In this document: piece after piece, positions 1 to 64,000 of the stretch | How positions within the stretch are numbered: the stretch's first letter is position 1 | How the letters are laid out: every line of letters starts with the position of its first letter | Source: Candidatus Zixiibacteriota bacterium | GTDB lineage: Bacteria; Zixibacteria; MSB-5A5; GN15; FEB-12 | Assembly (NCBI GenBank): GCA_040753875.1 | Contig: JBFMDV010000001.1 | Coordinates: 1-64,000, forward strand | Direction: 5' to 3' | DNA length: 64,000 nucleotides | Notes under the pieces: generated by a model | Told to the model about the DNA's origin: nothing | The model's database searches: none | What the model saw: only the letters and a program-made list of their open reading frames with translations | Program-made: the position numbers and the translations under genes

Positions 1-70
1 ATAGTTTTTCAACAGGCCCAATCATGTGTGCCCTGGCCGGTCAGGCAGATGATCTCGGCAGCAACAAGTA

Positions 71-94
71 GCGTCGGGCGAGGACGCCCGACGC
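71..94. repeat. perfect 10-bp inverted repeat (hairpin) downstream of pckA
   Basis: Bases 71-80 and 85-94 are exact reverse complements around the loop AGGA, giving a very GC-rich hairpin (GCGTCGGGCG arm). It lies about 100 bases past the pckA stop on the minus strand. No clear U-run follows on either strand, so it is at best a weak terminator and could be a REP-like intergenic palindrome. Bases 1-70 hold nothing I recognise. Confidence 0.6.
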
Positions 95-153
95 CCCACC
101 AGACATAGTTGCGTGCCACACAGGCCACCAACCCGCCCCAAGGAGCGGGGTAC

Positions 154-171
154 CCCACCGCTTGCGGTGGG
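154..171. terminator. perfect 8-bp hairpin just past the pckA stop
   Basis: CCCACCGC and GCGGTGGG pair perfectly around a 2-base loop, 26 bases beyond the pckA stop codon. A further GC-rich imperfect hairpin (CCCGC/GCGGG) lies at about 131-150. No U-run is present, so factor-independent termination is not certain. The position suggests an mRNA 3'-end or stabilising structure for the prfB-pta-aminotransferase-pckA transcript. Confidence 0.4.
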
Positions 172-196
172 ATTACGGTTGCCGGAACATGGCAGA

Positions 197-1861
197 TTAC
201 ACCTTCGCCAAGAACTCCCGCTTCACTGGGCCGGATTTGACAATGCTCGGCGGGCAGCCATCGGAGAACTTCTTGAAGTTCTCGATAAACAACGCCGCCA
301 GCATCAGATACCGGTTCTGGTACGCCGCCCTGTCGTCCCAGGTATTGATCGGGTTCAGCACTTTCTCCGGCACGCCGTCGCACGACTTCGGCACCGCAAA
401 CCCGAACACCGGATCGGTAGCAAACTGAACATTGTTTAGCCGTCCATCCAGCGCCGCATTCAACAGTGCGCGGGTGTGATGAATGCTCATCCGTTTACCG
501 ATTCCGTATGGTCCGCCGGTCCAGCCGGTGTTCACCAGCCAACAGTTAGCTTTGTGCTTCTCGATCTTGCGCGCCAGCATCTCAGCGTAGAAGTACGGAT
601 GATGCACCATGAACGGCGCGCCAAAACAGGCGCTAAAGGTGATCTCCGGCTCTTTGTTCATGTCGATCTCCGTACCGCTTACTTTCGATGTGTAACCGGA
701 GATGAAATGATACATCGCCTGTTCCGGTGTCAGTTTGGCAATCGGCGGCATCACGCCGTTGGCATCACACGTCAGCATGATGATATTGTTCGGATGCCCT
801 GCCATTTTTTCCGGAATCGAATTAGCGATATAACTAAGCGGATACGCCGAGCGCGTGTTTTCCGTGAGCGTGCTGTCATCCAGATCGAGTAGGCGAGTCA
901 CCGGATCGAAGACAACGTTTTCGAGAATGGTTCCAAATTTCCGCGTGCAGGCGTATATCTCCGGCTCGGCAGTGGGGGAGAGGTTGATGACTTTCGCATA
1001 GCAGCCGTTCTCAAAATTGAATACACCGTCGTCGCTCCAGCCGTGCTCGTCATCTCCGACCAGAAAGCGGTTCGGGTCGGCCGAGAGAGTAGTTTTGCCG
1101 GTGCCGGAAAGACCAAAAAACAACGCCACGTCGCCCCCCTTGCCCTTGTTGGCAGAGCAATGCATGGTCATCACGCCGTTAAGCGGAAGCAGGTAGTTCA
1201 GCAGCGTGAACACCGACTTCTTTATTTCACCGCCGTACCCGGAGCCGCCAATGATGCACAGCCGATGCTCGAAATTGAGAAGGATGAATGTCGGCGACGC
1301 CGTTCCGTCGATTTCCGGCGTTCCTCTAAACGATGGTATCGACATGACGGTAAACTGCGGAACGAACTTGCGTAGCTCGTCATGAGTTGCAGCCGGTATG
1401 AACATATTCCGCGCAAAGAGACTATGCCAGGCCAGTTCAGTGATTATGCGTACCGGTAGACGGTGATTGGGATCGGCCCCGCCATACACATCCTGCACGA
1501 ACAGGTCGCGCCCCTGAAGGAACCCCTGGAGTCGTCCGTAAACAGTGTCGAACTTTTCCGCCGAAAACGGACGGTTGTACTGCCCCCACCAAATTCTATC
1601 CTCGGTGGTTGCTTCGCGGACAATGAATTTGTCGTTGGCCGCACGAGCGGTATGTTTACCCGTGTTGACCACCACCGGTCCTTGAAAGGAGAGTTTCCCT
1701 TCCGCTCGGAAAATGATCTCCTCGTACAGCGCCTCGCTGGGGAGATTCCAGTAGACGTTATGCAGATTGGTCAGACCGTGATAGGAGAGGTCGTACTCGC
1801 TCTTAACCGCTTTGGCCTCGGCCTGCGCCGGGGTTTTCAATTCCAGTATATAGTGGCTCAT
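197..1861 (-). CDS. pckA: phosphoenolpyruvate carboxykinase (ATP)
   Basis: 554 residues, slightly longer than the usual 530-540. It converts oxaloacetate plus ATP to phosphoenolpyruvate, CO2 and ADP in the cytosol, the entry step of gluconeogenesis. The ATP-type P-loop GLSGTGKTT is at residues 250-258 and the metal-binding DDEH of kinase-2 at 270-273. The N-terminal substrate region is seen as TGKHTARAANDKFIV near residue 67. The start ATG overlaps the upstream aminotransferase stop by four bases (ATGA), so the two are probably translationally coupled. It is the last gene of the minus-strand run from prfB. The family assignment is secure. Confidence 0.96.
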   Translation of the reverse strand: MSHYILELKTPAQAEAKAVKSEYDLSYHGLTNLHNVYWNLPSEALYEEIIFRAEGKLSFQGPVVVNTGKHTARAANDKFIVREATTEDRIWWGQYNRPFSAEKFDTVYGRLQGFLQGRDLFVQDVYGGADPNHRLPVRIITELAWHSLFARNMFIPAATHDELRKFVPQFTVMSIPSFRGTPEIDGTASPTFILLNFEHRLCIIGGSGYGGEIKKSVFTLLNYLLPLNGVMTMHCSANKGKGGDVALFFGLSGTGKTTLSADPNRFLVGDDEHGWSDDGVFNFENGCYAKVINLSPTAEPEIYACTRKFGTILENVVFDPVTRLLDLDDSTLTENTRSAYPLSYIANSIPEKMAGHPNNIIMLTCDANGVMPPIAKLTPEQAMYHFISGYTSKVSGTEIDMNKEPEITFSACFGAPFMVHHPYFYAEMLARKIEKHKANCWLVNTGWTGGPYGIGKRMSIHHTRALLNAALDGRLNNVQFATDPVFGFAVPKSCDGVPEKVLNPINTWDDRAAYQNRYLMLAALFIENFKKFSDGCPPSIVKSGPVKREFLAKV

Positions 1862-3075
1862 AGCCAGTCTCTCCTCATCTTCCGATCGCCAATGTATATC
1901 TCATTCGGGGACTCTGGATCCAGAGACCACTTGATCCGCTCCACGCCAGTCATGATCTCTTTGATCGTGCCGCAGAAACTGAGTCGCAAGTGTCCTTCCA
2001 TCCCGAACTCCTTGCCGGGAACCGCCACTACCAACGCTTTTTCAAGGAGGAACTTGGACAGTTTGACCGAATCTTTCTCATAAGCGCTGAAATCCGGCAG
2101 GCAATAAAATGTCCCCTGCGGCGGAATCAGGCGGACACCGGTGAAGGCATTGAGCTCGCGCACCATGACATCGCGGTTGTTCTGGAGTGTCAGTCGGAGC
2201 GCCTCAACGCCGCTCTGGACACCGGTCAACGCGCCTGCGGCGGCCACCTGCTCGATGATCGGCGGACACGATGTGTTCTGTGCCTGCACATTGATCATCG
2301 CCTGGGTGATCTTCTTGCTCGCCACAATCCAGCCGATCCGGAATCCAGTCATGGCGTACAGTTTGGAGACACCGTTGATGACGATCATCTTGGAGGAGTC
2401 GGTATCGTCCTTAGAGAACTTGTAGCACGGAGGAGCCTGAACACCATCGAATACCAGCTTATGATAAATGTCATCCATGATAAGATAGATGCCCTTACGC
2501 TCGCAGAATTCAACCATCTCCCGGATGAAGTCTTCGGAATAGACAACGCCGGAGGGGTTGTTTGGGCTGTTTACGACGATGACCCGAGTGTACGAGCTTA
2601 CGCACTTAACAATATCTTCCATGCGCGGATGAAACCGGCCATCCTCGGGTGTAACAATCACCGGCACACCGTAGACCATCTTGACGATTTCCGGGTAACT
2701 CACCCAGTACGGTGCCAGAATAATGACTTCCTCCTGAGGATTGATCAGGGTAATCATGAGGTTGTAGAAAGCCTGCTTGGCGCCGTTGGCGACAAGTATC
2801 TGCTCCGGTCCGACGAGCTTGTTGTAGTTCTCTTCGGTGTACCGCACGATTGCTTTCAGTAGTTGGGGAATCCCCTCGGTCGGAGTGTACCGTATGTCAG
2901 CGGTGGTGAGTTTGCCGGCCGCTGCGAGAATGGCATCAACCGGTACCTTGCTCTTGGGTTCACCGGCGCCGAGATGTACCACTGCTTCGCCTCGGTCGCG
3001 CAAAATCTGAGCTTTCAGATTCAGCGCCAGCGTCGGCGACTCTTTAATTTCACGAGCCAATTGGCTGATACTCAT
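1858..3075 (-). CDS. class I/II pyridoxal-phosphate aminotransferase (aspartate aminotransferase-like)
   Basis: 405 residues, the usual length for fold-type I aspartate aminotransferases. The PLP lysine is K238 in SKLYAMTGFRIGW. The cofactor-contacting NSPNNPSG is near residues 169-176, and an Arg in HLRLSF near the C-terminus would bind the substrate carboxylate. An aspartate aminotransferase would supply oxaloacetate from aspartate, which fits coupling to pckA downstream by a 4-base overlap. The upstream gene pta ends five bases before the start. Substrate specificity (Asp, Tyr or a broader range) cannot be decided from the motifs. Confidence 0.9.
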   Translation of the reverse strand: MSISQLAREIKESPTLALNLKAQILRDRGEAVVHLGAGEPKSKVPVDAILAAAGKLTTADIRYTPTEGIPQLLKAIVRYTEENYNKLVGPEQILVANGAKQAFYNLMITLINPQEEVIILAPYWVSYPEIVKMVYGVPVIVTPEDGRFHPRMEDIVKCVSSYTRVIVVNSPNNPSGVVYSEDFIREMVEFCERKGIYLIMDDIYHKLVFDGVQAPPCYKFSKDDTDSSKMIVINGVSKLYAMTGFRIGWIVASKKITQAMINVQAQNTSCPPIIEQVAAAGALTGVQSGVEALRLTLQNNRDVMVRELNAFTGVRLIPPQGTFYCLPDFSAYEKDSVKLSKFLLEKALVVAVPGKEFGMEGHLRLSFCGTIKEIMTGVERIKWSLDPESPNEIYIGDRKMRRDWL

Positions 3076-3080
3076 ATGCT

Positions 3081-4073
3081 TTAACCTCGCATCAACGTCG
3101 CAATAGCAGACACATCGACAATATCGTCGGCTGAGCAGCCGCGCGACAGATCGTTGGCAGGCTTGGCCAGCCCTTGTATGATCGGCCCGGTAGCGGTAGC
3201 GCCGGCCAGTCGCTGCACCAGTTTGTATCCGATGTTGCCGGCATCAAGGTCGGGGAAAATGAGACAATTGCAGTTGCCGGCGATAACCGAACCGGGCGCC
3301 TTGGACTTCGCGACTTCCGGAATGATGGCGGCGTCCAGTTGGAACTCGCCATCGACCTTCAATTCAGGATGTTCGCGCTTAAGAACATCTATGGCTTTCA
3401 AAACCTTGTTAACATCATCGTGTTTGGCCGAGCCTTTGGTCGAGAACGATAGCATGCCGATCCGCGGCTCTTCACCGATCAGGTTCCGCATCGTATCAGC
3501 CGTGGACGCCGCAATCGAGGCAAGCTGTTCGGCGTCCGGATTGGGTACGACAGCACAATCACCAAACATAAACACTTTGTCGGTCACGTCGCGGAACTTC
3601 GGAAGTGTCATTATAAACGAACTTGATACCGTTGTGATGCTAGGCTTCAAGCCAAGCACCTGGATAGCGGCGCGGAGAACATCGCCGGTTGTGTTGATGG
3701 AACCTGCCACCGATGCCGCCGCCCGGTCCCGCCGTACCAGCATAGCCCCGAAGTACAGAGGGGAGAGCATGGCTTTTTTGGCCTCGCCTTCGGTGATCCC
3801 CTTGGCCTTGCGGATTTCCATGAATTCCGCGACAAACTCTCGGTATTCCGGAGCGGTGGCCGGATTCAGAGTTTCCACTTTGTTCAGAGCCAGGCCGTGC
3901 TCCTTGGACAGCCGTTCGATCTCCTTCTGGTCTCCCAGAAGAATTACTTCGGAAATCCCTTCGGCAATAAGCTTGGCTGCCGCTTTGATGGCACGCGGTT
4001 CAGTTCCCTCTGGAAGTACCACCTTCCGATGTTTCGCTCTGGCTTTTTCTTTTATCGATGCTACAACGTTCAT
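3081..4073 (-). CDS. pta: phosphate acetyltransferase
   Basis: 330 residues, matching the short single-domain Pta form that lacks the N-terminal DRTGG region of enterobacterial enzymes. It interconverts acetyl-CoA plus phosphate with acetyl phosphate plus CoA. Family hallmarks are VLPEGTEPRAIKAA at the N-terminus, VAGSINTTGDVLRAAIQ in the middle, and GPIIQGLAKPANDLSRGCS at the C-terminus. No ackA lies nearby, so the partner acetate kinase must be elsewhere or acetyl phosphate has another use. It lies between prfB (45 bases upstream) and the aminotransferase. A phosphate butyryltransferase is a less likely alternative. Confidence 0.93.
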   Translation of the reverse strand: MNVVASIKEKARAKHRKVVLPEGTEPRAIKAAAKLIAEGISEVILLGDQKEIERLSKEHGLALNKVETLNPATAPEYREFVAEFMEIRKAKGITEGEAKKAMLSPLYFGAMLVRRDRAAASVAGSINTTGDVLRAAIQVLGLKPSITTVSSSFIMTLPKFRDVTDKVFMFGDCAVVPNPDAEQLASIAASTADTMRNLIGEEPRIGMLSFSTKGSAKHDDVNKVLKAIDVLKREHPELKVDGEFQLDAAIIPEVAKSKAPGSVIAGNCNCLIFPDLDAGNIGYKLVQRLAGATATGPIIQGLAKPANDLSRGCSADDIVDVSAIATLMRG

Positions 4074-4118
4074 GTGTCAACTCCCGCTGCCCGTGTCGCG
4101 AGCGTGATGTCCTTCCGA

Positions 4119-5226
4119 TTACAGCAATTGGTCTTTCAGTTCCGGATCGGACAGATACGCCTCAATAAACGGATCGATGTCTCCATCCATCACCACCTGC
4201 AGGTTAGAGGTCTCGTGCAGGGTGCGGTGATCCTTGACCAGGTTATACGGATGGAAAACATACGAGCGTATTTGCGATCCCCATTCAATCTTCTTCTTGG
4301 CCTTTTCGAACTTCTCCATCTTCTTAGCTTCCTCCTCCCGTTTAAGCTGATACAGGCGGGACTTGAGCACCAGGAAAGCGGATTCTTTGTTCTTGTGCTG
4401 ACTTCGTTCCGTCTGGCATGTAACTACGATACCGGTTGGGAAATGGGTGATTCGAATGGCCGACGATGTCTTGTTCACGTGCTGCCCACCGGCGCCCGAC
4501 GAGCGGTATGTATCGATACGAATATCCTCGTCCTTGATCTCTATCTCGACGTTGTCTTCCACGACAGGGAACACATGGACAGATACGAACGAGGTGTGCC
4601 TTCGGGCGTTAGCATCGAACGGGGAAATACGCACCAACCGATGCACCCCCATTTCGGCTTTCAGATAGCCGAAAGCATATTCGCCCTTGATTTCCATGGT
4701 CGCCGATTTTAGTCCGGCTTCTTCGCCGGCTTGGTAATCCATGAGTTCAATTGTGAAGTTGTGCCGCTCGGCCCACCGGTTGTACATGCGGAAGAGCATC
4801 TCCGCCCAGTCCTGCGATTCGGTGCCGCCGGCGCCCGGATGGATCGTCATGATGGCGTCGCGATAGTCGTCGGGGCCCGACAAAAGCGTGGCAAATTCGA
4901 ATTTCCTGAGTTCGCCCTCAAGTTTGTCCAGCGAGGTCTCAAGTTCTTTGGCATCGGCGGAATCATCGCCGACAATCTCAGAGAGCTCTCCGAGGTCGGA
5001 GAGCTCGGTGGCCAGTTTGCGATGCGCCTCTATCCAGCGTTTGTGCTGGGCGATCTCCTTGAGGACAGCTTGTGCGGTCTGGTTGTTGTCCCAGAAACCG
5101 GGTTGGGTGCTTTTCTCCTCGAGTTCGGCTATCTTCGCCGCGCGGCTCTCCAGGTCAAAGATACCTCGCTAACTTGTCGAGACGAGTTTTCAGTTCAGGC
5201 AATCTGCTTTTCAGTTCCGTTATCAT
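4119..5226 (-). CDS. prfB: peptide chain release factor 2, expressed by programmed +1 frameshift
   Basis: RF2 recognises UGA and UAA stops and triggers release of the finished peptide. The start ATG at 5226 opens a 23-codon frame that ends at TGA (5157-5155). Skipping one base after the CTT codon continues in a second frame from GAC (5156) to the stop at 4119, giving 368 residues against 365 in E. coli. The RF2 anticodon-like tripeptide SPF falls at residues 201-203 and the catalytic GGQ at 246-248, close to the E. coli positions. Taking only the downstream ATG at 4883 would lose the N-terminal domain. It heads the minus-strand run with pta, the aminotransferase and pckA. Confidence 0.93.
5154..5166 (-). 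promoter_or_regulatory. prfB: RF2 autoregulatory +1 frameshift site
   Basis: The minus strand reads AGG TAT CTT TGA C, the classic slippery CUU UGA C with an AG-rich Shine-Dalgarno-like triplet three bases before CUU. In known RF2 genes low RF2 makes the ribosome pause at the in-frame UGA and slip +1. The spacing and the CUU UGA C core match that mechanism; the internal SD is shorter than in E. coli (AGG rather than AGGGGG). Confidence 0.92.
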
Positions 5227-5264
5227 CGCTCTTTTCGGCCTTCCGGCTTGAGAAATAAGGCACA

Positions 5265-5293
5265 AATATACGTTGTTTAGTTGTTGGCGTCAA
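5265..5293 (-). promoter_or_regulatory. sigma-70 type promoter for prfB
   Basis: On the minus strand TTGACG (5293-5288), a 17-base spacer and TATATT (5270-5265) give a near-consensus promoter about 40 bases upstream of the prfB ATG. Confidence 0.65.
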
Positions 5294-5372
5294 ACAGAAT
5301 TCGTCAGTAAATCCGGCTCGTTTTGCGGTCATCTAACCCTGTTGCGAACAAACCCTTACCGTCGTTCTGTCG

Positions 5373-5400
5373 TTGACAAAAGTGGTCTATCATGTATCTT
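5373..5400 (+). promoter_or_regulatory. sigma-70 type promoter for the 5407 gene
   Basis: TTGACA (5373-5378), a 16-base spacer and TATCTT (5395-5400). The expected start of transcription falls at about 5407, the A of an ATG, so the mRNA may be leaderless. The same TTGACA-16-TATCTT pattern recurs before hutH (39296). Confidence 0.5.
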
Positions 5401-5406
5401 CGACCA

Positions 5407-6054
5407 ATGGCTAAAAGGCTGGAAATCTTGGTAGTGGGACCTTTTGAAGTAAACTGCTATCTGTATTGGGATGCGACCACCGGTGACGGCGTGATTATTG
5501 ACCCTGGTGCCGAGTGTGAGACTATCCTGAAGACTATCGAACGGTGTAACATGACATCCAAAGGTCTGTTGCTAACCCACGGTCACGGAGATCACATTGG
5601 TGCCGTAAACGAGGTGATGAACCGGTTGTCCGTTCCATTGTATGCATCTGTCGAAGAACTCCCGCTTTTGTCGAATCCGGCGGCGAATCTGTCGGCTTTC
5701 CTTGGACAAGCGGTCAGCACACAAAAACCCGACCATTTCGTAGCCGATGAACAGCTTTTGGTCCTTGGGGCGATTCAACTGCGCGTCCTCTCAACACCCG
5801 GCCATAGCCCGGGTGGAGTAAGTTACCTTGACGAAACAGAGGGAATCCTGTTCTGCGGTGACGCGCTATTTCAGGGATCGATCGGAAGGACAGACCTGCC
5901 CGGTTGTTCGCATGAAACGCTGATCGACTCGATTCAGCGGAAAATACTGGCACTTCCGGATTCGGTCATCTGTTATCCAGGTCATGGGCCATTCACAACC
6001 GTGGGGGCAGAACGGAGCTCCAATCCTTTTCTTGTAGGAGGCTATCATGCCTGA
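5407..6054 (+). CDS. metallo-beta-lactamase-fold hydrolase (glyoxalase II-like, YcbL/GloC type)
   Basis: 215 residues from the ATG at 5407. An in-frame ATG at 5392 lies inside the likely promoter, so I prefer 5407. The metal motif THGHGDHIG (H58, H60, D62, H63) is followed by the third His in TPGHSPGG, the bridging Asp in FCGDALF, and the last His in YPGHGP. The stretch GSIGRTDLPG is typical of the small glyoxalase II-like group, which hydrolyses thioesters such as S-lactoylglutathione; the true substrate here is unknown. The stop overlaps the next gene by eight bases. It is the first gene of the long plus-strand run to 17220. Confidence 0.88.
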   Translation: MAKRLEILVVGPFEVNCYLYWDATTGDGVIIDPGAECETILKTIERCNMTSKGLLLTHGHGDHIGAVNEVMNRLSVPLYASVEELPLLSNPAANLSAFLGQAVSTQKPDHFVADEQLLVLGAIQLRVLSTPGHSPGGVSYLDETEGILFCGDALFQGSIGRTDLPGCSHETLIDSIQRKILALPDSVICYPGHGPFTTVGAERSSNPFLVGGYHA

Positions 6055-6901
6055 AAAGAAGCGTGTGACACCGCTTGAGATAGGCGGCCTAGCCGATATG
6101 CATTGCCACTGTGATTATTCGATCGACGCCGTGGGTACGATCGATGAGTACTGCAACGCCGCACTTGAGCGTGGCTTGGCTGAAATCTGCTTCACCACGC
6201 ATTACGATTCGAACCCAAACGCCGAAGGCGACGCCAACCACATTTTGATTGGGGGGAAGCGGAAACCGGCCACGATTGATAACCTTGCCCCCTATGTCGA
6301 GAACGTCCAACGTGCAAGGGAGGAATATTATCCGCTTGGATTGGCAGTCAAACTCGGACTGGAGTTTGGCTGGTATCCCAATTGCGAAAAAGAAGTTGAG
6401 AAACTCAAGAATTGCTATCCGTTCGAGTACGTGCTGTGCGGCGTGCATGAGATCGACAACGTCTGCTTCTGTTGCGTGAAGGAATACGAGCGCTGTTTCG
6501 CTCGTTTTTCCGTCGAACAGATGGCCGAGCGGTATTTTGGCGACGTGATCACGGCTGCGCGGTCGGGCCTGTTTGATACGATTGCTCATCTCGAATATTA
6601 TCGTAAGTACGGAGTGCAATACTACGGCCAGCAGGAGATCGCCAACGCCTGGCGACCACATGCCGCCGAGTTGGCGCAAGCGCTACAAGAGAGCGGCACG
6701 GGCCTTGAGGTCAACACCGCTGCGCTTCGCAAGGGACTGAACGGTTACTATCCGCAGGTGAATCTGGTAAACGCACTGAGGAGAATCGGTGTTGAAGTAC
6801 AACATCTTGGCTCCGATGCCCACACACCGGAAGATGTTGGCTATGATTTCGATGCCGCCGCGTCGTTAATACCTCATGCAATCGGCGGCTGCGACGACTA
6901 A
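6047..6901 (+). CDS. PHP-domain phosphatase (histidinol-phosphatase-like)
   Basis: 284 residues, similar in size to HisK/HisJ-type histidinol-phosphate phosphatases. PHP metal ligands are visible as DMHCHCDYS (residues 17-25), TTHYDS, LGLEFGW, GVHEID, AHLEYY and the C-terminal GSDAHT. The family removes phosphate esters with a trinuclear metal site. No other histidine biosynthesis gene is in the window, so a different phosphoester substrate is possible. It is translationally coupled to the upstream hydrolase (8-base overlap) and ends 13 bases before the glycosylase gene. Confidence 0.82.
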   Translation: MPEKKRVTPLEIGGLADMHCHCDYSIDAVGTIDEYCNAALERGLAEICFTTHYDSNPNAEGDANHILIGGKRKPATIDNLAPYVENVQRAREEYYPLGLAVKLGLEFGWYPNCEKEVEKLKNCYPFEYVLCGVHEIDNVCFCCVKEYERCFARFSVEQMAERYFGDVITAARSGLFDTIAHLEYYRKYGVQYYGQQEIANAWRPHAAELAQALQESGTGLEVNTAALRKGLNGYYPQVNLVNALRRIGVEVQHLGSDAHTPEDVGYDFDAAASLIPHAIGGCDD

Positions 6902-6914
6902 GGTCTGATATCCC

Positions 6915-7577
6915 GTGTCCCGTCACCAGAAACTCACCCGCTCGTTTTACGGCCGCCCGACTCTGGAAGTGGCGCCCGACTTGCTTGGCAAGTTTTTAGT
7001 TCATGCTTCATCGAGGGAGGTCTATTCGGCGCGGATCGTCGAGGTGGAGGCATATATCGGGGAGGAAGACCCGGCCTGCCACGCAGCCTGCGGGCCGACT
7101 GAACGAAACAGGATCATGTATGGCCCACCCGGATTCGCCTATATCTATTTCATTTACGGCATGTATTATTGTCTCAACTTCGTAACCGAGCCAAAGGGGA
7201 GGCCGGCGGCTGTGCTGATTCGCGCGGCGGAGCCGTTCGACGGTTTTGACAGACTTCTCTCAAAGCAAGGTGGAGCAAAGGGGATACGCGCATTGAGCGG
7301 GCCGGGAAAACTCTGTCGGGCGTTCGGTCTGACTTTCCAACATAACGGACTGGACCTGACCGGCCGGCGTCTGTACCTTGAGGACCGTGGCAGCGCGGTT
7401 TCGCACATTCGTTGCTCGACACGCATCGGGATCCGCAAAGGGGCCGACAAGCTCTGGCGGTTTTTCGACGCCGATTCAGCGGTGGTGTCGTCAAGGAGAT
7501 TGGACTCGCGACCTATTCGTGCGACGAACATCGGCGTAAGCCCAAAAGATGACTTAGACGTAGAAATAGCCCATTGA
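6915..7577 (+). CDS. mpg: DNA-3-methyladenine glycosylase (AAG/MPG type)
   Basis: 220 residues with a GTG start. It belongs to the mammalian-type alkyladenine glycosylase family, which excises 3-methyladenine, 7-methylguanine and hypoxanthine in base excision repair. Markers are LTRSFYGRPTLEVAPDLLGK, the catalytic-Glu segment EVEAYIGEEDPACHA, MYGPPGFAYIYFIYGM, and LSGPGKLCRAFGL. Length and motif order are normal for bacterial members. It is followed one base later by the M50 protease gene, so it is expressed with an unrelated membrane enzyme. Confidence 0.93.
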   Translation: MSRHQKLTRSFYGRPTLEVAPDLLGKFLVHASSREVYSARIVEVEAYIGEEDPACHAACGPTERNRIMYGPPGFAYIYFIYGMYYCLNFVTEPKGRPAAVLIRAAEPFDGFDRLLSKQGGAKGIRALSGPGKLCRAFGLTFQHNGLDLTGRRLYLEDRGSAVSHIRCSTRIGIRKGADKLWRFFDADSAVVSSRRLDSRPIRATNIGVSPKDDLDVEIAH

Positions 7578-7578
7578 C

Positions 7579-8208
7579 ATGTTCAGCCCGGAGTTCCTTC
7601 AACGTGCACTTATCGCCGCACCGGCCATTCTGTTCGCGCTTACCGTGCATGAGTTCTTCCATGCCTGGACCGCATACCGGTTTGGGGACACCACCGCCCG
7701 CGATCTGGGGCGACTTACCCTGAATCCGCTGGCGCATTTGGATTTCTTTGGGACCATCATGATGTTCGTATCGCAGTTCCGATTCGGGTGGGCCAAGCCG
7801 GTCCCTGTCAATCCGATGAATTTGCGAAACCCGCGCATGGCGGACTTGTGGATATCCGCAGCCGGCCCGTTATCGAATCTGGGGCTGGGATTCATCTTCG
7901 GTCTCATTTTCCGGGCCGTGAACACGGCATCGGTGCAGCTTCCAGAAGCGGTTGGACTGTTCTTGTTCTTCTCGGTCATGATCAACGTTTCGCTCGCCTT
8001 CTTCAACCTGATTCCGCTGTTTCCGCTCGACGGCTCCCATATCCTGCGCAATCTGCTTCCGCCGGAATATGGGCCCAGCCTGGACCGGTTGGATCAATTC
8101 GCTCCGTTCATTCTGATGCTGCTCATCATTGTGGGAGCGTTCTCGTACATCATCGGCCCGTTTGTCACTCTTTTCGTGCATCTCTTCTCCGGAATACGGA
8201 TCGGTTAA
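7579..8208 (+). CDS. site-2 protease family (M50) membrane metalloprotease
   Basis: 209 residues, almost all membrane-embedded. The zinc-binding HEFFH is at residues 24-28 and the third ligand in NLIPLFPLDG at 143-152, the N-x-x-P-x-x-x-L-D-G motif of intramembrane site-2 proteases. It lacks a PDZ domain, so it resembles the short YwhC-like group rather than RseP. The family cleaves membrane proteins within the bilayer; no partner is evident, though an ECF sigma/anti-sigma pair lies 26 kb away. The start follows the glycosylase stop by one base. Confidence 0.9.
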   Translation: MFSPEFLQRALIAAPAILFALTVHEFFHAWTAYRFGDTTARDLGRLTLNPLAHLDFFGTIMMFVSQFRFGWAKPVPVNPMNLRNPRMADLWISAAGPLSNLGLGFIFGLIFRAVNTASVQLPEAVGLFLFFSVMINVSLAFFNLIPLFPLDGSHILRNLLPPEYGPSLDRLDQFAPFILMLLIIVGAFSYIIGPFVTLFVHLFSGIRIG

Positions 8209-8227
8209 TCGCCGCCTCTGATGTGCC

Positions 8228-8929
8228 ATGAATCCAAAGTCTGCATTCTGGTTCTGGTCCTGCCGATTCCGACTGGTCTTACTGCTTATAGTTTTTGGAC
8301 TTTCGGGCTGTGGCGGCCGAGGTATTAGCGAAGGGCCGTCAATCGATGAAAGCACCGTGAGGGGAAAGGTCTTCGCCGATGCTTTTCTATATGACGCCAA
8401 ACTGGTACGGCACGGCAAACCTACATCGTTCCGACTGGAATTGTTCCGTACCGATTCGGTCATTGCGCTGGGGGGGAGAGGGTATCTCGGCAAAGGAGCC
8501 TTGCGAGGTCGAATGACCAGTGACTCGCTTGTGGTCTATTTCCCCGCCACCAACGAATATCTTCGCGAGACTATAAGCGAATTGCTGAACTCCTTTGGAT
8601 GTTCCCTCGCCCGGACATCCTTGGACGCGATCGAATTCTTCGCGCGCCCTCCGGACAGAACCACAACAGACTCGTCTCTCCAAGTGGTACTTGTTAGGGA
8701 TGACAAGAAGCGCCCAGTCTATGGACTATTTTCGGACGAGTGTGCCTGGCGAGTCGAGATTGAGTATGAGCGGAATAAAGAAGCGTGGCGTGTACGCGAG
8801 TTGGTGTTCGATGACGGTGCCGGTGTCACGTTGACGGCGCGCCTCCGCGAGAGCCGGAGCCACGTAGGTATTCCAGCCGCTCGCTTTGAGATCTCCTGGC
8901 CGCCCGATGCCTTGCGGCTCACCCCGTAA
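8228..8929 (+). CDS. lipoprotein of unknown function (DUF4292/LolB-like)
   Basis: 233 residues. A short positively charged N-terminus, a hydrophobic run and the lipobox LSGC (C28) mark a lipoprotein. The mature part is rich in beta-type alternation and recalls the DUF4292/LolA-LolB fold, proteins that bind or carry lipids or lipoproteins in the periplasm; this is a weak family guess. Its place immediately upstream of msbA and the LPS glycosyltransferases would suit an envelope role. No catalytic motif is visible. Confidence 0.72.
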   Translation: MNPKSAFWFWSCRFRLVLLLIVFGLSGCGGRGISEGPSIDESTVRGKVFADAFLYDAKLVRHGKPTSFRLELFRTDSVIALGGRGYLGKGALRGRMTSDSLVVYFPATNEYLRETISELLNSFGCSLARTSLDAIEFFARPPDRTTTDSSLQVVLVRDDKKRPVYGLFSDECAWRVEIEYERNKEAWRVRELVFDDGAGVTLTARLRESRSHVGIPAARFEISWPPDALRLTP

Positions 8930-9000
8930 CGATACGTCCTGCCAATTGACTTCGCATACTCAATTGGCGATTTTCCCTGCATGGATAACGGAGTTGACGC

Positions 9001-10899
9001 GTGAATATCTACAGACGCACGTTCGCCGCCATTAAGCTGTACTGGAAACAGCTGGTTTTGGCGTCATCGTCTGCTGCTCTGCATGCAATCTTCTCCGGAT
9101 TGTTGGTCTGGATGGCCGGTCCGCTCCTGATGAATCTCTTTCAGGTGCAAGGACTGCCCGGCGTGTCCGATATGCCGATGCCTGACTCTGCCATCCAGCA
9201 GCTACCTCAGCCCGCTGCCGATTCGGCCGGTTTCTGGGGTTCGGTGGCACGGGCCGCAGTCAACCTGAAAGAGGGGATGAAAGGGATAATCGATAATCTG
9301 GTCGCGGCCGACAGCAGGAGCGAAATGCTGGTCAACTTCTGTATTATTATCCTGGTGGTGGTGCTGGCCAAAAATCTGTTTCTCTACCTCCAGTCGTTTT
9401 TCACGATTTACGTGCAGCAGTCGATGATGCGCAGTTTCCGGGATCGCCTGTTCGACAAATACCAGCGGCTTTCGCTCGACTATTTTCACCAGCGCCGCAC
9501 GGGACAGGTGATGTCGCGTATCACGAGCGATGTGGTGGTCCTGAACGAATCCATAGATCTCGGTTTTAACCGTCTGGTGACCGATTCGGTGTTCGTCTTG
9601 GTGCTGTTCGCTTTTCTGGTCATCCTGAGTTGGAAACTGACGCTCTTGGCGATGGTCATCCTGCCGGTCGTGTTTGGATTCATCTGGTTCGTCGGCAAGA
9701 AGATGCGGCGGTACTCGGCGCGCTCACAGGAGCGGATGGCAGATGTTAATTCGGTGCTGGAGGAATCGGTCAGCAACATACGGATCGTCAAGGCCTTCTC
9801 CATGGAGCAGTTCGAGGCCACGAAGTTTTTCGCCGCTACCTATCGATATTTTCGCGCGCTCCTCCGCATGGCGCGCATCGGGGCGCTTGCCTCACCCATT
9901 AACGATACGCTGGCGACGGTCGCAGGAGTGCTAATCCTGCTCTTCGCCGGTTCGCAGATCATTTCGGGCAAAGGGGAACTCGATGCCGGCGACTTCATGA
10001 CTTTTATCCTGGCCATGTTCTCGATGATCAAGCCGGTCAAGTCACTCAGCCAGATTCACGTCAAGTTGCAGGAGGGCATGGCGGCGGCTGATCGGATATT
10101 CGAGGTTCTGGATACGACGGAACAGATTGTCGACGGACCTCAGGCGCAGCAACTCAACTCCTTCCAGTCCTCGATCCGGTACGAGCACGTCGGTTTCAGC
10201 TACAATCCCCAGGAGCCTGTATTGACCGACATCTCATTCGAGGTGCGAAGGGGGGAGGTGGTGGCGGTAGTAGGACCGTCGGGAGCAGGCAAATCGACGC
10301 TGTTTGACCTGCTGCCGCGCTTCTACGACCCGCAGGCTGGGAGGATTGTTATCGACGGACACGACATCCGAGACCTTTCCCTGACATCACTTCGCGGGCT
10401 GATGGGGATAGTCACTCAGGAGACATTTCTTTTCAACGATTCGATCTTCAACAACATCGCGTACGGCATGAACGGCATTCCCAAAGAGAAGGTTGTAGAG
10501 GCGGCCACGGTAGCTAACGCACACGAGTTCATCTCTCAGTTCGAGAAGGGGTATGACACGGTCGTTGGTAACCGGGGTGAAATGCTTTCGGGTGGCCAAC
10601 GGCAGCGACTGGCTATTGCGCGGGCGCTTCTCAAAAATCCGCAAATATTGATCTTCGATGAGGCCACCTCGTCGCTGGATACCGAATCTGAGGTGCTGGT
10701 TCAGCAGGCGATCGATCATCTGATGAGCAACCGCACCACGCTCGTCATCGCTCATCGGCTGTCTACTATCAAGCACGCCGATCGCATCCTCGTCCTCGCC
10801 GAGGGACAGATCAGAGAATGCGGCTCACATGCTGAGCTCATGGCTCTCGGCGGTTTGTACGCGCGGCTTTATTCGCTGCAGTTTCGTGACCACGCATGA
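9001..10899 (+). CDS. msbA: ABC transporter, MsbA-like lipid/LPS exporter (fused TM and ATPase domains)
   Basis: 632 residues from a GTG start with GGAG seven bases before it. The N-terminal ~330 residues form six membrane segments. The ATPase has Walker A GPSGAGKST near residue 425, signature LSGGQRQRLAIARALL near 530, and Walker B ILIFDEATSSLD near 550. MsbA flips lipid A-core across the inner membrane using ATP. The four downstream genes are sugar transferases of LPS-core type, and the first overlaps this stop by four bases, supporting an LPS role over drug export. An extended loop of about 65 residues between TM1 and TM2 makes it longer than the usual ~580. Confidence 0.88.
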   Translation: MNIYRRTFAAIKLYWKQLVLASSSAALHAIFSGLLVWMAGPLLMNLFQVQGLPGVSDMPMPDSAIQQLPQPAADSAGFWGSVARAAVNLKEGMKGIIDNLVAADSRSEMLVNFCIIILVVVLAKNLFLYLQSFFTIYVQQSMMRSFRDRLFDKYQRLSLDYFHQRRTGQVMSRITSDVVVLNESIDLGFNRLVTDSVFVLVLFAFLVILSWKLTLLAMVILPVVFGFIWFVGKKMRRYSARSQERMADVNSVLEESVSNIRIVKAFSMEQFEATKFFAATYRYFRALLRMARIGALASPINDTLATVAGVLILLFAGSQIISGKGELDAGDFMTFILAMFSMIKPVKSLSQIHVKLQEGMAAADRIFEVLDTTEQIVDGPQAQQLNSFQSSIRYEHVGFSYNPQEPVLTDISFEVRRGEVVAVVGPSGAGKSTLFDLLPRFYDPQAGRIVIDGHDIRDLSLTSLRGLMGIVTQETFLFNDSIFNNIAYGMNGIPKEKVVEAATVANAHEFISQFEKGYDTVVGNRGEMLSGGQRQRLAIARALLKNPQILIFDEATSSLDTESEVLVQQAIDHLMSNRTTLVIAHRLSTIKHADRILVLAEGQIRECGSHAELMALGGLYARLYSLQFRDHA

Positions 10900-12002
10900 A
10901 CCTGCTGTTTCTGGATTCTATCGAGGCCAACACGTATGGCGGCATGGAAGAATGGATACGTCTGGTTGCGCACGGGCTGAGTCAACGAGGGCACCATATC
11001 ACGCTTGTGGGCAGGCCGCGTTCGGAGTTCCTACGCCGAGCGACTGCGGGTGCAGGTCAGATCGAAACCGTGGAACTGAAGGTCTCCGGCGACTTTCATC
11101 CGGTGACAGTTGTGCGTTTGGCGAGAATGGTCAGAGCGCGCGCGATTGATGCGGTTGTCTGCAATTTCAACAAGGACATTCGCCTGGCCGGCCTGGCCCG
11201 GTCGATTGGCGGCAGGCACAGAGTAATCTGGTCCGCCGGACTTGATATTACGAAGAACACGGTAGTACATCGGTGGTTGACGCCGCGGCTTATTGATCGC
11301 GTATTTGTTCCGTCGCAATCGTTGAAGAATCAGATCACGCGACACGGCTATATCATGCCTGAGACAGTCGACGTGATCCCAATCGGGATCGACGATCTAA
11401 ATGGATCGTTGCGAAACGGTGTGGCATATCGGAACCTTCGGTCTCGGTACAACCTGCGAACTGACGCCGTAGTGGGAGTAACCGTGGCTCGACTGGTCGA
11501 GCAGAAGGGGCATCGATTCCTCATCGATGCCCTTCCGGCCATCGTGGCCGCGCAGCCTCTTTTCAAACTACTTCTGCTCGGCTCCGGTCCGCTGGAGCAG
11601 GCGCTCAGAGAACGGGCAGAAGCGCTGCGGATGTTGGACCACCTCATTTTTGCCGGTATGTTGGATTCAGTCAGCGAGACACTCGCTGGTTGCGACCTGA
11701 TGATCCATCCGTCGATTGATGAGCCGTTCGGGATTGCATTGCTTGAAGGGATGCGCGCAGGTATTCCCATTGTTGCTTCCGACGTTGGAGGGATTCCCGA
11801 GGTGGTCGGCGAGTGCGGCCTGCTGGTTCCTCCACGCAATTCGAAGGAACTTGCAGCTGTGGTCATTTCTTTGTTGAATGCACCGGCCCGCCGGACAGAG
11901 CTCGCCAACCGTGGGCGTGAGCGTTTCATGAAACAATTCGGCGCCGGGCTCATGACGGACCGGGTGGAGGAAGCCCTCAAAGCGGTAGTAGGACAACTTT
12001 AG
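10896..12002 (+). CDS. glycosyltransferase family 4
   Basis: 368 residues with the GT-B fold signature: an N-terminal glycine-rich ANTYGGMEEWIRLVAHGLSQRGH and a C-terminal EPFGIALLEGMRAGIPIVAS holding the E-x7-E pair that binds the nucleotide-sugar. GT4 enzymes are retaining transferases. Coupled to msbA (ATGA overlap) and one base ahead of a family 9 transferase, it probably adds a sugar to the LPS core or a similar glycolipid at the cytoplasmic face. Donor and acceptor cannot be told from sequence. Confidence 0.88.
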   Translation: MNLLFLDSIEANTYGGMEEWIRLVAHGLSQRGHHITLVGRPRSEFLRRATAGAGQIETVELKVSGDFHPVTVVRLARMVRARAIDAVVCNFNKDIRLAGLARSIGGRHRVIWSAGLDITKNTVVHRWLTPRLIDRVFVPSQSLKNQITRHGYIMPETVDVIPIGIDDLNGSLRNGVAYRNLRSRYNLRTDAVVGVTVARLVEQKGHRFLIDALPAIVAAQPLFKLLLLGSGPLEQALRERAEALRMLDHLIFAGMLDSVSETLAGCDLMIHPSIDEPFGIALLEGMRAGIPIVASDVGGIPEVVGECGLLVPPRNSKELAAVVISLLNAPARRTELANRGRERFMKQFGAGLMTDRVEEALKAVVGQL

Positions 12003-12003
12003 C

Positions 12004-13119
12004 ATGGATATTGTCAAGGAAATCGAATTGCGTGTTCGGCGGGCGGCCTTCGCCATGCTCCGGCCACTGCTTAAGAAAGGGAGGAATATCGGGGCTGTCG
12101 ATCCGGCACGCATATCCAAGGTACTGTTCATTCGAAAGGACCGAATCGGCGATGCAGTTTGCTCCCTGCCGGTTCTTGAAGCCCTCAAGTCACATTTGTC
12201 GCATCTTTCCCTCGGCATGTTCTGCTCGCCGCGCAATCATGAGGTGTTTCGGGATGATCCCCGACTCGACGATGTGTTCCTGTACCGCAAGCGGTTTTGG
12301 CGAGACTTTTCAGAAATTTGGCGCATTCGACGAATGAAGTACGATGTCGTAATCGACCTTATCTGCGATGATTCCGTAACGTCGCTTTTTCTCTCCCAGC
12401 TATGCTCGGCACATGGCGTCAGGATAGGAGCGGGGAAAGCGCGATTTCGCCAATTCTACGACCTGGCATATGAGTTTGCTCCAGATGCCGATGAGCATAT
12501 CATCGACGTGCACCTCAAAATGCTGGCCGCGTTTGGCCTGGAGCCGCGGTCATTGAATCCGCATGTCCCTATCCATGAAAGCAAGTCGGCGCGCGAGAAG
12601 GTCGATCGGTTTTTCGCCGGGCTGCCACCTCTGTCCGAAAACGGATTTCGGATCGGTTACAATCTTTCGGTGGGGAAACCCGAGCGTGTATGGGCTCTCG
12701 AGAACTCCAGACAACTGGTGGCCAGAATTGTCGAGCGGCATCCGTCCAGCCAGTTGGTGTTCATCTGCACATCGGCCGACCGCCATCGTGCGGAATCGAT
12801 CATGAATGACGTGTCCGGGTCGCTGTTTCTTCTGCCGGACCGAATGAACATGATGGAAGTGTCGTCGCTGGTATCTCGGTTGGACCTTCTGATCACGCCG
12901 GACACGTCGCTCGTCCATGTCGCCCGTTCGTGGAACGTGCCGGTGGTCGGGACGTATCCTAAGTGGGACGCCCGCCGCCTCGGCCAGTGGCGCCCGTATG
13001 GACAGTTTTTTGGCGTGGTCATGTCGGAAAAAGACGACAATGTGTTCGCTATCACTGTCGATCAGGTATTTGATGCCTATGTGGAGACACTCAATATCCT
13101 GAAAACCGCTGCGGAATGA
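12004..13119 (+). CDS. glycosyltransferase family 9 (heptosyltransferase-like)
   Basis: 371 residues. N-terminal VLFIRKDRIGDAVCSLPVLEAL and C-terminal TPDTSLVHVARSWNVPVVG match the ADP-heptose:LPS heptosyltransferase family, with Asp-Thr-Ser-x-x-His in place of the more usual Ser-Thr-Gly-x-x-His donor loop. Family members add heptose to lipid A-Kdo or to inner core. It has about 40 extra N-terminal residues before the first Rossmann strand. A 145-base gap follows before the next gene, the largest in this cluster. Confidence 0.86.
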   Translation: MDIVKEIELRVRRAAFAMLRPLLKKGRNIGAVDPARISKVLFIRKDRIGDAVCSLPVLEALKSHLSHLSLGMFCSPRNHEVFRDDPRLDDVFLYRKRFWRDFSEIWRIRRMKYDVVIDLICDDSVTSLFLSQLCSAHGVRIGAGKARFRQFYDLAYEFAPDADEHIIDVHLKMLAAFGLEPRSLNPHVPIHESKSAREKVDRFFAGLPPLSENGFRIGYNLSVGKPERVWALENSRQLVARIVERHPSSQLVFICTSADRHRAESIMNDVSGSLFLLPDRMNMMEVSSLVSRLDLLITPDTSLVHVARSWNVPVVGTYPKWDARRLGQWRPYGQFFGVVMSEKDDNVFAITVDQVFDAYVETLNILKTAAE

Positions 13120-13264
13120 GAATCCAGGGGGATTGGTGTGACAGGATTGTTGGAATGCTTGGTACTGGCGTGATTGAAATGTATACTTTGATTATGAAAC
13201 ATGGAGATTTGCGAGGTTCGCACAACCCACAGCGCAATCCCGGCGCGGGAAAAGGCGAGGGCTC

Positions 13265-14041
13265 GTGAAGCGGTTGACAGTCATGATCATCACTCGCAAC
13301 GAGGCATACAACTTGCCCCGCTGCCTGGAGTCGGTCGGATGGGCCGATGAAGTTCTTGTAGTGGACAGCCATTCGACGGACCGTACCAGGGAGATCGCCC
13401 GCGATTTCAAAGCGCGAGTGATCGAGATCGACTGGACCGGTTTCGGCCCGGCCAAAGGGATCGGAGTTCGTCAGGCGACCGGCGACTGGATCCTCTCCGT
13501 CGACGCCGATGAAGTCGTCTCCGATGAACTGGCCGGGCAGATTCGGGCGATCCTCAATCAGGAAGAGACCTTCCACGGCTACTTCGTGCGTCGCCGTACT
13601 AATTTTCTCGGACGGTGGATCTACCACTGTGGGTGGTACCCGGATCCTGTGCTCAGGCTGTTCCTGAAAGAGTATGGTCAGTTCAATGATGCCGTCGTAC
13701 ATGAGAAAGTCCAACTGCGCGGGATCGCCGGTCATCTCAGTGGAGAACTCCTCCATTACAGTTTCCCGACCCTCGAGCACTACATGGTCAAGTCGGACCG
13801 ATATACCACATTAGGTGCTCAAGAAGCGTTTGCCGCGGGCCGGCGTACGCGCTGGTACGACCTGGTACTGAAGCCGCCCATCAGTTTTTTCAAGCACTAT
13901 GTGTCCAAGCGCGGATTTCTGGACGGCACGGAGGGGTTTATGGTCGCGGTCCTGTCGGCTACGGCGGTGTTTGTGAAGTACGCCAAACTTCGCCATCTCT
14001 GGTTGATGAAACTGCGATCCGGGGAGAGCAGCCGTGCATAG
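13265..14041 (+). CDS. glycosyltransferase family 2 (WaaE/KdtX-like)
   Basis: 258 residues with a GTG start. GT-A fold: MIITRNEAYNLPRCLESVGW at the N-terminus, DSHSTDRT, and the metal-binding DxD as SVDADEVVSDE near residue 80. WaaE/KdtX proteins transfer beta-1,4-glucose to heptose I of the LPS inner core. It lies between two family 9 transferases and overlaps the second by eight bases, strongly suggesting core assembly. The upstream gap 13120-13264 could hold a separate promoter, but no good -35/-10 pair was seen. Confidence 0.87.
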   Translation: MKRLTVMIITRNEAYNLPRCLESVGWADEVLVVDSHSTDRTREIARDFKARVIEIDWTGFGPAKGIGVRQATGDWILSVDADEVVSDELAGQIRAILNQEETFHGYFVRRRTNFLGRWIYHCGWYPDPVLRLFLKEYGQFNDAVVHEKVQLRGIAGHLSGELLHYSFPTLEHYMVKSDRYTTLGAQEAFAAGRRTRWYDLVLKPPISFFKHYVSKRGFLDGTEGFMVAVLSATAVFVKYAKLRHLWLMKLRSGESSRA

Positions 14042-15062
14042 ACGTGTGGAGTTTTTCCCCGGTGATCGCATTCTCGTCAGCCGGACGGACAAGCTGGGTG
14101 ACCTGATTCTGGCGCTGCCATTCGTGGAGTCGCTGAAGCTGCGCTATCCGGAGTGCCGGATCGAAGTTGTAGCTTCGCTCTATGCTTCGCCGGTGCTGGA
14201 GCAGAACCCGAAAATTGACGGTATCGTCCGCGTCCAAAATGACCAGCTTCGTGCCGACAACCTGTATCGCAAGGATCTTCTCCGACGTCTTCGATCTGCC
14301 AATTATCGGGCCGTAGTGGCGCTATTTCCTGAATCGCAAATCTGTCGCCTGTTTTACGCCGCCGGTATCCCGCATCGATTCGGCACAGCGGGCAGATTCC
14401 ATTCTATCTATTTCAATCACCGTTTGTTGCACAGTCGAAAAGCGAACAGGAAGCACGAGTCCGAATACAACCAGGATTTTCTGAAGTACTTTCGATCAGG
14501 CCAGACGGTTACCATGCCAAAAGTGCATTTGGTTGACAAGGAACTGACCCACGCCAGACGCATTTTGTCTGAAATCGGTGTCGATGGCCGATTTGCGGTG
14601 GTTCATCCGGGCTCTGGTGGCTCTGCCGAAGTATGGCCGGTGAAACGGTATCTCGAGTTGGCGAGACGTCTGGAGGGAACCGGGCTGCCGGTGCTGCTTA
14701 CCGGCTCCGATCCAGAACGGCAGTCGATAGATGAACTGTCGCGTACGGCCGACATAGCTGTCAGGAACCTCGCCGGCAAGACCGACTTACGCACCCTTGC
14801 GGCCTTGTTGTCACTGGCGTCGGTGGTGGTCAGTAATTCCACCGGTCCGCTGCATCTGGCCGTCGCAGTTGGAACGAGAGTTGTCGGGGTGTATCCGAGC
14901 AGAGTAGTCATGTCACCAGTCCGGTGGGGACCGCTCGGCGACGGCCACCGTGTTATTCAGCCTCGTACCAGCAATTGCACGTGTCCGTCGCACCATTGTC
15001 GCTGTATGGAGTCGATAACGATAGAGAAGGTTGCGATGGAAGTCCTGGCGGTGAGCGGATAG
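14034..15062 (+). CDS. glycosyltransferase family 9 (heptosyltransferase, WaaF-like)
   Basis: 342 residues from a GTG that overlaps the upstream gene by eight bases. N-terminal LVSRTDKLGDLILALPFVESL, the nucleotide-binding VHPGSGGSAEVWPVKRY, and the donor loop VSNSTGPLHLAVAVG are canonical for LPS heptosyltransferases. It carries a Cys/His-rich tail (CTCPSHHCRC) near the C-terminus, unusual for the core fold and possibly metal-binding. It ends four bases before the rel start, so LPS assembly and stringent response genes probably share a transcript. Confidence 0.9.
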   Translation: MHRRVEFFPGDRILVSRTDKLGDLILALPFVESLKLRYPECRIEVVASLYASPVLEQNPKIDGIVRVQNDQLRADNLYRKDLLRRLRSANYRAVVALFPESQICRLFYAAGIPHRFGTAGRFHSIYFNHRLLHSRKANRKHESEYNQDFLKYFRSGQTVTMPKVHLVDKELTHARRILSEIGVDGRFAVVHPGSGGSAEVWPVKRYLELARRLEGTGLPVLLTGSDPERQSIDELSRTADIAVRNLAGKTDLRTLAALLSLASVVVSNSTGPLHLAVAVGTRVVGVYPSRVVMSPVRWGPLGDGHRVIQPRTSNCTCPSHHCRCMESITIEKVAMEVLAVSG

Positions 15063-15066
15063 ATCC

Positions 15067-17220
15067 ATGAATCTGGCGGAATTCATCATTCGCGTTGAAT
15101 CCTACAACGCCAATATCGATATCCCGCTTATTCGCCGGGCGTACGAGTTCTCGGATCGTGCGCACGCCGGGCAGAAACGGCAGTCCGGCGAGCCGTTCGT
15201 AGAACATTGTCTCGAGGTCGCGTTTATACTGGCGGAGCTGCACATGGACTCCACCACCATCGCCGCCGGGCTGGTTCATGATGTTGTCGAGGATACATCG
15301 TTCACGCTGGAGGATGTGCGGCGGGAATTCAGTGACGAGGTGGCCGAACTGGTTGATGGCGTTACCAAGATAGGGGCTGTCGCGTTCAGTTCTTTCGAGG
15401 AACTGCAGGTCGAGTATTTCCGCAAGATGCTCTTGAGTATGGCCAAGGATATTCGCGTGATCCTCATCAAACTGGCCGACCGCCTGCACAACATGCGCAC
15501 GCTGGAACATCTGCCTGCAGAAAAACAGACACGGATAGCGCTGGAAACGCGTGACGTCTATTGTCCGCTCGCACATCGACTGGGCATCAACAAGACCAAG
15601 GTCGAGCTCGAAGACCTGTCGTTCAAGTATCTCGAACCGGAGGTGTATCAGGAGCTGGCCCAGCAGATCAAGGAGAGACGCGAGGAACGCGAGGCGTATA
15701 TTCATGAAGTTGTGACACCAATCAAGGAATCGCTGGCCAAGGACGGCATCCTTGGGACGGTGAGCGGACGCGCCAAGCATCTCGACTCGATCTATCGAAA
15801 GATCAGAATCCGCAAGGTGCCGTTCGACGAGATTTATGATCTGTTCGCCATACGCGTCATCGTGAACACCGAGCGGGAATGTTACCACACGCTCGGCATC
15901 ATTCACGCCATGTGGAAGCCGGTGGCGGGACGATTCCATGACTACATCGCCAATCCCAAGCCGAACGGCTATCGCTCTCTTCACACCACCGTCTTCGGCC
16001 CGCGCAACAAGATGGTCGAGATCCAGATTCGCACCCACCAGATGCACCACGTGGCGGAGAACGGAATCGCGGCCCACTGGCTGTACAAAGAGGGGCGCCA
16101 GCAGATGAGCCGTGACGACCGCCAGATGATCTGGCTTCGTGACGTGCTCGAATGGCAGAAAGACATGACCAATCCTTCGGAGTTCATCGAATACCTCAAG
16201 ATGGATCTCTACTCCGAGGACATCTTCGTGTTCACACCCAATGGACGGCTGGTACATCTGCCGCGCGGCGCCACGCCGCTCGATTTCGCTTTTCAGATTC
16301 ATACGCAGATCGGAATCCATTGTGCAGGCGCCAAGATAAACGGCCGGCTGCAGCCGCTCTCCACCGGCTTAGAATCGGGAGACGTGGTCGAGATCATCAC
16401 CAACCCCAGCCGCACGCCATCGCACGATTGGCTGAAACTGGTCAAGACTTCAAATGCCCGCACCCGGATCAAACGGTGGCTCAAACTGGCCGGTTTCGAG
16501 CAGTCGGTGGCGCTCGGGCGCGAGATCATGGAGCGGCGCCTGAGGGAAGTTCACGCCAAACTCCCGCCAGACGAACAGCTCCAGGAATTCGCCGAGCAAC
16601 TGGGGAAGAAGACAGTCGACGAGCTGTTGAGCGGAATCGGTAACGGTTCGGTTTCCGCTCGCGCCCTGCTCACCCTCATCCAACCGGAGGAAAAGAAGGA
16701 AGAGACCGGTTTTGTCGGGAAGGTCATCGAGCGGATCCGCGGGACCAAGGGGATCAAGGTTCAGGGGATGGACAACATGATGTTCCGCTTCGCAGGCTGC
16801 TGTCAACCGGTTCCCGGGGACGACATTGTCGGCTTCATTACCCGCGGGCGCGGTGTAACGATCCACCAGGCGGATTGCACTCTGGCCGTCGACATTGGCA
16901 ACAAATATCCCGAACGCAAGATCGCAGTGAGTTGGGACACCGGCCGCGACCAGTCATTCATTGTGCAGCTCCAGATCATCGTTGAAGATCGTCGCAATAT
17001 GTTGCGCGATGTTACCCAGGCGATTGCCGATGCCAACACCAACCTCAGGGCCGCGGAAATGTACGCGCACGACAGTACGGCGGAGGGCCGTTTTGTAGTC
17101 GAAGTGGCCAACCTGTCGCACCTGAACCGCATTATCGACAAGGTGAAAAAGGTCAAAGGCGTGATATCCGTGCGGCGTGCCCGCGGCGGGACACGAGACG
17201 CGCACGAATCGACCGGATAA
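15067..17220 (+). CDS. rel: bifunctional (p)ppGpp synthetase/hydrolase (Rel/SpoT homologue)
   Basis: 717 residues, normal for long RSH proteins. The HD hydrolase is intact: H33 (AHAGQKR), H47, HD at 71-72 and ED at 75-76. The synthetase region includes GRAKHLDSIYRKI, FDEIYDLFAIRVI and NPKPNGYRSLHT. A TGS domain (EDIFVFTPNGRLVHLPRGATP) begins near residue 385, then the Cys-rich zinc-finger-like CCQPVPGDDIVG, and a C-terminal ACT domain from about 640. It makes and degrades the alarmone (p)ppGpp in response to starvation. It is convergent with the M28 peptidase, 12 bases apart. Confidence 0.95.
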   Translation: MNLAEFIIRVESYNANIDIPLIRRAYEFSDRAHAGQKRQSGEPFVEHCLEVAFILAELHMDSTTIAAGLVHDVVEDTSFTLEDVRREFSDEVAELVDGVTKIGAVAFSSFEELQVEYFRKMLLSMAKDIRVILIKLADRLHNMRTLEHLPAEKQTRIALETRDVYCPLAHRLGINKTKVELEDLSFKYLEPEVYQELAQQIKERREEREAYIHEVVTPIKESLAKDGILGTVSGRAKHLDSIYRKIRIRKVPFDEIYDLFAIRVIVNTERECYHTLGIIHAMWKPVAGRFHDYIANPKPNGYRSLHTTVFGPRNKMVEIQIRTHQMHHVAENGIAAHWLYKEGRQQMSRDDRQMIWLRDVLEWQKDMTNPSEFIEYLKMDLYSEDIFVFTPNGRLVHLPRGATPLDFAFQIHTQIGIHCAGAKINGRLQPLSTGLESGDVVEIITNPSRTPSHDWLKLVKTSNARTRIKRWLKLAGFEQSVALGREIMERRLREVHAKLPPDEQLQEFAEQLGKKTVDELLSGIGNGSVSARALLTLIQPEEKKEETGFVGKVIERIRGTKGIKVQGMDNMMFRFAGCCQPVPGDDIVGFITRGRGVTIHQADCTLAVDIGNKYPERKIAVSWDTGRDQSFIVQLQIIVEDRRNMLRDVTQAIADANTNLRAAEMYAHDSTAEGRFVVEVANLSHLNRIIDKVKKVKGVISVRRARGGTRDAHESTG

Positions 17221-17232
17221 TCGGTACAATGG

Positions 17233-18936
17233 CTACTTGAAGACCACCGTGACTTCCAGCGTGTCGGTGCCGCGCTCCAGGGAAATTACGGTGCTGTCTC
17301 CCTTCTTGAATTTCCCCAGCGCACTCATGTAGCCGTAGATATCCTCGATCGCGAAACTTCCCATCCGGAAAATGACATCGCCTTTGAGAATGCCGGCGCG
17401 CTCGGCCGGCTTATCGGGCGACACCCCGTCCACTTTGACTCCCTTTACCTCGGCCACATAGTCCGGCATAATGCCGAGGGTCACCGAGAACGAACTGCGC
17501 CGTTTGCCTTCGTCGGGGTCCTTGGTCTTCTGAAAGGTCAGCGAGGCAGTCTGGCCGTCGAAGTGCGTGACCACATCGGCAACCAGATTGGCCACCGTAG
17601 CCACGCCGTTCAGATCGATCTTCTCGACCACGTCCTCCGGCCGGTGATAGTCCTCATGAGCTCCGGTGAAGAAATGGAGCACCGGGATCCCCTGGTTATA
17701 GAACGCCGTATGATCCGATGGTCCTGTCCCAGGCTCGCGAAATGTCAGCTTTAGCGAGTCAACCTTCAAACTGTCAAAATAAGATTTGAACTCGGCAGCG
17801 GTGCCGGTGCCGAAAATGGCCAGTCCGCTCTCCTGGTCCCTGAGCCGTCCGATCATGTCCATGTTGGCCATCATGAGAATCCTCGACACATTGATCGTAG
17901 GGTGCTTCGCGAAATAACTCGATCCCAGTATCCCCTCCTCTTCACCGGAAAAAGCCATGAACAGGACGGAGTGGTGAAGCTGCTCCTTGCGGGATGCAAA
18001 GTAACGCGACAATTCCAAAAGCCCGGCGGAGCCCGAACCGTTGTCGTCGGCTCCATAGTGAATCTTCTTCTCGGTTCCTTGATAACGCGAGTTGATGCCG
18101 CCCCAGCCCAGGTGATCATAGTGCGCCCCGACGACAATTGTCGTGTCGCTCCGCCCGCGCACGAGACCCAACACGTTGTAGCCGGTGTCGCGCACACGGA
18201 TTAACTCCGTTTCGCCTGAAACTGACCTGATATCGGGGGAATCGAGATTTAAGCCGAGCCGCTCCAGTGCTGCGCGCCTGATGAAGACTATCGGGATATC
18301 TTTCGCTGCCATATGAGTGGCACCTGTGGCCGGGAGGGTATCGTCCTTGTCGGATGGCGTCAAGAACAGTATTGCGGCTGCTTTCCGATTCACGGCACTG
18401 CTGATCTTGTCAGATAGGGAGCTGTACTTGTCAAAGTCGACGTGAGGATTGGATTCAGCCGAGGGTGCGAATCGCCTAACCAGTACCGCTTTCCCGGTTA
18501 TGTCTTTGCCTGCATAATCATTGTACGTGCTGTCTTCAGTGACTATACCGTAATTTACATCGACTACCTGATCGAACGAGAACGGACCGTTAGCCGACTG
18601 GGGGAGAGGTTGAAATTCTTCACTGATCTTCAAATCCTGGCCGTTCAGCACCAGGCGGTTTTTCGGTCCGGGATCGATCCGCTTGATGAACTCGAACGCT
18701 TGCAGGAACGTGCCGTTGTCGCCGTTTGGCTGCAAACCGGCCGCGCCGAACACTCGCGTTATATATTGCGCCGCTTTCCATTCCCCCGGTTCGCCGGTCT
18801 CGCGCCCTTCGAGTGAATCTGACGCCAGAATAGCAATATGCCTGTGAATAGAATCGGTGGAAATTACATACTGATTTGCCGCAGTTGACAGGCACGGCAC
18901 TAGATAAATGGCAAGTGCGAGAAGAAGCTTATGCAT
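17233..18936 (-). CDS. secreted M28 zinc peptidase with PA and PDZ domains
   Basis: 567 residues. A signal peptide covers about the first 20 residues (cleavage after STA/AA). A PA-type insert spans roughly 120-230. The M28 core shows GAHYDHLGWGG, GADDNGSGSAGLLEL, SGEEEGILGS, NMDMIG and AHEDYHRPED, supplying the two-zinc site and catalytic Glu. The last ~90 residues are a PDZ domain (VKVDGVSPDKPAERAGILKGD). Such enzymes are exported aminopeptidases. It is divergent from the zinc-ribbon gene, sharing the 156-base region 18937-19092. Confidence 0.92.
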   Translation of the reverse strand: MHKLLLALAIYLVPCLSTAANQYVISTDSIHRHIAILASDSLEGRETGEPGEWKAAQYITRVFGAAGLQPNGDNGTFLQAFEFIKRIDPGPKNRLVLNGQDLKISEEFQPLPQSANGPFSFDQVVDVNYGIVTEDSTYNDYAGKDITGKAVLVRRFAPSAESNPHVDFDKYSSLSDKISSAVNRKAAAILFLTPSDKDDTLPATGATHMAAKDIPIVFIRRAALERLGLNLDSPDIRSVSGETELIRVRDTGYNVLGLVRGRSDTTIVVGAHYDHLGWGGINSRYQGTEKKIHYGADDNGSGSAGLLELSRYFASRKEQLHHSVLFMAFSGEEEGILGSSYFAKHPTINVSRILMMANMDMIGRLRDQESGLAIFGTGTAAEFKSYFDSLKVDSLKLTFREPGTGPSDHTAFYNQGIPVLHFFTGAHEDYHRPEDVVEKIDLNGVATVANLVADVVTHFDGQTASLTFQKTKDPDEGKRRSSFSVTLGIMPDYVAEVKGVKVDGVSPDKPAERAGILKGDVIFRMGSFAIEDIYGYMSALGKFKKGDSTVISLERGTDTLEVTVVFK

Positions 18937-19027
18937 AACAGTCCAATTCCTTTCTGATACAAGGCTCGAATATACAAACCTACCTGGACCCTGTCAGCCG
19001 GAATTTGGTCAGGACCATGGTCGATTG

Positions 19028-19041
19028 GAGTTGCGCAACTC
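19028..19041. promoter_or_regulatory. 14-bp perfect palindrome between divergent genes
   Basis: GAGTTGCGCAACTC is its own reverse complement. It lies 52 bases upstream of the zinc-ribbon/TPR start and 92 bases upstream of the M28 peptidase start, a plausible operator for a dimeric regulator. No clear -35/-10 pair surrounds it beyond an AT-rich CATATATTTG at 19051. Confidence 0.35.
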
Positions 19042-19092
19042 TTGTGATGGCATATATTTGTCGCAGCACGTTTGAACAAGGATATAACGAGT

Positions 19093-19758
19093 ATGGGTTC
19101 GAAATTCTGTCCCAATTGCGGCAAGCCAGCACCACAGGCGGCCCGGTTTTGCCCTGAATGCGGTGCCACAGTGAGCGGAGGTAAGACCGGTTCGGGTGAA
19201 ACACGCGGTGTGAAGTCGACCGGCATGAGGGACCTGATCATTATTGTCGCCGCCCTTGCCATAGTGGCGGTCGGTTATTTCGTATTCAAAGATCAGCCAG
19301 AGCCGCCTGCCAAGCCGGCGGAGATGCCACAGGCCCAGGCCGGCGGGGTCAGCAATCCGCATCAGGGGATGTCCATGGCCATGCTTGACAGTCTGCCGCA
19401 AGATTTCAACACGCTGGTCGGCATGGGGAATCAGTTCATGGATGAGGGGAACTATCCGATCGCCGCGGAGTGCTACAAACGGGCGCTTGCCATCGATTCC
19501 ACCAAACCGGATGTGCGTGTGGACTACGGGGCGTGCCTTCATGGCATGGGGCTGGCGGAACGCGCCGTGGACGAATTCAGAAAGGCTCTCATCTACAAAC
19601 CGGATCATGGCATCGCGCATTTCAACCTCGGCATAGTTTTTCGCGAACTGAATCAGAACGACTCCGCCAGGATTTATTGGAACAAGTACCTCAAGATCGA
19701 CCCGAATGGCCAGGCAGCAGAGGCGGCACGCAAATTTCTGAAAGAGTTGGGCGGTTAG
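19093..19758 (+). CDS. membrane-anchored zinc-ribbon TPR protein
   Basis: 221 residues from the ATG at 19093, which has AAGGA nine bases upstream; a TTG at 19072 is a less likely start. The N-terminus is a zinc ribbon, FCPNCGKPAPQAARFCPECG. One membrane segment follows (about residues 46-63, LIIIVAALAIVAVGYFVF), then a Pro/Ala linker and three TPR repeats to the C-terminus (ALAIDSTKPDVRVDYG, RKALIYKPDHGIAHFNLG). The topology suggests a cytoplasmic metal-bound head and periplasmic scaffold. Function unknown. It is four bases ahead of the permease gene. Confidence 0.85.
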   Translation: MGSKFCPNCGKPAPQAARFCPECGATVSGGKTGSGETRGVKSTGMRDLIIIVAALAIVAVGYFVFKDQPEPPAKPAEMPQAQAGGVSNPHQGMSMAMLDSLPQDFNTLVGMGNQFMDEGNYPIAAECYKRALAIDSTKPDVRVDYGACLHGMGLAERAVDEFRKALIYKPDHGIAHFNLGIVFRELNQNDSARIYWNKYLKIDPNGQAAEAARKFLKELGG

Positions 19759-19762
19759 CGCG

Positions 19763-20827
19763 TTGGCACAATTCATCGCGATCTGGGCCGAATCCACCTG
19801 GTTCATGCTGGTTGATTCGGCTCTTCTGTTTCTGATCGGACTCATGCTGGCAGGGCTGCTCTGGCTCGTCCTCAACGAGAATAACATTGTCCGCTTGACA
19901 CGCGGGTCACCGTTGGGAAGCGTCTTCAAAGCAGCCCTGGTTGGTCTGCCATTGCCTCTCTGTTCGTGCTCCGTCCTGCCGGTGGCGACACAACTTCGGA
20001 AATCCGGTGTCGGTAAAGCCGGGGTAACGGCATTTCTCATTTCCACCCCGGAGATAGGTATCGATTCTATCCTGCTCACATACTCACTTACCGATCCGCT
20101 CCTCACCGTGGCCCGCCCCGTGTCTGCGTTCGTGGCAGCGATGACAGCGGGGCTCCTCGAGGCGACCGTCGCTTCCGAACTCCCCCCGATCGAGTCGGAT
20201 CAGATGGATGGCTGCCATGAAAGTTGCGATTGTAAACAAGGTGACGAACCAAAAACGAACTCACGAATGCCCGGTCGTCTGGTTTCAGGTATCCGCTACG
20301 CGTTCACTGACCTTTTGAGTGACCTGGCGCCTTATCTTGCTGTCGGGTTCGTGTTAGCCGGCCTGGTCGGTGCGGTGCTTGGCGGCAACCTGATTCCATC
20401 GACGCCCGGCGTTGTCGGCGGGTGGATGGGGTATCTATGGGCAATTGTCATCGGTTTGCCGCTGTATGTCTGTGCAACATCATCGACTCCTTTAGCGGCC
20501 GCCATGCTTGGAGCCGGTTTTGCTCCCGGCGCTATTCTGGTGTTTTTGCTGGTTGGCCCTGCCACCAACGTAGCATCACTTGTCGTGCTCAGGCGGGTGC
20601 TGGGCGGATGGTCCACCGCCCGTTACGTTTTTGCCGTCATACTCGCGGCGGTTCTGTGTGGACTGGCGACCGATGCGGCATATCGGCTTCTTGATCTTGC
20701 GCCTCAGTATGACGGTAGCGTGTCGCATCACTCAGAACACAGCGCGGTACAAGTGGTCGCGGCGCTCCTGCTTGCCGTCCTGATAATCTACTATACCGGC
20801 CGCAGGCTCCTGAAGCGTTGGACTTAG
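19763..20827 (+). CDS. permease, DUF318/SO_0444-type metal efflux family
   Basis: 354 residues from a TTG start, with about eight to ten membrane segments in two halves. The signature GLPLPLCSCSVLPVATQLRK is typical of the permease family that includes ArsP and SO_0444-type copper/zinc exporters. The second half repeats the theme with LPLYVCATSSTPLAAAML. A hydrophilic linker near residues 148-165 contains CHESCDC, a likely metal-binding patch. It is probably a heavy-metal or metalloid exporter; which ion is not decidable. It is co-transcribed with the zinc-ribbon protein upstream. Confidence 0.85.
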   Translation: MAQFIAIWAESTWFMLVDSALLFLIGLMLAGLLWLVLNENNIVRLTRGSPLGSVFKAALVGLPLPLCSCSVLPVATQLRKSGVGKAGVTAFLISTPEIGIDSILLTYSLTDPLLTVARPVSAFVAAMTAGLLEATVASELPPIESDQMDGCHESCDCKQGDEPKTNSRMPGRLVSGIRYAFTDLLSDLAPYLAVGFVLAGLVGAVLGGNLIPSTPGVVGGWMGYLWAIVIGLPLYVCATSSTPLAAAMLGAGFAPGAILVFLLVGPATNVASLVVLRRVLGGWSTARYVFAVILAAVLCGLATDAAYRLLDLAPQYDGSVSHHSEHSAVQVVAALLLAVLIIYYTGRRLLKRWT

Positions 20828-20869
20828 TTTTTTCTTGAGAGTCGGTGATTCCATTTTGTAATTACGCGT

Positions 20870-21583
20870 ATGAGCGAGTTGGACAGCATGCGTTGGACCA
20901 AGCCCGGGGGTTGGTTGGATTTTTTCCTGCCGCCATTGTGCCTCGGTTGTGGGAAATACTCCGATGCCCCGGATTTCATCTGCGATCGGTGTCGGAGCCG
21001 AATTGACGCATTTGAGCATCCTATCTGTCTGACCTGCGGTCAAATGATCGATCGTGGTCACCGGTGCGACCTTTGCCGTGAGGACGCCTTCATGCTCTAT
21101 GCCTTTGGCGACTATCGCGACCCGCTCAAAGAAATTATTATCCAGTTCAAATTCAGAGGAATAACAGCACCGGCGAAGACCCTGGCGGCAGCGATTGACG
21201 GGAAATTCGGCGACCGATTGCAGCCATTCGGGGATGCCCAGTTGGTGCCGATTCCTCTGTACCCGTCTCGGGAATACGCGCGCGGATATAATCAGGCGTA
21301 TCTATTTGCCGAAGCACTTTCTGAACAACTGCGAATGCCGTGCCTCGGTGATATTCTCTATCGTGTGGCGCACCGACGTCCCCAGGCAAAACTCCATCAC
21401 GATGCACGTACCCGAAATGTCAAAGGCGTGTTCGAGGTGGCGAGGGAAGCCGAAGGGCGGCAGCAGGTCATTCTTGTGGATGACGTCGTCACCACGGGAG
21501 CGACGGTGGCTGAGGCGCGTCGGGTTTTACTCGCAGCCGGATATCAAGTCCCGGCCGTGATCGCTATGGCGCACGGGTTGTAG
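20870..21583 (+). CDS. ComF family phosphoribosyltransferase-like protein
   Basis: 237 residues, usual for ComF. The N-terminal double zinc finger is CLGCGKYSDAPDFICDRC and CLTCG...CDLC. The C-terminal PRTase fold carries the PRPP loop VILVDDVVTTGATVAEA near residue 205. In competent bacteria ComF helps bring single-stranded DNA into the cytosol; in others its role is unclear. It lies six bases ahead of xerD. No other competence gene is visible in the window. Confidence 0.92.
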   Translation: MSELDSMRWTKPGGWLDFFLPPLCLGCGKYSDAPDFICDRCRSRIDAFEHPICLTCGQMIDRGHRCDLCREDAFMLYAFGDYRDPLKEIIIQFKFRGITAPAKTLAAAIDGKFGDRLQPFGDAQLVPIPLYPSREYARGYNQAYLFAEALSEQLRMPCLGDILYRVAHRRPQAKLHHDARTRNVKGVFEVAREAEGRQQVILVDDVVTTGATVAEARRVLLAAGYQVPAVIAMAHGL

Positions 21584-21589
21584 GTCAAT

Positions 21590-22501
21590 ATGCTGGATAC
21601 CGCCATCGACGAGTTCCTTCAGTACTTGCGTTTGGAGCGCGGGCTCTCGGCCAACAGCCTTCAGGCGTACCGACGTGACTTGATCGAATTCAGCCGTGCG
21701 TATCCATCGAAACGCCCCGCTCAGGTGTTACCCGCTGATGTCACCAGGTTTTTTGCAGGACTCAGCGCACGCGGACGAAAACCCGCGACAATGGCGCGAA
21801 AAATATCGAGCCTGAGGCAGTTCTTCGCTTTTCTACGTGAATCCGGCGTAACCAAGGAAGACCCAACCAGTTCGTATGGCGCACCAACCATATCCCGATA
21901 CCACCCGGATTATCTTTCACCCGAAGAAATAGACAGGATCATCAAGAGCGTAGAGCCGACCGCAAAGCATGCCCGGCGAGACCGAGCGGTGATCGAAGTG
22001 TTGTACGGGTGCGGTCTCCGCTTGTCGGAACTAATCAATCTGAAGTGGTCCGATATCGAGTTTGAGGCCGGGTTCGTCAGGGTGCTCGGGAAAGGGAACA
22101 AGCAGCGTCTGGTGCCGATCGGTGAATATGCCCGACGGGCGCTGACGGACTATTCAGAGCGGACCCAGAACTTGACAGCATCGGTTCCCCACCGCTCGAT
22201 CTTCCTCAATCGCTTCGGGCGCCCGTTCTCACGGGTTGGCCTGTGGAAGATCGTCAAAGGGATGGTCAGGAAGGCCGGCATCTCCAAGAGGGTTTCTCCC
22301 CATACTTTTCGGCATTCGTTTGCCACGCATCTCATTGAGGGCGGGGCGGATCTGCGAATGGTACAAGAAATGCTCGGCCATGCCGATATATCGACGACAG
22401 AGGTATATACCAAACTTGACCGTGACTACATTATCGCCGAGCATCGAAAGTACCACCCTCGCGAACTGGCCGGACATAAGCGACCTGCCCGCGCCACGTA
22501 G
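21590..22501 (+). CDS. xerD: tyrosine recombinase XerD/XerC
   Basis: 303 residues with a SAM-like core-binding domain (about 1-95) and a catalytic domain. The active site is complete: R144, K168, H238, R241, H264 and nucleophile Y273. The tail EHRKYHPR matches XerD more than XerC. Xer recombinases resolve chromosome dimers at dif with FtsK. The gene sits in a housekeeping operon after comF and no phage or integron features flank it, so a core Xer rather than an integrase is likely. No dif-like site was recognised nearby. Confidence 0.93.
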   Translation: MLDTAIDEFLQYLRLERGLSANSLQAYRRDLIEFSRAYPSKRPAQVLPADVTRFFAGLSARGRKPATMARKISSLRQFFAFLRESGVTKEDPTSSYGAPTISRYHPDYLSPEEIDRIIKSVEPTAKHARRDRAVIEVLYGCGLRLSELINLKWSDIEFEAGFVRVLGKGNKQRLVPIGEYARRALTDYSERTQNLTASVPHRSIFLNRFGRPFSRVGLWKIVKGMVRKAGISKRVSPHTFRHSFATHLIEGGADLRMVQEMLGHADISTTEVYTKLDRDYIIAEHRKYHPRELAGHKRPARAT

Positions 22502-22510
22502 CCTGACCAG

Positions 22511-22534
22511 CCATTTTGCTATTAAGCAAAATGG
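22511..22534 (+). terminator. perfect 10-bp hairpin between xerD and the GGDEF gene
   Basis: CCATTTTGCT, loop ATTA, AGCAAAATGG pair perfectly ten bases after the xerD stop and directly before the GTG at 22536. There is no U-run, so it may act as an mRNA 3' end, or mask the translation start of the downstream gene, rather than terminate by itself. Confidence 0.5.
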
Positions 22535-22535
22535 T

Positions 22536-23432
22536 GTGAGCCTTGATTTTCATATCAGCCAATTCTATCGCCACCAGCCGGTTTCATTTCACTATTTTGA
22601 ATCGTTTGAACAACTTCAGGTCATTTGTCGCCGTTTTTCCATCAGCGCCATCGTGATCGGAGGGCGAGGGGACTTTCTGAAAGAGATCGACCTCGTGCGA
22701 GGCATCAAGCAGAATGTTTTTCTCTCCATCGTCCCGATCATTCTGTTCCACCCGGATCCGCCGATGTCGACTGTCGTCGCAGCGTTCGAAAACGGCGCCG
22801 AGGAGTTTATTTACGGCGAATGGATCGACAGGCTGGTCGAAGTACGTCTCCGCAGGGTGATCGAACGAAACCGACGTGATATGGCGGTGAATCCCTCGAC
22901 GATGCTGCCGGGGACGGCCATCATCGAACAGGAACTCACCCACCAGATGAGTCTCCGCAATACTTTCGCGGCCTGCTACGCCGACTTGGATAATTTCAAG
23001 GCTTTCAACGACTACTATGGCTATTACCGGGGCGATCGAGTCGTCAAGCTGACGGCCCGCATCATTAAAGACGTGGTATACGACCTCTGCCCGGAAGGAT
23101 TCGTGGGGCATATCGCCGGCGATGATTTCATGTTCATTATTCCATCGGAGATGATCGATCCCGTCTGTTCGGGGATCATCCGATGCTTTGACACGCTTAT
23201 CCCGTACCGGTATGAATTGGAAGACAGAGAGCGGGGCTTCATCACCACGGTCAACCGAAGGGGAACCGTAGAGAATTTCCCCATTCTGACCATTTCAATA
23301 GCGGTCATAATCAACGACAACGGGAAATTCACGCACGTGGGGGAACTGGCCAGGATGCTGGCCGACCTCAAAAAGGCCACCAAGCAGAAGCCCGGCTCAA
23401 ATTACATGATCGAGCGACGCGCCAAGTACTGA
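22536..23432 (+). CDS. degenerate GGDEF protein with pseudo-receiver N-terminus
   Basis: 298 residues if the GTG at 22536 is the start. Other in-frame candidates (GTG 22422, TTG 22416) would overlap xerD, and none has a good Shine-Dalgarno. The first ~120 residues resemble a receiver domain (VPIILF, AFENGAEEFIYG) but the phospho-acceptor Asp position reads GG. The rest is GGDEF-like (CYADLDNFKAFNDYYGY, then AGDDF in place of GGDEF near residue 195). Losing the first Gly usually abolishes diguanylate cyclase activity, although c-di-GMP or GTP binding may remain. It is convergent with the OPT transporter. Start uncertain. Confidence 0.78.
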   Translation: MSLDFHISQFYRHQPVSFHYFESFEQLQVICRRFSISAIVIGGRGDFLKEIDLVRGIKQNVFLSIVPIILFHPDPPMSTVVAAFENGAEEFIYGEWIDRLVEVRLRRVIERNRRDMAVNPSTMLPGTAIIEQELTHQMSLRNTFAACYADLDNFKAFNDYYGYYRGDRVVKLTARIIKDVVYDLCPEGFVGHIAGDDFMFIIPSEMIDPVCSGIIRCFDTLIPYRYELEDRERGFITTVNRRGTVENFPILTISIAVIINDNGKFTHVGELARMLADLKKATKQKPGSNYMIERRAKY

Positions 23433-23530
23433 GCTCTCACTTTCTCGCACAACAACCAATCATGCATGGCAGGTCGGTCGCCGGGTCTGCTAACCGATGG
23501 CCGACCGTGAAAGGGTGTGCGACAAAAGAC

Positions 23531-25510
23531 CTAATTTCTCTTGTCTTCTCTGATCGCCGCGCGATAGAGGGCCAACGCAAGCATCACGAACAAGACAATG
23601 GAAAGCGAGGGGCCGAAGCCGCCCGACAATGTGGTAAGTCCGTCATGCGCCTTGTCGTAGTCTGAAAACCAATTCCAAAATCCTACCAGCATCGCAACGC
23701 AAAGCCCCGTCAAAGCATCCCCGGCCACGAGACCCGACGCAAGAAGCGTCCCCCTCATGTTGCGAGCATCAGCGGTGGCCTTGTCCGTTCCCTTTGAAGC
23801 CAGCCACGCAATGGTACCGCCTACCATAATGGGTGTAGACAGGCTTAAGGGCAGGTACAGCCCAATAGCAAACGGTAAGGCGCCGATCCCAAGCAGTTCG
23901 ACTGACAGGGCCAGCATCGCGCCGACAATGATCGGTGCCCAGGGAAGATTGCCGTTCATAATGCCGCTTACTACCGTGGCCATCACGTTGGCCTGAGGTG
24001 CCATCAGCGGCGTGCGAGTGGTCTCACCTGCAACGAAGCCATAGGTATCCCTCAGGTAGAACAGTATGAATCCTATCACAATTGCTGGTGCGGCGATACC
24101 GAGCAGGGTGGTAAGTTGCATTCTGATAGGCGTACCGCCCAGGAGAAAACCGGTCTTCAGATCTTGAGAGATGTCCCCTGACATACTGACGGCAACGGCG
24201 ACAATCGTTCCCACCATCATCGCCGCGATCATGCCTTTGGGGCCGGAAAAACCCAACCCGACAAGTACCAGGCATGTGACAATCAACGTGGAAATTGTCA
24301 TGCCTGAGACAGGCATGGAGGAGGAACCAACCAATCCTACAATGCGAGCACCAACTACCACGAAGAAGAACCCAAAAATCACCGCAAGAATCACCCCGAT
24401 CAGAGGTAGTCCAGTGCCCGGCAGAAGCGCGATCATTACAATGACAGCAATGACCCCAAGAAGCACCCACTTCATTGGGAGATCGTGGGCGGTGCGGAGC
24501 GCGGTGTTCGAACCATCCGATCGTGCGATCAACTGCTTGAAGCCCTCGCGAAACGACGAGATAATGATAGGCAACGACTTCATGAGGGAGATGAAACCAC
24601 CGAGAGTCACAGCTCCAACTCCCAGATACTTGATATAGAAATTGCGCAATTGCCCTGGGTCCATCTGCGAGAGCGGAATCGTACCGGGTGACACGATCAT
24701 GTCTGGCGCTTGGTTGCCGATAAAGGCCAGCAACGGACCGATTGCCAGATAGCCAAGGACTGCTCCTGAAAGCATCATGGCCGATATCTGCGGGCCTATA
24801 ATATAGCCGACTGCGAGGAGGGCAGGCGTGGCATCGATCCCCAGTACACCGCCTCTGAAAATTCCCTTCAAGTTAGTTTCTACGACCTCCGGCCACCCCT
24901 TAACCAGGTTCATCAGTATCTTATAACCTGCGCCAACGCCGATTCCGGCGAACACCATCTTGGCGCGACTGCCTCCTTCATCTCCAGCCTTGATTATTTC
25001 AGCACAGGCGGTTCCCTCGGGGTACTTCAGTTTTCCGTGCTCCTTATCAACCAAGAACCGCCTCAGTGGGATCATAAGTAACACGCCGAGACTACCGCCC
25101 AACACTGCCAAGGCAAGTATTTGCCACCATTTAATAGCAAACGAATATCCCTGAGCGGCTAATTGCGTACTGGCCGACCAGATGAAAAATGCCGGCACCG
25201 TAAAAATGACCCCCGCTGCAAGAGACTCACCGGCCGAGCCCATCCCCTGCACGATGTTGTTTTCCAGCACCGTCGGCTTATTCTTAAATGCCCGTAGAAC
25301 TGCCATCGAAATGACGGCCGCCGGAATCGAGGCCGATACCGTCATACCCACCTTGAGGCCGAGGTAGGCGTTGGCCAGTCCGAAGATCAAGGCCACTGCA
25401 ATGCCAAGAACAAGGGCCCGAGTGGTGACTTCGGCAGGCGATTCGGTGTGAGGAATAAACGGTTTGTAAGTCTCCGGAGCCTTAGAGTCGGCGCTTCCTG
25501 TCGGTCTCAC
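23531..25510 (-). CDS. OPT family oligopeptide transporter
   Basis: 659 residues from GTG 25510, chosen because GGGAGG lies four to five bases upstream. The frame is open to an ATG at 25585, but that lies upstream of the likely transcription start. About 14-16 membrane segments are visible, with the family stretch NAYLGLKVGMTVSASIPAAV near the N-terminus and ENNIVQGMGSAGESLAAG following. OPT proteins import peptides or metal chelates by proton symport; bacterial members of this length are mostly uncharacterised. A metal-chelate substrate is as likely as peptides. It is transcribed alone. Confidence 0.9.
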   Translation of the reverse strand: MRPTGSADSKAPETYKPFIPHTESPAEVTTRALVLGIAVALIFGLANAYLGLKVGMTVSASIPAAVISMAVLRAFKNKPTVLENNIVQGMGSAGESLAAGVIFTVPAFFIWSASTQLAAQGYSFAIKWWQILALAVLGGSLGVLLMIPLRRFLVDKEHGKLKYPEGTACAEIIKAGDEGGSRAKMVFAGIGVGAGYKILMNLVKGWPEVVETNLKGIFRGGVLGIDATPALLAVGYIIGPQISAMMLSGAVLGYLAIGPLLAFIGNQAPDMIVSPGTIPLSQMDPGQLRNFYIKYLGVGAVTLGGFISLMKSLPIIISSFREGFKQLIARSDGSNTALRTAHDLPMKWVLLGVIAVIVMIALLPGTGLPLIGVILAVIFGFFFVVVGARIVGLVGSSSMPVSGMTISTLIVTCLVLVGLGFSGPKGMIAAMMVGTIVAVAVSMSGDISQDLKTGFLLGGTPIRMQLTTLLGIAAPAIVIGFILFYLRDTYGFVAGETTRTPLMAPQANVMATVVSGIMNGNLPWAPIIVGAMLALSVELLGIGALPFAIGLYLPLSLSTPIMVGGTIAWLASKGTDKATADARNMRGTLLASGLVAGDALTGLCVAMLVGFWNWFSDYDKAHDGLTTLSGGFGPSLSIVLFVMLALALYRAAIREDKRN

Positions 25511-25552
25511 GCGACCTCCCTGAGAGCTAAATTTTCGTGTGTCAATTACCTC

Positions 25553-25581
25553 CAGATAAAGCAGAACTGTTGTCGTGTCAA
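25553..25581 (-). promoter_or_regulatory. candidate promoter of the OPT gene
   Basis: Minus strand TTGACA (25581-25576), 17 bases, TATCTG (25558-25553); a 16-base spacer gives TTATCT. It would start transcription near 25546, about 36 bases before the GTG at 25510. Confidence 0.4.
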
Positions 25582-25585
25582 GCAT

Positions 25586-25953
25586 TTAGTCGGTCGCGTC
25601 TGTATGATCGTCTGGTAGGTCCACCTGGTCCATTACCTCGCCGGCGAAGGCAGGCAATAATGGCAAGCTCGGAGGAAGCTGCCTGTTCTGTGTGTCAGCT
25701 TCTTGTAAGGCCGGTGTTGCGCCGGCATGAGCCGCAGAATCTGCGTCATACCAAGGCTCAAATATCGGGCGATGGACCTGAAGCTGATGATGACATCTTG
25801 TCAACAACAGGAACAATTTCGCAACCGTATTGTATAGGTATTGGACGATGCGAAATCGCGAGGAGGACAGGTTGACCGTCCTAAGTCCAGAATCTGCTCA
25901 CCGGCCGGCCGATCCGATCGGCGGAATCTCGGCAAAGACCTGTACAAAAACAC
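25586..25953. other. intergenic stretch without a recognisable gene
   Basis: No open frame here has a recognisable protein family or a good ribosome binding site. Small GC-rich dyads are present: GCCGG/CCGGC around 25711-25725, and GCCGATC/GATCGGC with a one-base centre at 25908-25922. Nothing else was seen. Confidence 0.5.
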
Positions 25954-25982
25954 TTGACAGCGACTCTGTCAGTCGTTAGACT
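25954..25982 (+). promoter_or_regulatory. sigma-70 type promoter for the cohesin-like secreted protein
   Basis: TTGACA (25954-25959), a 17-base spacer and TAGACT (25977-25982). The spacer and flanks hold short dyads (GACAG/CTGTC and GACT/AGTC) that could be an operator. Transcription would start near 25989, leaving a leader of about 164 bases before the TTG start at 26153; it includes a small GCAAT/ATTGC hairpin. Confidence 0.6.
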
Positions 25983-26152
25983 ACCTTTGGACACGGGGTA
26001 ATCTGATTTTCCTCACGATTGCGCACATTAGAGTAACCGCTAAGCAGTAGCAATTCGTATTGCGGATAGAAAGCGGCTGCGTCGTGCAATGGACTGTACG
26101 GGCCGGCGACAGCCACAACGTTAACCACATGCTAACCCTGAGGGGGTGAGCC

Positions 26153-26983
26153 TTGTTGAGACGTATTATGACGTTCGCAGTCATCTCAGCCATCCTGGCT
26201 CTGCCGGCAATGCTGTTTGCCGCGAGCGACCAGGCATTGGTGGCCGGTAAGCCGCTTGTCAACGCGGACAGGACGATCACCGTCCCGTTATCGATCACTA
26301 ATCAGGACAACCTGATGGCAATCGACATCCCGCTGAAGTTTTCGGACGGGGTGACCCTCAAGGAGGTTAACTTCGAGAACACCCGGGTCTCCTATTTTGA
26401 CCTGAAGGTGGCCAAAATCGACAACGCCAATAAGAACGTTGTCATTGGTCTGGTCTCGCAGTTGACTCCGACTCGGAAGCCGGAGCTCTCAGCCGGCACC
26501 GGGCCTGTCGCTAATCTGGTCTTCGAGGTGAAGGATCCTTCAGTGAGCGAGCTCTCGCTCGAGACCGTCAAGCTGGTGAATCCACATCATTCGCTCCTGT
26601 TTATCTATCACACCTGGGATCAGAACGGAAGAATCGGCCAGCAGCGTGTCGAGCCGACCTTCGACAAGGTCGCGTACGCGCTGACGGCGGGTTCTGGTCT
26701 GCCGCAGAATTTCGATCTGAAGCAGAACTATCCGAATCCATTCAACCCGTCCACCGAGATCTCATTCGATCTGCCGGTGGCCTCGAAGGTTGAACTAACG
26801 GTGTACAACGTCCTTGGCCAGCAGGTCAGGACATTAGTGAATGAGGAGATGACGGCCGGTTCTCACGTAGCCACGTGGGACGGCAGAGCCACTGATGGCA
26901 ACCAGGTTGCCAGCGGCGTCTACTTCTATCGCATTTCGGCCGAGAGGTTTGAGATGACGAAGAAGATGCTGCTTTTGAAGTAA
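26153..26983 (+). CDS. secreted cohesin-like protein with FlgD-like/type IX sorting C-terminal domain
   Basis: 276 residues. The TTG start is chosen because GGGGGTGAG lies just upstream. A signal peptide ends around residue 24 (LPAMLFAA). Residues 25-190 resemble a cohesin/carbohydrate-binding beta sandwich (LVNADRTITVPLSITNQDNL, ANLVFEVKDPSVSELSL). The C-terminal ~85 residues begin with NYPNPFNPSTEISFDLP and run to GVYFYRISAERFEMTKKMLL, the FlgD-Ig-like domain used as a type IX secretion signal or cell-surface module in FCB bacteria. It is monocistronic, with its own promoter and terminator. Its partner is unknown. Confidence 0.85.
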   Translation: MLRRIMTFAVISAILALPAMLFAASDQALVAGKPLVNADRTITVPLSITNQDNLMAIDIPLKFSDGVTLKEVNFENTRVSYFDLKVAKIDNANKNVVIGLVSQLTPTRKPELSAGTGPVANLVFEVKDPSVSELSLETVKLVNPHHSLLFIYHTWDQNGRIGQQRVEPTFDKVAYALTAGSGLPQNFDLKQNYPNPFNPSTEISFDLPVASKVELTVYNVLGQQVRTLVNEEMTAGSHVATWDGRATDGNQVASGVYFYRISAERFEMTKKMLLLK

Positions 26984-27031
26984 GCATGGTCGTAGGCTGA
27001 CTACGATTGCTCACGCGTTCGATAAAGTTCG

Positions 27032-27063
27032 AGCCCTCGCTGCTGGTCACAGCGAGGGCTTTT
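27032..27063 (+). terminator. intrinsic terminator after the cohesin-like gene
   Basis: AGCCCTCGCTG pairs perfectly with CAGCGAGGGCT (11 bp) around a 7-base loop, followed by TTTCTCT. It closes the transcript of the 26153 gene. Confidence 0.85.
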
Positions 27064-27153
27064 CTCTGCGCAGATTCTAACGACCACACAAGCCGATTAT
27101 CGCACAGTCTGCGACTAATCGCCTTCCCGACACGGGGGACGCCACAGCATCTT

Positions 27154-27166
27154 ATTGATAATCAAT
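27154..27166. promoter_or_regulatory. Fur-box-like inverted repeat
   Basis: ATTGATAATCAAT is an inverted repeat (ATTGA, TAA, TCAAT) and keeps the TGATAATCA core of the classical Fur box. It sits about 57 bases upstream of the predicted transcription start near 27217. AT-rich palindromes arise by chance, so regulation by iron is only a hypothesis. Confidence 0.35.
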
Positions 27167-27201
27167 TGGTTATGCCTTATTGAATGCCCCGGCACGCTTC
27201 T

Positions 27202-27210
27202 TGATATACT
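27202..27210 (+). promoter_or_regulatory. extended -10 promoter for the leader RNA
   Basis: TGATATACT is an extended -10 (TGn plus TATACT). A weak -35, TTGAAT, lies 19 bases upstream (27180-27185). Transcription should start near 27217, just before the structured RNA. Confidence 0.55.
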
Positions 27211-27216
27211 GTGCTT

Positions 27217-27372
27217 CAAACCGAGGTAGTGGGATCAGTAGTCCCATACGGGGCTGGGAGATTCCCCAGCGGACCTCGTGCGGATGGTCTTTCTTGGCGG
27301 TTATACCGTTCGCATCGAGAATCGGTTTTTGAGGAGAGCTGGGTCCTGACGTGAGTCGGGACCTTTTTTTTT
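27217..27372 (+). ncRNA. candidate structured leader RNA (three-way junction plus terminator), riboswitch-like
   Basis: From the likely start the RNA can fold as P1 (CGAGGT 27222-27227 with ACCTCG 27273-27278), P2 (TGGGA 27230-27234 with TCCCA 27242-27246, 7-base loop) and P3 (GCTGGG 27253-27258 with CCCAGC 27265-27270), a compact three-way junction. It ends at a strong terminator (27342-27372). GGACC at 27271-27275 overlaps the P1 3' strand and can instead pair with GGTCC (27342-27346) of the terminator's 5' arm, a possible antiterminator. I do not recognise a known riboswitch class. It may be a cis-regulator of the 27455 gene or a free small RNA of about 155 bases. Confidence 0.5.
27342..27372 (+). 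terminator. strong intrinsic terminator inside the leader
   Basis: GGTCCTGAC pairs with GTCGGGACC (9 bp, one G-U) around the loop GTGA, followed by nine T. It precedes the CDS at 27455 by 82 bases, so it would attenuate that gene unless bypassed. Confidence 0.9.
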
Positions 27373-27454
27373 CTGGGGGATGCGGGCGAGTTTACGCTTG
27401 CTCAGCCAATGTGCTCGGCCTACATTTTCGATGAAACCCATAAGGAGGCTGATC

Positions 27455-27940
27455 ATGAAACGAATCGCAACCTGCGCAGTGGTGCTGTGTTTTGTGGCCG
27501 CGCTTGCCGTCGCTCAGGAAGCAGCGGAAAAACCGTGGTTTGATCTGCAAAACTGCGTGTTCTGCAAGGAAGTTGCAGCCCAACCAGGTCTGCTGGAACA
27601 CATGAACACTGAATACCACAATATCTCCAGCGGCTTTCTGTCAATAAGCAAAGTCGATGACGAGTATCTGCCGGCGTATGAGAAGATGAAGGCGGGTATG
27701 AAGAAGGTTATCACGGACATGCAGACCACAGGCAAGATTCCATATATGTGTCAGCATTGCAGCAAGTACGGCGAGTTCGCGATGGCCGGCGTGAAGATGG
27801 AAGAAGTGGAGACGGGGTACGGCATTATTCACATGGCCATGTCATCCGATTCTACGGTGGTGACGAAACTTCAGGAGTTCGCCAAGCGGACCGACACTGA
27901 GTCCAAAAAGTACAAGAAGGAGATGGCGGGGAAGAAGTAA
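27455..27940 (+). CDS. small exported protein with two CxxC motifs, function unknown
   Basis: 161 residues. The ATG at 27455 has AAGGAGG six bases upstream; the frame is open farther upstream but without such a site. A signal peptide ends near AVAQ (residue 20). The mature protein has CVFC near residue 34 and CQHC near 98, plus many Met and His residues and a Lys-rich tail, so it may bind metal or a cofactor in the periplasm. I do not recognise the family. It follows a terminator-bearing leader and is closed by its own terminator, so it looks like a singly regulated gene. Confidence 0.82.
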   Translation: MKRIATCAVVLCFVAALAVAQEAAEKPWFDLQNCVFCKEVAAQPGLLEHMNTEYHNISSGFLSISKVDDEYLPAYEKMKAGMKKVITDMQTTGKIPYMCQHCSKYGEFAMAGVKMEEVETGYGIIHMAMSSDSTVVTKLQEFAKRTDTESKKYKKEMAGKK

Positions 27941-27973
27941 CGGCATTCACCGTTACTCGTCGGAATAGATGTG

Positions 27974-28004
27974 AGGCCGCACAGGAAGGTGCGGCCTTTC
28001 TTTT
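27974..28004 (+). terminator. intrinsic terminator after the CxxC protein gene
   Basis: AGGCCGCAC pairs with GTGCGGCCT (9 bp) around AGGAAG and is followed by TTCTTTT. The rest of the gap to 28109 holds nothing recognisable. Confidence 0.85.
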
Positions 28005-28109
28005 GAGATCAAGGCAATGGTTCTCGGCCTTCGACTCCGCTCACCCCGACGATGATGGGGGCCGCATCACAACCGCCATCGCACTGGCGCTACGTTGCCG
28101 CGTCACGTC

Positions 28110-30386
28110 TCACCCCATCACCGCCAGCATATACTCCAGCAGCTTGACCACACCGTCACGGCCGTGTTCGCCGACCTCCATGGGCGGGCCGACACAAGTG
28201 GGACAGCCCGACGAACAACCGCATTTCTTGGCATGTTCGCGACACGCCTCAAACAGGCGTTCAGCTTCGCCGAACAGCTTCTCGGATAAACCCACCCCAC
28301 CAGGGATGTTCTCATACACATAGACCGTGGGCCGCTCAGTAAACGGCGCGCGCACTTGTGAAATGGACCGAAGGTCCCTTGCGTCACACATCACCCAAAG
28401 CGGCGCAATCTTGCCGAGGATATTGGCCAGTCCGCGCAGCGCTCCGCCGAAGGTGTCACCGCTCAATCCCAGCTTAACGGCAACATCACCGGGAAACGCA
28501 TACCAGAACGCATTCGTGTGCATTTCGAGTTCAGGGAGATTCAAAATGCCCGAGCCGACATTCTCATGTGTCTCGAACTTGATCTTCTTGAAGAGCACGG
28601 TCACGTTGGAGACTGAGACCTCACCCGATTGCATGCGAGCATCATCGAGCAACACGGATTCCTGGTTTGTCGCCAGCACTTTGAGATCGCTCTTTGTTTC
28701 GGCATCGGTGTAGTAATCGACCTCAGTCTCTTTCACATATGCCTTTTTCCCGTCCCAGTCCAATCGGGTGACCTGGTACTGGTTGGCGGAGTGAAGATAG
28801 ATCGCCTCCGGATGCAGGAAGATCGGCGCCGAGAAATAGTCTACCTCGCCGATCACCTCGGCGTTATTCGATTCATTAAGGATGACGAAATTGTCCGGCG
28901 ACGCGGAGCGAAGCGAGACCTGTTGCGCAGGATAGATCTCCGATGACCAGTGATACCGGTCGGATGCCTTGCGAACAATATTCTGGTGCGATAGATAATC
29001 CAGGATTTGCCCGGTCGAATTGTCGGCGGCAAGCTCTTCCTGCCCGAACGGGAGCTCGAACGTAGCGCATTTGAGGTGGTTGGTGCGGATGATCAGATTG
29101 TCCGGATCCACAATGCCGGACTCAGGTGTTCGTTCGAAAATGTATTTCGGCTCCGTGCACAGGAATTGGTTGATAGCAGTCGAATTGGCGACCATCACGG
29201 TGATCGATGTCCCTGCGCGTCGCCCGGCTCGCCCAGCCTGCTGCCAGAGCGACGCTATGGAGCCGGGATAACCAACGATTATTGAGACATCAAGATGGCC
29301 GATATCGACCCCCAGTTCCAGTGCGTTGGTGGATACCACGCCGGTAATGGACCCGCTTCGAAGACCCGCTTCGATCTGACGTCTCTCATTGGGCAGGTAG
29401 CCGCCGCGATAACCGGAAACAGTGATCCCTTTGCCAAAGTCCCCTTTTAACTCGCGCTGCAGATAGGTGAGAAGGACTTCAACATATAGGCGGAAATGAG
29501 CGAACACGATGGTTTGTATGCGATGACGGAGAAACGTGGCCGCCAGGCGGGCCGCCTCGTTCACCGCCGACTTGCGAATGCCCAGTTGCTTGTTTATGAG
29601 GGGCGGGTTGTAGATGAGAAAGTGCTTCTCACCCGAGGGAGCGCCGTTGTTGTCGATCAACTCGGGTCTGCGACCGATGATCTTCTCGGCCAATTCATCC
29701 GGATTGGCAATGGTGGCGGAACAACAAATGAACAGCGGATCTGAACCATAGAAACTGCAAATGCGTCTCAAGCGCTTGATCACGTTGGCCAGGTGTGAGC
29801 CGAAGATCCCGCGGTACTGGTGGATCTCATCAATGACCACATATCGCAGGTTCTCGAACAGCTTGATCCACTTGGTGTGATGGGGCAGGATACCCGCGTG
29901 CAGCATGTCAGGATTTGTCACCACGATATGTCCGGCGGACCGGATCAACCGTCGCGCGGTCTGCGGCGTGTCACCATCGAAGGTATATGTCTTGATGTCC
30001 ACATCCAGTTTCTGGATGAACTCATACAGTTCACTCAGCTGGTCCTGCGCCAGTGCTTTGGTAGGGAAGAGGTATAATGCCCGGGAATCAGGCTGACGGA
30101 GTATTTCATTCAACACCGGCAGGTTGTAGCAGAGCGTCTTTCCGGAGGCGGTGGGAGTGACGACAACAACATCACTTTCCTTCATGACCGCGTTGATCGC
30201 ACTGGCCTGATGGGAAAACAGACGTTCGATCCCTCGCGCGCTCAGCGCGTCTGTCAGTCGGCGATCGAGTCCATCGGGAAAGTCGGCGAATTTCGCCTCG
30301 CGTGCAGGATAGGTTTTCCAATGCGTGATGTTCTTGCCGACAACCGGGTCGGTTCTCAGAAAGTCGAGGATCTGGTCAAGGGTCAT
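28110..30386 (-). CDS. DEAD/DEAH-box helicase with DUF1998 zinc-binding C-terminus (YprA/MrfA-like)
   Basis: 758 residues. Motif I TPTASGKT is at residues 77-84, DEIH at 186-189, SAT in CCSATIANPDELAEK, and motif VI as QAGRAGRR. The C-terminal DUF1998-type region ends with a four-Cys cluster (CREHAKKCGCSSGCPTC). B. subtilis MrfA (YprA), of this architecture, is a 3'-5' helicase that works with exonuclease MrfB in repair of mitomycin C adducts. Its ATG directly follows the TAA of the archaemetzincin-like gene, so the pair is surely co-transcribed. A related eukaryotic type is Hrq1. Confidence 0.9.
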   Translation of the reverse strand: MTLDQILDFLRTDPVVGKNITHWKTYPAREAKFADFPDGLDRRLTDALSARGIERLFSHQASAINAVMKESDVVVVTPTASGKTLCYNLPVLNEILRQPDSRALYLFPTKALAQDQLSELYEFIQKLDVDIKTYTFDGDTPQTARRLIRSAGHIVVTNPDMLHAGILPHHTKWIKLFENLRYVVIDEIHQYRGIFGSHLANVIKRLRRICSFYGSDPLFICCSATIANPDELAEKIIGRRPELIDNNGAPSGEKHFLIYNPPLINKQLGIRKSAVNEAARLAATFLRHRIQTIVFAHFRLYVEVLLTYLQRELKGDFGKGITVSGYRGGYLPNERRQIEAGLRSGSITGVVSTNALELGVDIGHLDVSIIVGYPGSIASLWQQAGRAGRRAGTSITVMVANSTAINQFLCTEPKYIFERTPESGIVDPDNLIIRTNHLKCATFELPFGQEELAADNSTGQILDYLSHQNIVRKASDRYHWSSEIYPAQQVSLRSASPDNFVILNESNNAEVIGEVDYFSAPIFLHPEAIYLHSANQYQVTRLDWDGKKAYVKETEVDYYTDAETKSDLKVLATNQESVLLDDARMQSGEVSVSNVTVLFKKIKFETHENVGSGILNLPELEMHTNAFWYAFPGDVAVKLGLSGDTFGGALRGLANILGKIAPLWVMCDARDLRSISQVRAPFTERPTVYVYENIPGGVGLSEKLFGEAERLFEACREHAKKCGCSSGCPTCVGPPMEVGEHGRDGVVKLLEYMLAVMG

Positions 30387-30935
30387 TTATGTCACGCTGG
30401 TGAGCTGGCGGCGACAGATATCGCAGAATCGTTCGGTTTTGTTGTCGATATCCAGCATCACCTGGCTATAATAATTAACACATCTGGGATTGCGGCACTC
30501 GGTGAGGTCAAAGAGATGTGCCAGGCGGTGTACCGCCTCTTTGAACAACCGTGGATACACCTTGCTTTCGTCCTCCGGAAGCCCATAGAATTCCTGCCTG
30601 ATGCGGTACAGCGACACCACGGCGGTCCCGGACAGCCGGTCCACACAGGCCATTACAAACGACTCGTCCGGGAGATACAGGTCTTCTTCGCAGACGCCAA
30701 TCACTTTTTCACGGCTGTTGGCTTTTGTCCGTTCGAGTTTCGCCAAAATGACCTGGGCATAGTATTGGCCGCGGACGGCATTGTACGCCTCCGAGGGCAT
30801 TTTCATCCCTTTGAGAATATCGACCGAGCGGTTGAACACCGGCCCCACGTTGGAGGCCAGCTTGTTGACTGCCATGAAGTCAACATCACCCATCGGTACA
30901 ACGACGATCTTCGATTTCACCAGTGTCATCTCCAT
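30387..30935 (-). CDS. archaemetzincin-like protein lacking catalytic residues
   Basis: 182 residues, the length of archaemetzincin (AmzA) proteins, which normally carry HExxHxxGxxHC then CxxxxC and CxxC. Here the motif is HRLAHLFDLTEC at 136-147: the catalytic Glu is Arg137, the Met-zincin Gly is Asp143, and the third zinc His is Glu146. The four Cys of the structural zinc site remain (C147, C152, C171, C174), as does the N-terminal VVVPMGDVDF. It is therefore probably a non-peptidase zinc protein. It sits 14 bases after the small zinc-ribbon gene and abuts the helicase gene. Confidence 0.8.
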   Translation of the reverse strand: MEMTLVKSKIVVVPMGDVDFMAVNKLASNVGPVFNRSVDILKGMKMPSEAYNAVRGQYYAQVILAKLERTKANSREKVIGVCEEDLYLPDESFVMACVDRLSGTAVVSLYRIRQEFYGLPEDESKVYPRLFKEAVHRLAHLFDLTECRNPRCVNYYSQVMLDIDNKTERFCDICRRQLTSVT

Positions 30936-30949
30936 TCACCGGCCTGATC

Positions 30950-31147
30950 TCAGTCGGCCGAGAAGAAGCGGGTATCTGAACCGGTCGGCGTGACCCGAAC
31001 TTCGGCTTTCCTGGCACACTTTGGGCACCAGCCCACAAACGCCGTTCCGGCCGCGTTCAAGTATATCCGGGAATAGACTCCGCAGCAGCGAAAGTGCATG
31101 CCGACAAACGGCTTCCCGGAGCCGCCCTGTTTCTCCGGTTTATCCAC
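30950..31147 (-). CDS. small zinc-ribbon protein of unknown function
   Basis: 65 residues from a GTG start. Two Cys pairs, FRCCGVYSRIY (C21, C22) and GWCPKC (C42, C45), would make a zinc ribbon, with a conserved-looking NAAGTAFVGW between them. It is first in a three-gene minus-strand unit with the archaemetzincin-like gene (14-base gap) and the helicase. A -10 TATATT ends about seven bases before the GTG, so its mRNA may be leaderless. No known function; a nucleic-acid or protein-binding adaptor is a guess. Confidence 0.7.
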   Translation of the reverse strand: MDKPEKQGGSGKPFVGMHFRCCGVYSRIYLNAAGTAFVGWCPKCARKAEVRVTPTGSDTRFFSAD

Positions 31148-31153
31148 ATGTCA

Positions 31154-31181
31154 AATATACAGGGAGCTGAACCAAAAGCAA
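31154..31181 (-). promoter_or_regulatory. promoter of the zinc-ribbon/archaemetzincin-like/helicase unit
   Basis: Minus strand TTGCTT (31181-31176), 16 bases, TATATT (31159-31154). The predicted start, about 31147, coincides with the GTG start codon. Confidence 0.5.
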
Positions 31182-31241
31182 AGGGGGAGAAGCCACCGCC
31201 GGGAAGTCCGTCTGATTCCAAAGGAGACTGTCTATTCCCTG

Positions 31242-31913
31242 CTAATACAGGGTCGCGAACTCTTTCATGATTGCCACTGATGCCGATGATCCCAGCCGAG
31301 TCGCGCCGGCTGAGAGCAGGCGTTGGCAGTCTTCGAGAGTGCGAATCCCCCCGGAGGCCTTGACCTCAATCTGCCCTTCGGCTGCCCGAAACAGGGTCCT
31401 GACTTGTTCGACTGTGGCGCCGCCAAAGAAACCGGTGCAGGTCTTGACGAATTGCGCCCCACCGTTTATCACACACTTGGTAGCTTCGACCTGTTGCTGT
31501 TCGGTCAGTCTGCCCGCCTCAATGATCACTTTGAGGATTACTTCTGGTGGCAGATTTCGCCGAACCTTGCGAATTTCGGCTTCCACATCGGAGAATTGGC
31601 CTGCGCACAGCCTGCCAATATTAGCCACCATATCGATCTCATGGGCGCCGTCGCTGACTCCCTCGACCGCTTCCACTATTTTGACATCCGTCCTATTGGC
31701 ACCGAGGGGAAAACCAGCCACGGTAAGGACCTTGACCGAGGTCTTCTTGAGAAGTTCGACTGCAAGCGCGGTCCACGCCGGATTGACAGCCACTGAATAG
31801 AATAGATACTCCCTGGCTTCGCAGCACAGCCGCCGGATGGCCGCCTCGTCCACTTCCGGTTGCAGCGCCGCGTGGTCAATCTTTAGGTTCAGGTCCATGA
31901 GTTCCTTATCCAT
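31242..31913 (-). CDS. deoC: deoxyribose-phosphate aldolase
   Basis: 223 residues, normal for DeoC. It cleaves 2-deoxyribose 5-phosphate to glyceraldehyde 3-phosphate and acetaldehyde in nucleoside salvage. The Schiff-base lysine is in FVKTCTGFFGGAT, and the second lysine in EVKASGGIRT. The start ATG overlaps the deoB stop by eight bases; an internal ATG (MDLNLKIDHAALQP) is an alternative start. With deoB upstream it forms the deoxynucleoside catabolic pair. A small CCCTG/CAGGG hairpin follows the stop. Confidence 0.95.
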   Translation of the reverse strand: MDKELMDLNLKIDHAALQPEVDEAAIRRLCCEAREYLFYSVAVNPAWTALAVELLKKTSVKVLTVAGFPLGANRTDVKIVEAVEGVSDGAHEIDMVANIGRLCAGQFSDVEAEIRKVRRNLPPEVILKVIIEAGRLTEQQQVEATKCVINGGAQFVKTCTGFFGGATVEQVRTLFRAAEGQIEVKASGGIRTLEDCQRLLSAGATRLGSSASVAIMKEFATLY

Positions 31914-33111
31914 TCTGTTCTCCCTTGCTTCCGGTCAACTGGCTCAGAAACGAGGTCCCGTCGAGAACTTCCGGGAGGTCGAAAATATCGGCAATGGTGG
32001 ATCCAAGATCAGCAAAGGCGGAACGAGTGCCGAGGTCTGCACCCTGTCGCGTCGTTTTGCCGTAAGCAAGAAGAGGCACGAACTCTCTCGTGTGGTCGGT
32101 CGAACTCTTGATCGTCGGGTCACAGCCGTGGTCGGCCGTCAGCACCAGCAGATCGTCATTGTGCAGCACCGCAAGAAGTTCTCCAAGTTGGAGGTCGAAC
32201 GCTACAAGCGCACGACCAAAACTGACCTCGTCGTTGCGATGTCCCCAGAGCTGGTCGAAATCTACGAGATTCGCGAAGATCAGTTGATGTTCCCTGTCCT
32301 CTTTCACTGCTCGCGTGATCTCGCTCATCACCTCGTTGTTGTTGCTGGTCTTGATAACGGTATTGATGCCGCGCCCGGCAAACAGGTCATATATCTTGCC
32401 AATAGAAAGTACTTTGTGGCCCTCGTTTGTCAAAAGATCCAGGAGGGTGTCGCGGGGTGGTGTCCGGGAAAAATCTTTTCGTCCAGCTGTGCGGACATAA
32501 CTGCCCGGTTTGCCTGCAAACGGTCTGGCAATCACTCGCCCCACCTCGAACGGCCCGGTCAGCAGGTCTCTGGCGATGCGGCAGATCTCGTAAAGTCGCG
32601 GCAACGGGATTGTCTCTTCGTGGGCAGCGAGTTGGAACACCGAATCCGCCGACGTGTAGAGGATGATGGCCCCGGACAGTTGATGTTCTTCACCAAGTTG
32701 CTCGATGATCTCGGTACCGCTGGCGGCACAATTGCCAATGGTCATTACTCCGGCTCGCCGCTCGAACTCGGCAACAATGTCATGAGGGAAACCTTGCGGG
32801 AATAATGGAAACGGCTCCTTGAGGATGACCCCTGCCATCTCCCAATGACCAGTAGTGGAATCCTTGCCGGGAGATTGCTCCGCCATCCTCCCGTAACTGG
32901 CTAGCGGCGAGTCAGCGTGCGGCACACCCTTGATCTGGGTGATATTCCCCAGTCCCATACGTTGACAATGTGGCATCTGCAGTCCGCCAACGGCGTTTGC
33001 CACATGAGGGATCGTTGCCGCTCCCTGGTCGCCAAAGAGGTGAGCGTCGGGGAGCGCTCCGATACCGCAGGCATCAAGGACTATAAGGACTACCCGAGCG
33101 ATCGGCATCAC
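31906..33111 (-). CDS. deoB: phosphopentomutase
   Basis: 401 residues, usual for DeoB of the alkaline phosphatase superfamily. It moves phosphate between C1 and C5 of (deoxy)ribose. N-terminal VVLIVLDACGIGALPDA holds a metal Asp, and GKDSTTGHWEMAG carries the phospho-acceptor Thr. C-terminal LTADHGCDPTIKSSTDHTRE gives further metal ligands. Adjacent GTG (33111) and ATG (33108) codons both fit the start. It is coupled to deoC downstream. The upstream gene, a lipoprotein, ends 30 bases earlier. Confidence 0.96.
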   Translation of the reverse strand: MMPIARVVLIVLDACGIGALPDAHLFGDQGAATIPHVANAVGGLQMPHCQRMGLGNITQIKGVPHADSPLASYGRMAEQSPGKDSTTGHWEMAGVILKEPFPLFPQGFPHDIVAEFERRAGVMTIGNCAASGTEIIEQLGEEHQLSGAIILYTSADSVFQLAAHEETIPLPRLYEICRIARDLLTGPFEVGRVIARPFAGKPGSYVRTAGRKDFSRTPPRDTLLDLLTNEGHKVLSIGKIYDLFAGRGINTVIKTSNNNEVMSEITRAVKEDREHQLIFANLVDFDQLWGHRNDEVSFGRALVAFDLQLGELLAVLHNDDLLVLTADHGCDPTIKSSTDHTREFVPLLAYGKTTRQGADLGTRSAFADLGSTIADIFDLPEVLDGTSFLSQLTGSKGEQNG

Positions 33112-33141
33112 AGGATCCAGCGTTACCGGAAGGGGGTGCGG

Positions 33142-33981
33142 TTACATTAGCTTTCGCTCTTTGAGAGCGAAGCGTGTTTCGGACTGGCTGTCGACGCGAT
33201 ACGACTTGCTCGCACCTTCAGACAGTTTCTCCCGCTGTCCTGCGACCGTCCAGTTCTCCACTTGCATCACGACACAGCCTTCTTGGTAGGCAAAATACAT
33301 GGTCCCGGTCGCCCGGATGCGATCGACTCCCTGACGTTGCGTGCTATCCTGAGGCGAGATCTTGACCGGAATTACCAGGTTGCCGTCGTAGGTTATGACA
33401 GCACACCGGTAGCCGAGCTGGCGCTCGACTCCTGTGAAGATATAGCAAGTCGAGGCCACGGTGGGAACGCTGTCGATAAAAACGCTCGTTTCCTGAGTCC
33501 AGCTTTGACCCGGCCGCAATTCGCCGGAAGGAAACACGGGTGTGGCCTGATCGAAGTAGTCCTCTATGTACGACGCAGTGGAGCTGTCCATTTCCGATGT
33601 GAAGTCGATATCAACAACTTTTCCGTTTGGCTTGACGAACACGACCATCTCCCGACTTCCGCGGACCGTATCCAGCTTTGTGGAGTCCTTTTCATTCACT
33701 TGTGTGTAGTCCCAGGAGTCTCTCTCCAGGATTTCCGCGGAGGTATCGGGAAGCACTCTGCGGACGGTTTGCTCGATCTGGAGAAGAATGGTAGCGCTCG
33801 ATTGCTTGGTCACCGAGTCGGCTTCGGTAACGGTCAGACTCCTTCGGGTCGTTTGATCGTACACCAGTTTCAAGCCCGGCTCGAACTTGAATCTAAGACT
33901 AATCTCTTCGCCGCCCGTGCCGCATGACTGGAGCACGGCGGTCAGAAGGCTGATCCCAACGATGGCGGTTATTTTATTCAC
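33142..33981 (-). CDS. lipoprotein of unknown function (DUF6263-like)
   Basis: 279 residues with signal peptide and lipobox LQSC (Cys20). The mature part resembles the DUF6263 type: FKFEPGLKLVYDQTTRRS at the start, a central PVFPSGELRPGQSWTQE, and repeated beta-strand stretches. No enzymatic motif. It lies between the ECF sigma/anti-sigma pair upstream (24-base gap, same strand) and deoB downstream, so it might be a member of the sigma regulon operon. Function unknown. Confidence 0.78.
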   Translation of the reverse strand: MNKITAIVGISLLTAVLQSCGTGGEEISLRFKFEPGLKLVYDQTTRRSLTVTEADSVTKQSSATILLQIEQTVRRVLPDTSAEILERDSWDYTQVNEKDSTKLDTVRGSREMVVFVKPNGKVVDIDFTSEMDSSTASYIEDYFDQATPVFPSGELRPGQSWTQETSVFIDSVPTVASTCYIFTGVERQLGYRCAVITYDGNLVIPVKISPQDSTQRQGVDRIRATGTMYFAYQEGCVVMQVENWTVAGQREKLSEGASKSYRVDSQSETRFALKERKLM

Positions 33982-34005
33982 GACTGTCTCCGTATGGATT
34001 ATCGG

Positions 34006-34569
34006 CTATTGTGGCCAAAGTAACTCCGGGAGGGTGGCAAATCTTCCCAATGGCCCCGGCGCCCCAAGCACCAAAGAAGCCCGGGCTACGAGGCGACGTT
34101 CATGGACCGACATGATAGTGGACTGGTCCGACGCAAGCAGTCCTCGAAGTGGTGCCGTTACCAGAAGCGGATGGGGGGAGGCATTGGCGGCTGTGACCTG
34201 TTCGCGTCGCTGGCTTCCCACCCAGACGGCGGCAAAAAGGAGCAGCAATGATGCCGCACATGTCAGGAGCGCACGCGAAAGTTCCGGGTTGATGCGCCGG
34301 GGGAGATGCGTGATCGACGTGCGCTCGACAACCGGTTCACGGTCAACGGTCTTGGCTGCTATCAGCGGGCTAACTTCCGCCCAGTAGTCAGGGCCAGGAT
34401 CGGTCGCTGGCGCCGCGGCCAGCATCCTCTTCAATCGCAGTGCACGATCGTACTCCGCCTGGCAAGCGGAGCACGCCGCCAGATGCACTTTCACTTGTGC
34501 CTCATCCGGCGGGGAGAGTTCGTTATCGACCAGATCGTCAATGAGCGACAGGACAACGTGACAGGTCAT
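34006..34569 (-). CDS. anti-sigma factor with zinc-finger (ZAS) domain
   Basis: 187 residues. The N-terminal ZAS domain has H29-x3-C33-x2-C36 (VHLAACSAC) plus Cys3, as in RsrA/ChrR-type anti-sigma factors. A single membrane helix lies near 99-117 (CAASLLLLFAAVWVG), so the C-terminal ~70 residues are periplasmic. It would hold the adjacent ECF sigma factor inactive at the membrane until an envelope signal. It starts two bases after the sigma stop, the normal arrangement. The signal is unknown. Confidence 0.88.
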   Translation of the reverse strand: MTCHVVLSLIDDLVDNELSPPDEAQVKVHLAACSACQAEYDRALRLKRMLAAAPATDPGPDYWAEVSPLIAAKTVDREPVVERTSITHLPRRINPELSRALLTCAASLLLLFAAVWVGSQRREQVTAANASPHPLLVTAPLRGLLASDQSTIMSVHERRLVARASLVLGAPGPLGRFATLPELLWPQ

Positions 34570-34571
34570 TG

Positions 34572-35147
34572 TTACTCCTTTGTGCTCAGCCGCTTCGACA
34601 GAATTTTCTTCAGCTTGGTTCTTGCAATGTGCAGGTTTGAGCGGACGGTCGCCTCCGGGCAGTTCAGGATGCCCGCTATCTCCGTCTTGGTGTATCCTTC
34701 AATGTCATGGAGGATAGCGGTCAACCGCTGCCGCGGTGGAAGTCGATCCAGTGCCTGCAATATTTCCTTCATCAGCACCCGGTCATCGAAGTCATCGCTG
34801 GGGGTCCGAACGCGCCGGGACAACTCCATCTGGACGTTGCCGGGCAGCGTCGCCGGATCGTCGCCAACACTGCCCCTCCCTTTTCGCTTGCGCAAAAGGT
34901 CGATGGCATAGTTGGTTGCGATGCGCATCAAGAACGAGGTGAAACTGGCTACATGCTGTAATTCCTTTCGTCTTCCATATACCCGCACAAACGTTTCCTG
35001 AACCACCTCGTCGGCATCAAGATGGTTCCCCAGCAGTCGAAACGCTACTGAGTATATCCTGCGCTGGTGAAGTCGCACCAACTCGGTGAAGGCGCCGGTG
35101 TCGCCCCCAATAAACCGCTCGACCAACTCCGGGATGGTCCAGTTCAT
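34572..35147 (-). CDS. ECF (sigma-70 family) RNA polymerase sigma factor
   Basis: 191 residues with regions 2 and 4 only, the ECF layout. Region 2: FTELVRLHQRRIYSVAFRLL and DADEVVQETFVRVY. Region 4: LPPRQRLTAILHDIEGYTKTEIAGIL and CPEATVRSNLHIARTKLKK with a helix-turn-helix. It is paired with the ZAS anti-sigma downstream. A TTGACA-17-TAACCT element lies upstream. Targets unknown; the following lipoprotein is a candidate. Confidence 0.93.
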   Translation of the reverse strand: MNWTIPELVERFIGGDTGAFTELVRLHQRRIYSVAFRLLGNHLDADEVVQETFVRVYGRRKELQHVASFTSFLMRIATNYAIDLLRKRKGRGSVGDDPATLPGNVQMELSRRVRTPSDDFDDRVLMKEILQALDRLPPRQRLTAILHDIEGYTKTEIAGILNCPEATVRSNLHIARTKLKKILSKRLSTKE

Positions 35148-35237
35148 ACCCCGAACGCGGATACGCCACTCACTTTAGACGCTGCCACCGACCGATTGTT
35201 CAATGCCCCTGAAACCTGTTGACCCTGCATCGGGTTT

Positions 35238-35266
35238 AGGTTATGGTTAGCGCCGACGGTTGTCAA
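35238..35266 (-). promoter_or_regulatory. candidate promoter of the ECF sigma operon
   Basis: Minus strand TTGACA (35266-35261), 17 bases, TAACCT (35243-35238), about 90 bases upstream of the sigma gene. The -10 is weak. A separate plus-strand promoter for the divergent MFS gene was not identified with confidence. Confidence 0.35.
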
Positions 35267-35302
35267 TTCATTTTTTGGCAACGCTTTGACAGATAAGAAG
35301 TT

Positions 35303-36727
35303 ATGGACGAACAGGCAATTCAAACCAACCGCTACAAGTTTTTCACGGTCGGTGCTCTGGGAACGTTCATGGCGACATTCGATGGTTCGATTGTCAATGT
35401 CGCCCTCCCGACCATTGCTGAGAAATTGAGCTGCCCAGTCGATGTTGTCGCGTGGGTCGTGCTCGCCTACTCACTAACTCTGATCGCCCTCATGCTTGTC
35501 TTTGGAGCCTGGACTGAGTCGAAAGGGTACGCATTCGCGTACCGATTTGGGTATATCTTCTTTCTCCTCGGATCGCTGACCTGTTCTCTGGCCTGGGACA
35601 TCTATGCGCTGATCATCGGCCGCATACTGCAGGCAACTGGCACGGCAATGTTTGCGGCTATCGGCCCCGGCATGGTGTCACGGGTCTTCCCGGCCAACGA
35701 AAGAGGCAAGGGGATCGGTATGATGGTCATGATGGTAGCCGCAGGCTTCATGGTTGGCCCGCCGGTCGGCGGACTGATGCTGGGGATCTGGTCCTGGCCC
35801 TCGATCTTTCTCGTGAATTTGCCCGTCGGCTTGGTCGGTCTCTATCTTGTGTACCGTTATTTTTCGCTTCTCCCGCCCCCCAAGTCAAAGCGAGAAGTTC
35901 GGTTTCCCAGTGCCGCGGCCATTTCAACGTCGCTTGTCGCGGGGATTTTTGCGCTGTCGATGCTCAACGATCATCCGTTCAACGACGTTCGGATCTGGGG
36001 ACTGCTGCTGCTTTCCGCGGCCGCTTTACTGGTTTTCTTTCGTATCGAGTCAAAACCCGAAAAGGCGCTTATCGGGCTGGAGATATTCCGCAACCGACAA
36101 TTCACGACTTCGATCCTGGCACAATCGACATACTTTATCGCCTCCTCGGGTGTATTGGTGCTCATTCCATTCTATTTGGAGCGCGTGAAAGGGCTGGAGC
36201 CGCGACAGGTCGGGCTGTTTCTCATCATCCTGCCGGTCCTCATGTTCGTTCTTTCCCCCTTAGCTGGCCGTCTCTCCGATCGCATCGGTTACCGGCTGCT
36301 CACCTCGGCCGGGATGTTGATCACAGGACTGGGTCTTGTGCTTCTGGGGCGAATGGACCTTGAAACCACGAATATGTATGTGGTTTTGTCGATGACCGTC
36401 ATCGGCGTTGGTGTGGGCCTGTTCAGCACTCCCAATTCATCAGCTTTGATGGGCTCGGTAGAAGCGTCGCAGCAGGCGGTGACATCCGGCATCCTGGCTA
36501 CCAACAGGAACATCGGGATGTCGGTCGGAGTCGGTCTATCCACGGCCTTTTATTCATTTCTCGAAAACAGGAACGGTGCACTGGCAGATCCCAAGCTGAT
36601 ATTCATCCGAAGTTACAGGCCGGTGATCTACTTCGCCGTTGCCCTGACTTTGGTGGGAGTTGTTTTCTGTTTAATCCGCGGCAACGGCGAGAACAAAGCA
36701 GTTGACATAACGCCCCCCGGCGTGTAA
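35303..36727 (+). CDS. MFS drug/proton antiporter, DHA2 (EmrB/QacA) family
   Basis: 474 residues with about 14 membrane segments. The first segment carries FMATFDGSIVNVALPTI, the DHA2 motif D1, and the antiporter motif C-like GPPVGGLMLGIWSWPSIFLVN follows. The family exports hydrophobic drugs or bile salts with proton influx. It is divergent from the ECF sigma operon and stands alone, ending 19 bases before tRNA-Ala. No regulator is adjacent. Substrate unknown. Confidence 0.92.
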   Translation: MDEQAIQTNRYKFFTVGALGTFMATFDGSIVNVALPTIAEKLSCPVDVVAWVVLAYSLTLIALMLVFGAWTESKGYAFAYRFGYIFFLLGSLTCSLAWDIYALIIGRILQATGTAMFAAIGPGMVSRVFPANERGKGIGMMVMMVAAGFMVGPPVGGLMLGIWSWPSIFLVNLPVGLVGLYLVYRYFSLLPPPKSKREVRFPSAAAISTSLVAGIFALSMLNDHPFNDVRIWGLLLLSAAALLVFFRIESKPEKALIGLEIFRNRQFTTSILAQSTYFIASSGVLVLIPFYLERVKGLEPRQVGLFLIILPVLMFVLSPLAGRLSDRIGYRLLTSAGMLITGLGLVLLGRMDLETTNMYVVLSMTVIGVGVGLFSTPNSSALMGSVEASQQAVTSGILATNRNIGMSVGVGLSTAFYSFLENRNGALADPKLIFIRSYRPVIYFAVALTLVGVVFCLIRGNGENKAVDITPPGV

Positions 36728-36746
36728 AATCGGGGACTCATAATAC

Positions 36747-36819
36747 GGGGCCATAGCTCAGCTGGGAGAGCGCTTGACTGGCAGTCAAGAGGTCGGGAGT
36801 TCGATCCTCCCTGGCTCCA
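36747..36819 (+). tRNA. tRNA-Ala (anticodon GGC)
   Basis: 73 bases, cloverleaf complete. The acceptor pairs GGGGCCA with TGGCTCC and contains the G3:U70 pair that identifies tRNA-Ala. The anticodon stem-loop CTTGA CTGGCAG TCAAG gives GGC for codon GCC. The T arm has GTTCGATCC. The 3' CCA is not encoded. It follows the MFS gene by 19 bases. Confidence 0.97.
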
Positions 36820-36835
36820 CAAATTCCGATCATAC

Positions 36836-36857
36836 GCCCCGACTTTGCAGTCGGGGC
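36836..36857. terminator. bidirectional hairpin between tRNA-Ala and the sugar dehydrogenase
   Basis: GCCCCGACT and AGTCGGGGC form a perfect 9-bp stem around TTGC. It is downstream of the tRNA on the plus strand and of the dehydrogenase on the minus strand. T-runs are weak on both sides (ATTTAG on plus). Confidence 0.65.
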
Positions 36858-36875
36858 ATTTAGTATCGAGTTAAT

Positions 36876-38285
36876 TCACGGACATAGCGGCAGGGCAGAG
36901 CTGAAAAAAAGAAATGAAACCATCCTATTCAGGTCCGAGATGTCGATAACGCCCCCCAGGCTGCCGTCCACATTCGCTTCATCAGGGCATGACGTTATCG
37001 CACCGCCGAAAAAAAGGTAATCCACCAAGGCTCCAAGGTCGCTGATATCACTGAGATCACCCAAGTCACCGTCCACATTGCCGGTTGTGCCGGTACAGCA
37101 ACCCAGACTGCACTGGCTGGGGACGCCGTTCGGCACGATCTTGTAAACGCGTCCGGCGTTCAGGTTGACTACGTACAACTCTCCACGGGCATCTTCGCCG
37201 AACGAGGCAACGCCGGAACTGGTTAAACCCAATTCCGTATTTCGGTTCTGGAAACCGGTAATACCCGAACCATCATACGTGAAACTCCATATCTCGCCGG
37301 TACAGTAGTCGGCGAAAAAGTAGGTTCCTTGCAGGTCCGGTATGGCGCAACCACGATAGACGTAGCCACCGCTGATGGAACATCTCCCTCCCGAGTGGGT
37401 GTACTGATAGATCGGGTCCACCAACGTGAAACCTGCCTCACAGTTGGTTGGCGGGTTGTAGCAGTTCAGACCTTCTTTTCGCCGCCAGCCGTAGTTCTCG
37501 CCACCGGAGCTCGAACCGGGCTGGAAGTCGATTTCTTCGATGACATTCTGGCCAACGTCGGCGATATACAGATCGCCGGTCTGCCGGTCGAAACTCCACC
37601 GCCATGGGTTTCGGACGCCAAGAGACCAGATCTCGTGGCGGTAATTCGCCGAATCGACGAACGGGTTGGAGGGGGGGATGATCACCGTGTCGGCGCTGAC
37701 GTCGATACGGAGCATTTTGCCGAGAAGGGAAAGGGGATTCTGAGCGTTGTTGTTAGGGTCTCCTGCGCTGCCCCCATCACCCATGCCAATATACAAATAT
37801 CCGTCGAACGGCCCGAAACCGATCATACCCCCGTTATGATTTGAAAAAGGCTGGTTGATAGTCAGATAATCGTGACGTGTGGCAATGCTGGCGCTGTCGG
37901 GGTCACTGCTGACACTAAACCGTGTGACAACGGTGTTGCCCGACGTGTTGGTGAAATTGAGAAAGAAATACCCATTTGTGGCATAATTGGGGTGAAACGC
38001 GAGCCCCAGCAGCCCTTGCTCCGTACCGGAAGACGTAATAAGGGAAGCGACGTCAATGAACGGTCGCGACAGAGTGGCGCCGGCCCGCCAGATCTTGATC
38101 TTGCCGGTTCGCTCGACTATGAACAAGCGGGTGGTGTCGCCTGGCGGCGACGTTATGAACAGTGGCTGTGTGAAAGTCCCTCCGATCTGCACGGTCGTGA
38201 GCGGCGTGGCCGCCGGAACCGGCGATGCGACGAGTGCCGCCGCTGCCAGTACCGCGACTACTGGCAATATCCCGGTCTGAGTCAT
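36876..38285 (-). CDS. secreted PQQ-type glucose/sorbosone dehydrogenase with dockerin-like tail
   Basis: 469 residues. A signal peptide covers about 1-25 (LVASPVPA). The six-bladed propeller of the GSDH family spans about 30-390, with LFIVERTGKIKIW, LLGLAFHPNYATNGYFFLNF, HNGGMIGFGPFDGYLYIGMGD and GENYGWRRKEG. Family members oxidise aldoses using PQQ. The last ~75 residues hold two dockerin-like repeats, NVDGDLGDLSDISDLGALVDY and its second copy at NVDGSLGGVIDISDLNRMV (both contain D-x-D-G and VDISDL-like segments). GGAGG lies seven bases upstream of the ATG. It is transcribed alone. Confidence 0.9.
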   Translation of the reverse strand: MTQTGILPVVAVLAAAALVASPVPAATPLTTVQIGGTFTQPLFITSPPGDTTRLFIVERTGKIKIWRAGATLSRPFIDVASLITSSGTEQGLLGLAFHPNYATNGYFFLNFTNTSGNTVVTRFSVSSDPDSASIATRHDYLTINQPFSNHNGGMIGFGPFDGYLYIGMGDGGSAGDPNNNAQNPLSLLGKMLRIDVSADTVIIPPSNPFVDSANYRHEIWSLGVRNPWRWSFDRQTGDLYIADVGQNVIEEIDFQPGSSSGGENYGWRRKEGLNCYNPPTNCEAGFTLVDPIYQYTHSGGRCSISGGYVYRGCAIPDLQGTYFFADYCTGEIWSFTYDGSGITGFQNRNTELGLTSSGVASFGEDARGELYVVNLNAGRVYKIVPNGVPSQCSLGCCTGTTGNVDGDLGDLSDISDLGALVDYLFFGGAITSCPDEANVDGSLGGVIDISDLNRMVSFLFFSSALPLCP

Positions 38286-38422
38286 GGCTACCTCCTGACT
38301 GTTTTCCTATACAGAGATCTGCCCTGTTATACTTGTACAACCTACATGTCATGGACCGATGAAGTTGATTACAGAATAACAGCTGGATCGGTCGGTCGGT
38401 TCGCGATTGCTTCGCGGCTGGT

Positions 38423-39244
38423 CTACCGGACCAGCTTGAACGTGAGCAGGCGATCGAGGCGAAACGTTCGTTCCGCCTGTGCTTTTTCGCAGTAGGCTCG
38501 GATGTATATCGCGAATCGTTGTTCGAAAACACGCAGTGGGCGTATACGACGCGTCTCCGCGGGTCGGCCAGAGGACGAATACACAATCTCAAGCGTCAGT
38601 TGTTCCCGGCAGGCCAGTGAAATGTCGGCGAACTGCTCCGGCAGTTCTGCCTCCCGAAGTCGACCATCGGTGAAATGATATTGCCCGCACTTGCGCACTA
38701 GTTCATCCAGCTCTGACGTGCGGCCCAGATCATCCATCAACCGAGTGAACAAGCGCTGCACGCATCCGGCATCGGCCAGCGCCCGATGCGCCTGGGTCTG
38801 CTCAATATCAAACTTCTGTACCAGCGACAAGAGGGAGTATGACGGGAGTTGCGGGTAGGACCTGCGATAAAGATCAACCGTGTCGAGAATCAGGTTATCA
38901 GGTAGCACGTCGTCGCCTCGGTCCAGTTCACAGGCAACGAAGGCAATATCAAAAGGGGCGTTGTGTGCCATCAGAACGGCCTCCGGGCCGCAGAATTCGA
39001 AGAAGCTCATCAGCGCCGTTTTGGCCGATGGTGCACCGGCCACCATTTCATCCGTGATACCGTGAATTGAGATGACTTCCGCCGGTATGGCGCTCCGGGG
39101 ATCGATCAATGTCTGGAACGTAGTGACCTGGTCGTCACCAAGTCTGAATTTCACGCCGGCAATCTCGACCAGCCGATGCGAGGGGGCCCACAAGCCGGTT
39201 GTTTCGGTATCAAACGCGACGAATGTCAACTCATCAAGGCGCAT
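38423..39244 (-). CDS. DnaQ-like 3'-5' exonuclease fused to a WYL-like domain
   Basis: 273 residues from the ATG at 39244, which has GAAGG six bases upstream; the frame continues to 39331 without support. A DEDDh exonuclease occupies about 1-175: FDTETTG (D12, E14), AHNAPFDIAF and AHRALADAG supply the acidic and His residues. The C-terminal ~65 residues (ACREQLTLEIVYSSSG to FRLDRLLTFKLV) look like a WYL domain, a ligand-sensing fold common in regulators of DNA damage and defence genes. It probably trims single-stranded 3' ends under WYL control, or polymerase proofreads; neither is proven. It stands alone between the dehydrogenase and hutH. Confidence 0.85.
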   Translation of the reverse strand: MRLDELTFVAFDTETTGLWAPSHRLVEIAGVKFRLGDDQVTTFQTLIDPRSAIPAEVISIHGITDEMVAGAPSAKTALMSFFEFCGPEAVLMAHNAPFDIAFVACELDRGDDVLPDNLILDTVDLYRRSYPQLPSYSLLSLVQKFDIEQTQAHRALADAGCVQRLFTRLMDDLGRTSELDELVRKCGQYHFTDGRLREAELPEQFADISLACREQLTLEIVYSSSGRPAETRRIRPLRVFEQRFAIYIRAYCEKAQAERTFRLDRLLTFKLVR

Positions 39245-39295
39245 ATCTGCCTTCGGGGTAACTGACCTACGGCAAGATGGTGCGCCGTAAACCGA

Positions 39296-39323
39296 TTGAC
39301 AATCGCAATCTCCGGCATATCTT
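39296..39323 (+). promoter_or_regulatory. candidate promoter of hutH
   Basis: TTGACA (39296-39301), 16 bases, TATCTT (39318-39323). It predicts a leader of about 210 bases to the ATG at 39542, with hairpins GGACC/GGTCC at 39382-39396 and GGCCGG/CCGGCC at 39425-39438. Confidence 0.45.
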
Positions 39324-39541
39324 GGTAGCAAAGGTGTTTGTATGATATCTGTATGCAGTAGACCCCATCACAGCTTTATTCGGACCAAACCGGTCCAGTC
39401 TTTTGCCTCTCGCTATAACGCTCTGGCCGGTTCCGGCCTCCAGGACGAGTAGTCTCGCTCTCGGTTCCACGCGGCCGCCAAGAGGTCGCACGTATCCGTA
39501 ACAGCTATGTGAATCAATATGGCATCGGTTTGGAGAAGTAT

Positions 39542-41074
39542 ATGGCATTGAAAGAAGTCATTATCACGGGCGCCGACCTCACGGTTGATGAGGTTGATGC
39601 TGTCTGCCGGCGTGGGGCGAAGGTTATGCTTGCCCCGCAGGTCGAAGGAGCAGTGAAAGCCAATCGTGACGTTATCGAGCGCAAAGTGAAGGCCGGCGTA
39701 GCCGTTTATGGCGTCACCACAGGAATAGGCGAGTTTGCCCGAATTCAGATCTCGCCCGAACAGGGGATGGAACTGCAGAAACGAATTGTCTACTCCCATG
39801 CGGCGGCGGTGGGGGACCCGATACCGGAATCTGATGTTCGTGCGGCCATGTTGCTGCGCCTGAACTGCCTCTCGAAAGGGTATTCCGGTGTTCGTCCGGT
39901 ATTGGTTGAGACATTGGTTCAAATGCTCAACAAGGGTGTTCATCCGGTCATCTATCAGAAAGGGTCACTGGGTACATCGGGCGATCTGGCGCCGCTGTCA
40001 CAATTGGCCGAGGTTGTGATGGGAGAGGGGCGTGCCGATTTCAACGGCAAGCGGATGGCGGGAGGAGAGGCCATGGCGGCGGCAGGCATTCGGCCGATCG
40101 TGCTCAGCTTCAAAGAAGGGCTGGGCGTGATCAACGGCACTCAGGCGTTTACCGGTGTGGGAGTTCTGGCCATCCATGATACGCGCAAGCTTTGCAAGAA
40201 TGCGATAATCGCAGCCGGGATGACCGTGGATTGCGTCAGTTCGGCTATTGCGGCCTTTGATCCCAGGGTCCACGAGATCCGAAACCACCGCGGACAGAAA
40301 GTGGTGGCCGAGAACATCCGTCGAGTCATTCAAAATTCTGAGACAATCCCCGCAAACAGGGGGAAAGTGCAGGATGCCTACTCGCTTCGATGTGTCCCGC
40401 AGATCATGGGGCCGACGCTCGATGCCCTGCAGTATGTGACTCAGCAGCATGAAGAGGAGATGAATGGTGTATCGGACAACCCACTCTTCTTTACGAATGA
40501 CGATGCCTACCTTGCCGCCGGTAACTTCCACGGGCAGCCGGTGGCCATGGCCCAGGATTTTCTGGCGATAGCCATAGCCGAAATCGCCGACTTGGCCGAA
40601 CGGCACACCAATCGGCTTATGAACCCGGTGCTTTCCGGACTTCCGGATTTCCTTGTCGAGGGTAAAGGGCTCAATTCGGGCCTCATGGTGGCCCAGTACT
40701 CTCAGGCGGCGTTGATGTCCGAAAACAAGATTTTGGCTCACCCGGCTGTAGTGGACAACGTCTCCGTCTCAGCTGACCAGGAAGACCATGTCTGCATGGG
40801 CTCGGTGACGGCCATGAAATTGACTACCATTCTCCGCAATACCGAGATATGTGTGGCGATACAATTGATGTCAGCAGCTCAGGCGCTCGATTTCAAACGG
40901 CCGCTTAAGGCCGGCAAGGGGACTGAGGCCGCGTATCAGGTCATTCGCCGAAAACTCAAAAAGCTGGTGGATGATCGCCCCCTCTATCCGGACATTGAAA
41001 TTGTCACCGCACAGGTCCGCGACGGTTCGATTGTGGAAGCGGTTGAGGAAGCCGTAGGCGAAATCAAACTGTAA
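39542..41074 (+). CDS. hutH: histidine ammonia-lyase (MIO family)
   Basis: 510 residues from the ATG at 39542 (GGAG six bases upstream), the standard HutH length; a GTG at 39509 lacks support. It forms urocanate and ammonia from histidine. The cofactor tripeptide is Thr145-Ser146-Gly147 (SLGTSGDLAPLS) rather than Ala-Ser-Gly. His86 in IVYSHAAAVG, VSDNPLFF and the Glu of DQEDHVCMGS agree with histidine lyases. No hutU, hutI or hutG is nearby, so histidine use or a role as another aromatic lyase/aminomutase stays open. A hairpin terminator follows. Confidence 0.87.
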   Translation: MALKEVIITGADLTVDEVDAVCRRGAKVMLAPQVEGAVKANRDVIERKVKAGVAVYGVTTGIGEFARIQISPEQGMELQKRIVYSHAAAVGDPIPESDVRAAMLLRLNCLSKGYSGVRPVLVETLVQMLNKGVHPVIYQKGSLGTSGDLAPLSQLAEVVMGEGRADFNGKRMAGGEAMAAAGIRPIVLSFKEGLGVINGTQAFTGVGVLAIHDTRKLCKNAIIAAGMTVDCVSSAIAAFDPRVHEIRNHRGQKVVAENIRRVIQNSETIPANRGKVQDAYSLRCVPQIMGPTLDALQYVTQQHEEEMNGVSDNPLFFTNDDAYLAAGNFHGQPVAMAQDFLAIAIAEIADLAERHTNRLMNPVLSGLPDFLVEGKGLNSGLMVAQYSQAALMSENKILAHPAVVDNVSVSADQEDHVCMGSVTAMKLTTILRNTEICVAIQLMSAAQALDFKRPLKAGKGTEAAYQVIRRKLKKLVDDRPLYPDIEIVTAQVRDGSIVEAVEEAVGEIKL

Positions 41075-41101
41075 GCCCAAGCTGTCGGATTACAATCGAA
41101 C

Positions 41102-41135
41102 ACTGCCGTTCGTCCGTACGAGCGGCAGTTTGTTT
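41102..41135 (+). terminator. intrinsic terminator after hutH
   Basis: ACTGCCG pairs with CGGCAGT (7 bp, with further TCG/CGA pairing inside) and is followed by TTGTTT. It lies 9 bases before the end of the convergent 41144 gene. Confidence 0.7.
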
Positions 41136-41143
41136 GGAGTCCA

Positions 41144-43162
41144 TCACGGCGTTGGTGTCGTCGATTGCTCGGCTACCTGCATGAAAATGCGAAGCCGTCG
41201 CTGCAGCCGCGCCAATTCGTCGGGGTGCTCCCGGCTGATATCCCGCGGCTCACTATTAAGCGAATCCCGGTCGAACAGGCTGATAAACTCTCCGAGCGCC
41301 TCGAGATAGAAATAGTCCCGTTCAAGGTAGGCGATACAACTGGTGGAGTTCATGGTTGCGAAACCACTGTCGTCGGCCGGCAGTAACAGCAGGTTGCGTC
41401 CCCAGCTCTGGTGAGTGTAGTCCCCCCCGAGTAAGCCCATGAGCGTCGGAAGGACATCCGTCTGCCCCCCGATTTTGTCGATCCGCTTCCTTTCGGCGCC
41501 CAGCAGCGAAGGTCCGTAGATCAGGAGCGGGACCTGAAAATCGCTCAAATTCACCGCCAGGTTTCCGCCGCGGAATTTGGCGTGGTCCGCCGTCACGACG
41601 AAAATGGTACTGTCGAACGCGGAATGAGCGCGGAACTCATCGATAAATCTCCCCAGAGAATGGTCGGCATACAACTGGGCATTGTAGACCATCGAAGTAT
41701 CGGATCTGTCGAAATATCGCTGCACCGAGGAATCCGGCAGGTCGAACGGCTCGTGATTGGAGAGGGTCAGGATGGTCAGTTGAAAAGGGCGAGGGAATGA
41801 ATCAAGCCGCTCAACCATCTCATGAAATACCACATGGTCCGGGATACCCCATTTGGCCAGGACTTTCTCTTTTCCCAGGTCCTTGTCCCCATAGAGGCGG
41901 TCAAACTGCTTGGCGCGAAAGAATCCGCCACAGTTGTCGAACACCAGGTCGCCGCCATATGCGAAGGCGTTGTAATAACCGCGTTCGTGCAATATCTCCG
42001 ACAGCGCTCGGAACGGGTGCAACGCATTATATCGTGTCATAACCGATCGTCCGGGCAGCGCCGGAAAAGCACATAGGACACCCGGCAGACCATAATTGGT
42101 GCGGGTGCCGGTGGCATAGAATTGAGTGAACAGGATCCCATCTTCCGCGAACTGGTCAAAGCGGGGCGTGAGATTGCGCGGCGAGCCGAGCGCGCCGGTG
42201 TTTCGCCCTGACCAGCTCTCTTCCAGCACGATAATGATATTCGGTCGAAATCCCCAGCTCGCCTCCGCCTGGTGTGTCGTGCGTATGAGTGTCGAGTCGT
42301 CATCACGCCACGTCTCATTAGGTTGTCCCAACAGGGTCCGAACCGTGTCCATTCCCGTCTTGAAGTCTACGAACGGGAAGCGATCATCTTCGGGTAGGTA
42401 CGCAAGGCGCGGGTCTGATTTCTCCTCGCTGAACGCCCGCCCCAGCATATAGATGCCGTTCAGCCCGAGCTGGTTGAGAAAGTGATTCTGACTCACGTAC
42501 GCCATTCCCCAGTTGATCGTGGAGAGACTGGTTCGCCCTCGTATACCAACGAAGCTGATCCCCAGGAACAGCACGAAATACAGTATCTGCGATCTCCATG
42601 AGTTGCGGTAGGGCACCCGGGAGGCGACATTGAATAATACGCCAAATAGGTGCCACAAAGCTGCACTAACGGTGACCCATAGTAGCATGAATGGCACGAA
42701 GCGTGATTCAGACACGACCAAGTGCCAACTGGTCTTGCCGCCCTCGATCCCTTGGATTGCCTGGAAATTGAGGTGGCTGTCGAAATAGAAAAAGAAGCGA
42801 AGGTCGGCCAGCAAGAGCAGCACCGAAAGAGAAAACATGATGGTGGTATAGGATACGATAAGCCTTCGCCAGAAGCGAGTCACTTCGGGCAGCCATGGAA
42901 GTACCAGCAGTACCGGCAGGAGAGTCACCAGAATGACGATGGTATCAAAACGGGCGCCGATCAGAAAGGCACGAAGCAGATCCGTGTTGCTCACCCCGCT
43001 CATGCGTTCGTTAAACTGGTACCAGAACACAAAGCGCCAAAGCCCAAAAAGCAACAGGCCGGAGATCCATACGAGGAGGGAATACAGGTACGGGCAAGAT
43101 GGCAGGTAGGCGCTGAACCGCGGCGGCAGTCTACGAGTCATCAGGTAAATTAAGTACTTCAT
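41144..43162 (-). CDS. LTA synthase-like membrane sulfatase-superfamily enzyme
   Basis: 672 residues. About five N-terminal membrane helices (to ~residue 215) precede an extracytoplasmic alkaline-phosphatase-superfamily domain. Metal and catalytic motifs are IIIVLEESWSGRN, the nucleophile-Thr region FYATGTRTNYGLPG near residue 350, and VVTADHAKFRG. The family includes lipoteichoic acid synthases and, in Gram-negative bacteria, phosphoglycerol or phosphoethanolamine transferases acting on glycolipids or LPS. In this Gram-negative context a phosphoglycerol transferase is more likely. Convergent with hutH. Confidence 0.88.
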   Translation of the reverse strand: MKYLIYLMTRRLPPRFSAYLPSCPYLYSLLVWISGLLLFGLWRFVFWYQFNERMSGVSNTDLLRAFLIGARFDTIVILVTLLPVLLVLPWLPEVTRFWRRLIVSYTTIMFSLSVLLLLADLRFFFYFDSHLNFQAIQGIEGGKTSWHLVVSESRFVPFMLLWVTVSAALWHLFGVLFNVASRVPYRNSWRSQILYFVLFLGISFVGIRGRTSLSTINWGMAYVSQNHFLNQLGLNGIYMLGRAFSEEKSDPRLAYLPEDDRFPFVDFKTGMDTVRTLLGQPNETWRDDDSTLIRTTHQAEASWGFRPNIIIVLEESWSGRNTGALGSPRNLTPRFDQFAEDGILFTQFYATGTRTNYGLPGVLCAFPALPGRSVMTRYNALHPFRALSEILHERGYYNAFAYGGDLVFDNCGGFFRAKQFDRLYGDKDLGKEKVLAKWGIPDHVVFHEMVERLDSFPRPFQLTILTLSNHEPFDLPDSSVQRYFDRSDTSMVYNAQLYADHSLGRFIDEFRAHSAFDSTIFVVTADHAKFRGGNLAVNLSDFQVPLLIYGPSLLGAERKRIDKIGGQTDVLPTLMGLLGGDYTHQSWGRNLLLLPADDSGFATMNSTSCIAYLERDYFYLEALGEFISLFDRDSLNSEPRDISREHPDELARLQRRLRIFMQVAEQSTTPTP

Positions 43163-43311
43163 GGGGCAAAAGACAAGCCCCAGTGTCGATCATACTCGAT
43201 TCGTCGCATCCACTTTGTTCCTGACAGGACACACAACGCGTTAAAAGCTTGCCCGCGGCTCGCACGTGAGCAAATTTGAAAGTGCAGGCAGCGATAATCA
43301 AGGAGGTCTCG

Positions 43312-44298
43312 ATGAAGCGCGTGTATTTCACGGTATTTCTGGCCGGGGCAACGGCGGCGCATGCTGCCGATATATCAGGTCTATCAAGGCCACTCCGCCC
43401 GGTCCATACCTATTCGATCGTCTGCTATGACTCCACCACTGGGCAGTTTGGCGCTGCAGTGCAGTCCCACTGGTTCAAAGTGAGCGATGTCATCTGGCTG
43501 GAGCCTGGCGTTGGGGCAGTTGCCACCCAATCACTCGTGGAATTCTCATACGGTCCACTTGGTCTGGCGATGATGAAAAACGGCAAATCGGCCCGCCAGG
43601 CGCTGGCCGGATTACTGGCAAGTGATTCCGCCAATGCCGTTCGCCAGGTTGCCATGATCGACCGGCATGGCATCGTCGCCACCCATACCGGATCGCGTTG
43701 TATCGCCGAGGCGGGCCATCACGTCGGGAAGTTCTATTCCTGCCAGGCTAACCTGATGCGAAACGCCACGGTCTGGGACGCCATGGCAAAGGCGTTCGAG
43801 CAGACTACCGGCGACCTTGCCGACAGAATGATGGCGGCGCTGGAGGCTGCACAGAAAGAAGGGGGAGATATTCGCGGCATGCAATCTGCCGCCATGGTTG
43901 TCGTGTCCGGCACGCCGACCGGCATGCCTTGGCGAGATCGCATTGTCGATATTCGCGTGGATGATTCGCCGCAGCCGCTGGCCGAGCTGCGACGGCTTCT
44001 TGATATCACTCGTGCCTATGACCTGATGAACAAAGGGGACGAATTGGCGGCTGTCGCGAAGCTCGATGACGCCGCGCGAGCCTACGCTGATGCTTCGCGT
44101 CTGGCCCCGGGCAATCTGGAAGTACAGTTCTGGAACGCGGTCGGTCTCGTAACCAACGGCCAGCTCGAACGGGCATTGCCGTTATTCAAGGAAATATTCG
44201 CCAAGGATGATTCTTGGCGCACCCTGGTGCCGCGGCTTGTGAAATCAGAACTGTTGCCCAACGACAGCGCCACGATAACCCGCATTATCAGCCAGTAG
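43312..44298 (+). CDS. secreted DUF1028 protein with TPR-like C-terminus
   Basis: 328 residues from ATG 43312, with AAGGAGG seven bases upstream. The signal peptide ends after AHA (residue 18). Residues ~30-220 are DUF1028, an Ntn-hydrolase-like fold: HTYSIVCYDSTTGQFGAAVQ, GVGAVATQSLVEFSYGPLGL, DRHGIVATHTG. The C-terminal ~100 residues contain a TPR-like helical segment in place of the peptidoglycan-binding tail some relatives have. Enzymatic activity has not, to my knowledge, been established for the family. It is divergent from the LTA-synthase-like gene and convergent with recN. Confidence 0.88.
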   Translation: MKRVYFTVFLAGATAAHAADISGLSRPLRPVHTYSIVCYDSTTGQFGAAVQSHWFKVSDVIWLEPGVGAVATQSLVEFSYGPLGLAMMKNGKSARQALAGLLASDSANAVRQVAMIDRHGIVATHTGSRCIAEAGHHVGKFYSCQANLMRNATVWDAMAKAFEQTTGDLADRMMAALEAAQKEGGDIRGMQSAAMVVVSGTPTGMPWRDRIVDIRVDDSPQPLAELRRLLDITRAYDLMNKGDELAAVAKLDDAARAYADASRLAPGNLEVQFWNAVGLVTNGQLERALPLFKEIFAKDDSWRTLVPRLVKSELLPNDSATITRIISQ

Positions 44299-44364
44299 CA
44301 CGCGCTGGAATAGTGGAGAAAGCCTGAGGTCGGAAAGACGAAGCCACGGGTTGCGGATGCACGG

Positions 44365-46017
44365 CTATTCGGGGAGCGCTACCATCCGATCGAGTTCTTC
44401 TTTGATCGATGCCCCCTCCAGCTTGCTGACCCGAATGGTGGCCCGGCTGCCGGGCGTGCGCGTTTTTTCGGCGATATAGTGATGGTCCGCAAGACGGGCG
44501 ATCTGATGCAGGTGGGTCACCACCATGACCTGGCTGGTCTCAGACAGCCGCTTGAGTTTGAGACCCACCTCATGAGCGGTTCGGCCGCCAATACCGGCAT
44601 CGACTTCGTCAAACACCAAAAGAGAGTGCCGCAGTCGAGCGTTTTTCTTTTCGGCCGCCTTGAGGGCCAGCAGAATTCGCGACATCTCACCCCCTGACGC
44701 TGTCTTCACCAGCGATTTCAGTGGCTCGCCCGGGTTGGCGGAGAAGAGAAAGCGGGCATGTTCCAAGCCGTACGCGTACGGTTTTACGGCCTTCCCATCC
44801 AGCAACACACCGTCGGTCTCTTCCTCGTACATGAACTCGGCTTCAAATCCTGCCTTGTCAATAGCCAGTTCGCTCAATTCCCGCAGCACGAGCTTGCACA
44901 GATACTCAGAGGCTTTCTTGCGCAAATCGGAAAGCTCCTGTGCCTTCCGGCTATATTCCTTGAAATTTCGCTCGACCGTCCTTTCGAGCGCCAGGATCAT
45001 GCTGTCAACATCGGGATATTCACCGAGCTGCGCTTTGATATCGGCGAGCATCGCCAGGATCGCTTCCTCCGAACCGCCGTATTTCTTCTTGAGGTTGTAC
45101 AGCTCATCAAGGCGCGCGTTGATCTCGTCGAGTCGTGACGGGTCATCGGGAATGGAGGCGCCGTACTGCTCGATCACGCGTCGCAGTTCTTCAAGGCGGA
45201 AGTCAATATCACCCAGCTCATCGGCCGAGTGATTCAGCCGGTTGTCGATATCCGCCATCTTGTCCAGCTCTTTGCGCGCCGCGCGCAGTTGGTGAATGAC
45301 CGATTGCTCTTCATTATCGAGGATATTCTGCACCAGCTCCGCCGACGCCATGAGGGTTCGGGAGGAGTCCAGTATTTTTCTCTCACGCAGGAGATCTTCT
45401 TCTTCGCCCATCCGGACCTGAGCCTTTTCGATCTCGGCCTTCTGGTATGCCAGTAGTTCGTGTTCCTTCCGAGTCTGCTCCCGGCGCTCGACTACCCGCT
45501 TGAACTCCTTGACCGTGCGTTCCCATTCGGCGAATAACTGGCCGACCAATTCACGAAGCGTATCAAGCCCGCCGAAATGGTCCAGAAACAGGAGGTGATT
45601 CTCCTCGTTCATCAGCATTTGATTGGCGTGCTGGCCCAGAATCTCTGCCATCGGGGTGGTGAGCTCTTTGAGCCGCGCCAGCGAAGAGGGGGTGCCGTTG
45701 ATCCTGATGCGGGAGTTGCCGTCTTTGGTAATCTCTCGAACCACGGTAATGGTGTTGTCGATGATGTAATCGGCGAAGTCCCGCTTGTACTGGTTGGACA
45801 TGTTTGATATCTGGAACTGAGCCTCGACCACTCCCTTGGCGGCGCCGTGGCGCAAAAACTCCCGGTCGGCCCGGTCCCCCAGCGCGAGGGAGAGCGCCGT
45901 CACGATAACCGATTTGCCTGCCCCAGTCTCACCCGTTAGCACGGTAAGCCCTTTGTCGAATGCCAGGTCAGCCTCGGCGACCAGGGCGATGTTCTGTATT
46001 TTAAGCGAAGTCAGCAT
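44365..46017 (-). CDS. recN: DNA repair protein RecN
   Basis: 550 residues, the normal RecN length. SMC-like ABC ATPase: Walker A GETGAGKS at 29-36, a central coiled coil (about 150-370), signature TASGGEMSRILLALK and Walker B LLVFDEVDAGIGG, and a final MVVTHLHQIARLAD. RecN holds DNA ends together in double-strand break repair. Its ATG shares one base with the dnaG stop (TGATG), so the two are coupled. It ends the minus-strand run from mutS2. Confidence 0.96.
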   Translation of the reverse strand: MLTSLKIQNIALVAEADLAFDKGLTVLTGETGAGKSVIVTALSLALGDRADREFLRHGAAKGVVEAQFQISNMSNQYKRDFADYIIDNTITVVREITKDGNSRIRINGTPSSLARLKELTTPMAEILGQHANQMLMNEENHLLFLDHFGGLDTLRELVGQLFAEWERTVKEFKRVVERREQTRKEHELLAYQKAEIEKAQVRMGEEEDLLRERKILDSSRTLMASAELVQNILDNEEQSVIHQLRAARKELDKMADIDNRLNHSADELGDIDFRLEELRRVIEQYGASIPDDPSRLDEINARLDELYNLKKKYGGSEEAILAMLADIKAQLGEYPDVDSMILALERTVERNFKEYSRKAQELSDLRKKASEYLCKLVLRELSELAIDKAGFEAEFMYEEETDGVLLDGKAVKPYAYGLEHARFLFSANPGEPLKSLVKTASGGEMSRILLALKAAEKKNARLRHSLLVFDEVDAGIGGRTAHEVGLKLKRLSETSQVMVVTHLHQIARLADHHYIAEKTRTPGSRATIRVSKLEGASIKEELDRMVALPE

Positions 46018-47738
46018 CAGAGTCCAAAACTCTTGAGTTGTTGCAGCAGCGCATCAGCGGTCTTCTGATCGCCTGATGCTTCCGCCGCCGCCAATTCCTT
46101 CTGCAGTTGCGCCCGAATCCGTTTGCGCTTTCGTTCGGCAATCAGTCCAATATAACGTCTTGTTTCACCGTCAACAACCTCCGGTGCCCATTCGCGGGAC
46201 GCCAGTTCGGTCAGGAGGGAGATAGTAGCATCATCGGCAAGATTCTGAACGAGTGTAGCGGCGTTGACAATGCCAACAGCTTTGTATTGCTGGATCATGG
46301 CAGCGTAGAGCCGTGACAACTGCTTGGAATCGAGATCGTCCGGCGATACCGCTTCAAAGGCAGTGTCGATTGAACCGGGATTGGCAAGAAGAAGCGACAC
46401 GTAGTCCATCTCCATTTGGTGTTGGCGTGCTTTCGCCCCTGCGTTAGATTGTTCCGGAGTTCCGCGCGCCGGAGATGAAGCCTTGAATATCCCCGGCTCA
46501 ACGCCGATCTGAACGGCCGCCTCAGCAAAAAACAGCGTCCTGCGAGTAGGATCCCCGATCTTGCTGCCGAGCGCGCTTAGCTCCTTCACGAGCTTCTCCT
46601 TGGCAATGATACCGGCGTTGTCGAGATTCACTCGTTTCACCCGGAACGGAATGAACCCGATTGCGTCGAGCCGAAGTTCTTCCACTTTGCCCCGGCCGAA
46701 TTTGCGGGAGATGCTGTCCGGGTCTTCTCCCGGAAGCGCCGGCATAACCTTCACCTCCAGGCCGGCATCGTACAGATGCTCGACCGACCGTAGCGCCGCA
46801 TTCTGTCCGGCTGAATCGGCATCGAAAAACAAGTATACCTCGTCACAGAACCGCGCCAACAGTCTTGCCTGCTGCGGCGTGAATGCTGTGCCGGACGATG
46901 CCACGACGTTTTGAACACCCACCTGCCAGAGCGAGATGAGGTCAAAATACCCTTCGACGATATACGCCGCACCGGCCTGTCGGATATGATCTCGCGAAAA
47001 GTTCAAGCCATAGAGGAGATTTCCCTTGGTATACAACGGCGTCTCCGGTGAATTCACATATTTCGCCTGCTCACCCTTCTTGAGGGTCCGCCCTCCGAAT
47101 GCCACCGGCTTCTGACTCAGATTGAAAATCGGTATCATCAAGCGCTGGCGGAAGAGATCGAAGTAGCTCTTTCTGGTCTCCGAGAAGCTCGCCAGCCCGG
47201 CCTTGTGCAGGTCGTCCGATGTTACATCTTTGCACCGCGCATACTTGATGAGCCCGTCCCACTCCTCGCCGCTTAGCCCGATCTTGAAAAGCTCAATGCT
47301 TTCGTCGCTGATCTGCCGCTGCGATCTCAAATACTTATCCAGGACAACAGCATATTTCGATTGAAAAAGTACCTTGTGAAAATAGTCGAGTGCGATCTGA
47401 TTCGCATAGTTGAGCCGTTCGAACTGCTCGCGTTTGACGTCGGTAGCAGCCTCTCTGATGGTGATGTTCGCTTTGCTCGCCAGGAACCGCACGGCCTCCA
47501 CAAACGACATCTTCTCATGCTCCATGAGGAAACTGAAAATGTTGCCCCCTTTGCCGCAGCCGAAGCAGTGGAATATCTGTCGATCAGGGTTGACATTGAA
47601 CGAGGGTGTTTTCTCGGTGTGAAACGGGCAGAGGCCGAGGAAATTGCGCCCGCGTTTCTTCAATCGGACAAACTCGCCGATCACCTGGGCAATATCGGTT
47701 GCCTGGCGGACCTGCTCGATAGTTTCGGCTGGTATCAT
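46017..47738 (-). CDS. dnaG: DNA primase
   Basis: 573 residues. The N-terminal CHC2 zinc finger is C37, H40, C58, C61. The catalytic core includes YVNSPETPLYTKGNLLYGL, and the Toprim motifs are VEGYFDLISLW and LFFDADSAGQNAA. A C-terminal helical region would bind DnaB. DnaG makes RNA primers for replication. It overlaps mutS2 by four bases and recN by one. In E. coli the order is rpsU-dnaG-rpoD; here mutS2 precedes and recN follows, and no rpoD is present in the window. Confidence 0.96.
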   Translation of the reverse strand: MIPAETIEQVRQATDIAQVIGEFVRLKKRGRNFLGLCPFHTEKTPSFNVNPDRQIFHCFGCGKGGNIFSFLMEHEKMSFVEAVRFLASKANITIREAATDVKREQFERLNYANQIALDYFHKVLFQSKYAVVLDKYLRSQRQISDESIELFKIGLSGEEWDGLIKYARCKDVTSDDLHKAGLASFSETRKSYFDLFRQRLMIPIFNLSQKPVAFGGRTLKKGEQAKYVNSPETPLYTKGNLLYGLNFSRDHIRQAGAAYIVEGYFDLISLWQVGVQNVVASSGTAFTPQQARLLARFCDEVYLFFDADSAGQNAALRSVEHLYDAGLEVKVMPALPGEDPDSISRKFGRGKVEELRLDAIGFIPFRVKRVNLDNAGIIAKEKLVKELSALGSKIGDPTRRTLFFAEAAVQIGVEPGIFKASSPARGTPEQSNAGAKARQHQMEMDYVSLLLANPGSIDTAFEAVSPDDLDSKQLSRLYAAMIQQYKAVGIVNAATLVQNLADDATISLLTELASREWAPEVVDGETRRYIGLIAERKRKRIRAQLQKELAAAEASGDQKTADALLQQLKSFGL

Positions 47739-50104
47739 TGTTTCAGCTTCACAACCGTGACTCCCGCGCCCCCCTCGTTCCAGTTCCCGAGCGTGAAGGA
47801 GTCGACCTCGGCGTGCTTTTTGAGATAGTCTGTGATTATCCGGCGGAGCGCTCCGGTCCCTTTGCCATGGATGACATATATCTGGCCCAGGCCGGCCACG
47901 ACCGCTCGGTCGATGAATTTTTCAAGCGCTTCCACGGCTTCCTCACCGGTCATCCCTCGAAGATGTATCTCCGGTGAAATATCATTGTTGTGCGGAATTC
48001 GGCCGGCCGGGCGCACGACACTACGCGCGGACCCATCGGCGTCAGGTTGTCGAAGATGCCTCAGTTCGACAATCGTATTCACGTTCCCCACTTGTACCCT
48101 GGCGCGATCTTCGCCGACCATTTCAAGAATGAGTCCCTGCTGATTCAGGGTGGCGATCCGCACCTGATCTCCCTTTTGAAAGCGTATGGTCTCGATCGCT
48201 TCCTTGTGCGCCGCCGTCAGGCGTTGTTTCAGGTCACCGACACCTTTCTGGGTCACCTTGAGCGTTTGCTGTAGTTTCTTGATCGACTCCTTTGACGCCT
48301 GCGTTTTGCGTATTTCGCCAACCAGTCGTTCGGTTTCCTTGCGCGTCTCATCGAGCAATCTCTGGGTCTCTTCAAGTGCCTTGGTTCGTTCTTCGTCAAT
48401 CTCATCTCTGAATTTCTCCGTCTTGATCCGGTACTGCTCTTCAAGGTCTCTCGCCTTGGTCAGGCGGTCGGTCAATTCCGCCCGATCTGCCGTGATCTGC
48501 TTGAGTTCCTTTTCAAGCGAAGCTATCAGTTCGTTGAGGGATCGCTCACCGGTGCCGACCAGTATCGACGCATGCTCGCATACTTCGGCCGGCATACCGA
48601 GTCGACCGGCTATCTCAACGGCATATGACGAGCCGGGCAGACCGACATGCAGCCGATAGGTGGGGGCAAGTGTCTCACGATCGAATTCCAAGGAAGCGTT
48701 CTCGATGGCCGCATGGTCGAGCGCCAGTGACTTGAGCTGCGAATAGTGAGTAGTAGCCACTAATCGGGCACCGCTGCGAACGATGTGCAGTATGATCGCT
48801 TCGGCCAGCGCCGCCCCTTCCTTTGGGTCGGTCCCGGCTCCGATCTCATCAAGCAACACCAGCGTATCCGGCGACAGACGGGTTATGGCACGAATGATGT
48901 TGCCGATGTGCGATGAAAACGTCGAGAGTGACAGCTCAATCGACTGCTCATCACCAATGTCTGCGTACAACTGCCGGAACGTGCCGACTGTGGATCGTTC
49001 GGATGCCGGGATCGGAAGGCCGGACTGAGCCATCAGGACCAGCAAGCCGATCGTTTTCAAGGCTACGGTTTTCCCGCCGGTATTCGGGCCGGTGACCAAC
49101 ACCGCCTGGCGTGCATGATTTAGCTCAAGGGTCAGTGGAACAACTTTGGCAGGGGAGCCAGACTGCCAGACAAGGAGCGGATGTCGCGCCACTTCGAGCT
49201 TGAAACCGGCGGAATCCACAATGTTTGGTCGGTGTGATTCGGTCCGAATGGCGAACTGGGCTGTGGCATACATGCGATCGAGACTGGCGATGAGCGCGAT
49301 ATTTCCCTCCAGCGCGTCGGCGCGGGCGGCGATTTCCGATGTGAGATGCCGAAGGATCCGATCCATTTCGATTCGTTCTTCCTGCGAGAGCAGGTTGACG
49401 CGATTATTGAGTTCCACCGTCTCCTTCGGTTCGACAAAGAGCGTGGCGCCGGATTGACTTCGGTCGTGGAGAATGCCGATCTCGTTCCGAAAACTGCTGG
49501 CCGGCACCGGTATTACATACCGTCCGTTCCGCTGTGTGACGATATCATCAGTCCAACCAGGCTGTTTCTTCTGCGCACCCAGTAGTTGTTCGAGTCGATT
49601 GATCACGCGGCGGCGTGTATCGTTCAGTTCGATCCGGACCCGTCGCAATTCGGGGGAAGCGTCGTCCTTGATATTAGCATGTTCGTCAATCGCCTTGTGA
49701 ATCTCTTTGTGCAATTCCGGGAAGGCCCTCAAGTTCTGGAGATACTCTGCTACGAGAGGGAACTTCTCGCGACTTTCCTTATCATAACCGTGAAGGGCCG
49801 TGGACAATGCCACCAGGTCAGCCACCTGAAGTATCTCGTCAGGGGCCAGGAACATACCCGATATCCGTGATTTGGCCAGCAGTTCGCGGCAATCCTCGGT
49901 ACGGTACAGGGGAAAGGGGAGTCCAAAACGGACAATGTCCTTCATCTGGCTGTATTCCGACTGGAGCCGGTCGATCTCGCTTCTGTCGAATATCGGCCGA
50001 ATATCCGCCACCTCGGCGCGACCGTACGGCGTGAGACATTGACCGCCTATGAGGGCGATGACCTTGGGGAATTCGAGCGTGTCTATTGCGTGTGCGTCGA
50101 TCAT
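47735..50104 (-). CDS. mutS2: MutS2 family protein with C-terminal Smr domain
   Basis: 789 residues, normal for MutS2. The P-loop VTGPNTGGKTVALKT lies near 337, Walker B VLLDEIGAGTDPKEGAAL follows, then ATTHYSQLK. A coiled coil spans about 515-640 and the Smr nuclease domain ends the protein (IHLRGMTGEEAVEAL, VIHGKGTGALRR). MutS2 limits homologous recombination and, in some bacteria, splits collided ribosomes. A terminator-like hairpin lies between cvpA and this gene, so it may have its own promoter. It is translationally coupled to dnaG. Confidence 0.95.
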   Translation of the reverse strand: MIDAHAIDTLEFPKVIALIGGQCLTPYGRAEVADIRPIFDRSEIDRLQSEYSQMKDIVRFGLPFPLYRTEDCRELLAKSRISGMFLAPDEILQVADLVALSTALHGYDKESREKFPLVAEYLQNLRAFPELHKEIHKAIDEHANIKDDASPELRRVRIELNDTRRRVINRLEQLLGAQKKQPGWTDDIVTQRNGRYVIPVPASSFRNEIGILHDRSQSGATLFVEPKETVELNNRVNLLSQEERIEMDRILRHLTSEIAARADALEGNIALIASLDRMYATAQFAIRTESHRPNIVDSAGFKLEVARHPLLVWQSGSPAKVVPLTLELNHARQAVLVTGPNTGGKTVALKTIGLLVLMAQSGLPIPASERSTVGTFRQLYADIGDEQSIELSLSTFSSHIGNIIRAITRLSPDTLVLLDEIGAGTDPKEGAALAEAIILHIVRSGARLVATTHYSQLKSLALDHAAIENASLEFDRETLAPTYRLHVGLPGSSYAVEIAGRLGMPAEVCEHASILVGTGERSLNELIASLEKELKQITADRAELTDRLTKARDLEEQYRIKTEKFRDEIDEERTKALEETQRLLDETRKETERLVGEIRKTQASKESIKKLQQTLKVTQKGVGDLKQRLTAAHKEAIETIRFQKGDQVRIATLNQQGLILEMVGEDRARVQVGNVNTIVELRHLRQPDADGSARSVVRPAGRIPHNNDISPEIHLRGMTGEEAVEALEKFIDRAVVAGLGQIYVIHGKGTGALRRIITDYLKKHAEVDSFTLGNWNEGGAGVTVVKLKQ

Positions 50105-50118
50105 GGTTACTTACCCAC

Positions 50119-50145
50119 AAACAAAAACCGGCCGGAGGCCGGTTT
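50119..50145 (-). terminator. intrinsic terminator between cvpA and mutS2
   Basis: On the minus strand AAACCGGCC, loop TCC, GGCCGGTTT form a perfect 9-bp stem followed by TTGTTTG. It lies 34 bases after the cvpA stop and 15 bases before the mutS2 ATG, and may separate or attenuate the two halves of the run. Confidence 0.75.
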
Positions 50146-50179
50146 AATATACGCTCAAGCGCACTGAATCAAAACCATA

Positions 50180-50824
50180 TCAACTGCCACCGGACGTGTT
50201 GAAGAACCGGTCTATTTGATACATAACCCGATACACTTTCTCCCGATCATCGCTCACCGTCCCCTTCTGATTTCGCTCATTCTTGGTATCCTGACCGGTC
50301 GTTAGAAGGGTGGTCTCCACTTTGGTCATGAAGCTGGGATTGCTCGGGTGCATGACACGGGTTCCTTCATACATGAGCGGGACTGTTTTGGCCACGACCT
50401 TGCCGAACAGCGAGGAATCGTAGGCCAGGTAGAAGGATTCCGGCATAGGCAGGAGGAACACCAGAAACGCGAGCACCCCCACCGAAACCCAACCCCGGAT
50501 AAGTCCGACGATTGCCCCGCCGACTTGGTCTTGTTTCCCCTGGCTCTTGATACTGGCCACTTTGTAGAAAAGCCAGGCGAGCAGTTTGAACAACCCGTAG
50601 GCACCTGCCAGCAGGATGACAAAAGACACAAAGGCCGAAACAAGGCTGGAACCGCCGATCTTGTTGTATACCCAGACGGCAAAGCTGTCCAGGTAGTTGA
50701 TGGACAGCACTACTGCCAGGCAGACCACGATGAAGGCGGACAGCTCCCGCACCAGCCCCTTCTTGGAACCGATAATGACCGCTGCCAAGAGCAGCGCGAT
50801 TAACAAGAAGTCGATCCAGTTCAT
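50180..50824 (-). CDS. CvpA family membrane protein
   Basis: 214 residues with four membrane helices, beginning MNWIDFLLIALLLAAVIIG and GSKKGLVRELSAFI, typical of the CvpA family. E. coli CvpA is linked to colicin V export and membrane stress tolerance; the family's biochemical role is unclear. A long soluble tail (about 160-214) is rich in charged residues. It follows yqeY by 59 bases on the same strand, and the rpsU-yqeY-cvpA-mutS2 order recurs in other bacteria from general knowledge. Confidence 0.88.
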   Translation of the reverse strand: MNWIDFLLIALLLAAVIIGSKKGLVRELSAFIVVCLAVVLSINYLDSFAVWVYNKIGGSSLVSAFVSFVILLAGAYGLFKLLAWLFYKVASIKSQGKQDQVGGAIVGLIRGWVSVGVLAFLVFLLPMPESFYLAYDSSLFGKVVAKTVPLMYEGTRVMHPSNPSFMTKVETTLLTTGQDTKNERNQKGTVSDDREKVYRVMYQIDRFFNTSGGS

Positions 50825-50883
50825 GACGACACTCCCTGTCTTTGGATTCGTGACTTTGGCTGGGAAGGTAGAGAGTTTTTAAA

Positions 50884-51333
50884 CTACTTGGCAAGAAATT
50901 CTGACACCAGGCGGCTGACCAGCTTACCGTCGGCTTGCCCCTTGACCTTGGGCATCAATGCCTTCATGACCAGCCCCATCTTCTGAGGGGAATCGGCGCC
51001 GGTCTCGCTGATGGCTTCCTGGATCAACTCACGGAGCCTGGCTTCCGAGAGCTGCTGGGGGAGATACTCTGTGATCACTCCAAGCTCGAACTCCTCCTTT
51101 TGCGCCAGGTCCTCGCGCTTCCCCAATCGGTACTGCTCGATAGACTCGCGGCGCTTCTTGGCGGCTGTCGAAAGCACACCAATAACCTGCTCATCAGTCA
51201 TGGACTCAGAAATAAGCTCGATCTGCTTGTACTTGATATCAGACTTGAGGCCACGAAGCACGGTCAGCTTGTCTTTCTGACCGGCCTTCATGGCCTCTTT
51301 AACGTCTTGATCAATGCGCTCAAGAAGGGACAT
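50884..51333 (-). CDS. GatB/YqeY domain protein
   Basis: 149 residues, the whole YqeY domain. It starts SLLERIDQDVKEAMKAGQKD and ends with PQKMGLVMKALMPKVKGQADGKLVSRLV, cut here as KMGLVMKAL and GQADGKLV. The domain is the tRNA-binding tail of the amidotransferase subunit GatB; the free protein's role is unknown but it commonly follows rpsU. Five bases separate it from rpsU, so they share a transcript. Confidence 0.92.
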   Translation of the reverse strand: MSLLERIDQDVKEAMKAGQKDKLTVLRGLKSDIKYKQIELISESMTDEQVIGVLSTAAKKRRESIEQYRLGKREDLAQKEEFELGVITEYLPQQLSEARLRELIQEAISETGADSPQKMGLVMKALMPKVKGQADGKLVSRLVSEFLAK

Positions 51334-51338
51334 TGCTC

Positions 51339-51533
51339 TTAGTCTTCAAAATACCTGTTCCGACGCTGCTTGCGCTTAGCCGCAGCGAGTTTCCGCTTCC
51401 GGGTTTCGGAAGGCTTCTCGTAATGCTGATGTTTCTTGTAATCTGAGAGAATACCAGACTTCTCGCAAAACTTATTGAAACGTCGGAGAGCTTTCTCAAA
51501 GGACTCGTCGTCCCGCACTCTCACACCAGTCAA
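51339..51533 (-). CDS. rpsU: 30S ribosomal protein S21
   Basis: 64 residues, basic, [20 protein letters not shown] then a Lys/Arg-rich tail ([20 protein letters not shown]). S21 joins the 30S platform and aids mRNA binding. The start is TTG 51533 with GGGGGTGA eight bases upstream; the GTG at 51524 is an alternative. It heads the minus-strand run to recN and has a strong promoter 50 bases upstream. Confidence 0.93.
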
Positions 51534-51589
51534 TTAGATTCACCCCCTTCCCCCTTTTGTAACATGCTATATTTCAACATCATATCTAA

Positions 51590-51618
51590 AATCTACTGTT
51601 GCTGTATCGCTTTGTCAA
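51590..51618 (-). promoter_or_regulatory. promoter of the rpsU operon
   Basis: Minus strand TTGACA (51618-51613), 17 bases, TAGATT (51595-51590). Predicted start near 51583, about 50 bases before the rpsU start. The remainder of 51620-51766 holds nothing recognisable. Confidence 0.65.
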
Positions 51619-51766
51619 CCTCTATCGGCAGATTCCTCGCCAAAAACAACAGGTACAATTGCCCAACCCTCCGCTTTGCATCGATGGGAATAGGATCAGC
51701 CGGTGGGTTTATCCGAATCATCAACATCAGGAGATTTCATCAGTGCTCCACAACTAATTGCAATAC

Positions 51767-52093
51767 CTACAGATAGCCGAGCTTGTCCACCCCCTCGTTC
51801 GACAAGAAATGAAAGTGTACATGCGGGACTTCTTGTCCGTAGCCGTTGTTGATGAGAATCCGGTAATGGTCTTCAACGCCCAACTTCCTGGCAATCAGTT
51901 TGGCGGTTTCACTCATCATGCTCAGGACCTCTGGGGGAGTGCTTTGAAAATCGGAAAACTCGGCTTTAGGAATGATCAGCAGATGAACCCGGTCTTTTGG
52001 GCGGTGGTCGGCGATGACAATGACCTGATCGGTTTCATGGAAAATCTTGGCGGGCAGCTCCCGGTTGATAATGCGCGTGAAAATTGATGTCAT
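51767..52093 (-). CDS. HIT family nucleotide-binding protein (HinT-like)
   Basis: 108 residues, standard for the Hint branch. The histidine triad HVHFH is at 91-95 (VPHVHFHFL). N-terminal SIFTRIINRELPAKIFHETD and HLLIIPK are typical. Hint proteins hydrolyse AMP-lysine and other nucleoside phosphoramidates. It is divergent from yebC and separated from rpsU by 233 bases. Confidence 0.94.
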   Translation of the reverse strand: MTSIFTRIINRELPAKIFHETDQVIVIADHRPKDRVHLLIIPKAEFSDFQSTPPEVLSMMSETAKLIARKLGVEDHYRILINNGYGQEVPHVHFHFLSNEGVDKLGYL

Positions 52094-52153
52094 TGTTCCA
52101 ATATATGTGAGTCCAGAGCCGGGTCAATCTGAAAGCAGATTGGTGAACCGCTC

Positions 52154-52182
52154 TTGCCAAGACTGAGGGGGTGTGGTAGATT
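52154..52182 (+). promoter_or_regulatory. promoter of the yebC-ruvCAB run
   Basis: TTGCCA (52154-52159), 17 bases, TAGATT (52177-52182). It predicts transcription from about 52189 and a 135-base leader. Confidence 0.5.
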
Positions 52183-52199
52183 ACATGTTCGGATTCGAC

Positions 52200-52270
52200 T
52201 CTCCTTGGAGAACGCCGCCTGATATGACAACCAGGGCGTGCGAACCTTCACGAGAGAGGGTCCAAGGAGA
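52200..52270 (+). ncRNA. candidate structured 5' leader of yebC
   Basis: TCTCCTTGGA (52200-52209) is the exact reverse complement of TCCAAGGAGA (52261-52270), so a 10-bp outer stem can enclose the intervening 51 bases, which themselves can pair ACGCC with GGCGT. It falls inside the predicted leader. It could be a regulatory element or a protein-binding site; no known class was recognised. Confidence 0.4.
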
Positions 52271-52323
52271 ACAGGCTGGCTTTGACTATGATGATGGATG
52301 GCATATACAAGGAGGCGTAACCC

Positions 52324-53076
52324 ATGTCAGGTCATTCTAAATGGGCGACGATAAAACGCAAAAAAGGGAAACTTGACCAGGAGCGGGGGAAGATCTTCAC
52401 GCAGCATATCAAGGAGATCACCATTGCCGCACGTGAAGGCGGAGGGGACCCGAACAACAACGCCCGACTCCGAAGCGCCGTTGCCGCCGCCAAAGGCGCC
52501 AACATGCCGGCCGACAACATCAAGCGTGCCATTCTGAAAGGGACTGGCCAGCTTCCTGGTGTCACATACGAATCGGCTGTTTACGAGGGATACGGTCCTG
52601 CCGGGGTCGCTATCTTGCTCGAAGTGATGACCGACAACAAGAACCGCACGGTGGCAGAGATCCGTCACTTGCTCACGAAGTATGGCGGCAACATGGGAAC
52701 CGCTGGTTCCGTAGCCTGGATGTTCCATAAAAAGGGCGTCATTACCGTCGACCTGAACGCTGCTGATGAAAATACGCTCATGGAGCTGGCGATGGAGAAT
52801 GGGGCGGAGGATTTCTCTGCGGATTCCGGCTCCTATGAGATCACCACAATGCCACATGACCTTGAGGCCGTGCGAAGCGCTCTTGAGACAAAAAAAATCC
52901 CGATCGTCTCGGCTGAGATCACTATGATCCCGCAGAATTCTGTCAAGATCACTGCCGAGAACGAGGCCAATTCGATGTTGAAGCTGTTCGAGTATCTGGA
53001 GGAACACGATGATGTCCAGAAGGTCTATTCGAACTTCGACATCGACGAGAAGATTTTGGAGAAATTGGCGGGGTGA
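52324..53076 (+). CDS. YebC/PmpR family protein (TACO1-like)
   Basis: 250 residues, normal length. MSGHSKWATIKRKKGKLDQE opens the protein and FTQHIKEITIAAREGG, KGANMPADNIKRAI and YEGYGPAGVAILLE follow, all standard. Members are described either as transcriptional regulators or as factors that relieve ribosome stalling on proline runs. GGAGG lies seven bases before the ATG. Its position ahead of ruvC is common in bacteria. A strong terminator follows, so ruvCAB may be transcribed partly on its own. Confidence 0.95.
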   Translation: MSGHSKWATIKRKKGKLDQERGKIFTQHIKEITIAAREGGGDPNNNARLRSAVAAAKGANMPADNIKRAILKGTGQLPGVTYESAVYEGYGPAGVAILLEVMTDNKNRTVAEIRHLLTKYGGNMGTAGSVAWMFHKKGVITVDLNAADENTLMELAMENGAEDFSADSGSYEITTMPHDLEAVRSALETKKIPIVSAEITMIPQNSVKITAENEANSMLKLFEYLEEHDDVQKVYSNFDIDEKILEKLAG

Positions 53077-53133
53077 GAAACCGGATCAAGTCAGCCGGAT
53101 GTTCTCGCACTTGAAGTCTTTCGGTTTTACCTG

Positions 53134-53161
53134 ATGCCAGGCGTCCCCGCCTGGCATTTTT
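53134..53161 (+). terminator. intrinsic terminator after yebC
   Basis: ATGCCAGGCG and CGCCTGGCAT form a perfect 10-bp stem around TCCC, running into TTTTT. Confidence 0.88.
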
Positions 53162-53229
53162 GTGTTATGTGACAACACGGTCCCAGATTTTTATTGGAAA
53201 TGCGAGGGATTCGGACTATTTATCGTCCT

Positions 53230-53724
53230 ATGCGAGTGCTTGGCATAGACCCTGGTCTGGGGATCACCGGCTACGGTGTTTTGGAACTGGAGGGGGAACG
53301 GCCGGTTGTTGTCGAGGTGGGTGTCATCCGCAGCGATGCCCGGCTTAGTATCGAGAACCGCCTCAGAGAAGTCTCGACTGGGCTGTCTGAGATTGTTGGG
53401 CAGTTCCGACCGGAGGCGATAGCGGTCGAAGAACTCTACTCGCACTACAGCCATCCCATAACGGCAGTCATCATGGGGCACGTCCGCGGGGTCATATTCC
53501 TCAAGGCAGCCGAGGCAGGGATCCCGGTTGTATCATACGCAGCTACGCGGATCAAGAAATCGCTGACCGGCAATGGTCGGGCCACCAAGGAACAGATTCA
53601 GCGGATGGTCAAATCGACGCTCGGCCTGCCGCAGATCCCGGAACCGCCGGATGCTGCCGATGCCCTGGCGATTGCGCTGTGTCATTGCCGCGCCATGCAG
53701 CAGAACGCGACGGTAGACGTATGA
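53230..53724 (+). CDS. ruvC: Holliday junction endonuclease RuvC
   Basis: 164 residues from ATG 53230, matching the family start M-x-x-L-G-I-D-P-G; upstream in-frame codons (TTG 53194, ATG 53200) lack support. Catalytic acids are visible: D7 (GIDPGLG), E67/E68 (VEELYSHY) and the pair in PDAADALAIA near 139-142. RuvC cuts Holliday junctions moved by RuvAB. Its stop overlaps ruvA by four bases. Confidence 0.95.
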   Translation: MRVLGIDPGLGITGYGVLELEGERPVVVEVGVIRSDARLSIENRLREVSTGLSEIVGQFRPEAIAVEELYSHYSHPITAVIMGHVRGVIFLKAAEAGIPVVSYAATRIKKSLTGNGRATKEQIQRMVKSTLGLPQIPEPPDAADALAIALCHCRAMQQNATVDV

Positions 53725-54371
53725 TAAGCCGTCTTCGCGGGACACTCACGCAGGTTTCGGATCAGTGGGCATTGGTCGAGAACTCCGGCCTCTATTACGA
53801 AGTGTTGCTGCCGTCGGGGCTGGCCGGGCGGCTTAAGGAGAGCGGTACCATTGGACGGGAGATCAGCCTCGAAACGATTTACTATATCGAGGCGGGGGAT
53901 AAGAAGGCCAATGAATACCCCAGGCTGGTCGGTTTCATAGATCCGATCGACCGGGAGTTTTTCTCGTTGCTCACCCAGGTGCCTGGGCTCGGTGTAAAAA
54001 AAGCGCTCAAATCGCTGGTGCTGCCGATTCGGGATATAGCGACTGCCATTGAAACAAAGGATGCCAGTACCCTGACCAGACTCCCGGGAGTGGGGGCGCG
54101 GCTGGCGGAAAAAATTGTCGCGGAGCTTCACGGCAAAACCGCCAAGTATGCATTGTCCAAAGCCGAAGAGCCGCTCGCAATGAAAGTGAAGGCCCGCTCG
54201 CCGCTCATGGAGGAGGCAGTTGAGGTTCTCCTGCAGCTTCAGTACAAGCGGGCCGAAGCGGAACAGATGGTGGATGCGGCAATCAAGAGCAGCCCAAGGG
54301 TCGACCGGGTCGAGGACCTGATTACCGTCATATTCAAAAGCGAACAGAAGACCAAAGCGGAAGTCCAATGA
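53721..54371 (+). CDS. ruvA: Holliday junction helicase subunit RuvA
   Basis: 216 residues from the ATG at 53721 (MISRLRGTL). An OB-fold N-terminus is followed by helix-hairpin-helix repeats (LLTQVPGLGVKKALKSL, LTRLPGVGARLAEKIVAEL) and a C-terminal RuvB-binding three-helix domain. RuvA holds the four-way junction. ATGA overlaps link it to ruvC before and ruvB after. Confidence 0.95.
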   Translation: MISRLRGTLTQVSDQWALVENSGLYYEVLLPSGLAGRLKESGTIGREISLETIYYIEAGDKKANEYPRLVGFIDPIDREFFSLLTQVPGLGVKKALKSLVLPIRDIATAIETKDASTLTRLPGVGARLAEKIVAELHGKTAKYALSKAEEPLAMKVKARSPLMEEAVEVLLQLQYKRAEAEQMVDAAIKSSPRVDRVEDLITVIFKSEQKTKAEVQ

Positions 54372-55396
54372 CCCGCGAACGCATTGTTACCGGTGGACAA
54401 CTCGGGCCGGACGAAGACCTGGTTCAATTTTCGCTGCGCCCGAAGAGTCTGTCCGAGTACATAGGGCAGAGCGAATTAAAGGCGAAACTTCAAGTATTAC
54501 TTGAGGCGGCAAAAGGGCGTAAAGAAGCGGTTGAGCATGTGCTTCTCTACGGTCCGCCCGGTCTCGGCAAAACGACACTCGCCCATATTATTGCCAACGA
54601 AATGGGCTCGCGGTTGATCGCCACGTCAGGGCCAGCGCTCCAACGTACCGGTGATCTGATGGGGATTCTGACGAATCTGAACGAAGGGGATATCCTGTTT
54701 ATCGACGAGATCCATCGCCTCTCGCCGGTTATCGAAGAGTTCATCTATCCTGCCATGGAAGATTTCAAGGTAGATTTCGTGGTAGACAAGGGGGCGTTCG
54801 CCAAAGTCATCAATGTTCCCCTCAAGCGGTTTACTTTGGTGGGTGCAACCACTCGCGCCGGTATGCTTTCAGCGCCTCTTCGCGACCGTTTCGGGCTCTA
54901 CTATCATATCGATTTCTACGAGCCGGCAGACCTGGAAACTATTGTCCTCCGCTCCGCCAGGCTTCTGGAGATAGCCATCGACCGTGAGGCAGCTCGTACG
55001 GTGGCAGGACGTGCACGAGGGACCCCGCGTATCGCCAATCGGCTGTTGCGGCGGGTGCGGGATTACGCCGCGGTGAAGGCGGACGGGAAGATCACTTCTG
55101 AACTGGCAGTGAAGGCGTTGGACGCCGAAGGGGTGGACAGCATGGGACTGGATCCGTTGGACCGAAAGCTGTTGAAGATTGTTATAGACTATTACAAAGG
55201 CGGTCCGGTCGGTATTGAGGCCCTGGCCGCCACGTTAAGCGAGGAGATGGACACACTGGTGGATATGGTGGAGCCGTATCTGCTGAAGATCGGTTTCGTG
55301 CAGCGTACCAAACGAGGTCGGATGGCATCGACCGCGGCAGCCAAACATCTTGGATTGATGGTTAAGGGGGACTCCCCACAGGAGAGTTTGTTCTGA
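54368..55396 (+). CDS. ruvB: Holliday junction helicase subunit RuvB
   Basis: 342 residues, normal. AAA+ ATPase with Walker A YGPPGLGKTTLAH, Walker B FIDEIHRLSP, sensor 1 LVGATTRAG, and arginine-finger region FGLYYHIDFY, followed by the C-terminal winged helix ending in TKRGRMASTAAAKHLG. It drives branch migration. It overlaps ruvA by four bases and is one base upstream of a small unknown gene. Confidence 0.97.
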   Translation: MTRERIVTGGQLGPDEDLVQFSLRPKSLSEYIGQSELKAKLQVLLEAAKGRKEAVEHVLLYGPPGLGKTTLAHIIANEMGSRLIATSGPALQRTGDLMGILTNLNEGDILFIDEIHRLSPVIEEFIYPAMEDFKVDFVVDKGAFAKVINVPLKRFTLVGATTRAGMLSAPLRDRFGLYYHIDFYEPADLETIVLRSARLLEIAIDREAARTVAGRARGTPRIANRLLRRVRDYAAVKADGKITSELAVKALDAEGVDSMGLDPLDRKLLKIVIDYYKGGPVGIEALAATLSEEMDTLVDMVEPYLLKIGFVQRTKRGRMASTAAAKHLGLMVKGDSPQESLF

Positions 55397-55397
55397 T

Positions 55398-55688
55398 ATG
55401 TCCGACGATGCCCTGTATCTGTTGCTACAATCACTTGGCGCCCAGGTCCTCGAGGGACGTACGAACCCTACCGGCACCGTAGCGATTCTGATGTCCGAAA
55501 CACTGAAATTCCGCGACAAGCTGAAGGCGGAGACGGGCATGATTCTGACAGTCGATGACACCCGGCTGGCGCTCGACGGGCTCGAGTCGCTTCTTAATGA
55601 GCGGGAGATACCGCCTGGTCTGACCAGTGAACAACGGATGCTCGCACAAATCTGGTTTGACCGGCTGACTCTCTTCAATAGGGAGTAG
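55398..55688 (+). CDS. small protein of unknown function between ruvB and queA
   Basis: 96 residues, mostly helical and acidic, with no Cys, no signal peptide and no membrane segment. I do not recognise the family. The ATG lies one base after the ruvB stop, and the frame spans most of the gap to queA, so translation with ruvCAB is likely. Features: LYLLLQSLGAQVLEGR at the N-terminus and LALDGLESLLNEREIPPGLT in the second half. Its operon place hints at a repair or translation helper; that is only inference. Confidence 0.7.
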   Translation: MSDDALYLLLQSLGAQVLEGRTNPTGTVAILMSETLKFRDKLKAETGMILTVDDTRLALDGLESLLNEREIPPGLTSEQRMLAQIWFDRLTLFNRE

Positions 55689-55764
55689 ACTTCGCGGGAT
55701 CGCGCGTCATCCGGAGCAATACCCATCACCTGGCGTTTGATCATTCTCTTCGTGAGGCCGACCC

Positions 55765-56808
55765 TTGGCGACCGACATCGCACTTTTTGACTATAACCTG
55801 CCACAGGATCTCATCGCACAATTCCCAACTGTTCGCCGCGACCAATCCCGGTTGCTTATTCTTGACAGGCAAACAGGAACAATTCAGCATCTTCGTTTTG
55901 GTGACATAACCGGCTTCCTACGGCGAGGGGATGCGCTTGTTGTCAACAACACTCGCGTGTTCAAAGCGCGCCTTTGGGGAAACCGCTGTTCGGGCGGCCG
56001 GATCGAGTTGTTCCTGGTACGGCCGGCCGAGCCAGGGACAGAGCATTGGGAGGCCCTTGTAAGTCCCTCAAGGCGTCTGAAACCTGGCGAGGAGATTCTC
56101 TTCGATAATCGGCAATCTGTCCTCTTATCGACGCCCCTTGGCAACGGCCGGTGGCGCGTCCAATTCAAATCGGTCTCGGCCTGTCGCCGGATAATCGCCA
56201 CGTTCGGACATGTCCCGTTGCCGCACTATATCGGCCGTCCCGACCAGCCGACCGACCTTCGGAGATACCAAACCGTGTTTGCGGCTAAGGAAAAAACCGG
56301 AGCGGTAGCGGCTCCGACAGCCGGTTTTCATTTCACTCATCCTCTAATACAGCAACTGAAGGCCAAGGGTGTGCAGGTCATTGAGTTGACGCTTCATGTC
56401 GGTCCGGGCACGTTTAAGCCGGTGAAATGCGAGCACATAGAGGACCATATCGTTGATCCTGAATACGCCGAGATATCATCTCAGTCGGCTACTGCGATCA
56501 ACAATATCAAGCAGCAGGGCGGTTCCCTGTTTGTGGTGGGCACCACCACGGTCCGTACGCTTGAATCGGCGGCAACAGACGGGGGAGACGTTCGGCCATT
56601 CGCGGGATTTGTGAGTACATATATCAAGCCGGGACATAACTTCCGGCTGGTCGATCACCTAATCACCAATTTCCACCTCCCGCGCTCGTCGCTTCTGATC
56701 CTTGTCTCTGCCTTCGCAGGGCGCGAACGGATATTAGGCTGTTATCGCGAGGCGATAGCGAGAGGATATCGCTTCTACAGCTATGGCGATGCCATGCTGA
56801 TCCTATAA
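55765..56808 (+). CDS. queA: S-adenosylmethionine:tRNA ribosyltransferase-isomerase
   Basis: 347 residues from a TTG start with GAGG seven bases upstream. QueA transfers ribose from SAM to 7-aminomethyl-deazaguanine in tRNA, making epoxyqueuosine. Typical blocks are FDYNLPQDLIAQFP, VVNNTRVFKARL, VAAPTAGFHFT and FVSTYIKPGHNFRLVDHLI. tgt is not in the window. Its place after ruvB is common across bacteria. Confidence 0.95.
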   Translation: MATDIALFDYNLPQDLIAQFPTVRRDQSRLLILDRQTGTIQHLRFGDITGFLRRGDALVVNNTRVFKARLWGNRCSGGRIELFLVRPAEPGTEHWEALVSPSRRLKPGEEILFDNRQSVLLSTPLGNGRWRVQFKSVSACRRIIATFGHVPLPHYIGRPDQPTDLRRYQTVFAAKEKTGAVAAPTAGFHFTHPLIQQLKAKGVQVIELTLHVGPGTFKPVKCEHIEDHIVDPEYAEISSQSATAINNIKQQGGSLFVVGTTTVRTLESAATDGGDVRPFAGFVSTYIKPGHNFRLVDHLITNFHLPRSSLLILVSAFAGRERILGCYREAIARGYRFYSYGDAMLIL

Positions 56809-56850
56809 TCCACTTTTGTGCCGAATTCTGGCTCTGTATATTCGGGCCGC

Positions 56851-57540
56851 ATGGATACCGTTGCGCTTATAGTTGCAGCCGGTCGGGCGAGCCGGTTCGG
56901 CGGTGCTGTCCCCAAGCAGTTTCGGGAGCTTGGTGACCGCCCGTTGCTGGCCTGGACCATCAGTCGTTTTGAAGCGGCGCAGAGCATAACAAAGATCGTA
57001 CTAGTAGTAGCCGAGGAACACCTGCTCTATACCAGCCAGAAAATTGTCGATCCATACGGGTTCACAAAGGTTTTCAAGATTGTCATCGGAGGCGAGTCAC
57101 GTCAGGAATCCGTGCTGAAGGGGCTTCGCTCCCTCCCCTTTTCGACGCCTTTCGTGGCCATTCATGATGGCGCCAGGCCACTCGTTACACCCACTGATAT
57201 CGACCGGGTCGTTGCGGCAGCAATAAAAGAGCGAGCGGCGATGCTCGCGGCCCCGGCGACTGACACAGTTAAACGGGTGCGGGATGGTTTTGTCCTTAGC
57301 ACTCTTGACCGTGACTCATTGTTCCTGGCACAGACACCGCAAGTTTTCCAATACGACCTCATCCTGCAGGCTCACATGGAGGCGGCCGACCGCACCATCG
57401 CGACCGATGACGCCTCCCTGGTCGAAAGCAGAGGTTTCAAAGTGTGTGTTGTCGAACCGACCGGTCCAAATCCGAAAGTGACTACTACGGAGGACTTCCA
57501 ATATGTTGAGACACTGCTGAATCGAGAGCACCGTGACTAA
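56851..57540 (+). CDS. ispD: 2-C-methyl-D-erythritol 4-phosphate cytidylyltransferase
   Basis: 229 residues from ATG 56851; the frame opens earlier but the family begins at this point with VALIVAAGRASRFGGAVPKQF, the CTP-binding glycine loop. ATDTVKR and AIHDGARPLV are further family blocks. It is the third step of the non-mevalonate isoprenoid pathway. It overlaps ispF by eight bases, the fourth/fifth-step partner, so the two enzymes are made together. Confidence 0.95.
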   Translation: MDTVALIVAAGRASRFGGAVPKQFRELGDRPLLAWTISRFEAAQSITKIVLVVAEEHLLYTSQKIVDPYGFTKVFKIVIGGESRQESVLKGLRSLPFSTPFVAIHDGARPLVTPTDIDRVVAAAIKERAAMLAAPATDTVKRVRDGFVLSTLDRDSLFLAQTPQVFQYDLILQAHMEAADRTIATDDASLVESRGFKVCVVEPTGPNPKVTTTEDFQYVETLLNREHRD

Positions 57541-58021
57541 GCTCAGAATTGGACACGGATTCGATGTTCATCCTTTCGTTGGCGGAAGACCCTTGGTCAT
57601 AGGCGGTGTACAGATTCCGTTCGGGCAAGGGTTGGCCGGTCATAGCGACGCCGACGTGCTCCTGCACGCTGTCTGTGATGCCCTGCTGGGCGCGATGGGA
57701 CTTCCTGATATCGGCCAGCATTTCCCGCCAACCGATCCGCGGTATAAGGGGGCTGATTCGAAGGGGCTTTTGGCCGACGTGGTCAAGCTGACTCGCTCAA
57801 ATGGGATGCGAGCAGTCGTGAATGTCGATGCCGTGATCATGGCCGAGGCCCCACCAATGAACCCTCATATCCCCGCCATGAAGAAGATCATTGCCGCGTT
57901 GCTGGAGATTCCGGAAAGCTGTGTTGGTATTAAAGCCACAACCTGCGAGCGAATGGGATTCGTTGGACGGCAGGAAGGCATAGCTGCCTCGGCAGTCTGT
58001 CTGGTTGAAATGTATGACTGA
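57533..58021 (+). CDS. ispF: 2-C-methyl-D-erythritol 2,4-cyclodiphosphate synthase
   Basis: 162 residues from a GTG, standard for IspF. The metal ligands are in IGHGFDVHPF and the following GLAGHSDADVLLHAVCDAL. C-terminal KATTCERMGFVGRQEGIAA is diagnostic. It cyclises CDP-ME 2-phosphate to MEcPP. ispE is absent here. It overlaps ispD upstream and the DedA gene downstream by eight bases each. Confidence 0.96.
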   Translation: MTKLRIGHGFDVHPFVGGRPLVIGGVQIPFGQGLAGHSDADVLLHAVCDALLGAMGLPDIGQHFPPTDPRYKGADSKGLLADVVKLTRSNGMRAVVNVDAVIMAEAPPMNPHIPAMKKIIAALLEIPESCVGIKATTCERMGFVGRQEGIAASAVCLVEMYD

Positions 58022-58658
58022 CGCCTCCCCAGACCTGCAACGGTATCTCGACTACCTCTTCTCCCATGGACCCGTGTGGGCGTACTCCGCCTTGTTTCTG
58101 GCCTGTTTCATTGAGAATTTGTTCCCGCCATTTCCCGGGGACTCGTTTGTCGTCGCCGGGGGAGGCTTGGTAGCGCTCGACCGGTTGAACTACCTGCCCG
58201 CCTTGTTCTCGATTGTCGCAGGTGGTATGTGTTCGGTCATGCTCCTGTACCTTTTTGGTCTCAGGTACGGTCGGGACTATTTTCTCCGGAAGAATTACAG
58301 GTACTTTGGCGTCCGCGATATCACCCAGATGGAGGCGCGATTAGTACGATGGGGCGCGCTAATCCTGATCGGTTCCCGTTTCGTGGTGGGACTCCGAACC
58401 GTGCTGACCTTGGCAGCCGGCATTGGCCGATACCCGATTGGGAAAATGATCCTGTTTTCGCTGCTTTCCTACCTGCTTTTCACCGCGCTTCTTATGTACC
58501 TGGCAGATGCACTGGTCACGAATTTTAATGTCATCGAGCAATATTTTCGCACGTATAACCGGATAATCTGGCCGATAATGATCGTAGTGGTGGTCATATG
58601 GTTTTGGCGCAAATGGCGACCGGCATCAGACCGGAAAAACGGACCGAACGACAGATGA
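58014..58658 (+). CDS. DedA family membrane protein
   Basis: 214 residues from ATG 58014, overlapping the ispF stop. Membrane protein with ENLFPPFPGDSFVVAGGGL at the N-terminus and GSRFVVGLRTVLTLAAGIGR, the conserved DedA/VTT segment with F-x-R-x-x-P-like character. DedA proteins move phospholipids or undecaprenyl phosphate, which would fit beside the isoprenoid and cell-wall genes. It overlaps ddl by four bases. Confidence 0.9.
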   Translation: MTDASPDLQRYLDYLFSHGPVWAYSALFLACFIENLFPPFPGDSFVVAGGGLVALDRLNYLPALFSIVAGGMCSVMLLYLFGLRYGRDYFLRKNYRYFGVRDITQMEARLVRWGALILIGSRFVVGLRTVLTLAAGIGRYPIGKMILFSLLSYLLFTALLMYLADALVTNFNVIEQYFRTYNRIIWPIMIVVVVIWFWRKWRPASDRKNGPNDR

Positions 58659-59668
58659 AGATCCTCCTGTTGGCTGGCGGTAATTCAAGCGAAAATCAAG
58701 TCTCTCTCAATACGGGCGCTGCCATTTTCGATTCGCTTAAACGGCTGGGCCACGAAGTCCTCCCGATCGACCCGGCCACCGGTCGCTCGTTGATCGGCAC
58801 GGACGGGACGTATCAGAATCAGTTGCCTCCTGGCGAAACAACAACCCTGACTACTACCGGCTCGCGAGCGCTCACGGCTGCACTGGCGTCGCCGGTCTAC
58901 CGCAATATCGATCTGGTATTCATTGCCTTACACGGTGGGGAAGGAGAAAACGGCACCATTCAGGCGCTACTCGATCTGAGCGGCATAAAATACACCGGTT
59001 CCGGTATGGCCGCCTCTGCAATTGCCATGAACAAGGCGATCACAAAGCGCCTGTTCACGTCGGCGCAGATCCCCACCCCCGACTGGGAACTATATCACCT
59101 GAGTAGGGAACTTCCGACAGAAAGGATTGTCGAATCTGTCCGGAAACGGTTCTCTTTGCCGGTGATCGTCAAACCAAACGACGGCGGTTCGACAGTTGGA
59201 CTTACCAAGGTTAAGTCTATTAAGATGCTGCCTGACGCCATCGATATTTGTGCGCACGAATCAAGAGAAGTACTCGTGGAGCAGTTCATTGCCGGCCGGG
59301 AGATGACGGTCGCAGTGGTCGACGGCAAAGCGCTGCCGGTGGTAGAGATCCGTCCCAAAAATGAGCTCTACGATTATGAAGCGAAATATACCAAAGGGAA
59401 ATCGGAGTACCTTGCCCCCGCGCCTATCGATGATGCATTTGCCGTGCGTATGCAAGAGTACGCTGAGACTGCCTTTGAGTTGATCGGTGCCTCGGGGTTG
59501 GTACGAGTCGATTTCATATTGTCTCCCGACGGCACGCCGTATTGCCTGGAAGTGAACACGCTTCCCGGCATGACTAACCTGTCGCTTGCCCCAATGGCGG
59601 CCAAATGCGCCGGCATTTCATTCGATCAACTAATCGAGCGGATTGTTGCTTCGGCACTTCGCAGTTAA
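58655..59668 (+). CDS. ddl: D-alanine--D-alanine ligase
   Basis: 337 residues from ATG 58655 (MKILLLAGGNSSENQVS); the upstream frame lies inside the DedA gene. ATP-grasp fold with FIALHGGEGENGTIQALLDL, KPNDGGSTVGLTKVKS, and the C-terminal FILSPDGTPYCLEVNTLPGM. It makes the D-Ala-D-Ala dipeptide of peptidoglycan, so the cell has a normal wall. It is coupled to dedA by an ATGA overlap and followed by a HAD hydrolase nine bases later. Confidence 0.94.
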   Translation: MKILLLAGGNSSENQVSLNTGAAIFDSLKRLGHEVLPIDPATGRSLIGTDGTYQNQLPPGETTTLTTTGSRALTAALASPVYRNIDLVFIALHGGEGENGTIQALLDLSGIKYTGSGMAASAIAMNKAITKRLFTSAQIPTPDWELYHLSRELPTERIVESVRKRFSLPVIVKPNDGGSTVGLTKVKSIKMLPDAIDICAHESREVLVEQFIAGREMTVAVVDGKALPVVEIRPKNELYDYEAKYTKGKSEYLAPAPIDDAFAVRMQEYAETAFELIGASGLVRVDFILSPDGTPYCLEVNTLPGMTNLSLAPMAAKCAGISFDQLIERIVASALRS

Positions 59669-59677
59669 ACTCGCCTC

Positions 59678-60415
59678 ATGCAGAAACTCAAGCCCAGGGC
59701 GATCATATTTGATCTCGGTTCTACGCTCATTGAATACGAAGTAGTCTCGTGGGACCAGCTTAACCAATTTTGTTCGCAGAGTGCCCGTCAATTCCTGATT
59801 GCCGAGGGGTATCTGGTCCCCGACGAGGCGGAATTTCACGCCGCCTTTGAGTCTGCGAAGTCGGCCTATCGTAAGGCCGCCTCTGAGACACTTGTCGAGT
59901 GGGATGTCCCGACTGTTGCGGCCGTCTACCTGGATGCACTCCAGATCAATTTCCCGTCGCCCAGGCTCGATGAATTCTTCGATGCCTACTACGCGCCGGT
60001 GGATCGATTGCTCTATATCTACGATGATACCATAGCCGCTCTTGAATTGCTCAAGGCTCGGTTCGGTGTTATCGGTCTCATCTCCAATACGGTCTTTCCC
60101 GAGAGGGCGCATCGACGAGAGCTACGACGGTTCGGTATCGAACCATTCCTCAATTTCGCCATTTTCAGTTCAACGTTCGGTCTGCGCAAGCCTCATCCCG
60201 ATATATTCCTGAAAGCGGCCGAATTGGCCGGAGCCGAACCATCGGAGTGCGTCTATGTAGGGGACCGCTACGTCGAGGACATTCTTGGCCCTGCCGCCGT
60301 CGGGATGCCGGCCATCCTTCGCGTAAAAGAGGGCCGCGAGTACCCGGCCGATATGCCGGAGTCCGTGCGCAAGGTGGCCACGCTGACGGAACTACATTTC
60401 CATATCGAAATTTGA
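59678..60415 (+). CDS. HAD superfamily hydrolase
   Basis: 245 residues. HAD motif I is IIFDLGSTLIEYE: the nucleophile Asp is present but the usual +2 acid/base Asp is Gly. Motif II is LISNT, motif III RKPHPDIF and motif IV YVGDRYVEDILGP, all intact, with a helical cap between I and II. DLGxT variants occur in the family and may have altered or slow phosphatase or other activity. Substrate unknown. It follows ddl in the same direction. Confidence 0.87.
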   Translation: MQKLKPRAIIFDLGSTLIEYEVVSWDQLNQFCSQSARQFLIAEGYLVPDEAEFHAAFESAKSAYRKAASETLVEWDVPTVAAVYLDALQINFPSPRLDEFFDAYYAPVDRLLYIYDDTIAALELLKARFGVIGLISNTVFPERAHRRELRRFGIEPFLNFAIFSSTFGLRKPHPDIFLKAAELAGAEPSECVYVGDRYVEDILGPAAVGMPAILRVKEGREYPADMPESVRKVATLTELHFHIEI

Positions 60416-60517
60416 GTAGACGCGCGAATCCGCACATCCTATATTCCGTTTTCATGACATGATTGATGAACGATCCGCCTCAGGTTGGCGCATTCAAACT
60501 ACACACGAGGTGCTACA

Positions 60518-61594
60518 GTGGATACAACTGAACAGCTTCTGAAACGACTCACCGAGGCCAACGGCGTCTCCGGATACGAAGACGACGTGCGCGCTCTCAT
60601 GGCCGCCGAGCTGAAGGGGAAGGTAGCCGAGATTCAGTATGACAAGATGGGCTCGATCCTTGGGCGCAAGAAGGGGACAGCGGCCGATCCCAAGGTCATG
60701 GTGGTGGGGCACTTGGATGAGATCGGCTTCATGGTGAAAGAGATCACCAAGGAAGGATATATCAAGTTTCTGCCGCTCGGCGGCTGGTGGGGTCATGTGG
60801 CGCTTGGCCAGCGGATGCGTATCATCACCGCAAAAGGGCCTGTCCTCGGTGTGATCGGCAGCAAACCACCCCACATGCTCCTTCAACCCGAACGCGAGAA
60901 AGTGCTCGATATCAAAGATATGTTCATCGATGTCGGTTGCCAGGAAAAGTTCGATGTCAAGAAAAAGCTCGGGATCAAACTCGGCGATCCGATCATCCCG
61001 GACAGTCAGTTCACGATTCTCGGCAACCAGAGCATGTATATGTCCAAAGCGTTTGACAACCGCGTTGCATGCGCGATCGTGGTAGATGTGATCAGCCGTC
61101 TGCAGAAAGTCAAGCACCCCAATACCGTGCTGGGCTGTGCCTCCACGCAGGAGGAAGTCGGTATCCGGGGCGCCCAGACTCTCGCGCATCTGGCTGACCC
61201 CGACGTGTGCATCGTGGTCGATACCGGCATTGCACTTGATATGCCGCCCGATGGCTATAGCCGCTCCGAGAAGCTGGGCGGCGGGCCGGCGATCCTTCTG
61301 TATGATGCGGTGATGATACCAAATATCCGTCTCCGCGATCTGGTTATCCAGACCGCCGAGAAGAACAAGATGAAGTTTCACCTGACCTACATGGAACGGG
61401 GCGGGACGGACGGCGGTCGCATACATATCAGTCGGATCGGCGTCCCGTCTATCGTCATAGGGCCGCCGGTTCGGTATATCCACAGCCATAACGCGATTCT
61501 GAATCGCGCCGATTATGACAATACGGTCAAGCTGATAGTGGAATTGATCAAGCGTCTGGATAACAGGACGGTCAAAGGGTTGACGGAGGCATAA
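60518..61594 (+). CDS. M42 family metallopeptidase (glutamyl/tetrahedral aminopeptidase)
   Basis: 358 residues from GTG 60518, chosen for GAGGTG six bases upstream over the TTG at 60485. Two-metal M42 motifs are VVGHLDEIGFMV, MSKAFDNRVACA, STQEEVGIRGAQ and VVDTGIALDM, with the final His in IHSHNAI. Family members form self-compartmented dodecamers that trim peptides from the proteasome or other proteases. It is six bases ahead of cysS. Confidence 0.93.
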   Translation: MDTTEQLLKRLTEANGVSGYEDDVRALMAAELKGKVAEIQYDKMGSILGRKKGTAADPKVMVVGHLDEIGFMVKEITKEGYIKFLPLGGWWGHVALGQRMRIITAKGPVLGVIGSKPPHMLLQPEREKVLDIKDMFIDVGCQEKFDVKKKLGIKLGDPIIPDSQFTILGNQSMYMSKAFDNRVACAIVVDVISRLQKVKHPNTVLGCASTQEEVGIRGAQTLAHLADPDVCIVVDTGIALDMPPDGYSRSEKLGGGPAILLYDAVMIPNIRLRDLVIQTAEKNKMKFHLTYMERGGTDGGRIHISRIGVPSIVIGPPVRYIHSHNAILNRADYDNTVKLIVELIKRLDNRTVKGLTEA

Positions 61595-61599
61595 CGGGC

Positions 61600-62994
61600 A
61601 TGCCGTTGGTATTCAAGAACAGTTACTCACGGGTGAAGGAGGAATTCAAGCCGATCGTACCGGGCGAAGTACGCATGTACACGTGCGGGCCGACGGTCTA
61701 CAATTTTGCTCATATCGGCAATTTTCGCGCCTATACCTTCGAGGACCTACTCCGCCGCTACCTCAAATACAAGGGGTATACGGTCACCCAGGTCATGAAC
61801 CTGACCGATATCGACGACAAGATCATCAAGGGGACCATTCAGCAAAAAGTCACGCTGAAGCAGTTCACTGCGCCGTATATCAAGGCGTTCTTCGAAGACA
61901 TGGACAATCTTGGCATCGAGCGTGCCGAGATATATCCAGCCGCCACCGACCATATCCCGGAGATGGTGGCGCTGGTCAAGAAACTGGTCGAACGAGGTCA
62001 TGCCTATGAAGTGAACGGCGATTACTATTTCAAGATCGCTTCATTCCCTCCCTACGGGCGTCTGGCCAATTTGGATATGGAAGGGCTGAAACCCGGCGCC
62101 CGGGTACAGGCCGACGAATACGAGAAGGAATCGGTGTCCGATTTCGCGCTGTGGAAAGCACATGATGAGTCCGATGGCGATGTGTTCTGGGAAACCGAGA
62201 TCGGCAAGGGGAGACCCGGCTGGCACCTGGAATGCTCGGCTATGTCTCAGAAGTATCTCGGCACGACCTTCGACATTCACACCGGCGGTGTCGACAACAT
62301 GTTTCCGCATCACGAAAACGAGATCGCACAATCGGAAGGGGCCAGCGGGAAACGGTTTGTCAACTACTGGCTGCATTGCGAGCACTTGATAGTCGAGGGG
62401 CGGAAGATGTCCAAGTCGCTCGGCAACTATTTCACGCTGCGCGATATTCTGGACAAGGGGTATTCCGGCAGCGTCGTGCGATATCTATTGCTGGCGACTC
62501 ACTATCGCCAACAGCTCAACTTTACGTTTGAAGGACTCGATGCCGCGCGTCACGCGCTGGAGCGTTATAACGACTTCATCGCCAACCTCTCGGATTTCGC
62601 GGGCGGCCGGTCCGATGGCTCCGCCGAGATGACTATCAGCGCCGCATTGAAGGGATTTGAAGAGAACCTTGACGACGACCTCAATATCTCCGGGGCTCTT
62701 GGCGTACTGTTCGATTTTATCCGTGACATCAATCGGCTCAAAGCGGAGAACCGCCTTTCGGAGGACGAACGGGACAAGGCGCTGTTTGCAATCCGGCGAT
62801 TTGATACGGTACTGAACCTGCAGACCCGGGTGGTATCGCTCGATACCGAGATCGAGGAGTTGATACGACAACGCGCGGAGGCACGCAAGCAGAAGAACTT
62901 CGCGCTATCGGACAAAATTCGGGATAACCTGCTTGGCCGCGGGATCGTCCTCGAGGATACCCCCCAGGGGGTAAAATGGAAGCGCAAAGTGTAG
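61600..62994 (+). CDS. cysS: cysteinyl-tRNA synthetase
   Basis: 464 residues, normal. Class I motifs HIGN (PTVYNFAHIGNFRAY, residues 29-43) and KMSKS at 269-273 are intact, with the zinc-binding Cys in CGPTV and the His/Cys in HLECSAM. It charges tRNA-Cys and so supports translation. ATG 61600 follows the M42 stop by five bases. It ends 82 bases before tRNA-Thr. Confidence 0.97.
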   Translation: MPLVFKNSYSRVKEEFKPIVPGEVRMYTCGPTVYNFAHIGNFRAYTFEDLLRRYLKYKGYTVTQVMNLTDIDDKIIKGTIQQKVTLKQFTAPYIKAFFEDMDNLGIERAEIYPAATDHIPEMVALVKKLVERGHAYEVNGDYYFKIASFPPYGRLANLDMEGLKPGARVQADEYEKESVSDFALWKAHDESDGDVFWETEIGKGRPGWHLECSAMSQKYLGTTFDIHTGGVDNMFPHHENEIAQSEGASGKRFVNYWLHCEHLIVEGRKMSKSLGNYFTLRDILDKGYSGSVVRYLLLATHYRQQLNFTFEGLDAARHALERYNDFIANLSDFAGGRSDGSAEMTISAALKGFEENLDDDLNISGALGVLFDFIRDINRLKAENRLSEDERDKALFAIRRFDTVLNLQTRVVSLDTEIEELIRQRAEARKQKNFALSDKIRDNLLGRGIVLEDTPQGVKWKRKV

Positions 62995-63076
62995 GTGCGT
63001 TCATAAGGGCGCAAACGCTGCAGAATCTGCTTGAACCTCATTCAGTCATTGCGTTTATTCTGCTCAGAAATAGCCG

Positions 63077-63149
63077 GCCGGCGTAACTCAGTTGGTAGAG
63101 TACCTGATTTGTAATCAGGCTGTCGGGGGTTCGAGTCCCTTCGCCGGCT
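63077..63149 (+). tRNA. tRNA-Thr (anticodon TGT)
   Basis: 73 bases. Acceptor GCCGGCG pairs with CGCCGGC. The anticodon stem-loop CCTGA TTTGTAA TCAGG gives TGT, reading ACA. The T arm carries GGTTCGAGTCC. The 3' CCA is not encoded. It stands between cysS and the rfbB fragment. Confidence 0.96.
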
Positions 63150-63188
63150 TCTTCACCCGCCATCGTCCATGAACAGTAGGAATCTCTG

Positions 63189-64000
63189 ATGTTGCTGTCC
63201 GGATATGAAAGGCGTATCGCCGTCACGGGCGGGGCAGGATTCATCGGCTCGAATCTCCTGCTTCGCCTGGTATCGAAATATCCGGACTACGGGTTTGTCA
63301 ACATTGACTGTCTTACCTACGCAGGAAACCTGGCCAATCTTCGTCAGATCGAGCGCGCCCCCAGCTACCGTTTTGAGAAAGTGGACATTTGCGATCCTGC
63401 GTCTCTTCGGGCCTTATTCGAGAAGTACGCCTTCACAGACGTAATTCACCTGGCCGCCGAGACACACGTTGACCGCTCCATCATTGGTCCTGCGGCATTC
63501 ATTCAAACCAATATAGTGGGTACGTTCAATCTTCTGGAAATGGTGCGAGAGCGCAGTTCGAAGACCGGACGGATGCGGTTCGTGTACGTTTCCACAGACG
63601 AAGTATACGGGTCGGACGGTGAATCTGGACGGTTTGTCGAAACCAGCCCGTTTCGACCAAGCTCACCATACGCAGCCTCAAAGGCAGCCGCTGACAATCT
63701 GGTGAGCGCCTACCACCGGACGTATGGTGTGGACACGGTCGTGGCGCGATGCTGCAATTGCTACGGACCATACCAATTCCCTGAGAAGCTGATTCCGCTG
63801 ATGATTCTGAACAGTATTGCCGGAAAAGAACTCCCGATCTATGGCGATGGACAGCAGATCCGCGATTGGTTGCATGTGAGCGATTGTTGCAACGTCCTTG
63901 ATTTGCTTCTTCACCGTGGTCGTGTCGGTACCACCTACAACGTTGCTGCCAATGTCGAGTTACCGAACGTGGAATTAGTCACGCGTCTGTGTCGCTTGAT
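63189..64000 (+). CDS. rfbB: dTDP-glucose 4,6-dehydratase, cut by the right edge
   Basis: The frame is open from ATG 63189 to the window end (about 270 of the usual ~330-350 codons). It starts TGGAGFIGSN, the NAD-binding Rossmann loop, has the Y-x3-K pair in YAASKAAADNLV, and includes VSTDEVYGSDGE with the catalytic Asp-Glu. Also RCCNCYGPYQFPEKLIPLMI and GDGQQIRDWLHVSDCC. It converts dTDP-glucose to dTDP-4-keto-6-deoxyglucose, the first committed step to dTDP-rhamnose. AGGA lies seven bases before the ATG. Confidence 0.92.
   Translation, partial: MLLSGYERRIAVTGGAGFIGSNLLLRLVSKYPDYGFVNIDCLTYAGNLANLRQIERAPSYRFEKVDICDPASLRALFEKYAFTDVIHLAAETHVDRSIIGPAAFIQTNIVGTFNLLEMVRERSSKTGRMRFVYVSTDEVYGSDGESGRFVETSPFRPSSPYAASKAAADNLVSAYHRTYGVDTVVARCCNCYGPYQFPEKLIPLMILNSIAGKELPIYGDGQQIRDWLHVSDCCNVLDLLLHRGRVGTTYNVAANVELPNVELVTRLCRL

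Follow-up and report, generated by a model that had tools for sequence, protein, structure and literature searches.

Between the gene for a secreted cohesin-like protein and that for an exported CxxC protein, the window (the whole stretch of DNA analysed, 64,000 nt from a Candidatus Zixiibacteriota bacterium) contains an intergenic region with the following features, given here together with the flanking genes:

26153-26983, plus strand: syntenic upstream gene, encoding a secreted cohesin-like protein with T9SS-type C-terminal sorting
27033-27064, plus strand: terminator-like hairpin GCCCTCGCTGCTGGTCACAGCGAGGGC followed by TTTT, assigned to the upstream gene and read directly from the sequence
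27065-27070, plus strand: TCTGCG, putative upstream activating site 1, a probable enhancer-binding-protein site
27108-27113, plus strand: TCTGCG, putative upstream activating site 2, on the same basis as site 1
27190-27203, plus strand: predicted sigma-54 (-24/-12) promoter CGGCACGCTTCTTG, i.e., CGGCACG-N4-TTG, a motif present in the homologues
about 27215-27217, plus strand: predicted transcription start, placed from the sigma-54 promoter
27218-27224, plus strand: 5' strand of stem P1, AAACCGA, whose partner in the MFE fold is 27322-27328
27226-27270, plus strand: variable part with two local hairpins (27230-27246 and 27253-27270, previously called P2 and P3)
27279-27314, plus strand: core hairpin with stem 27279-27287/27306-27314 and loop UCUUUCUUGGCGGUUAUA at 27288-27305
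27322-27328, plus strand: 3' strand of stem P1, TCGGTTT, partner of AAACCGA at 27218-27224
27329-27341, plus strand: single-stranded GA-rich linker UUGAGGAGAGCUG, containing GGAGAG
27342-27372, plus strand: intrinsic terminator GGTCCTGACGTGAGTCGGGACC with nine T, taken as the 3' end of the RNA from a terminator scan and its conservation
27455-27940, plus strand: gene for the exported CxxC protein, with ATG at 27455 and AAGGAGG (27442-27448) before it

The hairpin at 27033-27064 separates the upstream cohesin gene from the RNA gene, and a hairpin with a T-run resembling it is also found at homologous loci. The first-pass annotation had described the region as a riboswitch-like leader of 27455, and the elements on which it relied are all present: TGATATACT (27202-27210), CGAGGT (27222-27227) and ACCTCG (27273-27278), the two local hairpins, GGACC (27271-27275), the terminator with its nine T and the AAGGAGG motif. 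Its more general description, a structured RNA of regulatory type that ends in a terminator and belongs to no known class, is borne out by the fold z-score, the conservation of the terminator and the Rfam searches reported below.

Homologues were searched by BLASTN with positions 27205-27375 as the query against 54 genomes of the window's family. Matches were obtained in six other genera, five of which were real and shared the hairpin loop, the GA-rich stretch and the terminator. A first covariance model, built from six sequences and covering only hairpin and terminator, matched about 40 genomes of the family, and a model built from 42 sequences found the RNA in 41 of the 54 genomes, usually as one strong copy. 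Over the various searches, the matches at L029, L063, L071, L084, L086, L087, L089 and L093 were judged false. Some members of the window's family have lost the RNA although the site is otherwise intact, the loss being clean in G008, G013, G054 and G055. When 85,000 prokaryote genomes were scanned for an exact pattern, 14 matches emerged, two of them judged to be chance; the 12 real ones belong to Candidatus Zixiibacteriota, including one labelled Calditrichaeota that has the same RNA as a genome of the window's family (G064). No second copy was found in the window's own genome, and nothing was found in a protein search of the genome contigs, a plasmid search and a pattern scan of viral contigs.

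For the three other families of the order (f2-f4), fragments that begin close to where the cohesin orthologue ends were examined: in 16 of 19 genomes they contain the sigma-54 motif 245-474 nt from their start, and diverged RNAs with linker and terminator follow it. Most f4 members have the loop UUUGGCGGUA and a GA-rich linker, f3 has AGGCGGUUAGGG and GGGGAGAGAG, and f2 has a short form that lacks the loop and retains GGAGAGGAG and the terminator. Judged by these sequence comparisons, the RNA family spans the window's family and has diverged copies in the three others. It is a conserved family that matches no catalogued (Rfam) family: searches against Rfam 15 gave no match for the window (E up to 10); among the homologues (E up to 1 or 0.05), the matches at the RNA of L024-L029 all stayed below the threshold, and 18 other homologous loci had none at E<=0.05. 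Nor was a small-RNA study of Zixibacteria found in the literature searched.

The region 27212-27372 of the window folds better than shuffled sequences (z = -4.58). Covariation, the test that the first-pass annotation had proposed, was assessed for hairpin and terminator in 41 distinct sequences, the alignment of which was fitted to the covariance model (the initial MAFFT alignment of six sequences agrees with it). All 18 tested pairs showed double-sided changes, with 96% of cells paired, and the covariation value was 0.723, compared to 0.334 in shuffled alignments and at most 0.18 when the alignment was slid. The core hairpin stem accounts for nine of these pairs (9/9 with double-sided changes, 93% of cells paired) and the terminator for the other nine (again 9/9, with 98.9% of cells paired). 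Stem P1, a long-range pairing absent from the search model, has 36 distinct 5' strands among the 42 homologues with a partner strand that nearly always matches, and strands paired better with their own partners than after swapping (0 of 20000 permutations). Two unpaired segments are conserved: the loop of the core hairpin, UUGGCGGUUA, is near-invariant although its stem varies, and the single-stranded GGAGAG linker, the most widely conserved motif of the RNA, occurs throughout the four families of the order and is kept even in the loop-less form of f2. A CCCGCAACC-like motif is present between P1 and the core hairpin in L033, L034, L036, L038, L039, L040, L041 and L077.

The sequence GGCAYN5TTG is the -24/-12 signature of sigma-54 promoters. 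The 42 homologues all have it ahead of the RNA, compared to an expectation of 0.006 per 160 nt from the density in the flanks (L133 and L139 have a variant of the motif); it was no part of the search model but had been noticed in the first six sequences, and it recurred in all others. In each of the 12 genomes checked, RpoN (PF04552) exceeded the cut-off. Further upstream, TCTGCG occurs at phased positions in 31 of the 42 homologous regions (2.1 expected), the TTCTGCG sites being located about 118, about 140 and sometimes about 158 nt before the inferred start, mostly with a spacing of 22-23 bp (the two copies in the window are 43 bp apart), within the 80-160 nt upstream expected of activator sites of a sigma-54-dependent small RNA. 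In the other families of the order, a CGCA-N5/6-TGCG dyad is often seen at the equivalent site. The phased TTCTGCG copies are probably enhancer-binding-protein sites. The combined enhancer and promoter pattern matched 25 times in the 54 family genomes and twice with a reversed control; about 20 of the 25 matches are, by their coordinates, the RNA locus. Other genes with the same combination (e.g., G000:C23 and G005:C46) were considered and set aside because the extra matches were about as many as chance predicts. The comparison supports a promoter of sigma-54 type for the RNA gene, and from it the use of sigma-54 and the start site are predicted; the extended -10 element that had been assigned to TGATATACT overlaps the -12 element of this promoter instead.

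As in riboswitches and attenuators, a structured 5' part is followed by an intrinsic terminator, which in the window sits between the promoter and 27455 with a good ribosome-binding site behind it. The first-pass annotation had accordingly proposed a transcriptional OFF switch of 27455, in which a ligand-stabilised stem 27222-27227/27273-27278 (its own P1, different from the P1 described above) would free the terminator, whereas GGACC would otherwise pair with GGTCC of the terminator arm. In the full RNA, however, the earlier P1 is not conserved, costs 4.4 kcal/mol and pairs with a probability of about 0.002, and the antiterminator has a pairing probability of 0 at a cost of about 10 kcal/mol and is not conserved either, a sequence complementary to the terminator arm lying upstream in 5 of 42 homologues (2.5 expected). 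A nascent transcript ending at 27280 does, in the folding model, form the earlier P1 transiently, and this stem may therefore be an intermediate of folding. Both local hairpins appear in the fold of the window, as had been stated, but they are not conserved among the homologues.

The promoter of sigma-54 type and the genomic context also speak against such a switch. The conserved synteny is with the upstream gene, and the commonest downstream gene (27 of 41 loci) is convergent with the RNA, so that the RNA cannot be its leader. The first-pass annotation had named homologues of 27455 without such a leader as evidence against its own reading, and this is what was found: in other genomes they sit elsewhere and lack the RNA. 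We therefore regard 27455 as a chance neighbour which, as far as gene distribution tells, is functionally unconnected to the RNA, although in the window some read-through into it is possible because it follows on the same strand. Lacking a conserved aptamer-like junction, an antiterminator and a consistent downstream gene, the RNA differs from riboswitches and attenuators to such an extent that a switch controlling 27455 is scarcely credible, and the locus illustrates how structure, terminator and gene in a row, although resembling a riboswitch, can turn out to be a free-standing RNA beside a chance neighbour. The product of 27455, with a CxxC...CxxC arrangement, has no Pfam or NCBIfam match and belongs to a small uncharacterised family found in 21 of 41 related genomes.

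We conclude that positions 27216-27372 very probably constitute the gene of a free-standing small RNA, about 155 nt long, which is predicted from comparative evidence to be sigma-54-dependent and is presumably trans-acting. By analogy, the RNA would work like the sigma-54-dependent small RNAs GlmY/GlmZ of enterobacteria and Qrr of Vibrio, which are likewise intergenic small RNAs with their own sigma-54 promoter, upstream activator sites and an intrinsic terminator (here predicted), but it is homologous to no Rfam family and shows no similarity to them in sequence or structure (for GlmY, a paper on its sigma-54/sigma-70 promoter is among the references cited in PMC4211561). It differs from them also in being a single-copy RNA enclosed by P1, in its fixed synteny with a secreted cohesin/T9SS-type gene and in a host without detectable Hfq. 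With 6S RNA it shares a free-standing, structured nature and a length of the order of 150-200 nt, but it has no Rfam match, lacks the long hairpin with a central bubble and would be driven by sigma-54. With it, the phylum Zixibacteria gains a well-supported RNA family in which a covarying structure goes together with a promoter, an enhancer and fixed synteny, and which would be a concrete readout of sigma-54 signalling there.

In the mechanism that we propose, an enhancer-binding protein at the phased TTCTGCG sites would switch the RNA on upon a signal, and transcription would start at the sigma-54 promoter and end at the RNA's own intrinsic terminator. As the comparison supports, the long-range stem P1 encloses the variable region and the hairpin that displays the invariant loop, with the GGAGAG linker left single-stranded before the terminator. 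The RNA may then act in trans via these two conserved unpaired segments, loop and linker, which would pair with mRNAs through short seeds or else be bound by an RNA-binding protein, CsrA for example. Sigma-54 is associated with the control of the cell exterior (PMC3162934), which fits the secreted neighbour of the RNA without proving a link.

Hfq (PF17209) was detected in none of the 12 genomes checked, and an Hfq-dependent base-pairing small RNA was rejected on this account, whereas a CsrA gene is present in all 12, which makes the RNA a test case for how a conserved small RNA works with Hfq undetected and CsrA present. Pairing without Hfq, with the loop UUGGCGGUUA as the seed for mRNAs, is a possibility of some weight, if short of probable: the loop is unpaired, about 18 nt long and conserved to a much greater degree than its stem, but exact complements of 11-14 nt, sought as long antisense targets, were at or below chance outside the RNA gene, and the f2 form keeps promoter, linker and terminator without any loop. 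A CsrA-titrating RNA resembling CsrB/RsmZ, the GGAGAG linker and other GGA motifs of which would bind CsrA and free mRNA targets upon sigma-54 activation, would suit the presence of CsrA in these hosts and the single-stranded GGA in the most widely conserved motif; GGA motifs in loops or unstructured regions are described as the binding sites of Csr/Rsm RNAs (PMC4211561). Compared to CsrB and RsmX/Y/Z, however, there is a single conserved GGA position and the total is not enriched (a mean of 3.3 vs 3.8 in dinucleotide shuffles), which weakens the sponge reading and leaves the RNA outside a CsrB/RsmZ-type class as defined by multiple or enriched GGA; the invariant loop, which is not a GGA loop, would also be left unexplained, and we consider CsrA titration unlikely.

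Regulation in cis, with the RNA acting on the mRNA of the cohesin gene, would explain the synteny, which is strict in 32 of 42 loci (the cohesin orthologue lying about 245-504 nt upstream of the RNA) and extends to other families, and a conserved 5' UTR belongs to the cohesin gene itself. Yet adjacency was not shown at about 10 loci (the separation in G019 is about 6 kb), the cohesin gene and its neighbours are kept in genomes without the RNA, and neither loop nor linker showed a preference for pairing with the cognate cohesin 5' UTR (a comparison of the whole RNA with this UTR gave 117 of 5000, a value treated as a matter of composition and not as evidence). A cis-acting partner is accordingly improbable to us. 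Rather more tentatively than the trans-acting RNA itself, and with considerable doubt, we also propose a new functional class of structured RNA under sigma-54 control: its invariant loop, UUGGCGGUUA, may together with the GGAGAG linker offer a binding surface to a dedicated protein (or ligand) instead of serving as an antisense seed, and the RNA may regulate the adjoining cohesin/T9SS-type surface system throughout the order.

The neighbouring genes have peculiarities of their own. The cohesin-like protein, in which the Pfam domains FlgD_ig and Por_Secre_tail score above the cut-off and Cohesin below it, has a T9SS-type tail and usually a TTG start, and it is a near-universal surface protein of the order (78 of 79 genomes). 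The convergent neighbour (e.g., L028 1616-2665, minus strand) is an unusual fusion of a ThiI-like and an NFACT RNA-binding domain (NFACT-R_2). The cohesin gene is preceded by a conserved leader at 25954-26152, with a TTGACA -35 element (25954), TTCGTATTGCGGATAGAAAGCGGCTGCG (26054-26081), a GGCUG/CAGCC hairpin and, ahead of the start, GUUAACC. This leader can be recognised in about 26 genomes, covaries modestly and has no Rfam match; it may be a second element of structured, regulatory type.
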